Virus record (IMG/VR): IMGVR_UViG_3300031974_000461 | Location: 1-24,690 of that record | Direction: 5' to 3' (one strand) | Length of the DNA stretch: 24,690 bases | Origin: a virus | Part shown: positions 1 to 24,690 of the stretch, piece by piece | How the letters are laid out: every line of letters begins with the position of its first letter | How positions within the stretch are numbered: the stretch's first letter is position 1 | Program-made: the position numbers and the translations under genes | Notes under the pieces: generated by a model | What the model saw: only the letters and a program-made list of their open reading frames with translations | Databases searched by the model: none | What the model was told of the DNA's origin: nothing

Positions 1-2
1 AT

Positions 3-185
3 GGTCGGACTACTCGACTCTTTGATATTGCTGATGATCTTCATATTAAGTCTCACAAGAACTTTACTCTGAGACACAGCGCAGAAAGGATCAAGATATA
101 TACTAAAGAAGGGTTTAAATACAAGATTTACCCTATTGACTTAAAACCAGTAAGGGTAGATGATGAAGCCAGTCTCTTCGATTAA
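3..185 (+). CDS. uvsW: UvsW-like DNA/RNA helicase, C-terminal end (partial)
   Basis: Only the last 60 codons are inside the window; the frame is open from base 3 to a TAA at 183-185. The fragment contains GRTTRLFDIADDL followed by an ERIKIYTKEGFKYKIY stretch. This resembles the C-terminal end of T4 UvsW, a superfamily 2 helicase that unwinds branched DNA and R-loops during recombination-dependent replication. The helicase motifs lie upstream and cannot be seen. The 3' end overlaps the start of the next gene by about 23 bases. A UvsW call also fits the position upstream of gp55, gp47 and gp46. Identification rests on a short C-terminal match plus synteny. Confidence 0.65.
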   Translation, partial: GRTTRLFDIADDLHIKSHKNFTLRHSAERIKIYTKEGFKYKIYPIDLKPVRVDDEASLFD

Positions 186-576
186 ACACTTAAAACTAAT
201 AACAGGCGAAGAACTAGTCTGTAATCTTTTAGAGGAATCTCCAGATAACATAGTTGTAAATAATGCACTGAGTCTTATAGAAAAGAATTTGAGTAACGGT
301 GACAAGTACTATGCATTTAAAACTTACATGGTCTACCAAGATTCTCCTAGAGATGTCATTATGATTTTCTCTGACAAAATTCTTTCACTCGCTTTGCCAA
401 CTCAAGAAATGATTAGGCAGTACGGTAATGCAATTAAAGAAATGGAGTTGTTTGCAAACAAATCCGAACTAGAGGATGACTTCCAAGAAGATCTTTCTCT
501 AGAAGAGTTTTTGAACGATATGGAACAAGACAGTCTAGACATTGATTCTGACACATCAGGTATGACCATAAACTAG
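163..576 (+). CDS. Conserved T4-like phage hypothetical protein
   Basis: A 137-residue acidic protein of unknown function. The N-terminal part (HLKLITGEELVCNLLEES, then NNALSLIEK) has the look of a small beta-barrel, Sm-like fold, but that is only an impression. The C-terminal third is strongly acidic and probably disordered, and it includes LSLEEFLNDM, similar to the clamp-binding tails discussed elsewhere but not at the extreme end. Two ATGs are adjacent (160 and 163); 163 is preferred because the AAGGG at 152-156 is then better spaced. It overlaps the end of uvsW and precedes the gp55 promoter. Confidence 0.75.
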   Translation: MKPVSSIKHLKLITGEELVCNLLEESPDNIVVNNALSLIEKNLSNGDKYYAFKTYMVYQDSPRDVIMIFSDKILSLALPTQEMIRQYGNAIKEMELFANKSELEDDFQEDLSLEEFLNDMEQDSLDIDSDTSGMTIN

Positions 577-591
577 GTATACTATGCTCCC

Positions 592-607
592 CTCTTTAGT
601 AAAAGAG
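592..607 (+). other. Small hairpin after the first hypothetical gene
   Basis: CTCTTT and AAAGAG form a perfect 6-bp stem around the loop AGTA, 15 bases after the upstream stop codon. There is no T-tract behind it, so it is a weak terminator at best. It may instead protect the mRNA 3' end. Confidence 0.3.
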
Positions 608-641
608 ATTATACACGAAAAAATGTCACCTGTCAACCCCA

Positions 642-671
642 TTGACAAACTAGTATAAAATTTGATATAAT
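642..671 (+). promoter_or_regulatory. sigma70-type promoter for gp55
   Basis: TTGACA at 642-647 and TATAAT at 666-671 are separated by 18 bp, 27 bp before the gp55 start. The -35 is part of an inverted repeat, TGTCAA-CCCCA-TTGACA (631-647), that could bind a regulator. Confidence 0.75.
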
Positions 672-697
672 TTGAAAAATTTTGAGTGGTACTGATT

Positions 698-1282
698 ATG
701 AAACCTAAAGAAAAACCTCACTACGTTAGCAATAAAGATTTCTCTCAAGCTGTACTGGAGCACTGTACTAATGTACAAGAAGCTAAGAGTGCTGGCGATC
801 CTTTACCAATTGTTCCAGACTACATCGCAAGTTGTTTTCTAAAGATTGCAGAAGGTCTATCTCACAAGGCGAACTTTGTTCGTTACACGTATCGTGAAGA
901 GATGGTTATGGACGCAGTGGAGAACTGCCTCAAAGCGATTGAGAACTACAATATTGAAGCGGCAACCCGATCGGGTAAACCTAACGCATTTGCGTACTTC
1001 ACACAGATTTCTTGGTACGCGTTCCTGCGACGTATCCAGAAAGAAAAGAAACAGCAAGATATCAAGATGAAGTTTATTTCAGAAGCAGATATCAGTGAGT
1101 TCTTGGACGACGACACAGTATCACATCTAAACCAAACATCTCCTTTCGTGGACAATCTCCGTATGCGTATTGATGCAGTAAAATCTGCAGACGATGAATT
1201 CAAAGAGTATGCAAAGGAAGAAAAGAAACGAAAACGCAGGGCAGTATTCGTAGACTCAGACCTATCAGATTATCTTGACTAG
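698..1282 (+). CDS. 55: gp55, sigma factor for late transcription
   Basis: Homologue of T4 gp55, the small sigma-like protein that directs host RNA polymerase to phage late promoters. The product is 194 residues, close to the T4 protein. Recognisable parts are YVSNKDF near the N-terminus and the conserved core with YREEMVMDAVENCL, NAFAYFTQISWYAFLRR and IQKEKKQQD. The protein ends in DLSDYLD; in T4 the gp55 C-terminal tail binds the gp45 clamp, coupling late transcription to replication. The ATG at 698 is chosen over an in-frame GTG at 686 because GAGTGG lies 8 bases upstream and it gives the family-like N-terminus. No late-promoter cluster was recognised with confidence in this window. Confidence 0.93.
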   Translation: MKPKEKPHYVSNKDFSQAVLEHCTNVQEAKSAGDPLPIVPDYIASCFLKIAEGLSHKANFVRYTYREEMVMDAVENCLKAIENYNIEAATRSGKPNAFAYFTQISWYAFLRRIQKEKKQQDIKMKFISEADISEFLDDDTVSHLNQTSPFVDNLRMRIDAVKSADDEFKEYAKEEKKRKRRAVFVDSDLSDYLD

Positions 1283-1283
1283 C

Positions 1284-1312
1284 TTGACAAATCACTCAAA
1301 TAGTAGTATAAT
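1284..1312 (+). promoter_or_regulatory. Consensus sigma70 promoter for gp47-gp46
   Basis: A perfect TTGACA (1284-1289) and a perfect TATAAT (1307-1312) with the ideal 17-bp spacer. It begins one base after the gp55 stop codon. TGTCAA at 1313-1318 is the inverse of the -35 hexamer. Confidence 0.85.
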
Positions 1313-1340
1313 TGTCAACGTATAGGTCGAGTTGAACTCT

Positions 1341-2399
1341 ATGAAAATAGCAATCTTAAATGACACTCATTGTGGGTGTCGTAATTCTTCTGACATTTTT
1401 ATGAGGTATCAAGAACGCTTCTATGGCGAGGTGTTCTTCCCTTACTTGAGAGAGAATGGTATCACTCAGATTTTACATCTGGGCGACTACTATGACAATC
1501 GTAAGACCATCAATCTCAAGGCACTGAATCATAATCGTCAAATATTCTTAGACAAACTTCGTGAGTATAATATACACATGGACATTGTCCCTGGTAATCA
1601 CGACGTTTATTTTAAAAACACCATTGAACTGAACTCTCTTAAAGAGTTGATGGGTCACTATATCAATGAAGTTGATATTCTTATGGAACCCATCGTTCGT
1701 GAATACGACGGTGTCAAGTTCGGTCTTGTTCCTTGGATCTGCCCAGAAAACGAGAAAGAGTGTTTAGACTTTCTGCAAAACTGCGGATCAGATGTTGTCG
1801 CTGGTCACTTTGAACTCGCTGGGTTTGAGATGGACAAAGGCATCGTCTGTAAAGACGGCATGGACGCAAGACCTCTGCAGAGATTTGAGACGGTCTTGTC
1901 TGGACACTTCCATACTAAGTCTACTCAAGGTAACATTCACTATCTTGGCGCTCAGATGGAATTCTTCTGGAACGACGCACATGACCCCAAGTACTTTCAT
2001 GTGTACGATACTGAGACGCGTGAGTTGACATCCGTACAAAATCCTGTTACTATATTCCACAAGATTTACTACGATGAAACTCAGACAAATCAGTTTGAGG
2101 ATCTCTCATATCTTGATGAGAAATTTGTGAAATTGATCGTTGTGAATCGTTCTGACATTAAGAAGTTTGAAAGATATGTTGAGCGTATCCAACGCCAAAA
2201 GATCTATGAACTGAAGATCGCAGAAGACTTCAAAGAGTTTCGCGGTGAGAATGTCAGTGATGGTGAAATAAGTATTGACGACACAGAGACTTTGATTTAC
2301 AATTACATACAAGACGTAGAGACTGACTTAGACAAAGACCGAATCAAGGGTCTAGTTTCTGAGTTGATGATTGAAGCGCAAAGCGTAGAGATTGCATGA
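1341..2399 (+). CDS. 47: gp47, SbcD/Mre11-like recombination endonuclease subunit
   Basis: Nuclease subunit of the T4 gp46/gp47 complex, the phage equivalent of Mre11/Rad50, which resects DNA ends for recombination-dependent replication. The 352 residues carry the calcineurin-type metallophosphoesterase motifs: LNDTHCG (motif I, D and H), HLGDYYDNR (II), VPGNHDVY (III), VVAGHFEL and SGHFHTKS (IV and V). The start is set at ATG 1341; an upstream in-frame TTG at 1332 is less likely. The stop codon overlaps the gp46 start in ATGA, so the two subunits are probably translationally coupled. It is driven by the consensus promoter just upstream. Confidence 0.95.
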   Translation: MKIAILNDTHCGCRNSSDIFMRYQERFYGEVFFPYLRENGITQILHLGDYYDNRKTINLKALNHNRQIFLDKLREYNIHMDIVPGNHDVYFKNTIELNSLKELMGHYINEVDILMEPIVREYDGVKFGLVPWICPENEKECLDFLQNCGSDVVAGHFELAGFEMDKGIVCKDGMDARPLQRFETVLSGHFHTKSTQGNIHYLGAQMEFFWNDAHDPKYFHVYDTETRELTSVQNPVTIFHKIYYDETQTNQFEDLSYLDEKFVKLIVVNRSDIKKFERYVERIQRQKIYELKIAEDFKEFRGENVSDGEISIDDTETLIYNYIQDVETDLDKDRIKGLVSELMIEAQSVEIA

Positions 2400-4120
2400 T
2401 AAGATTTGAGAAACTCCGTTGGAAGAATTTTCTTTCAACTGGTAACTACTTCAACGAAATTAACTTTCTAGAGACTCCCACAAACCTTGTTGTGGGCGAG
2501 AACGGTGCAGGTAAGTCTACAATGCTTGATGCACTATCGTTTTCTCTCTTTGGTAAAGCACATCGTAACATTAACAAACCTCAACTAGTTAACACTATTA
2601 ATAACAAAGACTGTTTGTGTGAAGTGGAGTTCACTGTTAATAGTGTAAATTATAAAATCGTGCGTGGTTTGAAACCCGCAAAGTTCGAGATCTGGAAAGA
2701 CGGCACTATGATCAACCAGAGCTCCCACGCACGTGAGTATCAAGAGATTCTTGAAAAGAACGTCTTACAGATGTCTCACAAGAGTTTCCACCAAATTGTT
2801 GTTCTCGGTTCGTCCTCTTTTATCCCGTTCATGCAACTCAACTCAACCTCTCGGCGTGACGTGATAGAAGATCTTCTTGACATCAACATCTTTTCAAAGA
2901 TGAATGTGATTCTCAAGGAGAAAGTCTCTCTCCTCAAAGGCGAGCTAGAGAACAACAACCATTCTATTGAGATGGTCAAGACTCGTATTTCCTCTCAGAA
3001 GAAGTACATCCGAGACCTCAGTGCAATCAATACTGCACACCGAAAAGAGAAAGAGGCAGAGATAAAAAGTCTCAATGACGACATCACTACCTTTAATGAA
3101 GCAAACGCTGAGTTATCAGAAGTTGTCAACAACTCTCTGCCATCTGTCCAGAAAGAACTAGACAAGATTCGTGGCAACAAACAGAAACTAGAAAAGTATC
3201 GTACACAGTTTGATACACAAGTTAAGTCTGTTGTAAAAGAAGCGAAGTTCTTTGATCAACATGACAACTGTCCTACGTGCGAACAAGAGATTGGTGATGA
3301 GTTAAGATCAACTAAGAAATCTTCTGCGAATGAACGTGCACGAGAGTTGCAAAAGTTGATGCAAGAAGCAGATACACAACTAGAAGATTACAATAACATG
3401 TTGTCCAGTCTTGAGTCTGAGATGTCTGACTTGTTGCACAAGCAGAACGTAATGAATAACAATATGCAGATGATCTCCAGACTGACTCAGAACATTCAAA
3501 AGATTCAGTCCGATCTTGCTGAGATGTCTGAAAACACCGGTGACATGGCACAAGCGAACGAAGAACTAAATGCGCTTGACGAAGAAATGCATTCCTTGGT
3601 AGATAAGAAATATTCGCTCAACGAGATGTCTTCTTACAACCGAGTCGCATCTGAGTTACTGAAAGACTCTGGTATTAAGACGAAGATAATAAAACAATAT
3701 ATACCTGTCATTAATGAATTGACAAATCAGTACTTGCAGACTCTAGACTTTTTTGTACACTTTGAGTTAGATGAAAATTTCAAAGAGACTATCCGATCTC
3801 GTTATCGCGACACGTTTTCTTATGATTCTTTCTCAGAGGGTGAGAAACAGCGTATTGACTTATCTCTGCTGTTTACTTGGCGTCATATTGCCAAGATGAA
3901 GAATTCTGTATCGACCAATCTGTTGATACTAGATGAAACGTTTGACTCTTCGTTGGACGGTGAGGGTGTTGACAATCTCATGAAGATTATTGACACATTG
4001 AAAGAAGACACTAATGTCTTTGTGATCTCTCATAAGACTGAGCTAGAAGATGCTCACTTTGAGCGAAAACTGTCGTTTGTAAAAGACAAAAACTTCAGTC
4101 GTATGAGAGAAATCACTTGA
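2396..4120 (+). CDS. 46: gp46, SbcC/Rad50-like recombination endonuclease subunit
   Basis: ATPase subunit of the gp46/gp47 nuclease. Of its 574 residues, 34-42 form the Walker A motif GENGAGKST. A long coiled coil follows and is interrupted by the zinc hook CPTC at about 292-295, where two complexes join. The C-terminal head has the ABC signature FSEGEKQRIDLSLLF and the Walker B/D-loop region LLILDETFDSSLD, then an ISHKTE switch histidine. Length is close to T4 gp46. The start overlaps the gp47 stop by four bases. Its own TGA stop lies inside the -35 hexamer of the gp45 promoter. Confidence 0.96.
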   Translation: MIRFEKLRWKNFLSTGNYFNEINFLETPTNLVVGENGAGKSTMLDALSFSLFGKAHRNINKPQLVNTINNKDCLCEVEFTVNSVNYKIVRGLKPAKFEIWKDGTMINQSSHAREYQEILEKNVLQMSHKSFHQIVVLGSSSFIPFMQLNSTSRRDVIEDLLDINIFSKMNVILKEKVSLLKGELENNNHSIEMVKTRISSQKKYIRDLSAINTAHRKEKEAEIKSLNDDITTFNEANAELSEVVNNSLPSVQKELDKIRGNKQKLEKYRTQFDTQVKSVVKEAKFFDQHDNCPTCEQEIGDELRSTKKSSANERARELQKLMQEADTQLEDYNNMLSSLESEMSDLLHKQNVMNNNMQMISRLTQNIQKIQSDLAEMSENTGDMAQANEELNALDEEMHSLVDKKYSLNEMSSYNRVASELLKDSGIKTKIIKQYIPVINELTNQYLQTLDFFVHFELDENFKETIRSRYRDTFSYDSFSEGEKQRIDLSLLFTWRHIAKMKNSVSTNLLILDETFDSSLDGEGVDNLMKIIDTLKEDTNVFVISHKTELEDAHFERKLSFVKDKNFSRMREIT

Positions 4121-4145
4121 CAGAAGTTCTGAAATATTATATAAT
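4117..4145 (+). promoter_or_regulatory. Consensus sigma70 promoter for gp45
   Basis: Perfect TTGACA (4117-4122) and TATAAT (4140-4145) with a 17-bp spacer, 29 bp before the gp45 ATG. The TGA stop codon of gp46 (4118-4120) is part of the -35 hexamer. Confidence 0.85.
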
Positions 4146-4174
4146 GTGCAACATACTAACTGAGGAATCTTTAC

Positions 4175-4855
4175 ATGGAACTATCTAGTCGTACGGTTGA
4201 GATCTTGCGAAACTTCTCAACTATTAATCCAAACATCGTAGTCAACGGAGGTAATGTCCTTAAGACTATGTCCATCGCTAAGAACATCGTCTCTCGTGCA
4301 GAAGTTGAAGAAAACTTCCCTAGTACGTTTGGCATCTATGATCTCTCTGAGTTCTTGTCCGTTCTTTCTTTGGTTGATAATCCATCTATCACTTTTGACA
4401 AAAGTTACTGCACTGTTTCTGACGGCAGTGGACTATCTTCTGTCAAGTACTTCTACTCTGACCCAGAGATGCTTTCTGCGCCTAAGAAAGACATCATCAT
4501 GCCTGAGTGCGAAGTCAAGTTTGTGTTGACTAATGAAACACTTGCTAAGATCAAGAAAGCATCTGCTGCTCTTGGTTACGACACAATTTCTATTCGTCCT
4601 TCAGGTGCGGGCAGTGTAGAAATCCGAGTTGTTGATGTTGAAGACTCTACATCAAACTCTTTCTCAGTGTTGGTTGAGGGTTCTTTCCCAGAAGACACTG
4701 ATTTCAATTTCATTATGGGCGTTGGTAATATGAAACTGCTTGGTGAAGACTATGATGTTTCTATTTCAACAAAACTCATTTCTCATTTCCGATCGTTAAC
4801 ATCGGACACACAATACTTTATCGCACTTGAAAAGTCATCAATTTACGGAGGATAA
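4175..4855 (+). CDS. 45: gp45, DNA polymerase sliding clamp
   Basis: Trimeric sliding clamp that tethers gp43 to DNA and also activates late transcription through gp55. At 226 residues it is almost the T4 length. The assignment rests on overall similarity (an N-terminal segment with FSTINPNIVVNGGNVLKTMS, the FGIYDLSEFLSVLSL strand, the C-terminal YFIALEKSS) and on its place after gp47/gp46 and before gp44/gp62. GAGGA precedes the ATG at good spacing. It has its own consensus promoter, consistent with the high demand for clamp. In T4, gp45 is directly followed by gp44; here a cargo block lies between them. Confidence 0.93.
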   Translation: MELSSRTVEILRNFSTINPNIVVNGGNVLKTMSIAKNIVSRAEVEENFPSTFGIYDLSEFLSVLSLVDNPSITFDKSYCTVSDGSGLSSVKYFYSDPEMLSAPKKDIIMPECEVKFVLTNETLAKIKKASAALGYDTISIRPSGAGSVEIRVVDVEDSTSNSFSVLVEGSFPEDTDFNFIMGVGNMKLLGEDYDVSISTKLISHFRSLTSDTQYFIALEKSSIYGG

Positions 4856-4856
4856 G

Positions 4857-5078
4857 ATGCCTGAACCTATGTCTCAAGAACAAGCAAGTTTAAATGATCT
4901 TGCAAATCGTGTTGCGCGATCATGTGTCGCAGTCGTTGATACAGTTGTAACACGCGGTGGTTTTAAGGGAGAAGAACTTACTACTATCGGTCAGCTTCGT
5001 GATCAAGCAATTCAAGTAGTTGCTCTTTATGAAGCTGTCGCTAAGGCACACGCAGAAGCATCCGAAGATTCTGAGTAA
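4857..5078 (+). CDS. Small hypothetical protein downstream of the clamp gene
   Basis: A 73-residue protein, probably all helical, with no recognised domain. It begins MPEPMSQEQASLNDLANRVARSC... and ends in an acidic tail. ATG 4857 is one base after the gp45 stop and has a strong GGAGG at 4847-4851, so it is probably co-translated with the clamp. An upstream in-frame ATG at 4827 would overlap gp45 and lacks a comparable ribosome site. A role in clamp function would be a guess from position only. Confidence 0.7.
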   Translation: MPEPMSQEQASLNDLANRVARSCVAVVDTVVTRGGFKGEELTTIGQLRDQAIQVVALYEAVAKAHAEASEDSE

Positions 5079-5084
5079 CTGCTT

Positions 5085-5159
5085 TTGACTCCTTGAGTGA
5101 ATGCACTCAAAAATACGGTAACATTGATCTATATTATTATTTTACATTCAAGGAGTCAA
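5085..5159 (+). promoter_or_regulatory. Candidate RNA switch masking a Shine-Dalgarno before the AOX block
   Basis: The leader of the next gene can fold in two exclusive ways. Long-range stem: 5085-5099 pairs with 5145-5159 over 15 bp with one G-U, including 12 perfect Watson-Crick pairs, and buries the AAGGAG ribosome site of the gene starting at 5165. Local hairpin: TTGAGTG (5093-5099) pairs with CACTCAA (5104-5110) around loop AATG, which would free the ribosome site. The shared segment 5093-5099 makes the two states mutually exclusive. The pairing is read directly from the sequence; the regulatory role is inferred. Confidence 0.5.
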
Positions 5160-5164
5160 TTTTA

Positions 5165-5412
5165 ATGAAACTGTACGATCCCCTCATTGCTAAAGAAACG
5201 TCCATACACGTCGCATTGGGGACCGTGATTAACTACCCTCTTAACATCTTCTACACGTGGCTAGCGGTTGTTAAGTGGGGAGTTACAGATCCATTAGTAT
5301 TGTCTACTATTTTAACAGTAGGAATTTCTTTCGTAGCATTCACGAGAATATATATAGTACGTAGTCTCACAGAAAGGCGCAAAGCCAAGAAGAGAGAATA
5401 CATTGACAATAT

Positions 5413-5422
<10 letters not shown>
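5165..5422 (+). CDS. Small two-helix membrane protein
   Basis: An 85-residue protein with two hydrophobic segments (about residues 15-36 and 43-62) followed by a very basic tail containing ERRKAKKRE, so both ends probably face the cytoplasm. Small membrane proteins with this layout occur in many T4-like marine phages, and function is unknown. ATG 5165 follows an AAGGAG that can be hidden in the stem at 5085-5159. The stop codon lies inside the acceptor/D-arm region of the downstream tRNA gene, so the last codons (MPL-stop) are shared with the tRNA. The AOX gene follows 15 bp after that tRNA. Confidence 0.7.
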
Positions 5423-5488
<66 letters not shown>

Positions 5489-5503
5489 CCTTTCGGAGAA
5501 GTC

Positions 5504-6097
5504 GTGAATATTACTACGAAAATCTCAAACTGGTTTGCAAAATCAATGACCTCTTTCTTCAGGTTCTTTGCAGACACATTTTTCAAAAACAACTACGGCA
5601 AACGTGCTCTTATCTTAGAGACTGTTGCTGGTGTCCCTGGTATGGTGGGTGGTATGCTCACTCACTTGTACAGTCTGCGTAAAATGCAGAAGGGTAACGG
5701 CACAAAGATCCAAGAGTTGTTAGACGAAGCGACGAATGAACGAAAGCACTTGATGTTCTTTATGGAGATCACGCACCCTTCTCTTTTTGAGAGAATTCTT
5801 GTAGTAGTTGTCCAGTTAATCTTCTGGCACTACTATCTTGTCATGTACATACTCTTCCCGCGTACGGCGCATCGTATGACTGGATACTTTGAGGAAGAGG
5901 CGGTACAGAGTTATACTAACTATTTGGCGTTAATTGAGTCAGGAGAGATTGAGAACGTTCCTGCTCCACAAATTGCTATAGACTATTACATAGATCTTGA
6001 TGAAGGTGCAATGCTTTCTGATATGATCGTGTGTGTTCGTCGTGATGAAATGCATCATGCAAAAGTCAATCACTACTATGCGGACAATCATTCATAG
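5504..6097 (+). CDS. aox: Alternative oxidase (AOX), di-iron ubiquinol oxidase
   Basis: A 197-residue cyanide-resistant terminal oxidase, a monotopic membrane protein that passes electrons from ubiquinol to oxygen without pumping protons. All diagnostic di-iron motifs are present: LET (E39) in LETVAGVPGMVGGMLTHL, NERKHL (E79, H82), FEEEA (129-133) in YFEEEAVQSYT, and RRDEMHH (E182, H185). NVPAPQIAIDYY is also typical. These features match the mitochondrial/proteobacterial AOX branch rather than the plastoquinol oxidases of cyanophages. Length is slightly short but the catalytic four-helix bundle looks complete. Start GTG 5504 is chosen because GGAG (5495-5498) sits 5 bases upstream; a GTG at 5477 would lie within the tRNA. 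It is inserted between the clamp and clamp-loader genes. Confidence 0.93.
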   Translation: MNITTKISNWFAKSMTSFFRFFADTFFKNNYGKRALILETVAGVPGMVGGMLTHLYSLRKMQKGNGTKIQELLDEATNERKHLMFFMEITHPSLFERILVVVVQLIFWHYYLVMYILFPRTAHRMTGYFEEEAVQSYTNYLALIESGEIENVPAPQIAIDYYIDLDEGAMLSDMIVCVRRDEMHHAKVNHYYADNHS

Positions 6098-6098
6098 C

Positions 6099-6146
6099 AA
6101 ACACAGATTGTGTTTATCGTAAAAAGCGATTGAAATCAGACTTTTT
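6099..6146 (+). terminator. Paired hairpins after AOX, possible terminator
   Basis: Directly after the AOX stop, AAACACA (6099-6105) and TGTGTTT (6109-6115) form a perfect 7-bp stem with loop GAT. A second dyad follows: AAAAAG (6121-6126) with CTTTTT (6141-6146), with an inner GAT/ATC pair. The second ends in a T-run and could stop transcription; its A-T-rich stem makes it weak. Together they would insulate AOX from gp44. Confidence 0.45.
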
Positions 6147-6173
6147 ATGAGATAAATACTATGACTCGGTCTA

Positions 6174-6202
6174 TTTACACATGGATGTTTATGTTGTATA
6201 AT
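6174..6202 (+). promoter_or_regulatory. sigma70-type promoter for gp44
   Basis: TTTACA (6174-6179) and TATAAT (6197-6202) with a 17-bp spacer, 37 bp before the gp44 start. It lets the clamp-loader operon be transcribed independently of the AOX block. Confidence 0.7.
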
Positions 6203-6238
6203 ATGCCGTATTGACTACTATTATATTATGAGGTTTGA

Positions 6239-7183
6239 ATGAGCAATGAATTTCTTTGGGTTGAAAAATATCGTCCACGTAAAGTCTCTGAGACGATTCT
6301 ACAAAAAGAACTAAAGACTACTTTTCAAAACATCGTAGATGGTGGAGAGATCCCCAACATGATGTTTACTGGTACTGCGGGTACTGGTAAGACCACAGTT
6401 GCGAGAGCAATCTGTGAAGAACTAGATCTAGACTACATCGTAATCAACGGATCTGAAGAAGGCAACATTGATACACTACGAGGAAAGATCAAGCAGTTCG
6501 CCTCTTCAGTTTCGTTGTCCGGTGGGTACAAAGTCGTCATTCTAGACGAAGCAGACTATCTTAATCCACAATCAACGCAACCGGCACTGCGTGGGTTCAT
6601 AGAAGAATTCTCAAACAATTGTCGTTTCATTATGACATGTAACTTTGAGAACCGAATCATTGAACCGTTACACTCTCGGTGCACAAAGGTCGCGTTCAAT
6701 ACGAATAAGAAAAGTCTACAGTCTCTCTCTGCAGAGTTTATGGCACGTGCGATGAATATTCTGCAGAATGAAGGTGTTGAGTACCATAAAGACATGTTGG
6801 CGCAAGTCATCATGAAGTACGCTCCGGACTGGCGACGTGTTTTAAATGAACTGCAGAGGGGATCCATCTCTGGTACTCTGAGTACGATTCCATCAAGTGA
6901 TGAGTCTGTTCTAGATCCTTACAGTCAATTGTTCACTGCAATTCGTGATAAAAACTTCAAGAAAATGAGATCGTGGGTTGTCAATAATATTGACGTTGAA
7001 CCCGCGTCAGTGTTTCGTGGTCTTTATGATCGGATGTATGATCATGTAAACCCAAACAGTATTCCGCAACTCGTATTAATTCTTGCGGACTACCAATATA
7101 AAAATGCGTTTGTGGCTGACCACGAACTTAACTTGGTCGCCTGCCTCACTGAGGTCATGGCAAACGTAGAGATTAAAGCGTGA
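6239..7183 (+). CDS. 44: gp44, clamp loader ATPase large subunit
   Basis: AAA+ ATPase that, as a tetramer with one gp62, opens and loads the gp45 clamp. The 314 residues show Walker A GTAGTGKTT (45-53), Walker B ILDEADYL (D103-D106) and the arginine-finger motif SRC (146-148). The N-terminus FLWVEKYRP is the classic clamp-loader opening. Length is near T4 gp44 (319). The TGA stop overlaps a GTG start for the following sulfotransferase-like gene, so that unrelated-looking gene is translationally coupled to the clamp loader. Confidence 0.96.
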   Translation: MSNEFLWVEKYRPRKVSETILQKELKTTFQNIVDGGEIPNMMFTGTAGTGKTTVARAICEELDLDYIVINGSEEGNIDTLRGKIKQFASSVSLSGGYKVVILDEADYLNPQSTQPALRGFIEEFSNNCRFIMTCNFENRIIEPLHSRCTKVAFNTNKKSLQSLSAEFMARAMNILQNEGVEYHKDMLAQVIMKYAPDWRRVLNELQRGSISGTLSTIPSSDESVLDPYSQLFTAIRDKNFKKMRSWVVNNIDVEPASVFRGLYDRMYDHVNPNSIPQLVLILADYQYKNAFVADHELNLVACLTEVMANVEIKA

Positions 7184-7839
7184 TTAATAGCACCAAATAT
7201 TATGAGATGTCTCCTGCAGACAACGTACTGTACTTTCCAAACAATATTGATGTAAGACTCTGCCCTAAGAACGGCATGTCTTCGTTAAAAGAGTTGCACA
7301 GATTGAATCGTGGAGTTGATGAGTACATTGGTCGTATTGACCGAATCAGAAAGGTAAGAGAACAGGGTGATCAGTTTGACATCCCGTTTCGCAAAGGTAG
7401 TTATCGCATCGCAGTAAGACGCGACCCTATTGTAAGATTTCGTTCTGCGTGTGAGTATATCGTCGCAAATCAAGCTGAGTATATTAAACAAGGTAGAATT
7501 GATGAGCTGCCTTCAATGGACGAAGAACTTGATGTAGTTCTAGATAAGATTGAAGCAGGCACACTGAAGAACAACCACTTCTATACGCAGTCTTGGTATA
7601 TGGGTAAACCCGAAGACTATGATATGGTAGTGTATATTGACGAACTGTCGCGACTTATGGTATTTTTAAACGATGCGGCAGATCTGGGATTTGACGAAGA
7701 AACGTTAAATATTCACGATAACAAATCTCAATTGAAAGTATACAATAGCATTCTAACAGACCGTCAACGTCAAAGAATTAAGACATTGTATCGTAAAGAT
7801 TATGATAATGGGTGGTGTAAAATTGAAGACAGAACTTAG
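7180..7839 (+). CDS. Sulfotransferase-like protein (PAPS-dependent family)
   Basis: A 219-residue protein resembling the Sulfotransfer_2 type of carbohydrate sulfotransferases. The putative 5'-phosphosulfate loop is CPKNGMSSLK (residues 28-37, compare PKxGxTSLK). The putative 3'-phosphate motif is RDPIVRFRSA (81-90), with the expected Arg and Ser eight positions apart. An YTQSWYMG segment and VYIDELSRLMVFL follow, as in the family. The target cannot be told; a host or phage surface glycan is the usual guess. The GTG start (7180) overlaps the gp44 stop; an ATG at 7207 is possible but would remove little. It sits between gp44 and gp62, which are adjacent in T4, so it is an insertion into the clamp-loader operon. 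It also overlaps the gp62 start region. Confidence 0.65.
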   Translation: MINSTKYYEMSPADNVLYFPNNIDVRLCPKNGMSSLKELHRLNRGVDEYIGRIDRIRKVREQGDQFDIPFRKGSYRIAVRRDPIVRFRSACEYIVANQAEYIKQGRIDELPSMDEELDVVLDKIEAGTLKNNHFYTQSWYMGKPEDYDMVVYIDELSRLMVFLNDAADLGFDEETLNIHDNKSQLKVYNSILTDRQRQRIKTLYRKDYDNGWCKIEDRT

Positions 7840-8215
7840 TCCATTCGATTTTTTGAACAGTATTAACACAAATAAGATCAATTTGATTGATAAAGATGCG
7901 GATAATGAATCTAAATATAACTCATTTTTAGTAAATCGCTCACTGTCATATTTTCCAGACACGGTTTTTATGTCTAATGAAATGAACAGGTTGCATCATA
8001 TAGACAACAAAATGCAACACGACTTTCTTATAAATATTGTACGTAAGAAGAAGCGATTCTCTAAATGGGATAAACCTGAACAACGAGCCGACTTGGAGTG
8101 TATCAAGGTATATTTTGGATACAGTGAATCAAAAGCGAAGCAAATTATTGGACTCTTAACGGAATCACAAATAAAAACAATTAAGGAAAAGGTATCCAGA
8201 GGTGGAAGAGAATAA
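7802..8215 (+). CDS. 62: gp62, clamp loader small subunit
   Basis: Non-ATPase subunit of the gp44/gp62 clamp loader. Typical parts are LSPFDFLNSIN near the N-terminus, FLVNRSLSYFPDTVFMSNEMN and KKKRFSKWDKP, which match the small subunits of T4-like marine phages. At 137 residues it is shorter than T4 gp62 (187). The start is uncertain: ATG 7802, ATG 7808 and TTG 7823 are all in frame within the end of the sulfotransferase-like gene, and GGTGG at 7811-7815 would suit the TTG. It overlaps regA downstream. Confidence 0.85.
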   Translation: MIMGGVKLKTELSPFDFLNSINTNKINLIDKDADNESKYNSFLVNRSLSYFPDTVFMSNEMNRLHHIDNKMQHDFLINIVRKKKRFSKWDKPEQRADLECIKVYFGYSESKAKQIIGLLTESQIKTIKEKVSRGGRE

Positions 8216-8612
8216 TCTAGTCCAGTGGAACTCCGACATGATGTTAGAAATCACGTTGGCAGAACCAGATGACTTTTTAAAAGTCAGAGAAACCCTAACA
8301 CGAATAGGTGTTGCTTCACGTCGCGACAACACTCTATTCCAATCGTGTCATATCTTGCATAAGCAGGGTAGATACTTTATCGTACATTTTAAAGAGCTGT
8401 TCTTGTTGGACGGCAAGAAATCAAATCTAGAAGTTTCAGACATGGAACGTCGTAACACGATCGCAACCCTATTACAGGATTGGGGTCTTGTGTCAATCGT
8501 AAATAAAGATGTCGCACGTGACTGTGCGCCAATGAGACAGATCAAGATCATCTCATACAAAGACAAGTCCAATTGGAACTTGCAGCCAAAGTATAACATT
8601 GGGAATAACTAA
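8202..8612 (+). CDS. regA: RegA translational repressor
   Basis: RNA-binding repressor that blocks ribosome access on many early mRNAs, including clamp and clamp-loader messages in T4. Strong match: EITLAEPDDFLKVRETLTR, then FQSCHILHKQGRYFIVHFKE, LLQDWGLV and a C-terminal PKYNIGN, as in T4 RegA. With the GTG at 8202 (AAGGAAAAGG upstream) it is 136 residues and has about 12 extra residues compared with T4. ATG 8238 or 8241 would give the T4-like N-terminus but has a weak ribosome site. It overlaps gp62 by 14 bases. Order gp44, gp62, regA, gp43 is conserved apart from insertions. Confidence 0.94.
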   Translation: MEENNLVQWNSDMMLEITLAEPDDFLKVRETLTRIGVASRRDNTLFQSCHILHKQGRYFIVHFKELFLLDGKKSNLEVSDMERRNTIATLLQDWGLVSIVNKDVARDCAPMRQIKIISYKDKSNWNLQPKYNIGNN

Positions 8613-9160
8613 TGGCTACTGAACATTATGGAATTTTTGATGGTAGAGAGGACAACATTGGAACTAAGACTCCTTTCGTAGGTGAACTCCCATTTAATAT
8701 GGAAGAGACTTACAATTGGGTTCAGTTCATGAATATGATGGACTCTCATCCAGACGAATTATATGATCGTAACTCTGATAAGATGCGTATAGGTCTTAAC
8801 AAGTTTCATACTCGCGGTAGTTCTCCGGAGTTTGCTAAAAACATTTACGCTGAGTTAGAAGATGTATTTTCTCTTCACTCAGATAAAAGAAATATAACAA
8901 ATATTGCATTTAGCGGATTTGGTCGTGATAGCGGTTCTTATCCATGGCATAAAGACTCCATGGATGTATTTTTAGTACAAGTTATTAGTACTGTCGGTCT
9001 CAAAGTAGAAGGCATCAATAACGAAGAACCGTTTGACTTTAAACCAGGGATGTACGTTTATTTGCCAAGGGGCACTCATCATCAGGTGTTCCCTAAAATC
9101 TCACGAGTATCATTCTCGTTTGGTATTGAAGGAGACCCAGACCCGTCTATGTACTACTAA
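8612..9160 (+). CDS. JmjC/cupin-like 2-oxoglutarate Fe(II) oxygenase
   Basis: A 182-residue protein with a cupin core resembling JmjC or ribosomal-oxygenase enzymes. The likely metal site is H113 and D115 in YPWHKDSMDVF plus a distal histidine in LPRGTHHQVF (156/157). The MYVYLPRGTHH stretch is characteristic of this fold. Such enzymes hydroxylate protein or nucleic-acid substrates using 2-oxoglutarate and oxygen; the substrate here is unknown. The ATG overlaps the regA stop (TAATG), so it belongs to the clamp-loader/regA operon. A non-catalytic cupin is possible, but the three putative ligands are intact. Confidence 0.6.
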   Translation: MATEHYGIFDGREDNIGTKTPFVGELPFNMEETYNWVQFMNMMDSHPDELYDRNSDKMRIGLNKFHTRGSSPEFAKNIYAELEDVFSLHSDKRNITNIAFSGFGRDSGSYPWHKDSMDVFLVQVISTVGLKVEGINNEEPFDFKPGMYVYLPRGTHHQVFPKISRVSFSFGIEGDPDPSMYY

Positions 9161-9172
9161 GGAGTCGCCCAT

Positions 9173-9397
9173 ATGACTGAAGAAAAGAAGATTGTATCTC
9201 TAACAGAAGTCATCAAGCAAAAAGAGAACAAAGAAAAAGAATTAGATATGTATCGTCGCCATTTAGAAATGATAGAATCTAGATTGGCTTATCTAGAGAT
9301 GGATCGAAAGGTTACTTTAGAAATCATCGAGATGATTGAAAAAGATGAAGTTGTCATGGTAGGGTATACCGATGACGACGAAGATTTAGATGAGTGA
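9173..9397 (+). CDS. Small coiled-coil hypothetical protein
   Basis: A 74-residue, highly charged protein. Residues 10-55 are predicted by eye to be one long helix rich in Glu, Lys and Leu (for example KQKENKEKELDMYRRHLEM), consistent with a coiled coil. The C-terminus is acidic (TDDDEDLDE). GGAGT precedes the ATG. No family recognised. It closes the operon that begins at gp44 and is followed by a terminator-like hairpin. Confidence 0.65.
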   Translation: MTEEKKIVSLTEVIKQKENKEKELDMYRRHLEMIESRLAYLEMDRKVTLEIIEMIEKDEVVMVGYTDDDEDLDE

Positions 9398-9421
9398 ATA
9401 TTCACGAATCTAATTTTACTT

Positions 9422-9444
9422 TATATACATATAAGTTGTATATA
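9422..9444 (+). repeat. Perfect 8-bp inverted repeat upstream of hsp20
   Basis: TATATACA (9422-9429) and TGTATATA (9437-9444) flank a 7-base centre. In DNA this is an operator-like dyad, and in RNA an A-U hairpin. It lies in the 115-bp gap before hsp20. Confidence 0.4.
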
Positions 9445-9452
9445 TAGTAGTG

Positions 9453-9481
9453 ACCTGCCACATGAGTGGGGGTTATTTTTT
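9453..9481 (+). terminator. Rho-independent terminator candidate before hsp20
   Basis: CCAC (9458-9461) and GTGG (9466-9469) enclose loop ATGA. An outer ACC/GGT pairing adjoins them, and TATTTTTT follows directly. It would end the gp44-to-coiled-coil transcript. Confidence 0.5.
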
Positions 9482-9512
9482 AAAACTTGCTTAAACATAA
9501 GGAGTTAGCAAC

Positions 9513-10007
9513 ATGACATTAACAGCAAAACAACTGTTCCCACGTTCAGCATTCGTCGGATTTGATACTATGATCGACGAATTAGACAGAGTCGCACGAC
9601 ACTCGGGTGATACGTTCCCCCCGCATAATATTCTAAAGACGGGAGAGGATCAATACCTAATCGAGTTAGCAGTCGCCGGATTCACGGAAGACGAACTTGA
9701 GATTGAAGTAAAGAACCGTACACTTAGCATTCGAGGGTCTGTAGACGACACTAGAGAGTATATTCACAAAGGCATTTCGACGAAGAAGTTTGAACGAAAG
9801 TTCCGTCTGTCGGAGTATGTTGAAGTAATGGGAGCTGATTTCAGGAACGGATTACTAGCCATCTCATTGGAAGTAATAATCCCTGATAGTCAGAAGCCTC
9901 GTAAAATAGAAATTAATACGGGTCGTACATTTGAAAGTACCCCACAACTATTAAACGAGGAGAGCAATAATGGAGAAGAAGAACAACCAACAGTACTCAA
10001 AGATTGA
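9513..10007 (+). CDS. hsp20: Small heat shock protein, Hsp20/alpha-crystallin family
   Basis: An ATP-independent holding chaperone of 164 residues. The alpha-crystallin domain (about 45-130) has YLIELAVAGFTEDELEIEV, a GISTKKFERKFRLSEYV strand pair and the conserved NGLLAISLEV near its end. A flexible acidic C-terminal tail follows. Hsp20 genes are common in T4-like marine phages, where they probably support capsid or replisome protein folding. GGAG lies 9 bases before the ATG. The last 38 bases overlap a small membrane-peptide gene. Confidence 0.93.
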   Translation: MTLTAKQLFPRSAFVGFDTMIDELDRVARHSGDTFPPHNILKTGEDQYLIELAVAGFTEDELEIEVKNRTLSIRGSVDDTREYIHKGISTKKFERKFRLSEYVEVMGADFRNGLLAISLEVIIPDSQKPRKIEINTGRTFESTPQLLNEESNNGEEEQPTVLKD

Positions 10008-10080
10008 GGAAATGGGTTGGATGTTCGCAGGGCTATCGAGTGTATTTGTCGTAGCCGTCTGTGTTCAACAATTAATGTAA
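9970..10080 (+). CDS. 36-residue membrane peptide overlapping hsp20
   Basis: A short gene with an excellent ribosome site: GAGGAGAG lies just before ATG 9970. The product starts with a polar segment (MEKKNNQQYSKIEEMG) and continues as one hydrophobic helix (WMFAGLSSVFVVAVCV), ending QQLM. It overlaps hsp20 in another frame and ends 10 bp before a strong terminator, so it is probably co-expressed with hsp20. Function unknown; a single-helix regulator of a membrane complex or a lysis-related peptide are possibilities only. Confidence 0.6.
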   Translation: MEKKNNQQYSKIEEMGWMFAGLSSVFVVAVCVQQLM

Positions 10081-10090
10081 AACTAAATAA

Positions 10091-10113
10091 GGGGGACGCA
10101 ATCCCCCTTTTTT
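10091..10113 (+). terminator. Strong rho-independent terminator
   Basis: GGGGGA (10091-10096) pairs perfectly with TCCCCC (10102-10107) around the loop CGCAA and is followed by six T residues (10108-10113). It closes the hsp20/membrane-peptide transcript. Confidence 0.9.
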
Positions 10114-10124
10114 ATTGGTGAGAA

Positions 10125-10925
10125 ATGAAAGCAATACAAATTGTCATCAAAGGAGACGAACGGTCTGAAGAGTACGCTGCACTCTCCCGTCAGTCTTTTC
10201 AACGCGCCATCGACGAAGGTTACATTGACTCTATTGAAACCTTTGACGCCATCACGCCAGAGTCAGACAACTTTCAAGAACATGTAGATAAGTACGTCTG
10301 GTCTAAAAGTCTAATGACTCTAGACACTAGATCTGGAAAGAACAAAGAAGATCATTCGCCTACAGAGAAAGCGGGAATGTGTTCTCACTGGGAACTCATG
10401 CGTCAACAAGGGCAGTCTGAAGAAAAGTTTTGGATACTAGAACACGATACGTGGATGATAGACCATCGTTACGAAGCGTTCAAACTGCTCACTGAGTACG
10501 CAGAAAACACGCTCTACGCAAACATAGGCCTGTTTATGGGTATGTACTGCATGGACCCTAGTTTTGCACACTGGGGTCACCACATGCTCGTAAACAACGC
10601 ATTCCCAATCAACTGCGGACCTTACTGTGTAATACAACGTCTTTTCAGAACATATACCACTAGTCATTTGGCGCTACCTGAGATTGATTACTATGGGATC
10701 AAAAACACTGCTTTACATCCATGGGGCGAGTGTGATACTATTGGTGTTGGTCGCGACATTGGAATATACTTCAATTATAAAGACCAATATAAGTCAGGCA
10801 TCCCAACGCCAACAACTCAGTTGATTTCAAAACGTCTTTGTGTGACACAAGACCACCACGGATACAAAGACAAACACATTGAGGAACCTTGGACAAGACA
10901 TTCCTTTTTTCATGTTATAGATTGA
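10125..10925 (+). CDS. Glycosyltransferase-like protein (resembles GT25)
   Basis: A 266-residue protein with the layout of GT25 (LPS/procollagen galactosyltransferase-type) enzymes. It has an N-terminal strand with IVIKGDERSEEY, a FDAITPES segment, EKAGMCSHWELMRQ (compare the family's SHxxxW region), and FWILEHDTWM in the place of the family's LEDD metal motif. The acidic motif is therefore altered to EHD. The acceptor could be a glycan or, given its neighbour TAGT, a base already carrying a sugar; neither is shown. ATG 10125 has GGTGAG upstream. Its TGA stop lies within the -35 of the next promoter. The family assignment is tentative. Confidence 0.45.
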   Translation: MKAIQIVIKGDERSEEYAALSRQSFQRAIDEGYIDSIETFDAITPESDNFQEHVDKYVWSKSLMTLDTRSGKNKEDHSPTEKAGMCSHWELMRQQGQSEEKFWILEHDTWMIDHRYEAFKLLTEYAENTLYANIGLFMGMYCMDPSFAHWGHHMLVNNAFPINCGPYCVIQRLFRTYTTSHLALPEIDYYGIKNTALHPWGECDTIGVGRDIGIYFNYKDQYKSGIPTPTTQLISKRLCVTQDHHGYKDKHIEEPWTRHSFFHVID

Positions 10926-10950
10926 CAGGTCAAGGTTTTTATTATATAAT
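10922..10950 (+). promoter_or_regulatory. Consensus sigma70 promoter for the TAGT gene
   Basis: Perfect TTGACA (10922-10927) and TATAAT (10945-10950), 17-bp spacer. The -35 contains the TGA stop (10923-10925) of the preceding gene. The start codon at 10957 is only 6 bases after the -10, so the transcript would be leaderless or nearly so. Confidence 0.8.
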
Positions 10951-10956
10951 ACCTCT

Positions 10957-11808
10957 ATGACTCATAAATCGTTAGAAATTTTTGCAAGTGATCTTCTAAA
11001 GAATCTTGAGAAATATCAGAGCGTAGATCACCCCATTTACATACCTTCAAAAAGTCGCCCCAGAAAGATCACGTCTCAGGCACTTGAGGATGTTGGCATC
11101 TCAAAGTATCTTGTCGTCGTAGAACCTCAAGATTATGATGAGTATCTTTCTGTGTATGATTCTTCTAATCTTCTGTGTATGGATCAGAACGACATGGGCA
11201 TTCAATACGTCCGTAACTTCTGTAAAACACACTCTCGTGATCTCGGGTTTGACTATCATTGGCAGATAGACGACAACATCCGTGACTTTCGTGTACGTAA
11301 GAACAATAAGAATGTGCGAGATAACGCTCGCAACTTAATGTCTGCTGCTGGCGAGTATATGAAAAGATATGACAATATCGGCATCTTAGGTTTCTGTCAT
11401 GTGGGGTTTGCATTTGCCAAGACAAACTCAGTTGATGTGAACAAACAGGTATACAGTTGCGTTCTTGTTAATAACACACTAGACATTGAGTGGCGTCCAG
11501 ACGTAGTTGAAGATACTGATTATAGTCTGCAAGTTCTTGAACAGTCTTACTGCACACTTCTTCTGAATACTTTCTTGATCGGCAAAGAGACGACCAGCAC
11601 GAACTCCGGCGGCAATGATAACTCAGACGAATGGCGTATGGTCAGATCAAAGGGTCTACAGAAGTACTGGCCCGGCGCGTTCAAGATTACAGAACAGTAC
11701 GGCAGAGTCAAAGTGCAACCATCCAAGATCTGGAGAAGATATACTCATATGCCAAAAGGCAGAAATGAAGACCTCAACTCAAATAATTTAGATGAGTTTT
11801 TCGCTTGA
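10957..11808 (+). CDS. TET-associated-type glycosyltransferase (TAGT), putative DNA-base glycosyltransferase
   Basis: A 283-residue GT-A-like enzyme matching the TAGT family, predicted to add sugars to modified bases in phage DNA. Visible signatures are PIYIPSKSRP (26-35), VVVEPQDYDEY (53-63), NDMGIQYVRNF (78-88), HWQIDDNIRDF with the putative metal-binding D105-D106, CVLVNN, EDTDYSLQVL (185-194) and NTFLIGK...SGGN (to 220). RMVRSKGLQKYWPG near the C-terminus also fits. It ends in NLDEFFA, very like the C-terminal clamp-binding peptide of the polymerase encoded next. No hydroxymethylase or TET gene is seen here, so the acceptor base is unknown. It has its own promoter with an almost leaderless start. 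Family call is confident; biochemical role is inferred. Confidence 0.78.
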   Translation: MTHKSLEIFASDLLKNLEKYQSVDHPIYIPSKSRPRKITSQALEDVGISKYLVVVEPQDYDEYLSVYDSSNLLCMDQNDMGIQYVRNFCKTHSRDLGFDYHWQIDDNIRDFRVRKNNKNVRDNARNLMSAAGEYMKRYDNIGILGFCHVGFAFAKTNSVDVNKQVYSCVLVNNTLDIEWRPDVVEDTDYSLQVLEQSYCTLLLNTFLIGKETTSTNSGGNDNSDEWRMVRSKGLQKYWPGAFKITEQYGRVKVQPSKIWRRYTHMPKGRNEDLNSNNLDEFFA

Positions 11809-11834
11809 CACTATACACCAAATTGGTATATAAT
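11805..11834 (+). promoter_or_regulatory. sigma70-type promoter for gp43 with an internal dyad
   Basis: TTGACA (11805-11810) and TATAAT (11829-11834) with an 18-bp spacer. The TGA stop of the TAGT gene (11806-11808) is inside the -35. A 21-bp imperfect palindrome centred on 11822 (ACCAA-A-TTGGT core, TATA flanks, 11812-11832) fills the spacer and overlaps the -10. The ATG at 11842 is 7 bases after the -10. Confidence 0.78.
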
Positions 11835-11841
11835 CCCCTAC

Positions 11842-14316
11842 ATGACTAAATTCTATACGAATGTTCGCCACATCGGCAACAATATCCTGTATCGCGGGTA
11901 CGACAATGGTCAACAGATCAAGACTCGCGTTCCCTTTAAACCAAAACTCTATGTGACCGGCGAATCAAAATCTGATTGGCGAACACTTGATGGTAACTCT
12001 GTCATGGAGATGGAGTTTGAGACAATGAAAGAAGCGACTGAGTTTACTCAACGGTATCGCGATGTCTCTAACTTTAAAGTGTTCGGTCAGAACAACTATG
12101 TCGCTCAGTTCATCTCAGCTTACTGGCCAGATGAAATCAAATTTGAACGTGAACAAGTCCGCGTTTTGAACATTGATATCGAGGTGGCGTCTGATGACGG
12201 ATTTCCAGAACCGAGATCTGCAAAGCATCCTATTATCTCTATCGCTCTTCGCAAGAACGACGGCAACTACTGGGTGTGGGGTCTCAATGACTACACACCA
12301 TCTCGTGAAGATGTTCTCTTTATCCGTTGCGACAATGAGATGGATCTCATTCGCAAGTTCGTAGATCACTGGATCACTTACTCGCCTGATATTATCACTG
12401 GATGGAACACACGATTCTTTGATATCCCGTACATCGTCAACCGATGTTACAATCTCTTCGGTGACGACACGTTAGTAAAACGTCTGTCACCATGGGGTCT
12501 CGTGCGCGAGAGAATTCAGAAGATCAACGGTCGCGAGAACCAAGAGTATGTCATTGAAGGTATTGACCATCTTGACTACATTGAAATCTTCAAGAAGTTC
12601 ACACTCAATACGCTCGGACAGCAAGAGTCGTATCGCCTTGACCACATCGCACATGTCGTCCTCGGTGAGCGAAAACTCTCGTACGAAGAGCATGGTAATC
12701 TGCACACACTGTACCGAGAAGACTATCAGAAGTTCATAGATTACAACGTGAAAGACGTTGAGTTGGTGCACAAGATAGATGAGAAGCTAGACCTAATCTC
12801 TCTGGTACTGACTATGGCGTATCGTGGCGGTGTGAACTACACAGACACTCTCGGCACGACTGCGATCTGGGATTCAATTATCTATCGTATGTTGAACAAG
12901 CAGAAGATCGTGATCCCGCCCAAGACAGAGAAACCCAAGACTCCATATCCTGGCGGGTATGTCAAAGAACCTCAAGTCGGTGCGCATGACTGGGTGACCT
13001 CGTTTGACCTGAACTCTCTCTATCCGAACATCATTGTGCAGTACAATATGTCACCCGAGACTGTGGTTGACGGCATTGTCCCTGATGTCTCTGTTGAAAG
13101 TTTCTTAGACGGCACAACAGTAAATGACTCTGAGTACTCGCTCGCACCCACGGGTGTCAGGTTCTCGCACGATCGTAAGGGTGTGATTCCGCAGATCATT
13201 GAACAGTACTATGCGGAACGTCGGATCATCAAAGACAAGATGCTAGAACTTGATCGTGAGTATCAGAAGAACCCAAGCAAGTCTTTGCAGTACAAGATCA
13301 CATCACTAAATAATCAACAGATGGCGATTAAGATTCTGATGAACTCACTCTATGGCGCTCTGGGCAATAAGTGGTTCCGATACTTTGATCAGCGAGTCGC
13401 CGAGTCTATCACCATGGCTGGTCAGTTGGCCATTAAATGGGCAGAGAGGGCAGTAAACAATGAGATGCAAAACATTCTCAAAACAGATGAAGATTACGTT
13501 GTGGCAATTGACACAGATTCCGTTTATATCCGAATGGGTGATCTTGTCAACCGTTTTAATCCCAACAATCCTGTCAAGTTCTTAGATAAGATCTGCGCCG
13601 ACCACTTTGAGAAATCGCTCGCCAAATCATATGCAGAGATGGCAGAGATCACTGGTGCCTATATCAACCGCATGGAGATGGGACGTGAGGTCATCGCGGA
13701 CCGTGGCATTTGGATGGCGAAGAAGAGATATATTCTCAACGTTTGGAATAACGAAGGGGTGCAATACTCTGAAGCCAAACTGAAGATGATGGGTATTGAA
13801 GCGATCAAGTCGTCTACTCCGCAAGTCGTCCGCGACAAGTTCAAAGAGATCTTCCGCGTGATCATCGAAGGCACCGAGTCTGACACTCAAGCGTTTATTC
13901 GTGACTTTCGTACGGAGTTCAGTAATCTACCTCCAGAAGATGTGTCGTTCCCTCGCGGTGTGTCAGACCTGAACAAGTGGCAAGATCGTAAGACAGTCTT
14001 TAAGAAAGCATGTCCTATTCATGTGCGCGGCGCACTGTGTTATAATAATGCGATAAAAGAAAACGGTCTTGAATCGCGATATGAGTCTGTGAAGACTGGC
14101 GAGAAAATCAAGTTCTGTTATCTCAAGGTCCCCAACAGTCTAGGTCAGAACGTCGTGAGTTATCCACTCAATCTGCCACCAGAACTCAATCTGCACAAGT
14201 TTGTGGATTATAGTGTGATGTTTGACAAAACGTTTTTAGATCCTCTTGAGCCCATTCTTGACGCTGTCGGATGGGAGTCCGAACCGAAAGCGACACTTGA
14301 AGACTTCTTCGGTTGA
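11842..14316 (+). CDS. 43: gp43, family B replicative DNA polymerase
   Basis: Replicative polymerase with 3'-5' proofreading, 824 residues (T4 898). Exo I is [11 protein letters not shown] (D112, E114), Exo [16 protein letters not shown] and Exo [12 protein letters not shown]. Pol motif A is [11 protein letters not shown] (D389), motif [10 protein letters not shown] (497-505) and motif [10 protein letters not shown] (D557, D559). All catalytic acids are present. The protein ends in TLEDFFG, corresponding to the gp45-binding C-terminal peptide of T4-type polymerases. It is intact, with no intein or split. Its stop codon is embedded in the -35 of the dam promoter. Confidence 0.98.
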
Positions 14317-14341
14317 CACACGGACTCTGTTATAGTATAAT
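14313..14341 (+). promoter_or_regulatory. Consensus sigma70 promoter for the Dam-like gene
   Basis: TTGACA (14313-14318), 17-bp spacer, TATAAT (14336-14341). The gp43 TGA stop (14314-14316) is part of the -35. ATG 14348 lies 6 bases after the -10, again suggesting a leaderless message. Confidence 0.8.
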
Positions 14342-14347
14342 ACACGT

Positions 14348-15232
14348 ATGAAAGATCTAAAAACACCTTTAAGATATCCTGGTGGCAAGTCGCGAGCAGT
14401 TGACTTTCTATTCTCACGTGAGAATCTACCTGTCAAAAACATTAAAGAGTATCGCGAGCCGTTTCTCGGTGGTGGATCTTGCGCATTTGCTTTCACTAAA
14501 AAGTTTCCTGATATTCCTGTGCGAGTCAACGACAAGTACTATAATCTGTATTGCTTCTGGCTGACTCTACAGAAAGAAGGCGATGCACTTACTCAGAAAC
14601 TTCATGATATCAAAGACGAACTGCTCAGTGCGTCTGACCCTAAACAAGCACACTATGACTATTATCATGTTGTGACGGACGTGCTTGCAAACCCTAAGAA
14701 TGAGTTTGAGACTGCATGGGCATTCTATATTCTCAATCGGTGTTCTTTCTCTGGTCTCACAGAGTTGTCTGCATCATTCTCTAAGGGTTCTTGCTTTGAT
14801 CATTTTCATCACAGACTGATCGGCAAACTCCCCAAGTACTCTAAACTCATGCAGAACTGGACGATCACTAATGAAGATTACTCCACAATGTTCTGTGACG
14901 ACCCTGACGTGTTTGTGTTCTGTGATCCGCCTTATGATATTGCCACTTTCATCTATGGTAAGGGTGGTGACATGCACAACACATTTGACCACAAAGAGTT
15001 CTTTGAGTGTACTGACGCGTCTGGTAATATGGTCATGATCACCTACAACTCAAACGACACACTGCAAGAAGCATACAAGAACTGGAATCAAAAGATCTGG
15101 GATCTGGTATACACAATGGTGTCAAGTGCATCTTATCGTGAGAACGAGCATCTAAAGAAAGAGTTGCTTATCTGGAACTACGAGACGCCTGAAGCAATAC
15201 CAAAACAGACTCTTGAAGAATTTTTTGTTTAA
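14348..15232 (+). CDS. dam: Dam-type DNA adenine N6-methyltransferase (D12 class)
   Basis: A 294-residue MethyltransfD12 enzyme (pfam MethyltransfD12), probably methylating adenine in GATC or a similar site. The SAM-binding RYPGGK motif is at 9-14, FLGGGSCAF follows, and the catalytic DPPY is at 193-196 in FVFCDPPYDIATF. ILNRCSFSGL and SFSKGSC are typical of the central target-recognition region. Length is near E. coli and T4 Dam. The C-terminus ends in QTLEEFFV, almost the same as the polymerase tail LEDFFG, suggesting binding to the gp45 clamp. No matching restriction endonuclease is present. It probably protects phage DNA from host nucleases or marks replicated DNA. Confidence 0.92.
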   Translation: MKDLKTPLRYPGGKSRAVDFLFSRENLPVKNIKEYREPFLGGGSCAFAFTKKFPDIPVRVNDKYYNLYCFWLTLQKEGDALTQKLHDIKDELLSASDPKQAHYDYYHVVTDVLANPKNEFETAWAFYILNRCSFSGLTELSASFSKGSCFDHFHHRLIGKLPKYSKLMQNWTITNEDYSTMFCDDPDVFVFCDPPYDIATFIYGKGGDMHNTFDHKEFFECTDASGNMVMITYNSNDTLQEAYKNWNQKIWDLVYTMVSSASYRENEHLKKELLIWNYETPEAIPKQTLEEFFV

Positions 15233-15234
15233 CG

Positions 15235-15269
15235 ATACACTTAGTGTACGATATAATACACTTAGTGTA
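15235..15269 (+). repeat. Two tandem copies of a palindrome, operator candidate
   Basis: ATACACTTAGTGTA occurs at 15235-15248 and again at 15256-15269. Each copy is a perfect dyad (TACAC-TTA-GTGTA), and the period is 21 bp, two helical turns. A TATAAT (15252-15257) lies between them without a good -35. The arrangement looks like a pair of operators for a dimeric repressor in the 90-bp gap before the primase-like gene. Confidence 0.6.
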
Positions 15270-15286
15270 TGGATCAATCAATCGGT

Positions 15287-15315
15287 TTGACAAACGCCAC
15301 ATGATGTGGTATAAT
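15287..15315 (+). promoter_or_regulatory. Consensus sigma70 promoter with a dyad filling the spacer
   Basis: TTGACA (15287-15292), 17-bp spacer, TATAAT (15310-15315). The spacer contains CCACAT-G-ATGTGG (15297-15309), a perfect 6-bp inverted repeat that abuts the -10 and would compete with polymerase if bound. Start codon at 15323 is 7 bases after the -10. Confidence 0.82.
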
Positions 15316-15322
15316 ATGTCGC

Positions 15323-16267
15323 ATGTATGAATTAACCATATTCAAAAATCAGTTTGATAACAAGACACACCGCAGAACCACGTTCATGTCGTGGATGGAC
15401 TTTGTGGTATGTCTTCGTGATTCTTACACTAAACCAGGAGAGAAAGGTGGACCCAATAGTTCTCCTCTTCTTACTCCTGCTGTGTTCGACGTGGGTACGA
15501 CGCGTAGTAATAGATCTGTTTTATATTGGAGTTCTTGGTGTTGTGTTGACGTGGATGATCCTATTCACGGTGTTACTAATAGTGAGTTACTAAGAGAGTG
15601 GTTGCATCGTAAGTATGGTCAATATGACTATGTCGTCTACAACACAGCGAGCAGTACAGAAGAGAATTTAAAATTCCGTATCATATTTCGTCTTGATGAG
15701 AATGTTGAGAATAGTCGTATCAAAGCGTTCTGGCATGCACTCAACACAGAACTCGGTGATCTTGGTGACCCACAGACGAAAGACCTTGCACGTATGTACT
15801 ATGTGCCTGCACAGTATCCGAAAGCATACTCGTTCTTCATGGTTAACTCTGGTGGCAGTGCAATGAATGTTTCTGAGTTGATTGCGAAACATCCGTACCA
15901 TGAAAAGACTGGTAATGATTTTTTAGATAAACTGCCACTTGAATTGCAACAAGCTGTAATACAGCATCGCAAAAGTAGCCTAAATAACCTGGACTATAAG
16001 TGGTCGTCTTATCGCGATTGTCCGTTTTGGCCAAAGAAACTTGCGGCTGAGTATCAGATGATTAGCGGAAGTGGTTGGTATGCTAAGATGTATCGTATCG
16101 CAGTTGCCGTTGCAGGTAATGCATACTCTAAGGGGTACCCTATCACGTCAAGACAGATAGAGGAACTGTGTCGTGAGTTTGATCGTGACACTGGTAATTG
16201 GTATGAGAACCGTCCGCTTCATGTAGAAGCAGACAGAGCACTAGAATATATTTACAGGAATGGATAA
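15323..16267 (+). CDS. Primase-like protein, possible AEP/PrimPol-type
   Basis: A 314-residue protein located among replication genes. The central part resembles archaeo-eukaryotic primase/polymerase domains: a hydrophobic strand with an acidic CVDVDD triad (74-79), then YDYVVYNTAS and a basic strand LKFRIIFRLDE. Further on is KDLARMYYVPAQYP, like the D/R...YxPG region of AEP-type replication proteins. The C-terminal third is helical. T4 itself uses a DnaG-like primase (gp61), which is not in this window. The assignment is a motif impression and a different nucleotide-handling enzyme is possible. The TAA stop overlaps the epimerase start region. Confidence 0.4.
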   Translation: MYELTIFKNQFDNKTHRRTTFMSWMDFVVCLRDSYTKPGEKGGPNSSPLLTPAVFDVGTTRSNRSVLYWSSWCCVDVDDPIHGVTNSELLREWLHRKYGQYDYVVYNTASSTEENLKFRIIFRLDENVENSRIKAFWHALNTELGDLGDPQTKDLARMYYVPAQYPKAYSFFMVNSGGSAMNVSELIAKHPYHEKTGNDFLDKLPLELQQAVIQHRKSSLNNLDYKWSSYRDCPFWPKKLAAEYQMISGSGWYAKMYRIAVAVAGNAYSKGYPITSRQIEELCREFDRDTGNWYENRPLHVEADRALEYIYRNG

Positions 16268-16268
16268 A

Positions 16269-17210
16269 ATGGAAAGAGTTTTAGTTACAGGTGCCGCTGG
16301 ATTCATTGGGTCTCAGTTGTCAAAACGCCTGATGGATCGTGGACTGACTGTCAAGGGTATTGACAATTTTAACAGTCACTTATACACTCCAGAGTTGAAA
16401 CGAGATCGTATGGTACACTTCGGTCTAGATATTTGGGGATGTGACCTACAAGACTCAATTAAGTTAGAAGCACTTTTACGTGACTTTCAACCAGACACGA
16501 TTGTGCACCTAGCTGCAATGGCAGGTGTGCGAGACTCTCTTGGCAAAGAAAAGAGTTATCACGCAAACAACATTGACGCGACACAGAATCTCATTGATAT
16601 CTGTAAAGAGCATCTTCCAGAAACACGAATCGTTTATGCGTCAACGTCATGCATCTATGCTGGCGCACCAGTGCCATGGGTAGAGGGTCGCGAACATGGT
16701 AAGCAGTTGAACGCATACGGTTATACTAAGTGGGCAAACGAATGTCAGATGCAGTCGTCTGGTCTGAACACCGTCGGTTTACGATTCTTCACAGTCTACG
16801 GACCGTGGGGTCGTCCTGATATGGCACTGTTTGATTTCACTAAAAATATACTTGACGAAAACGAGATAACCGTGTATAATTATGGTGACATGAAGCGTGA
16901 CTTTACTTACGTGGATGACATTCTAGACGGTATTGAAATCGTTCTAGACAACACAGAAATTGAGTCTGGTGAAATCTTCAACATTGGTCGTGGCGAGCAA
17001 GTTGAACTCATGGACTTTATCGGTGAGATTGAAAAGAACACTGGTAAAAAAGCAATTAAGAATTTAGCTCCTAAGCATCCTGCTGACACAAAAGAGACTT
17101 GGTCAGATACGTCTAAACTAGGCGCTCTTGGTTACAGTCCCAAAGTGAGTATCGCAGAGGGTGTTGAGAAGTTTTATGAATGGTATAAAGAATATAACGA
17201 GGTAGACTAA
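16269..17210 (+). CDS. NAD-dependent nucleotide-sugar epimerase (UDP-glucuronate 4-epimerase-like)
   Basis: An extended short-chain dehydrogenase of 313 residues. The NAD-binding TGAAGFIGSQ is at 7-16, and VHLAAMAGVRDS is typical. The catalytic YASTSCIY serine region and Y150-x3-K154 in AYGYTKW are intact. LRFFTVYGPWGRPDMALF is characteristic of the UDP-glucuronate 4-epimerase/GalE-like branch. It would interconvert UDP-sugars in the cytoplasm, probably using the product of the dehydrogenase encoded next. ATG 16269 is preferred to ATG 16260 because the AGGA at 16255-16258 is then well spaced. Exact substrate cannot be fixed from sequence; a dehydratase or decarboxylase is less likely. Confidence 0.85.
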   Translation: MERVLVTGAAGFIGSQLSKRLMDRGLTVKGIDNFNSHLYTPELKRDRMVHFGLDIWGCDLQDSIKLEALLRDFQPDTIVHLAAMAGVRDSLGKEKSYHANNIDATQNLIDICKEHLPETRIVYASTSCIYAGAPVPWVEGREHGKQLNAYGYTKWANECQMQSSGLNTVGLRFFTVYGPWGRPDMALFDFTKNILDENEITVYNYGDMKRDFTYVDDILDGIEIVLDNTEIESGEIFNIGRGEQVELMDFIGEIEKNTGKKAIKNLAPKHPADTKETWSDTSKLGALGYSPKVSIAEGVEKFYEWYKEYNEVD

Positions 17211-17211
17211 T

Positions 17212-18198
17212 ATGTCTAGAACAATGCCAAATGGCGAACCAGCACGATTCCGTATTGGCATCGTGGGTCACGGTTTTGTAGGTCAAGCAGTAGAGTATGC
17301 GTTCACGCATCCTATGGTTGATTTCTCACTGTACGATCCAAAATACAACACAAGTCTAGACGATCTGTCTTCAGCCAGTCTAGAAGAAACTCCTACTTGT
17401 TTTTTCATCTGTGCGCCGACTCCGTCAAATGATGATGGATCTGTCAACTCTTCTATTGTTGAAGATAGTGCATTGAGATGTTTGAAAGAGACAGACGCAC
17501 TTGTGATTGTTAAGTCTACAATCACTCCTGATGCGATTGACCGAATCTATCAACAGATCACTAAAGATCAAGCGGATCGTTTTGCATACAACCCTGAGTT
17601 CTTGACAGAAAAGAACGCAAAGGCAGATTTCGTATCTGCAAAGTTTCATGTGATCGGTGGCACTCCAGCGTCTGTTATGGAAACGATTGACATCTATGAG
17701 ATCTTCGGTGCATGTGAGTCTAATGATTATCACCGAATGTCTGCATATGAAGCGTCATTTGTGAAATACACGATCAACTCATTCTTGTCTACTAAGATCA
17801 CATTCTTTAACCAGTTGTATGATCTTATCAACATGTATGGTTGTAATTATAACACGGTAGTTCGCGCTGCAGGTAAAGACGATCGTGTTGGTATGGGGCA
17901 CACACGAGTCCCTGGGTTTGATGGTAAGCGTGGTTTTGGCGGCGCATGTCTTCCAAAAGATACTAAGGCGTTCTTGAGGTTCTCTACGTTTGAAGATCAA
18001 AATGGCAACGAACACTCTTTTGATCTTTTAGAAAGAGTACTTGACATCAATAGTGATTATCGTGTACAATACGAACTTGATGAGCGTGAAAAAGTAAACA
18101 ATATTACATTCGTAGATTTTGGAGGCAAGAAGAATGTCAATAATGGACAAACTGAAGAAGAACTCGAAGATAAAGGAGACGGCGACACTCTCCACTAG
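17212..18198 (+). CDS. ugd: UDP-glucose 6-dehydrogenase-like enzyme, short form
   Basis: NAD-dependent oxidation of a UDP-hexose to the uronic acid. The Rossmann motif GIVGHGFVGQAVE is near the N-terminus, and FICAPTPSNDDGS, KSTITPDA and YNPEFLTEKNA are all family signatures. The catalytic cysteine is C246 in FGGACLPKDTKAF. The protein has 328 residues; usual bacterial enzymes have about 390-450. Sequence after the catalytic loop is short, so the C-terminal UDP-binding domain seems missing or much reduced. The last 65 bases overlap the start of uvsX in another frame and encode an acidic tail. With the epimerase it could supply UDP-glucuronate/galacturonate-type donors for the glycosyltransferases. 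Confidence 0.85.
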   Translation: MSRTMPNGEPARFRIGIVGHGFVGQAVEYAFTHPMVDFSLYDPKYNTSLDDLSSASLEETPTCFFICAPTPSNDDGSVNSSIVEDSALRCLKETDALVIVKSTITPDAIDRIYQQITKDQADRFAYNPEFLTEKNAKADFVSAKFHVIGGTPASVMETIDIYEIFGACESNDYHRMSAYEASFVKYTINSFLSTKITFFNQLYDLINMYGCNYNTVVRAAGKDDRVGMGHTRVPGFDGKRGFGGACLPKDTKAFLRFSTFEDQNGNEHSFDLLERVLDINSDYRVQYELDEREKVNNITFVDFGGKKNVNNGQTEEELEDKGDGDTLH

Positions 18199-19189
18199 TA
18201 AGTTCTTCACAGAGAAAGACATGGTTCCAACTGACGTTCCGATGGTGAACGTCGCATTGTCTGGATCTGTCAATGGTGGTGTCACCCCTGGACTTACTGT
18301 CCTTGCCGGACCATCTAAACACTTTAAGACATCATTCGCCCTACTCATGGCGGGTGCATATCTCAACGCGAAACCAGAGTCAGTCATGTTGTTCTATGAC
18401 TCAGAGTTTGGTTCGCCCCAGTCATACTTTGAGCAGTTTGGTATTGACACAGATCGCGTGTTGCATACTCCGATCGCAAATGTTGAAGAATTGAAATTTG
18501 ATTTGATCAATCAACTTGAACAACTTGATCGCGATGATGACGTAATCATCGTTATTGACTCTATAGGCAACCTCGCGTCTAAGAAAGAACTTGAAGACGC
18601 ACTGAACGAGAAGGGTGTCGCAGACATGTCTCGTGCTAAGGCACTGAAGGGTCTGTTCCGAATGTCAACTCCTTATCTGACAATGAAGAACATTCCACTG
18701 CTTGCGATCAACCACACGTATAAAGAGATCGGTTTGTTTCCAAAAGATATCGTCGGTGGCGGTACAGGTATTTACTACTCTGCGGATAACATTTGGATTC
18801 TTGGTCGTCAACAAGAGAAGCAGGGCACTGAGGTTGTTGGATACAACTTCGTCATCAACGTAGAGAAATCCCGTTATGTCAAAGAGAAGTCTAAGATCCC
18901 GATTGGTGTGTCTTGGGAAGGTGGTGTTCAGAAGTATTCCGGTCTACTTGATGTCGCTCTTGCTGGTGGTTACGTTGCTAAGCCTTCTAACGGTTGGTAT
19001 CAAAAAGTTGACACAACTACAGGCGAACTCGTTGGGACTAAAGTACGAACAAAAGACACATTGAGTGCAGAGTTCTGGGAACCTGTATTTGAAACAACTA
19101 ACTTTGCAGACTTCTTGGAGAAGACCTATAAGATCGGTTACTCTAGTGAAGTCAATGCAGAACTTATAACAGAAATGGAGGAAGCATGA
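18134..19189 (+). CDS. uvsX: UvsX, RecA-like recombinase
   Basis: Phage strand-exchange recombinase, 351 residues (T4 390). Walker A GPSKHFKTS is at 59-67. MLFYDSEFGSP and the Walker B strand VIIVIDSIGN follow, and LLAINHTYKE is the L1/L2-side region typical of T4-like UvsX. ATG 18134 is chosen because GGAGG (18121-18125) is 8 bases upstream; ATG 18143 is an alternative. The gene begins inside the end of ugd, a 65-base out-of-frame overlap. Its TGA overlaps the next start (ATGA). Confidence 0.96.
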   Translation: MSIMDKLKKNSKIKETATLSTSKFFTEKDMVPTDVPMVNVALSGSVNGGVTPGLTVLAGPSKHFKTSFALLMAGAYLNAKPESVMLFYDSEFGSPQSYFEQFGIDTDRVLHTPIANVEELKFDLINQLEQLDRDDDVIIVIDSIGNLASKKELEDALNEKGVADMSRAKALKGLFRMSTPYLTMKNIPLLAINHTYKEIGLFPKDIVGGGTGIYYSADNIWILGRQQEKQGTEVVGYNFVINVEKSRYVKEKSKIPIGVSWEGGVQKYSGLLDVALAGGYVAKPSNGWYQKVDTTTGELVGTKVRTKDTLSAEFWEPVFETTNFADFLEKTYKIGYSSEVNAELITEMEEA

Positions 19190-19548
19190 GTGAATTAAAT
19201 CTAGACAAACCTTCAGAACATCTTGACTACGAGTTAATTTCCGCGTATGATACCGAAGGCAATGAATTCTGGAATGTCAGTTTTCTAAGAACTCCTTACG
19301 AAGATGTGACGATTAGATACAATAACGTCCAGCTTGACGGTAAAGAGGGTCTGCTCAGGTTCAACTTTGACATCATTGAGAATGAGAAACCTGAGAACAC
19401 ACTTGAGAACATAGAGATGCAAAAGTTTGCGGCTGATGTTCTGCAAGACATTCTAGAAGGTGCCATACAAAACCACTCTTTAAATACACAGGAACAAAAT
19501 GACGGAAATCAATCTACAGCAGACGATTCTACGGAATCTACTGACTAA
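19186..19548 (+). CDS. Conserved hypothetical protein between uvsX and gp41
   Basis: A 120-residue acidic protein of unknown function. Residues 10-65 look like a beta-rich domain (YELISAYDTEGNEFWNVSF, then YEDVTIRYNNVQL). A helix follows (KFAADVLQDILEGAI), then a disordered Gln/Asp/Ser/Thr-rich tail. It is locked into the uvsX-gp41 operon by ATGA overlap at the start and a 50-base overlap with gp41 at the end, so co-translation is likely. A replisome accessory role is only suggested by position. Confidence 0.75.
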   Translation: MSELNLDKPSEHLDYELISAYDTEGNEFWNVSFLRTPYEDVTIRYNNVQLDGKEGLLRFNFDIIENEKPENTLENIEMQKFAADVLQDILEGAIQNHSLNTQEQNDGNQSTADDSTESTD

Positions 19549-20893
19549 CGATTCTTACATGAGAAAGGTTGCGGCCTTTCTCTCTCCAGACTATTTTGAA
19601 GGCACATATAATGGACTCTTTAAAGAGTTCACTTCTTATATTGCCAAGTTTAACAAACTACCTACCCTTGAAGCATTCAAGATTGAAATTGATTCTGAAG
19701 ACAGATTGTCAGACGAACAGTATCGTCACGCGATGGAGATACTGCCAGACATCTTTACTTACACTCCTGAAGACTCTGACTGGTTAGTAGATCGCACAGA
19801 AAAGTGGTGTCAAGACCGAGCAGTATTCAATGCTGTTATGGAGTCTATCAGTATTCTTGATGGCAAGCACCAGAAGTTATCAAAGAATGCAATACCAGAC
19901 ATACTTGCGAAAGCACTTGGTGTCTCTTTTGACACTAACATCGGTCACGATTATCTAGAGAACATTGACGACCGATGGGACTTCTATCACTTAGATGAAG
20001 AACGTATTGAGTTTGACTTAGATTATTTTAATCGCATCACTAAGGGTGGTCTGCCAAACAAAACACTCAACATCGCACTTGCAGGTACTGGTGTCGGTAA
20101 ATCTCTCTTCATGTGTCACTGCGCTGGATCGTCTCTGTCGCAAGGTAAAAACGTACTGTACATCACTATGGAGATGTCAGAAGAACGCATTGCAGAGCGA
20201 ATAGACGCGAATCTGTTGAACGTTCCAATGGACCAACTAGAACATCTCAGTAAAGATATGTTCACGTCTCGTGTAGAGTCTGTTGCACAGAAAACGACAG
20301 GTAAACTGATCATCAAAGAGTACCCGACGGGCAGTGCACACGCGAATCACTTCCGTGCCTTACTGAACGAACTAAAACTGAAAAAGCAATTTGTACCAGA
20401 TATGATCTTCATTGATTATTTGAATATCTGTGCAAGTGCACGTATGAAGGGGATGGGTGGTGCTATTAACTCGTATTCGTATATCAAGTCTATTGCTGAA
20501 GAGTTACGTGGTCTTGCCGTGGAATTTGACGTGCCGATCGTGTCTGCAACACAGACGACTCGTTCTGGTTACACTAATGATGACGTGGGGTTGGAAGATA
20601 CGTCCGAGTCTTTTGGACTACCCGCAACTGCCGACTTCATGTTCGCACTTATCTCCAACGACGAACTCAAAGCGAACAATCAGATCTTAGTAAAACAATT
20701 GAAGAACAGATATAACGATTTGGCTACATATCAAAGATTTGTCGTAGGCATTGATCGTAGCAAAATGCGTTTATATGACGTGGATCAAAATGATTCCCCA
20801 CTAAATAAAGAAGTAGATAATGGACCAGCATTTGATAACTCCAACACTGGTCAGCGAATCAATACAGAGCGTTTCGCAGACTTTACTCTATAG
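19499..20893 (+). CDS. 41: gp41, replicative DNA helicase (DnaB family)
   Basis: Hexameric 5'-3' helicase of the phage replisome, 464 residues (T4 475). An N-terminal helical domain includes FLSPDYFEGTYNGLFKEF. The RecA-like motor has Walker A GTGVGKS (196-202), LYITMEMSEERIAERID, MIFIDYLNIC as Walker B and VPIVSATQTTRSGY with the conserved glutamine. VKQLKNRYND carries the arginine finger region. ATG 19499 lies within the preceding gene with AGGA upstream. No fusion to primase is seen. Confidence 0.96.
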   Translation: MTEINLQQTILRNLLTNDSYMRKVAAFLSPDYFEGTYNGLFKEFTSYIAKFNKLPTLEAFKIEIDSEDRLSDEQYRHAMEILPDIFTYTPEDSDWLVDRTEKWCQDRAVFNAVMESISILDGKHQKLSKNAIPDILAKALGVSFDTNIGHDYLENIDDRWDFYHLDEERIEFDLDYFNRITKGGLPNKTLNIALAGTGVGKSLFMCHCAGSSLSQGKNVLYITMEMSEERIAERIDANLLNVPMDQLEHLSKDMFTSRVESVAQKTTGKLIIKEYPTGSAHANHFRALLNELKLKKQFVPDMIFIDYLNICASARMKGMGGAINSYSYIKSIAEELRGLAVEFDVPIVSATQTTRSGYTNDDVGLEDTSESFGLPATADFMFALISNDELKANNQILVKQLKNRYNDLATYQRFVVGIDRSKMRLYDVDQNDSPLNKEVDNGPAFDNSNTGQRINTERFADFTL

Positions 20894-20903
20894 GGAGAGT
20901 AAC

Positions 20904-21083
20904 ATGGATCCATACTTGCACACTGCGATTGCAGTGGTACTATTATATGCTTTTTATACAGTAGGTAATGTTCTTGGTAAACAAAGAGGTGTTGAAGCAA
21001 CACTTATTTGGGTATTAAACCACGGCCTATGCACCGAAGAAGATTTGAAAAAGATTAATGAAGAACTCAGCGAAGAAGAATAG
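20904..21083 (+). CDS. Small membrane-anchored protein
   Basis: A 59-residue protein starting with a single hydrophobic helix (AIAVVLLYAFYTVGNVLG) and ending in a charged cytoplasmic helix (CTEEDLKKINEELSEEE). ATG 20904 follows GGGAGAG just after the gp41 stop, so it is co-transcribed with the helicase. No domain recognised. Its 3' end overlaps the next gene by 26 bases. Confidence 0.7.
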   Translation: MDPYLHTAIAVVLLYAFYTVGNVLGKQRGVEATLIWVLNHGLCTEEDLKKINEELSEEE

Positions 21084-21261
21084 TCCTATTTTTGATTGCC
21101 CTGTCGTAGAGACAGTGCTAGAGGGAGAGTATGCGTTTGAAATACCAGACTCTCTCTTTGATCATTTTAATTTGAAAAAAGGTGACAAAGTATCCTTTAA
21201 GCATCAAATTGGTGACAGATATTCTATGATTATTCGAAGGACTGACAGAAACGATGACTGA
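21058..21261 (+). CDS. Small SpoVT/AbrB-like swapped-hairpin protein (tentative)
   Basis: A 67-residue protein with FEIPDSLFDHFNLKKGDKVSF followed by YSMIIRR. The pattern of a strand, a short helix (IPxxLxxxxxLKKGDxV) and another strand resembles AbrB/MazE-type DNA-binding hairpins. No toxin gene partner is present. It overlaps both neighbours, and its stop region is shared with the start of the 2OG oxygenase-like gene. It could be a small transcription factor; the fold is inferred from one motif. Confidence 0.5.
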   Translation: MKNSAKKNSPIFDCPVVETVLEGEYAFEIPDSLFDHFNLKKGDKVSFKHQIGDRYSMIIRRTDRNDD

Positions 21262-21928
21262 AGTTGTAATTCGTAATAAAGAGATGTTGGAAGTACTCAA
21301 CGGATTCTCCGAAGAGATGCTATCCAAGCCGTCGTACAACGACGAAAAGTACTGGACTTATCATGAGAGAAAAGATATTGACTTGGGGTCTTACTATACC
21401 TCACGTGAGTATCTGTTAGATTGTCTCTCTCGTGATAAACTAGTTGGCCCGCCTGATCGGTATTTCGCACAACCGATAGCAAAAATGGTGCGTGAAGATA
21501 AAGAGACATGGGGAGACTTCATGCAGAAGGTCAAGTACGATTTCGCATCGGAACTTGGCGCACATACTTCTGCATTACTCTCATACTATCCTCCTGGTGG
21601 TTTCGTGGGTTGGCACACTAACTACGACGCCAATGCATATCAGATTTTGTTCACTTGGTCAGAGACTGGAGAAGGTTTCTTTGAGTACTACGATAAACAG
21701 AATGACAAAATCATTAAGATTGACGATGTCCCTGGTTGGCAATGTCGCCATTACTACTTTGGTGCAGAACAAGAAGAAGATCTGCACTGTTGGCACGCTG
21801 CATACACAGAGTGTCAACGTATCACACTTGCATATAAGTTTGTCAACAACGGGAGCATAAATAATCCTGAAGATGCGCAAGCACGTGCTTTGCGTGATAT
21901 GTTAATTGAAGACATAGAGACTCCCTAA
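21254..21928 (+). CDS. 2OG-Fe(II) oxygenase-like protein
   Basis: A 224-residue protein of a type common in T4-like marine phages. The core has YYPPGGFVGWHTNYDAN (H121), then ILFTWSETGEGFFEYYD. PGWQCRHYYFG and CWHAAYT (H181) follow, with R189 in the position expected to hold 2-oxoglutarate. The usual proximal HxD/E motif reads HTN here (N123), with D125 two residues later, so the metal site is altered or shifted. It may hydroxylate a protein or nucleic acid. Start overlaps the AbrB-like gene, stop overlaps the iscU start by one base. Confidence 0.65.
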   Translation: MTEVVIRNKEMLEVLNGFSEEMLSKPSYNDEKYWTYHERKDIDLGSYYTSREYLLDCLSRDKLVGPPDRYFAQPIAKMVREDKETWGDFMQKVKYDFASELGAHTSALLSYYPPGGFVGWHTNYDANAYQILFTWSETGEGFFEYYDKQNDKIIKIDDVPGWQCRHYYFGAEQEEDLHCWHAAYTECQRITLAYKFVNNGSINNPEDAQARALRDMLIEDIETP

Positions 21929-22302
21929 TGTACTCTGACAAAGTTTTAGACCACTACGAGAATCCACGCAATGTGGGTAAGATGGACAAAGAAGACGACA
22001 ACGTCGGAACTGGTATGGTCGGCGCCCCCGCGTGTGGTGACGTGATGCAACTACAGATACTTGTCGACGAAATCGGAGTTATCCAAGATGCGAAGTTTAA
22101 AACTTATGGTTGTGGTAGTGCTATTGCTTCTAGTTCTCTACTGACTGAATGGGTCAAGGGCAAAACTCTTGAAGAGGCAAATGAGATCAAGAACACAGAC
22201 ATTGCTTCTGAACTCGCACTACCACCAGTAAAAATTCATTGCAGTGTTCTTGCAGAAGATGCGATAAAGGCTGCAATCAAAGACTACAAAGAGAAGCACT
22301 AA
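21928..22302 (+). CDS. iscU: IscU-type iron-sulfur cluster scaffold
   Basis: A complete 124-residue IscU, the scaffold on which [2Fe-2S] clusters are assembled from sulfur given by IscS. The ligands are C36 and D38 (PACGDV), C62 (YGCGSAIASSS) and H104-C105 (IHCSVLAEDA). The LPPVK motif (98-102), recognised by the host HscA/HscB chaperones for cluster release, is intact. The N-terminus (YSDKVLDHYENPRNVG) is typical. No iscS, hscA or fdx is seen here, so it would act with host machinery. It follows an oxygenase-like gene and is coupled to the next gene (TAATG). Confidence 0.95.
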   Translation: MYSDKVLDHYENPRNVGKMDKEDDNVGTGMVGAPACGDVMQLQILVDEIGVIQDAKFKTYGCGSAIASSSLLTEWVKGKTLEEANEIKNTDIASELALPPVKIHCSVLAEDAIKAAIKDYKEKH

Positions 22303-23105
22303 TGTTATTGACCGCAGGATGCAGTTTCGTCTGGGGAGACGAACTGGAGGGTTTCGACAATGAACCACCTACTCATTGGGAACATACGTTTACGCACATA
22401 CTCGCAGAAAAGATGGGAATGCCATACGTCAATCTTGGCATGTGTGGTGCAGGTAATGATCAGATATTTCGTAGAGTAACAGACTACTTGCACGACAATC
22501 CACAATCAAACGTCACTCATATGGTTGTGCTTTGGTCTGCTTGGCAAAGAGCAGAATGGGTTGAATATCATCCCCCAGACCGAAAAGATAAAATCTTGAG
22601 ACACCTTGATGTTACTCAATTCTCCTCACTTAGAACACATAGTATTCACACAAAAAAGATTCGTGAAATGTTTGACGAATGGTATGAAAGATGTTATGAT
22701 AGTCGCACAGACGTTATGCACACACTCACTAAGATGAAAACTCTAGAGATGTTGTGTGAGTCTAAAGGTATAAAACTGATACAAGGAAGTTTTCACAAGA
22801 GAAACTACTCAAACATTATGGCTACACTTACAGACGGTGGCCCTAGAAAAGAGTTTAGAGTACACCCAGATATGGAGATAGGTAAAGTCCCTGAGTATAG
22901 ACAATGGTTGGTGGACAGTCTAGGTGCACTTAAGAAAACGAGTCGTGTAGGTATGGGGTCTTCTGGTATTATAAAAGATCTCTATACTATCGGTCTAGAG
23001 AATGATGACATCAAAGAGTTTGGTCATCCTGGTGAAATATCTAATAGACAATACGCTGATTTGCTTTTTGAAAATTTTGCTAAAATAGAAAACGGAGAGT
23101 TGTAA
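22302..23105 (+). CDS. SGNH/GDSL-hydrolase-like phage protein
   Basis: A 267-residue protein with an SGNH-like arrangement: an N-terminal TAGCSFVWGDE with the potential nucleophile serine, VNLGMCGAGNDQIFRR as a possible Gly/Asn block, and a C-terminal FGHPGEISNRQYADLL with a potential catalytic His. Between them lies a long helical insert. Members could be esterases acting on host or phage glycans, but similar phage proteins are uncharacterised. ATG 22302 overlaps the iscU stop; an in-frame start inside iscU (22239) is rejected. It ends at the start of a tiny basic gene. Confidence 0.5.
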   Translation: MLLTAGCSFVWGDELEGFDNEPPTHWEHTFTHILAEKMGMPYVNLGMCGAGNDQIFRRVTDYLHDNPQSNVTHMVVLWSAWQRAEWVEYHPPDRKDKILRHLDVTQFSSLRTHSIHTKKIREMFDEWYERCYDSRTDVMHTLTKMKTLEMLCESKGIKLIQGSFHKRNYSNIMATLTDGGPRKEFRVHPDMEIGKVPEYRQWLVDSLGALKKTSRVGMGSSGIIKDLYTIGLENDDIKEFGHPGEISNRQYADLLFENFAKIENGEL

Positions 23106-23236
23106 TGAAATATCCTTATCAAGCTCGTTTAGTTGCAGAGTACGTCAATCTGAGAAACAAGTACGGTACTAACCCGAGACCTGCACGTGCTAAGAAACTA
23201 AGGAAACTAGAGAGGTACATGGAAAGAACAACATAG
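23105..23236 (+). CDS. 43-residue basic protein
   Basis: A small gene coupled to its upstream neighbour (TAATG) with GGAG at 23095-23098. The product is strongly basic, with Lys/Arg-rich PARAKKLRKLERYMER at its end, and is probably one helix. It may bind nucleic acid, but no family is recognised. The overlap and ribosome site support it being real. Confidence 0.55.
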   Translation: MKYPYQARLVAEYVNLRNKYGTNPRPARAKKLRKLERYMERTT

Positions 23237-23244
23237 AGGTTTCT

Positions 23245-23757
23245 ATGTTTAGATTACTTTTATTTGTAGTCTTCTTTCTCTCTTCTTCGGCGTACGCTGA
23301 CGCTATCCGAATCAATGCTACAGACGAACTTGAGTGTCTCGCACTGAATGTCTATCACGAGGCGCGTAGTGAGAGTCTCGCTGGGCAGTTTGCGGTCGCT
23401 GATGTTGTATTGAATAGAGTAGGCGATAAAAGATATCCTAGCACAATCTGCGGCGTTGTAAAGCAAGCTGTGTTAAGTGATTGGGGCGTACAACGAGGTC
23501 TTTTCATCCCAAAGAAGAACATGTGTCAATTCAGTTGGTACTGTGACGGTCATTCAGACGCACCAGTAGAACAATACGCATGGTTACGTGCAAAAGAAGT
23601 TGCTCGTGATATTAGATCGTTTCGTAAGTTTAGAGGGATTACAGAAGGCGCAACACACTATCACGCCAACTATGTTGAACCTAAGTGGAGTTTCCACAAG
23701 AAAATGATATTGATCGGTCGCATAGGCGATCACATCTTTTACAAAGAAGAGTTTTGA
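23245..23757 (+). CDS. Secreted cell-wall hydrolase, SleB family (putative endolysin)
   Basis: A 170-residue protein with a clear signal peptide: positive start, hydrophobic FRLLLFVVFFLSS and a likely signal-peptidase site after SAYA (residue 18). The mature part matches Hydrolase_2 (SleB): LECLALNVYHEARSES with the catalytic glutamate E39, GQFAVADVVLNRV, YPSTICGVVKQ and CQFSWYCDGHSD. The family cleaves peptidoglycan as a glucosaminidase/transglycosylase-like enzyme. A Sec signal implies export by the host rather than through a holin, as for some signal-bearing endolysins. GAGG precedes the start. No holin or spanin was recognised nearby. Confidence 0.85.
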   Translation: MFRLLLFVVFFLSSSAYADAIRINATDELECLALNVYHEARSESLAGQFAVADVVLNRVGDKRYPSTICGVVKQAVLSDWGVQRGLFIPKKNMCQFSWYCDGHSDAPVEQYAWLRAKEVARDIRSFRKFRGITEGATHYHANYVEPKWSFHKKMILIGRIGDHIFYKEEF

Positions 23758-23758
23758 A

Positions 23759-23995
23759 ATGATAGGTGAGTTAGCACTCTTATATTCGCTAAATACTACT
23801 GCTCCAGAAGATTTTGCTGTAACGGAGACAGATGAGCAAAGAATCGTAAGGGAGATGTTTAAAGAGTCGTACAAAGAAAAACGATCTATTCTTAAAACAA
23901 GAAAGGTTGTCGTTCCGATAGAGGATCGTACAGATTTTGTCTTGAGATTTAGAAGAAAAGAGTTTTTTACTGTTGTGTACTACTTCAATTTATGA
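23759..23995 (+). CDS. Small hypothetical protein
   Basis: A 78-residue protein with no recognised motif. It has an acidic N-terminal half (PEDFAVTETDEQR), a basic middle (KESYKEKRSILKTRK) and a C-terminal strand pair ending FTVVYYFNL. It starts one base after the cell-wall hydrolase stop and is probably in the same transcript. Confidence 0.6.
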   Translation: MIGELALLYSLNTTAPEDFAVTETDEQRIVREMFKESYKEKRSILKTRKVVVPIEDRTDFVLRFRRKEFFTVVYYFNL

Positions 23996-24001
23996 TATAA
24001 T
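23973..24001 (+). promoter_or_regulatory. Weak sigma70-like promoter
   Basis: TATAAT (23996-24001) with a 17-bp spacer to TTGTGT (23973-23978), which matches only the TTG of the -35. It would drive the 84-residue gene and perhaps tRNA-Glu and aceA. Confidence 0.45.
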
Positions 24002-24030
24002 AACAACCGTAGTTAAGAGGTAAAAGGACA

Positions 24031-24285
24031 ATGGAAGGATTGACTTATCCGTCGACATATTTTCGTGATGGTGCCGTTGATCTTGGTAATGTATACATTG
24101 CAATGGATCCGATGGGAACAATCATCGGAGTATACAAATGTCCAGAGGTAGCGATTGAAAGATCTATTTCAGAAGTTGCTGGGCACTTCCTAGACAGTGT
24201 TCACGTTGAAGCATCGGACATTGCTATTTTTGTTGAAGGGGAAAAGGGTAAAGTCGTAATACTCGTTGAACAGATCAGAGGGTAA
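24031..24285 (+). CDS. Small hypothetical protein
   Basis: An 84-residue protein of alternating short strands (VYIAMDPMGTIIGVYKC, IAIFVEGEKGKVVILVEQ) and one helix (EVAIERSISEVAGHFLDS). This looks like a compact alpha/beta fold, but no family is recognised. AAAGGA precedes the ATG, and a -10 element lies 30 bp upstream. It is followed by tRNA-Glu. Confidence 0.65.
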   Translation: MEGLTYPSTYFRDGAVDLGNVYIAMDPMGTIIGVYKCPEVAIERSISEVAGHFLDSVHVEASDIAIFVEGEKGKVVILVEQIRG

Positions 24286-24312
24286 TACGACACTATATAA
24301 TGCTAGTTGAAA

Positions 24313-24388
24313 GTCCCGTTCGTCTAGTGGTCTAGGACTCCGCCCTTTCACGGCGGCAACAGGGGTTCGAACCCCCTACGGGATACCA
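24313..24388 (+). tRNA. tRNA-Glu (anticodon UUC), CCA encoded
   Basis: The acceptor GTCCCGT (24313-24319) pairs with ACGGGAT (24378-24384), with one G-U at the end. The anticodon stem CCGCC/GGCGG has loop CTTTCAC with anticodon TTC. The T-arm AGGGG...CCCCCT encloses TTCGAA. Discriminator A and encoded CCA end at 24388. A TATAAT (24296-24301) sits 12 bases upstream without a clear -35. The isocitrate lyase gene begins 20 bases after it. Confidence 0.95.
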
Positions 24389-24407
24389 TATTATTACAGG
24401 ATTTGTT

Positions 24408-24690
24408 ATGAAGAAAAGAAACTACTCACCCGAAGACGTCCGCCGTCTTCAAGGCACCGTACAGATTGACCACACCCTCGCGAAGATGGGTGCGAAGAAG
24501 TTGCGTCAACTGTTTGAAGAAAATGAATACATTAACACTTTTGGAGCATATAATGGCCAGCAAGCAGTCCAACACGTCAAGGCAGGACTCAAAGCAATTT
24601 ATCTCTCAGGGTGGCAAGTCGCCGCGTCTGCGAACTCTCACAATGAGGTTTACCCAGATCAGTCTTTGTACGCTGTTGATAGCGTCCCTA
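24408..24690 (+). CDS. aceA: Isocitrate lyase, N-terminal part (cut by window end)
   Basis: The first 94 residues of isocitrate lyase, which splits isocitrate into succinate and glyoxylate, the entry to the glyoxylate shunt. The family's N-terminal signature is clear: YSPEDVRRLQGTVQIDHTLAKMGA, then NTFGAYNGQQAVQHVKAG, then LKAIYLSGWQVAASAN and YPDQSLYAVDSVP. The W in SGWQVA and the YPDQSLY loop are near-invariant in the family. The catalytic cysteine motif (KKCGH) lies beyond the window, so intactness cannot be judged. The close relative 2-methylisocitrate lyase is unlikely given the AIYLSGWQVAA...YPDQSLY match. It follows tRNA-Glu, like AOX behind tRNA-Thr. Confidence 0.9.
   Translation, partial: MKKRNYSPEDVRRLQGTVQIDHTLAKMGAKKLRQLFEENEYINTFGAYNGQQAVQHVKAGLKAIYLSGWQVAASANSHNEVYPDQSLYAVDSVP

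Follow-up and report, generated by a model that had tools for sequence, protein, structure and literature searches.

The leader hairpins of the T4 genes e, soc, 49 and I-TevI have a nested late promoter and a hidden Shine–Dalgarno (SD) sequence as their defining features in the portion of PMC3014915 cited here. The element described below is like them in being a long hairpin of a T4-like phage, placed between a transcription unit and the next gene, and in having an AT-rich, −10-like motif near its 3′ arm. Unlike them, it has no TATAAATA late promoter (the late promoter motif of this phage group, as derived here), its stem does not generally contain the SD, and it often carries a T-run and is tied to the end of the upstream gene. 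Intrinsic (Rho-independent) terminators share with it a stable stem followed by a T-run (36 of 58 elements) right after a stop codon, but the loop of the element is 27–62 nt, whereas other hairpins of Phage C48C1 have short TTCG-type loops; the T-run is also missing from most of one clade (CGGTC), and there is a competing 5′ hairpin. With the ribosome-mediated attenuators of trp and his it has in common three segments, two mutually exclusive hairpins and a geometry on which a ribosome at a stop codon could act, but the gene before it is an ordinary conserved ORF and not a leader peptide bearing control codons, and the predicted effect of a ribosome is partial. The T4 split ribosome-binding sites (genes 25 and 38) resemble it as structures of T4-like phages that lie close upstream of a start codon. 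A split site was rejected here, as the sequences inspected have no SD-like sequence upstream of the 5′ arm that could be brought near. In the literature searched, which is not all of print, no description of the element was found, nor any paper that mentions C48C1 together with phage.

The window is the whole stretch of DNA that was analysed, a 24,690-base IMG/VR virus fragment from a T4-like phage, and all coordinates refer to it unless stated otherwise. Among named records, Phage C48C1 is the closest (75.9% identity across 95% of 3 kb). The gene order is gp45, orf73, the hairpin element, a membrane-protein ORF, tRNA-Thr, alternative oxidase (AOX) and gp44. A sigma70-type promoter (TTGACA-17-TATAAT, 4117–4145, + strand), matching the consensus at 12 of 12 positions, lies before gp45 and is presumed to be the source of the transcript bearing the element; TTGACA/TATAATG is retained in most of the gp45 leaders compared among relatives. 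The gp45 sliding clamp gene (4175–4855, + strand; Pfam gp45-slide_C, E 1.4e-13) is followed by orf73 (4857–5078, + strand), which encodes a conserved small protein of 73 residues, 76–90% identical between the window and its relatives in an alignment of 11 sequences, and its stop codon (5076–5078) precedes the element. The accessory block opens with the gene for a small membrane protein (5165–5422, + strand) that has relatives in IMG/VR and a weak match to DUF3021, under the Pfam cut-off. Next are tRNA-Thr(UGU) (5413–5488, + strand), overlapping the end of the membrane-protein ORF, the AOX gene (5507–6097, + strand; Pfam AOX, E 5.9e-69) and gp44 (6239–7183). The segment shared by the tRNA 5′ end and the membrane-protein ORF (5413–5422) is the final ten bases of the latter.

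The 5′ arm of the element (A; TTGACTCCTTGAGTG, 5085–5099, + strand) begins at +7 after the orf73 stop and pairs with the 3′ arm (C; CATTCAAGGAGTCAA, 5145–5159, + strand) to form a stem of 15 pairs with a loop of 45 nt. One pair is G-U (5097–5147), and 12 Watson–Crick pairs are uninterrupted (5085–5096 with 5148–5159). Alternatively, the 3′ half of A can pair with a segment B (5104–5110, + strand) in a short hairpin of 7 bp (5093–5110, + strand; 5093–5099 with 5104–5110). The preliminary description of this DNA had given both folds, the long stem with its single G-U and 12 perfect pairs and the competing 7-bp hairpin, and the letters and pairings are as it reported. The computed energies are about −20.6 kcal/mol for the long fold and −8.0 kcal/mol for the short hairpin. 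The SD for the membrane protein, AAGGAG (5150–5155, + strand), lies within arm C at a distance of nine bases from its ATG (5165). The stem is followed by a T-run (5160–5163, + strand) of 4 bases that is usually longer in relatives. Within the loop, TATATTAT (5130–5137, + strand) carries the conserved motif TATWAT, which may be a −10-like sequence or one that binds a protein. In most relatives the orf73 stop and arm A are separated by a pyrimidine-rich segment (5079–5084 in the window) whose last bases are a T-run; this segment is unable to pair with the T-run after C.

Taken alone, the window fold is not significant against shuffled sequence (z −1.08; 29 of 200 shuffles fold equally well). A scan for long-loop inverted repeats scoring at least 29 found four in the C48C1 genome and four in the window, and five and seven in two Markov controls of C48C1 genome size. 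The element is the top long-loop repeat in both the C48C1 genome and the window (34.5). It had been argued that a chance repeat of this kind, placed on an SD, was improbable; since shuffles can fold equally well and the Markov controls contain such repeats at a similar rate, this argument is unsound by itself.

Relatives were collected by IMG/VR searches with proteins of the accessory block (73 and 80 loci) and with the small ORF (80 of at least 574 relatives), plus three genome contigs, so that the small-ORF matches are sampled in part, and the clades are unevenly represented. Of the 73 loci from the first block search, 63 were used for reading the region, ten near-duplicate or partial loci being excluded. 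Starting at the small-ORF stop codon, 69 distinct stretches were read, those shorter than 125 nt being skipped; the element is present in 58 and absent by the score cut-off in 11, one of which (L054) has an interrupted stem yet is matched by covariance model R1. Two alignments together hold 52 of the 58 elements, with the near-duplicates L006, L014, L110, L170, L172 and L180 omitted: A2, a MAFFT alignment of 32 sequences, and A3, 20 sequences of the CGGTC clade. Three A2 rows, two of them one column off (L049 and L023) and one bulged (L123), were retained in the covariation count and removed for one of two mismatch counts, leaving 29 rows. Two covariance models, R1 and R2, were derived from the alignments, one per clade set, and each finds members of the other set. 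R1 has a single match in the whole C48C1 record and a single match in the window, and the idea of several element copies per genome was rejected on these counts.

In sequence the arms are of quite dissimilar types (GACTCC, GGGTTCG, GGGGCGG, CGGTC and a further six), yet their complementarity holds. In A2, 95.5% of A:C cells are paired, a count of related sequences and not of evolutionary events, and 10 of the 11 pairs have changed on both sides. The A2 covariation score is 0.698; shuffles give 0.262, and slid registers no more than 0.214. RNAalifold, unaided, gave the identical 11 A:C pairs. In A3, 98.7% of A:C cells are paired, again counting related sequences, two-sided changes occur in 9 of 15 pairs, and the score was reached by none of 500 shuffles. 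Covariation in related phages had been proposed as a check on the fold, and comparison with relatives confirms, at the level of sequence, that the A:C stem is a real, conserved RNA structure. Stems are 10–17 bp and loops 27–62 nt across the 58 elements, and the folded energies range from −16.6 to −30.9 kcal/mol with widely varying stem composition. The modelled basal A:C pairing exceeds 0.5 in all 58, giving the stable hairpin expected of an intrinsic terminator, and equilibrium folding without outside help prefers the long stem in 57 of 58.

Template-switching correction during replication can imitate covariation, and the arms might have been matched in this way as an inverted DNA repeat (a cruciform, or a replication or protein site) with no RNA function. 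Matching at the DNA level would not favour G-U pairs. Among mismatch cells of A:C, however, G-U exceeds A-C by 24 to 0 in the 29 rows of A2 and by 15 to 3 in A3 (31 to 7 when the three removed rows, the source of the A-C cells, are counted in A2 as well, making 32), which indicates that selection acts on the + strand RNA. The arms also differ so widely between clades that they hold no shared protein site, and we regard the DNA-level explanation as highly improbable.

The short hairpin is predicted in most RNA prefixes that end before C, and the loop it closes is mostly 4–16 nt in the predicted folds. In A2, 71.9% of A:B cells are paired, 20 cells show two-sided changes compared with 7.3 in shuffles, and the score of 0.310, against 0.191, was reached by none of 500 shuffles and is maximal at the true register. 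In the CGGTC alignment (A3) 91.6% of A:B cells are paired, but there is no covariation beyond shuffles. A loop-shuffle test gave p < 0.05 for A:B in 8 of 26 representatives (combined p 1.6e-7, from values that are not independent). From this comparison A:B is probably real, and likely represents a folding step.

The position of the element is set by the gene before it. Arm A begins +6 to +14 after the orf73 stop in the 58 elements (mode +7/+8), and the element stays after orf73 where a gene of about 600 bp is interposed before the membrane gene (L049, L054, L056, L060, L122 and L141) and where the membrane gene is absent and tRNA-Thr directly follows the element (L189–L191). This fixed distance from the orf73 stop, whatever gene is next, argues that the element ends the gp45 unit and is not a leader of the membrane gene. 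A tie to AOX was rejected, since 22 AOX loci without orf73 by tblastn (L043, L045 and L063–L082) give no R1 or R2 match. Eight distant relatives (L232–L236 and L240–L242) have no element and no R1 or R2 match. The same is true of L133 and L137, in which orf73 is followed by different sequence and the membrane gene is directly preceded by a short GC hairpin with a T-run.

The preliminary description had proposed that the two folds control a ribosome site. Two competing folds do exist, with strong evidence for A:C and moderate evidence for A:B, and AAGGAG does lie inside arm C in the window, but a switch of the membrane-gene ribosome site does not hold for the family: an SD-like sequence occurs in arm C in only 7 of the 58 elements, all in the window's clade, and the element is kept where the membrane gene is distant or absent. 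SD hiding was therefore rejected as the conserved role; for elements of the window's clade, closing the stem would mask the SD in addition. An SD or start codon within the helix, as in the T4 e type, is thus a property of the window and not of the family. Arm C ends about 5–12 nt from the start codon in many relatives, so it is conceivable that A:C hides the start region of the membrane-protein gene and A:B frees it, as an occluder or translational switch with no ligand. Given how few elements have an SD-like sequence in C, and given that the element persists where the next gene has its own, farther site (L049, L060 and L141) or a tRNA follows, this explanation appears quite unlikely.

A riboswitch or thermosensor had also been suggested. 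Two competing folds in one transcript would suit either, and marine T4-like phages do have riboswitches, but those in the cited portion of PMC9004378 are of a known class. There is no conserved domain of a size to bind a ligand, as the A:B loop is mostly 4–16 nt, and no Rfam match reaches the gathering score: over the window Rfam detects tRNAs only, and the weak best matches over the element are far below the cut-offs. The absence of a recognised RNA class, as first noted, therefore stands. The varied stem compositions, and energies from −16.6 to −30.9 kcal/mol, argue against a tuned melting point. Both a riboswitch and an RNA thermometer are thus very unlikely.

A T-run was counted where five or more of the 8 bases that follow the stem are T. 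By this definition 36 of the 58 elements have one: 4 of the 23 in the CGGTC clade and 32 of the 35 others. The CGGTC clade keeps the stem in all 23 of its elements, 19 of them without a T-run, and the element of Phage C48C1 is also without one. The loops of 27–62 nt are not the short loops of an intrinsic terminator, so the element is not classed as an ordinary terminator. Elements without a T-run would be accounted for if A:C were a hairpin at a message boundary, protecting the 3′ end of the gp45–orf73 message or serving as a double-strand RNase site that separates off the tRNA/AOX message, with termination secondary. Stems of 10–17 bp, and the elements that have tRNA-Thr next, would fit this role as well. 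It leaves the T-runs of the 32 of 35 other elements and the conserved loop motif unaccounted for, however, and we consider this candidate role unlikely.

Promoters for the accessory block were sought as consensus sigma70 (10 of 12) or TATAAATA sequences between the element and the gp44 promoter in 49 of the 58 blocks, and none was found in 47 of the 49. The block would then need read-through or a promoter of unrecognised type. Phage Melnitz, in the cited portion of PMC9004378, has 46 promoters and no identifiable middle promoters, which calls for caution in reading the present scan. The motif TATWAT is present in 51 of the 58 loops, compared with 18% of shuffled loops, commonly 5–9 nt before C, and could be either a −10 sequence or an RNA motif. 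Given this motif, a transcription start between 5100 and 5145, which the preliminary description had named as counting against its switch, is possible. Transcription from a promoter in the loop would start at the first bases of C. By analogy with T4 e, soc, 49 and I-TevI, the closest precedent (PMC3014915, section 29), read-through transcripts would fold and be blocked, in translation and, where a T-run exists, also in transcription, while transcripts starting at the loop TATWAT would lack arm A and escape. The frequency of the motif and the 47 of 49 blocks with no other consensus promoter speak for such a nested promoter.

Other properties of the loop speak against it. There is no −35 sequence in the loops above the shuffled level (best match 2–4 of 6), although the gp45 and gp44 promoters of these phages do have good −35 sequences, and an ordinary sigma70 promoter in the loop was rejected on this ground. 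A T4 late promoter there was rejected too, as the window's loop does not contain TATAAATA, nor do 48 of 49 spans, the sole hit lying 237 nt downstream. In addition, TATATTATG occurs in gp44 leaders as well, there downstream of the gp44 promoter, so the loop motif need not be a −10 sequence. Overall, a promoter nested in the hairpin is possible but doubtful.

TTGACT hexamers within both arms (9 of 12), considered as a further promoter, are confined to the window's clade (alignment A2). In C48C1, TATWATG occurs 48 times on the + strand, 18 of them within 60 nt before an annotated start, and most of these 18 are the start codon itself. T4 RegA sites are AU-rich and contain AUG, such as AAAUUAUGAUU in gene 44, in the cited portion of PMC3014915. 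In the gp44 leaders (6205–6238 in the window, and relatives) a TTTACA/TATAAT promoter is followed, right at the approach to the start codon, by a conserved TATATTATG(G)AG or something close to it; this is a candidate RegA operator by its sequence.

The reading that we favour, while rating it a little below an even chance, is that the element is a cis-acting, terminator-like attenuator at the end of the gp45–orf73 unit, controlling how much transcription continues into the accessory block of membrane protein, tRNA-Thr and alternative oxidase. Comparison among relatives finds A:C in the + strand RNA at one position after orf73, with T-runs in 36 of 58 and, behind it, accessory blocks that mostly have no consensus promoter; from this we infer termination, an effect of the ribosome and a biological purpose. 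The T-runs, the lack of consensus promoters and the short hairpin with its T-run in L133 and L137 are what favour a terminator-like attenuator. As RNA polymerase advances, arm A would first pair with B in the short hairpin, and once C emerges, A would leave B for C and so build the longer stem. For most clades, A:C and the T-run would then form an intrinsic terminator, unusual in its long loop, at which most transcripts would stop while a fraction reads through. Because A starts only 6–14 nt past the orf73 stop, a ribosome finishing orf73 would sit over the foot of the stem and so promote read-through, making the attenuator coupled to orf73 translation.

A ribosome at a stop codon covers about 10 nt beyond it. 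With such a cover modelled, the pairs next to the T-run are lost in 43 of the 58 elements, so that the number keeping them falls from 58 to 15. A shift of A to B follows in 8 of 58 elements with 10 nt covered and in 15 of 58 with 12 nt, and a full, ribosome-driven swap to A:B was rejected as a general mechanism because only the former 8 make it at 10 nt. Several observations count against an attenuator: the CGGTC clade and C48C1 without a T-run, the T-run of 4 bases in the window, the long loops, and A:B covariation that is missing in the CGGTC alignment and individually significant in 8 of 26 representatives. A broader proposal, fairly unlikely as a whole, is that the elements are a phage RNA family not described before. 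In this proposal they would be kinetic attenuators of three segments, placed at the stop of the gp45 operon, by which translation of the clamp operon, perhaps with an RNA-binding phage protein such as RegA on the loop sequence UAUWAUG, is linked to expression of the respiratory accessory genes and the tRNA among them.

Accessory metabolic genes of marine phages are usually catalogued by presence, and their switching is mostly uncharted. A strongly covarying RNA without an Rfam match, located between a core replication gene and a promoterless-looking respiratory oxidase block, makes such control directly testable. For studies of termination, the diverged long-loop hairpins of this family, some followed by a T-run and some not, are a ready natural collection.

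Two further observations concern the neighbouring genes. After gp44, the window has weak matches to a sulfotransferase and a JmjC-type oxygenase (7180–7839 and 8612–9160). The membrane-protein gene, though conserved, is unannotated in Phage C48C1 (L002 3979–4212, corresponding to OQ984149.1 25909–26142), where the annotation instead shows two short minus-strand 'hypothetical proteins'.

Follow-up and report, generated by a model that had tools for sequence, protein, structure and literature searches.

A TAGT-family gene with a clamp-type C-terminal peptide beside the DNA polymerase of a marine T4-like phage

Gene content of the polymerase locus

The window analysed here is a 24,690-nt record representing one fragment of a phage genome, and derives from a marine T4-like phage whose nearest relative is the Kyanoviridae phage C48C1. 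The four sugar-related genes named in an earlier sequence-only reading, encoding a TAGT, a GT25-like protein, an epimerase, and a UDP-glucose dehydrogenase, were all found where that reading had placed them. DNA polymerase, D12-class Dam, and primase genes sit between them, and the four therefore do not form one contiguous sugar operon. The relevant features are as follows:

686-1282, + strand: late sigma factor gp55, ending LSDYLD (1262-1279); second reference clamp client
4175-4855, + strand: sliding clamp gp45 homologue, identified by its place in the T4 gene order and by C48C1 CDS0024, which carries a processivity-factor annotation
10125-10925, + strand: GT25-like putative glycosyltransferase, a clade core gene of distant homology, with no clamp peptide
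10957-11808, + strand: TAGT (PF20691; Pfam, phrog_842), candidate GT-A-type DNA glycosyltransferase
11788-11805, + strand: C-terminal peptide LDEFFA of the TAGT, a conserved pattern and proposed sliding-clamp (gp45) docking peptide
11842-14316, + strand: DNA polymerase gp43, ending LEDFFG (14296-14313); reference clamp client
14348-15232, + strand: D12-class N6-adenine methyltransferase (Dam; PF02086, 97 bits), ending LEEFFV (15212-15229)
16260-17210, + strand: UDP-glucuronate 4-epimerase-type SDR (PF01370), predicted to convert UDP-GlcA to UDP-GalA
17212-18198, + strand: UDP-glucose 6-dehydrogenase (PF00984, PF03721) with the catalytic Cys motif and without the C-terminal UDP-binding domain

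The TAGT is the orthologue of the “TAGT2” of other marine T4-like phages, and scores 110.6 bits against PF20691 (cut-off 27.5) in a Pfam profile search and E = 1.4e-36 against phrog_842 in a PHROG search. The acidic GT-A motif DDN (residues 105-107) and the EDTD motif (E185-D186-T187-D188, conserved as EDxD) are invariant across 12 homologues, with both motifs also found in phage 65, Aeh1, and PTm1. The predicted structure is a mixed alpha/beta fold of moderate confidence (mean pLDDT 78), with the top Foldseek match, chondroitin polymerase, not significant (E = 5e-3), and comparison of the sequence with the PDB gave no matches. Other TAGT lineages possess a TAGT1 partner, none being present in the sequenced part of this phage.

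The GT25-like gene lies directly upstream of the polymerase in this clade. Searched directly, its product matches nothing in Pfam or PHROG, and the predicted structure (mean pLDDT 59) gave no useful structural match. Two of 24 homologues weakly match PF01755 (best E 0.041). A protein of the 177-kb TAGT relative G012 that reaches 53 bits against the same family shares 35% identity with the window protein across 118 aa. The earlier GT25-like label is borne out, albeit at a distance, by these weak homologue matches and the bridging G012 protein.

Among the 40 contigs of relatives that span the locus, the GT25-like, epimerase, and dehydrogenase genes are present in all 40 and the TAGT in just one, which contradicts the suggestion that the four genes constitute one system; the TAGT is instead an optional cassette in the clade, acquired by horizontal swap. 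The intervals flanking the polymerase in relatives contain C5-methyltransferases, Dam, Mom, and an N6/N4-methyltransferase, and this polymerase-adjacent locus is a DNA-modification hotspot. Of the earlier proposal of a four-gene system glycosylating DNA, one part that survives is the action of the TAGT, which probably is on DNA, as judged from its family, its place in the hotspot beside the polymerase, and its clamp-type C-terminal peptide.

C-terminal peptides of the TAGT and other modification enzymes

The TAGT, Dam, and DNA polymerase of the window have in common a C-terminal LxxFF peptide, which resembles the sliding-clamp-binding epitope of T4, where the C-termini of gp43, gp55, and gp33 serve this role (PMC2988020). 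An LxxF[FLI] C-terminus is found in 15 of the 17 closest TAGT2s, and in 15 of 25 TAGTs from T4-like contigs compared with 0 of 59 from contigs without T4 core genes (Fisher 2e-10, not corrected for kinship), the pattern having been noticed first and tested afterwards. Against a profile trained on polymerase and gp55 C-termini only, LDEFFA taken alone gives p = 0.01, the Dam peptide LEEFFV p = 4e-5, and the TAGT2 orthologue in G012 p < 1e-5. Over six near-complete relatives, with a chance expectation of 0.17 matches per genome, this profile recovers the polymerase in 6/6 and gp55 in 5/6, and also selects TAGT2 in G012, TET and Dam in C48C1, an Asn-synthase-like protein in G008, and a few others; a probable baseplate protein likewise matched.

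Clamp-type peptides terminate all Mom (4/4), Asn-synthase-like (8/8), and Dam (17/17) homologues, as well as the TET, ADDT, and GNAT proteins of relatives. The hotspot C5-methyltransferases lack the peptide, which is therefore not a feature of every modification enzyme, and inspection of the C-termini of the GT25-like protein, epimerase, and dehydrogenase found none.

Sugar donor, acceptor base, and interpretation

The epimerase scores 166 bits against PF01370, with its closest solved structures being 5u4q and the 6zl6 group, alignment to which shows conservation of the block RFFTVYGPWGRPDMA and of YxxxK. We therefore assign it as a UDP-glucuronate 4-epimerase-type enzyme that would convert UDP-GlcA to UDP-GalA. 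Assignment as a UDP-xylose synthase was rejected, as UDP-GlcA decarboxylases of solved structure match it much less well than does the 4-epimerase group; decarboxylases have Glu at the position of the Cys in the window epimerase's STSCIY, which also counts against this assignment. The dehydrogenase contains PF00984 and PF03721 and retains the catalytic motif GFGGACLPKD, with the third, C-terminal UDP-binding domain PF03720 not found by Pfam and a score under the NCBIfam cut-off (128 vs 190 bits).

Together, these two predicted activities make UDP-GlcA and UDP-GalA obvious donor candidates, so that the uronic-acid-type donor of the sequence-only reading retains a basis, although it is not co-inherited with the TAGT (1/40). 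In the 39 clade contigs in which the dehydrogenase and epimerase are retained without a TAGT, another enzyme must use their product. Outside the clade, TAGT contigs extending well beyond the primase have a dehydrogenase and usually an epimerase too, comprising two non-orthologous pairs in the primase-uvsX gap (in G012, in the order TAGT2-epimerase-dehydrogenase), and a phage-made uronic-acid donor for the TAGT is therefore plausible. In two ordinary cyanophages, the polymerase adjoins or lies near uvsX, with neither gene present.

No base hydroxylase is visible within the window. Neither TET, sought with a profile built from 15 contigs and C48C1, nor a thymidylate-synthase-family enzyme was found in G012, and both are likewise missing from G004, G006, and G008. 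PF00303, the thymidylate-synthase family, has 0 matches in 27 related records, many of which are fragments. C48C1 has no TAGT but does have TET, at position 49583, about 5 kb past the gene that corresponds to the end of the window (CDS0055, at 44175), and the TAGT is absent from every TET contig searched. Across relatives, the hydroxylated-base pathway whose absence the sequence-only reading named as a refutation thus gives a mixed picture. The G012 genes shared with other TAGT contigs and missing from TAGT-less genomes include a HAD-IIB (phosphomannomutase-like) gene, the TAGTs, and a few unannotated genes, among which no candidate hydroxylase stood out.

From the observed genes and families, the genomic linkage, and a conserved peptide that among TAGTs is restricted to those of T4-like phages, we consider it likely that the TAGT is a swappable DNA glycosyltransferase, clamp-docked via LDEFFA, which glycosylates new phage DNA with a UDP-sugar. 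The LDEFFA tail would dock the TAGT on the gp45 sliding clamp in the manner of the polymerase's LEDFFG, with the gp45 homologue proposed as docking partner, and the docked enzyme would move with or behind the replisome, placing its sugar on a base of the newly made DNA that already carries a modification, and so protecting this DNA against host nucleases. The donor would be host UDP-glucose, or UDP-GlcA/UDP-GalA from the phage dehydrogenase and 4-epimerase, and the acceptor base would be the product of a hydroxylase. Glycosylation at the replisome is the most likely activity because the clamp-type peptide occurs on the TAGT, the polymerase, and modification enzymes alike. Several observations weigh against this reading: the lack of a visible hydroxylase in the window and of TET and thymidylate-synthase-family enzymes in G012, the occurrence of TET and TAGT in separate contigs, the modest score of LDEFFA alone, the 39/40 clade contigs that keep dehydrogenase and epimerase with no TAGT, the missing TAGT1 partner, and the minor part played by the clamp contact of T4 alpha-GT in glucosylation levels.

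There is a considerable chance, if somewhat below even, that two unrelated systems are present, with the TAGT placing host UDP-glucose on DNA, and the GT25-like/epimerase/dehydrogenase core module glycosylating another target (a polysaccharide on the host surface or a protein of the virion), with superinfection exclusion as one possible purpose. The disparity between the core trio (40/40) and the TAGT (1/40) fits this division, as do the membership of GT25 as an LPS-glycosyltransferase family, the distance of the G012 GT25 (position 89681) from replication genes, and the lack of clamp peptides on the trio; however, the sugar genes are located inside the DNA replication cluster, and elsewhere a non-orthologous dehydrogenase and epimerase occupy the same primase-uvsX gap near a TAGT. 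A single DNA-glycosylation pathway, in which the GT25-like protein also acts on DNA, replacing TAGT1 or succeeding the TAGT in most of the clade, would explain its invariable company of epimerase and dehydrogenase, and its position just upstream of the polymerase, near where other lineages keep a TAGT pair around polymerase and primase. We regard this as unlikely, given a GT25-like protein with no clamp peptide and an unproven fold, and the lack of TET and thymidylate-synthase-family enzymes in G004, G006, and G008.

Slightly less likely again is that the LxxFF C-termini are compositional or ancestral features instead of docking peptides. That they end proteins of many unrelated folds, chiefly the polymerase, the late sigma factor, and enzymes that modify or cut DNA, argues otherwise, as does a split (15/25 vs 0/59) that follows the presence of T4 replication genes, and the use of the T4 gp43, gp55, and gp33 termini in this way; in its favour, the motif is short, the window copy alone reaches only p = 0.01, the baseplate protein matched as well, and clamp docking is a prediction.

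Returning to the clamp-docked TAGT, a broader and distinctly speculative extension is that marine T4-like phages share an interchangeable toolkit (TAGT, TET, amino-acid:DNA transferase, GNAT, Mom, Dam, and Asn-synthase-like proteins) plugged into the clamp via the polymerase's C-terminal peptide, with the window TAGT adding phage-made GalA or GlcA to a base made by a not-yet-recognised enzyme. If right, the peptide would tag DNA-modification enzymes of these phages without knowledge of their families, suggest how modification keeps up with replication, and narrow the candidates for what solitary TAGTs transfer.

Comparison with known DNA glycosylation systems

The T6/T2 beta-glucosyl-HMC-alpha-glucosyltransferase belongs to the same Pfam family (TAGT, PF20691) and also to T4-like phages, with the TAGT of T6 adding a second glucose onto glucosylated hmC in DNA (PMC13216743). 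The window TAGT is ~30-35% identical to the Straboviridae homologues found, and the 24,690-nt fragment, unlike that system, shows no alpha-GT, beta-GT, or dCMP hydroxymethylase; solitary TAGTs were remarked upon as unexplained in the same 2026 T4 glucosyltransferase paper. Its clamp-type C-terminus also sets it apart from TAGTs annotated in phages of Aeromonas, Vibrio, Tenacibaculum, Pectobacterium, and Nonlabens, none of those checked having one. The TET-TAGT pair of Nonlabens phage P12024L likewise combines the TAGT family with a marine phage, however in this 36-kb phage TET lies directly upstream of a TAGT without the clamp peptide.

The arabinosylation module of RB69/NP (PMC6024577, PMC13390438) also places donor genes between the DNA polymerase and uvsX, where they are thought to feed a DNA glycosyltransferase. 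Its donor enzymes differ from those of the window, and its acceptor is 5-hydroxy-dC, made by a thymidylate-synthase-family enzyme not found in the TAGT relatives searched. The arabinosylated hydroxymethylcytosine that the sequence-only reading cited in T4 relatives needs amendment, the RB69 base since being corrected to 5-arabinosyl-dC (PMC13390438). Nor would uronic acid on DNA be new, as that reading held, with Bacillus phage SP-15 DNA carrying phosphoglucuronate and glucose on dihydroxypentyluracil (PMC5977210). The SP-15 genome, like that of the window phage, encodes a UDP-glucose dehydrogenase, however its base chemistry and gene cluster are unlike those of the window, and uronic acid on the DNA of the window phage is a possibility only.

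The T4 alpha-glucosyltransferase is likewise a DNA glycosyltransferase that binds the clamp, co-purifying with gp45 (Sommer 2004, as cited in PMC13216743); this contact is reported not to be the main determinant of glucosylation levels in T4. It has a GT-B fold and is unrelated in sequence to the window TAGT, whose predicted clamp contact would instead be made by a swappable C-terminal peptide common to unrelated modification enzymes.

The four sugar-enzyme genes

All four sugar enzymes named in the sequence-only reading were confirmed at their positions:

10125-10925, GT25-like protein
10957-11808, TAGT
16260-17210, epimerase
17212-18198, UDP-glucose dehydrogenase

The window record is a fragment of 24,690 bases whose replication cluster, of T4 type, runs gp55, gp47/46, gp45, gp44/62, regA, hsp20, GT25-like, TAGT, gp43, Dam, primase, epimerase, UDP-glucose dehydrogenase, uvsX, gp41. 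The closest annotated genome is that of phage C48C1 (Kyanoviridae, 156 kb), with 79% DNA identity across the primase-uvsX part and a polymerase protein 88% identical. Identification of the TAGT is unambiguous (PF20691, 110.6 bits; phrog_842 match). Pfam gives no hit for the GT25-like protein itself, but a relative from another phage that shares 35% identity with it across 118 aa scores 53 bits as a GT25. The closest alignments of the epimerase, which keeps the RFFTVYGPWGRPDMA block, are to 5u4q and to the 6zl6 group, the latter presumably the Bacillus cereus UDP-glucuronic acid 4-epimerase of PMC7984243. In the dehydrogenase the NAD domain, the central domain and the GFGGxCxPKD motif are present, but domain search found no C-terminal (third) UDP-binding domain; as listed, its reading frame runs into the beginning of uvsX (18119-19189). 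Elsewhere in the window are a weak sulfotransferase-like protein between gp44 and gp62 (7180-7839; PF03567 20.4 bits, cut-off 22) and a weak GDSL/SGNH-hydrolase-like protein adjoining a NifU-like gene (22239-23105).

Descent of the TAGT and the donor sugar

A dedicated four-gene system, as previously proposed, is not supported, with TAGT present in only one of 68 related contigs holding both GT25-like and polymerase genes (3300046734_000026), whereas epimerase and dehydrogenase are kept in 40 of the 40 that reach uvsX. The gap between GT25-like and polymerase genes is <100 bases in 40/68, and many of the remainder carry foreign cassettes in it (methyltransferases of the C5-cytosine and other types, an Asn-synthase-like enzyme, DruA). 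In the TAGT tree, the window copy is sister to that of the related genome G002 (68% identity, support 0.91), while their polymerases are only 53% identical, indicating that TAGT moved between lineages. On these sequence comparisons, the four genes are not one system by descent.

Other TAGT lineages carry dehydrogenase and epimerase in the primase-to-uvsX interval with TAGT nearby, in two non-orthologous versions: type A in the 177-kb relative G012 and contigs L154 and L155, and type B in G002, G003, L010, and L014. In L013 a dehydrogenase is visible before the contig end, and L011, L012, L150, L152, and L153 stop too soon past primase to be informative. The order in G012 is TAGT2 (the orthologue of the window TAGT)-epimerase-dehydrogenase, and HAD-IIB (phosphomannomutase-like) and nucleotidyltransferase genes recur in this interval in other TAGT lineages. 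In two ordinary cyanophages the polymerase adjoins or lies near uvsX, without dehydrogenase or epimerase genes. As judged from gene content, the interval links TAGT to UDP-uronic-acid chemistry, and a uronic-acid donor for the window TAGT is plausible, though somewhat less likely than not. As the window clade keeps epimerase and dehydrogenase without TAGT, a second user of their product must exist, for which the GT25-like protein is the natural candidate. Uronic acid on phage DNA, earlier thought new, is already known from SP-15 (PMC5977210).

The acceptor base

According to the 2026 T4 glucosyltransferase paper (PMC13216743), the TAGT of T6 attaches a further glucose to cytosine that is already glucosylated. 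Annotated TAGT phages encode a thymidylate-synthase-family enzyme in 7/10 cases (for most, only a possible hydroxymethylase) and TET in 1/10; neither was found in G012, which has two TAGTs, and TAGT was absent from every TET contig searched. Proteins weakly resembling 2OG-Fe(II) oxygenases and JmjC proteins, with no Tet_JBP match, lie at 21254-21928 and 8612-9160 of the window.

In C48C1 (OQ984149, 49583-53030; locus L125), one gene run encodes a TET/JBP oxygenase with a clamp-type C-terminus, a 344-aa protein of no known function, and UDP-galactopyranose mutase, suggesting a possible furanose-type DNA sugar. In marine T4-like relatives (L225, L229, L231, L232, L236, L238, L239), TET occurs with GATase_6, GNAT, amino-acid:DNA transferase (PF18724), and P-loop kinase (PF18751), several proteins of these loci having clamp-type C-termini.

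Clamp-type C-terminal peptides

The window TAGT ends in NSNNLDEFFA, the polymerase in TLEDFFG, Dam in TLEEFFV, and gp55 in DLSDYLD; in T4, gp43, gp55, and gp33 have hydrophobic, acidic C-termini that bind the sliding clamp and can be exchanged for one another (PMC2988020). A strict pattern, drawn up after examples had been seen, matched three of 154 C48C1 proteins (gp43, Dam, TET) against 0.04 expected. In a second test, a profile trained on polymerase and gp55 C-termini only and run on six near-complete genomes picked out 2-5 proteins in each genome at p<0.001, where 0.17 would be expected, recovering polymerase in 6/6 and gp55 in 5/6. Further matches were TAGT2 and a 119-aa protein resembling a DNA-ligase N-terminus in G012, TET and Dam in C48C1, an Asn-synthase-like protein in the related genome G008, and three of no clear meaning, one a probable baseplate protein. 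On its own, the TAGT of the window scores only p=0.01, with its G012 orthologue at p<1e-5.

Across 84 TAGT loci, the strict C-terminus occurs in 15 of the 25 whose contigs have T4 core replication genes and in 0 of the other 59 (Fisher 2e-10, uncorrected for shared ancestry). Clamp-type ends are also carried by Mom (4/4), Asn-synthase-like (8/8), and Dam (17/17) proteins, an N6/N4 methyltransferase, SinI-like and PD-(D/E)XK nucleases, 14 of 15 TET proteins from viral contigs (the remaining one being truncated), and several ADDT and GNAT proteins adjoining TET. Pattern and profile checks found none on GT25-like, epimerase, dehydrogenase, primase, or C5-methyltransferase proteins, nor on TAGT1 (the partner TAGT of other lineages) or the annotated non-marine-clade TAGTs checked. 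A Mom-family and an Asn-synthase-like protein with polymerase-like C-terminal peptides lie in polymerase-flanking cassettes, at L102 7265-8083 and L107 2896-3765.

The window TAGT is thus likely a replisome-docked DNA glycosyltransferase, with clamp docking predicted from its terminal peptide. Precedent for a clamp-bound DNA glycosyltransferase comes from T4 alpha-glucosyltransferase, which co-purifies with gp45, this contact not being the main determinant of glucosylation levels (PMC13216743).

Follow-up and report, generated by a model that had tools for sequence, protein, structure and literature searches.

Sliding clamps remain on the DNA once the polymerase has moved on and also function in late transcription, and the T4 alpha-glucosyltransferase (alpha-GT) reportedly, from the work of Sommer et al. 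in 2004, binds the clamp gp45. The closest described clamp ligands are the T4/RB69 polymerase gp43, whose C-terminal clamp-interacting peptide (SLDFLF) docks in the gp45 pocket (PMC3012046, PMC12746103), the T4 peptide having been seen inside it (PMC12746103), and the gp55/gp33 epitopes, the C-terminus of T4 gp55 being a known clamp-binding epitope in a system where gp45 doubles as a mobile element in late transcription (PMC2988020). Among DNA-modifying enzymes, T4 alpha-GT pulls down gp45 and the contact was confirmed, with the alpha:beta glucosylation ratio set mainly by expression level and not by clamp binding (PMC13216743). In the literature searched, without subscription journals and preprints, it was the only hypermodification enzyme found tied to a clamp.

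We analysed a window of 24,690 nucleotides (IMG/VR record IMGVR_UViG_3300031974_000461, positions 1 to 24,690; 33 genes scored) in which a TET-associated glycosyltransferase (TAGT) and a Dam-type methylase end like the phage's own polymerase (Table 1). These tails resemble the T4/RB69 gp43 and gp55/gp33 epitopes in being C-terminal, about 6-10 residues long, hydrophobic plus acidic and preceded by a variable linker, with the partner gp45 encoded nearby, but their carriers are DNA base-modifying enzymes and not a polymerase or transcription factors. T4 alpha-GT likewise transfers sugar to a DNA base and binds the clamp of its phage; however, it is not a TAGT, its C-terminus (...EQFDIITK) has no such tail, and it is a single precedent, whereas here a whole modification set plus Dam is concerned. 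Judging from the sequences, it is highly probable that the TAGT and Dam tails are clamp-interacting peptides of the polymerase-tail kind, which would dock on gp45 and allow early modification of the new duplex.

Table 1. Positions of the tailed proteins, their tails and the clamp in the window
Feature	Position	Strand	Evidence
TAGT, TET-associated glycosyltransferase (PF20691), 283 aa	10957..11808	+	Pfam E 1e-31; PHROG 842
TAGT tail LDEFFA, putative clamp-docking peptide	11788..11805	+	PSSM 13.4; orthologue conservation
gp43-type family B DNA polymerase, 824 aa	11842..14316	+	PF00136, phrog_262
gp43 tail LEDFFG, counterpart of T4 clamp-interacting peptide SLDFLF	14296..14313	+	PSSM 18.2
Dam-type D12 adenine methyltransferase, 294 aa	14348..15232	+	PF02086 E 2e-27; AF2 model
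Dam tail LEEFFV, putative clamp-docking peptide	15212..15229	+	PSSM 17.0; relatives' conservation
gp55-type late sigma factor	686..1282	+	phrog_234 E 2e-50
gp55 end LSDYLD, family's variant tail	1262-1279	+	ORF translation
gp45-type sliding clamp, proposed partner of the tails	4175..4855	+	PF09116; T4/RB69 gp45 structure matches

Tailed proteins and clamp of the window

The window TAGT scores 110.6 bits against the Pfam profile (curated cutoff 27.5), and its PHROG match is beta-glucosyl-HMC-alpha-glucosyltransferase. The Dam protein is a D12 adenine methyltransferase by its profile (97 bits, cutoff 22), by an invariant DPPY motif at residues 193-196 and by its Dam fold, the AF2 model matching 7m6b, E. 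coli Dam, DpnM and T4 Dam in the PDB. The window gp45 matches the T4 and RB69 gp45 structures 1czd, 6drt and 1b77/1b8h and has hydrophobic residues at four of the five RB69 pocket positions (pocket from PMC3012046), which favours docking. Against docking, basic residues are lost, and Trp199 is aligned with Ser, Arg32 with Met and Lys204 with a gap.

As read from the open reading frames, TAGT ends in ...NNLDEFFA, gp43 in ...TLEDFFG, Dam in ...TLEEFFV and gp55 in ...DLSDYLD. With a six-position matrix (PSSM) trained only on gp43 tails from other contigs, scores of 13 or more were reached by just three of the 33 window genes, gp43 (18.2), Dam (17.0) and TAGT (13.4), the fourth-ranking gene scoring 3.7, and among the 6,746 12-mers from the interior of these window proteins not one scored 12 or above. 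The likeness of these three tails is thus confirmed as real and far beyond chance. An earlier note had also placed the gp55 end beside them as a shared clamp-binding-type tail; the likeness holds for gp43, TAGT and Dam, while gp55 carries only a weaker, different variant (matrix score -2.1), its family as a whole having a conserved DLSxF[FL]-type end. Because the three tails are encoded by different codons (CTT GAA GAC TTC TTC in gp43, CTT GAA GAA TTT TTT in Dam and TTA GAT GAG TTT TTC in TAGT), they do not represent a recently copied DNA repeat.

Conservation and position of the tails

The expectation that the tails are conserved in homologues, whose failure would have counted against the earlier note, was borne out by the comparison of C-termini. 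L-x-[DE]-F-[FLI] is kept in all seven distinct window-type TAGT orthologues (7/7), the second TAGT paralogue on those same contigs having no tail, and among the relatives of Dam the tail is present in 35/48 proteins by the strict and 46/48 by the relaxed definition. The enzyme body and the linker diverge among orthologues and the tail is constant, with silent variation that uses all six Leu and both Phe codons at the key positions of the Dam and TET tails. In the cyanophage-type Dam the tail was found in 0/29 proteins, which stop where the linker of the window-type Dam begins. Relaxed-pattern matches in these cyanophage proteins (LLLLNYVV) belong to the final beta-strand and hence are not tails.

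In the AF2 model of Dam (pLDDT 82, folded core) residues 284-294 fall below a pLDDT of 50 and are linker-like, with a short helix at 289-293, so that the tail is predicted to sit beyond the folded domain, after a flexible linker. The model of the window TAGT, built from 7 sequences, has a pLDDT of 41, too poor to judge its linker, and the alignment of distant TAGTs held no stretch conserved enough to serve as a search query.

The same tail on other enzymes of related phages

The pattern is broader than first proposed, extending to TET dioxygenases, ADDT amino acid:DNA transferases, hmdU DNA kinases, GNAT acetyltransferases, GT4 glycosyltransferases and other methylases. In an unbiased scan of 80 ORF families from related contigs, a strict-tail fraction of at least 25% was limited to gp43, Dam, TET (69/72), the TAGT clades (8/8, 3/4 and, in the window clade with tail-less paralogues included, 3/12), ADDT (16/42), GNAT (17/43), GT4 (4/4) and one small unknown family (5/5), these IMG/VR counts not being independent events. 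The remaining families had at most 6%, with none in helicase, primase, the clamp-loader large subunit, RegA, UvsX, sugar-nucleotide enzymes or Hsp20. The tail is also found on other methylases of related phages, and tails are confined to DNA-acting proteins. Two baseplate proteins with moderate scores, ending in GIDDFF (C48C1) and GMENFF (DLP6), were taken as unrelated.

Such enzymes can do without the tail, since it is absent from several modification enzymes of clamp-encoding phages, namely T4 Dam, T4 beta-GT, the TAGT of Aeromonas phage 65 and the ADDT of Cr30. It was also found in 0/18 TETs of Pelagibacter-type podophages, which together with the cyanophage-type Dam serve as negative controls.

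Match to the polymerase tail, lineage by lineage

In other phages that encode a clamp, the tails of modification enzymes change together with that of the polymerase. In Vibrio D506 the polymerase ends in KARKLW, the ADDT in KTRKLW and the hmdU kinases in STKRLW/KTKKLW; in Cygsa01 the polymerase has SVMDFFS and the enzymes SVLDLF, NVFDLF and DLMGFFQ; in Matapan NLLSMM is matched by SLLGLM and NLMSLL, and in Cr30 DLSSLFD by DLSKLF. Homologous ADDTs switch their tail in step with their own polymerase, and over nine lineages the co-variation has a permutation p of about 5e-5, the exceptions being the tail-less Cr30 ADDT and phage 65 TAGT. Such tracking would be expected if enzymes and polymerase docked at one and the same site of the clamp.

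The bacterial beta-clamp motif QLxLF and the eukaryotic PIP box are similar in that one short linear motif docks many DNA enzymes on a clamp. Unlike these, window-type tails have no leading Gln and appear specific to gp45-type clamps, the exception being P12024L-type TAGTs (QxxLF/QLEIF), the only ones with the Gln, whose C-termini NQLEIF, NQTQLF and NQTTLF come near the bacterial motif.

Probable docking on the clamp and the alternatives

Since in a large group of phages the DNA-decorating enzymes end like the polymerase, whose tail docks on the clamp in T4, they are probably held on the same ring. From the tails themselves, from how well they are kept, from their confinement to proteins that act on DNA and from their match to the polymerase we infer that the tailed enzymes most likely dock on gp45 through the polymerase's site. 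Each would consist of a folded catalytic domain, a short variable linker and L-[DE]-x-F-F, which may form about one helical turn and enter the hydrophobic pocket that lies where the two domains of a gp45 subunit meet. The ring, a trimer, would offer several pockets, so that modification enzymes could sit on it beside the polymerase or occupy rings that stay on the DNA in its wake. Docked enzymes may then modify the newly made duplex processively and early, by adenine methylation and by sugar addition to the hydroxymethylated base. As to timing, the tailed enzymes probably ride the polymerase's ring and mark DNA soon after copying.

Binding to the clamp could nevertheless occur without coupling to the fork, the tails providing processivity or residence on clamps on finished DNA, or regulating the polymerase by competition. 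The tails fit this reading as well as they fit the modification right behind the fork put forward in the earlier note. It is a serious possibility, which we hold to be somewhat short of even, given that gp45 also takes part in late transcription as a mobile element (PMC2988020) and that the T4 alpha:beta ratio is not set by clamp binding (PMC13216743).

It is unlikely that the tails contact another replisome or transcription partner in common with the polymerase, such as the single-strand binding protein, a helicase loader or RNA polymerase, which would bring the enzymes to replication by a route other than the clamp. Our comparisons establish a polymerase-type tail, from which the clamp is deduced as partner, and the KLW (Vibrio D506) and LLSMM (Matapan) tails have no characterised partner; yet the T4/RB69 polymerase tail has been seen in the gp45 pocket (PMC3012046, PMC12746103), and the P12024L-type ends resemble a motif for a clamp. 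Chance, or recombination of gene ends between neighbours, is very improbable, for although the genes of TAGT, gp43 and Dam lie side by side there, the codons differ, the matrix scores exclude chance, tails occur solely on DNA-acting proteins, the C48C1 TET is tailed about 16 kb from its polymerase, and the Cr30 TAGT and polymerase lie in different genome parts.

The clamp as a possible platform for hypermodification

Returning to docking on gp45, we regard it as fairly likely that the clamp is a platform for hypermodification, on which TET, HMUDK/HMUD2, ADDT, GNAT, TAGT, GT4, Dam and other methylases would all end in a docking peptide that follows the dialect of the polymerase of their phage, and that clamp-less phages may use the host beta-clamp motif. 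On such a platform TET would oxidise the base, HMUDK/HMUD2 would phosphorylate hmdU, ADDT would transfer an amino acid, GNAT would acylate, TAGT and GT4 would glycosylate, and Dam and the other methylases would methylate. The ViI-like thymidine hypermodification pathway (hmdU kinases, ADDT) has the same enzyme families and acts on DNA after replication; no description of replisome docking by polymerase-matched tails in this pathway was found in the literature searched. A clamp-docked set would offer phages a mechanism for modifying almost all target bases ahead of attack by host restriction or CRISPR nucleases, and the natural tail swaps with polymerase dialect would provide many matched and mismatched enzyme/clamp pairs.

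If this is true, a polymerase-matched tail is a sequence tag for unknown DNA-modifying enzymes. The tail alone pointed to a TET, two TAGTs, the ADDT family, the GNAT family and an N6/N4 methylase with no help from earlier annotation, and it should therefore expose more among unannotated phage proteins. One such tail-based prediction came true, as a DLP6 'hypothetical protein' picked solely by its DLSSFFN end turned out to be a TAGT.

Clamp-type tails in the window

In this 24.7-kb piece of the genome of a phage related to T4 (virus record G000), for which phage C48C1, assigned to Kyanoviridae, was the nearest annotated relative found, the genes for the gp45 clamp, gp44, gp62 and gp55 (C-terminal end DLSDYLD) all lie upstream of the TAGT-gp43-Dam group. 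The earlier note had proposed that gp43, TAGT and Dam share a clamp-type tail, and a matrix trained solely on polymerase tails from other contigs indeed placed them first among the 33 window genes (gp43, 18.2; Dam, 17.0; TAGT, 13.4), the next gene scoring 3.7. None of the 6,746 internal 12-residue windows of the window proteins scored 12 or more with this matrix, the three tails are encoded by differing codons, and a chance origin is excluded.

Features of the window
Feature	Position	Remark
phrog_527 small protein	160-576	adjoins gp55; internal LSLEEFL about 20 residues before the end (LSLDDFL in C48C1)
gp45 clamp	4175-4855	RB69 Trp199 replaced by Ser
TAGT	10957-11808	first of three adjacent genes
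gp43 polymerase	11842-14316	between TAGT and Dam
D12 Dam methylase	14348-15232	after gp43; end TLEEFFV
NAD-dependent epimerase and UDP-glucose dehydrogenase	16260-18198	also in C48C1

The epimerase and UDP-glucose dehydrogenase possibly supply a uronic-acid nucleotide sugar. Both genes occur in C48C1 as well, and no TAGT was found there.

Conservation among homologues

The tail was kept in homologues of both enzymes. Every window-type TAGT (52-87% identical) ends in L-x-[DE]-F-[FLI], and several contigs with a tailed TAGT carry a second paralogue, about 30-34% identical, with the tail-less end NEMESANEE, NEQEELDVE or similar (contigs L003, L004, L005, L006 and L010), which provides a natural untailed control. 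In Dam relatives of about 57% identity or more, [ST]L[DE]xFF persists, preceded by a short linker that varies in sequence; at about 50% identity the ends become looser, for example LLKFIS and LQSWL. In cyanophage-type Dams, all 29 distinct ends coincide with the end of the catalytic domain (KELLLLNYVV) and have no tail, indicating that the Dam tail is an add-on whose gain or loss does not depend on the body of the enzyme. The AF2 model of the window Dam shows a confident Dam fold, with the E. coli, T4 and DpnM enzymes as PDB matches, followed by a low-confidence linker with a one-turn helix at 289-293.

Other enzyme families carrying the tail

In C48C1, the only clear match to the matrix besides gp43 and Dam was a 472-aa hypothetical protein ending in SLEEFFV, which is a Tet_JBP dioxygenase (TET; E 3e-17). 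The tail was present in 69 of 72 distinct TET relatives from IMG/VR, whose rows are of common ancestry, so that tail counts are descriptive; the other three comprise two abnormal ends and one near-miss (SDLDAFF). The key Leu and Phe residues in the tails of Dam, TET and gp43 are encoded by a free mixture of synonymous codons, a signature of selection on the amino acids. An unbiased scan of 1,714 ORFs in 80 families picked out the amino acid:DNA transferase ADDT, a GNAT acetyltransferase, two more TAGT clades and a GT4 glycosyltransferase; an N6/N4 methylase (PF01555), a protein whose NPPF motif resembles that of methylases, and HNH proteins were isolated cases. Tails were absent from its replication and metabolism families, and from GATase_6, P-loop kinase and amidoligase of modification operons.

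A compact operon on contig L098 (2701-6979), GATase_6-GNAT-ADDT-TET-P-loop nucleotide kinase 3, recurs in many TET contigs and apparently encodes a TET-initiated hypermodification pathway. Small proteins of 105-126 aa (contigs L169, L171, L100, L124 and L111) and HNH endonucleases also end in L-E-x-F-[FLM] (see also L170:5930-6622 and L098:7024-7521); these are perhaps clamp-docked nucleases.

Enzyme tails match the polymerase of their own lineage

The strongest evidence is the lineage-by-lineage match between enzyme and polymerase tails, in phages picked solely for an ADDT, TET or TAGT gene. The matrix, built on polymerases of relatives, is blind to dialects such as KLW, which were compared directly. 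In Vibrio phage D506 the polymerase ends in KARKLW, ADDT in KTRKLW and the hmdU kinases in STKRLW and KTKKLW, the latter assigned by annotation and likeness to Cygsa01 HMUD2. Corresponding sets were found in Pseudomonas phage Cygsa01 (polymerase SVMDFFS; kinases SVLDLF and NVFDLF; ADDT DLMGFFQ), Salmonella phage Matapan (polymerase NLLSMM; kinase SLLGLM; ADDT NLMSLL), the similar Dickeya phage Ds25CZ and Caulobacter phage Cr30 (polymerase DLSSLFD; TAGT-like protein DLSKLF). DLP6 has TLDSFFA, TLGDFFV and DLSSFFN, the last on a protein guessed from its tail alone and confirmed as TAGT. In Vibrio phage VPALA, STAKRLW is the common end of ADDT, hmdU kinase and a methylase; the end of its split polymerase (L243:6505-7533 and L268) reads AKR-stop-W where these read AKRLW, which would reflect either loss of the tail or an error in the sequencing.

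Mean tail similarity was 20.3 to the own polymerase and 10.7 to those of other lineages (p about 5e-5 on permuting polymerases among nine lineages, those with tail-less enzymes included). ADDTs about 50% identical in the body have tails unrelated to each other, each resembling that of its own polymerase.

Proposed docking to the clamp

In T4, a hydrophobic pocket of gp45 holds the polymerase peptide SLDFLF as a single helical turn (PMC12746103), and the ends of gp43, gp55 and gp33 are interchangeable (PMC2988020). Compared by sequence with the RB69 pocket (PMC3012046), the window clamp has hydrophobic residues at 39, 107, 109 and 217 and Ser at 199, and both basic contacts are missing. Related phages have Ser, Cys or Gly at position 199, a change that possibly gives room for a double-Phe tail instead of the F-L-F of T4. 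We infer that the modification enzymes would dock in this pocket, the site of the polymerase peptide, and it is plausible that, once docked, they would modify new DNA processively and early. T4 itself has a clamp-binding DNA glucosyltransferase, since alpha-GT binds gp45 whereas beta-GT does not; there, clamp binding is secondary for the alpha:beta ratio, which is dominated by promoter and translation strength (PMC13216743).

Short-tailed phages of the Pelagibacter HTVC112P type served as a control: none of their 18 distinct TET ends had the tail, and the stretches inspected showed no gp45. The TAGTs of P12024L, a small phage, and of two relatives end in NQLEIF, NQTQLF or NQTTLF, close to the bacterial host beta-clamp motif QLxLF, and the P12024L methylase ends in QQTLF (QxxLF-type ends at L115:3119-4514 and on contigs L119 and L120). 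These few sequences suggest that such phages may use the same docking strategy with the host clamp.
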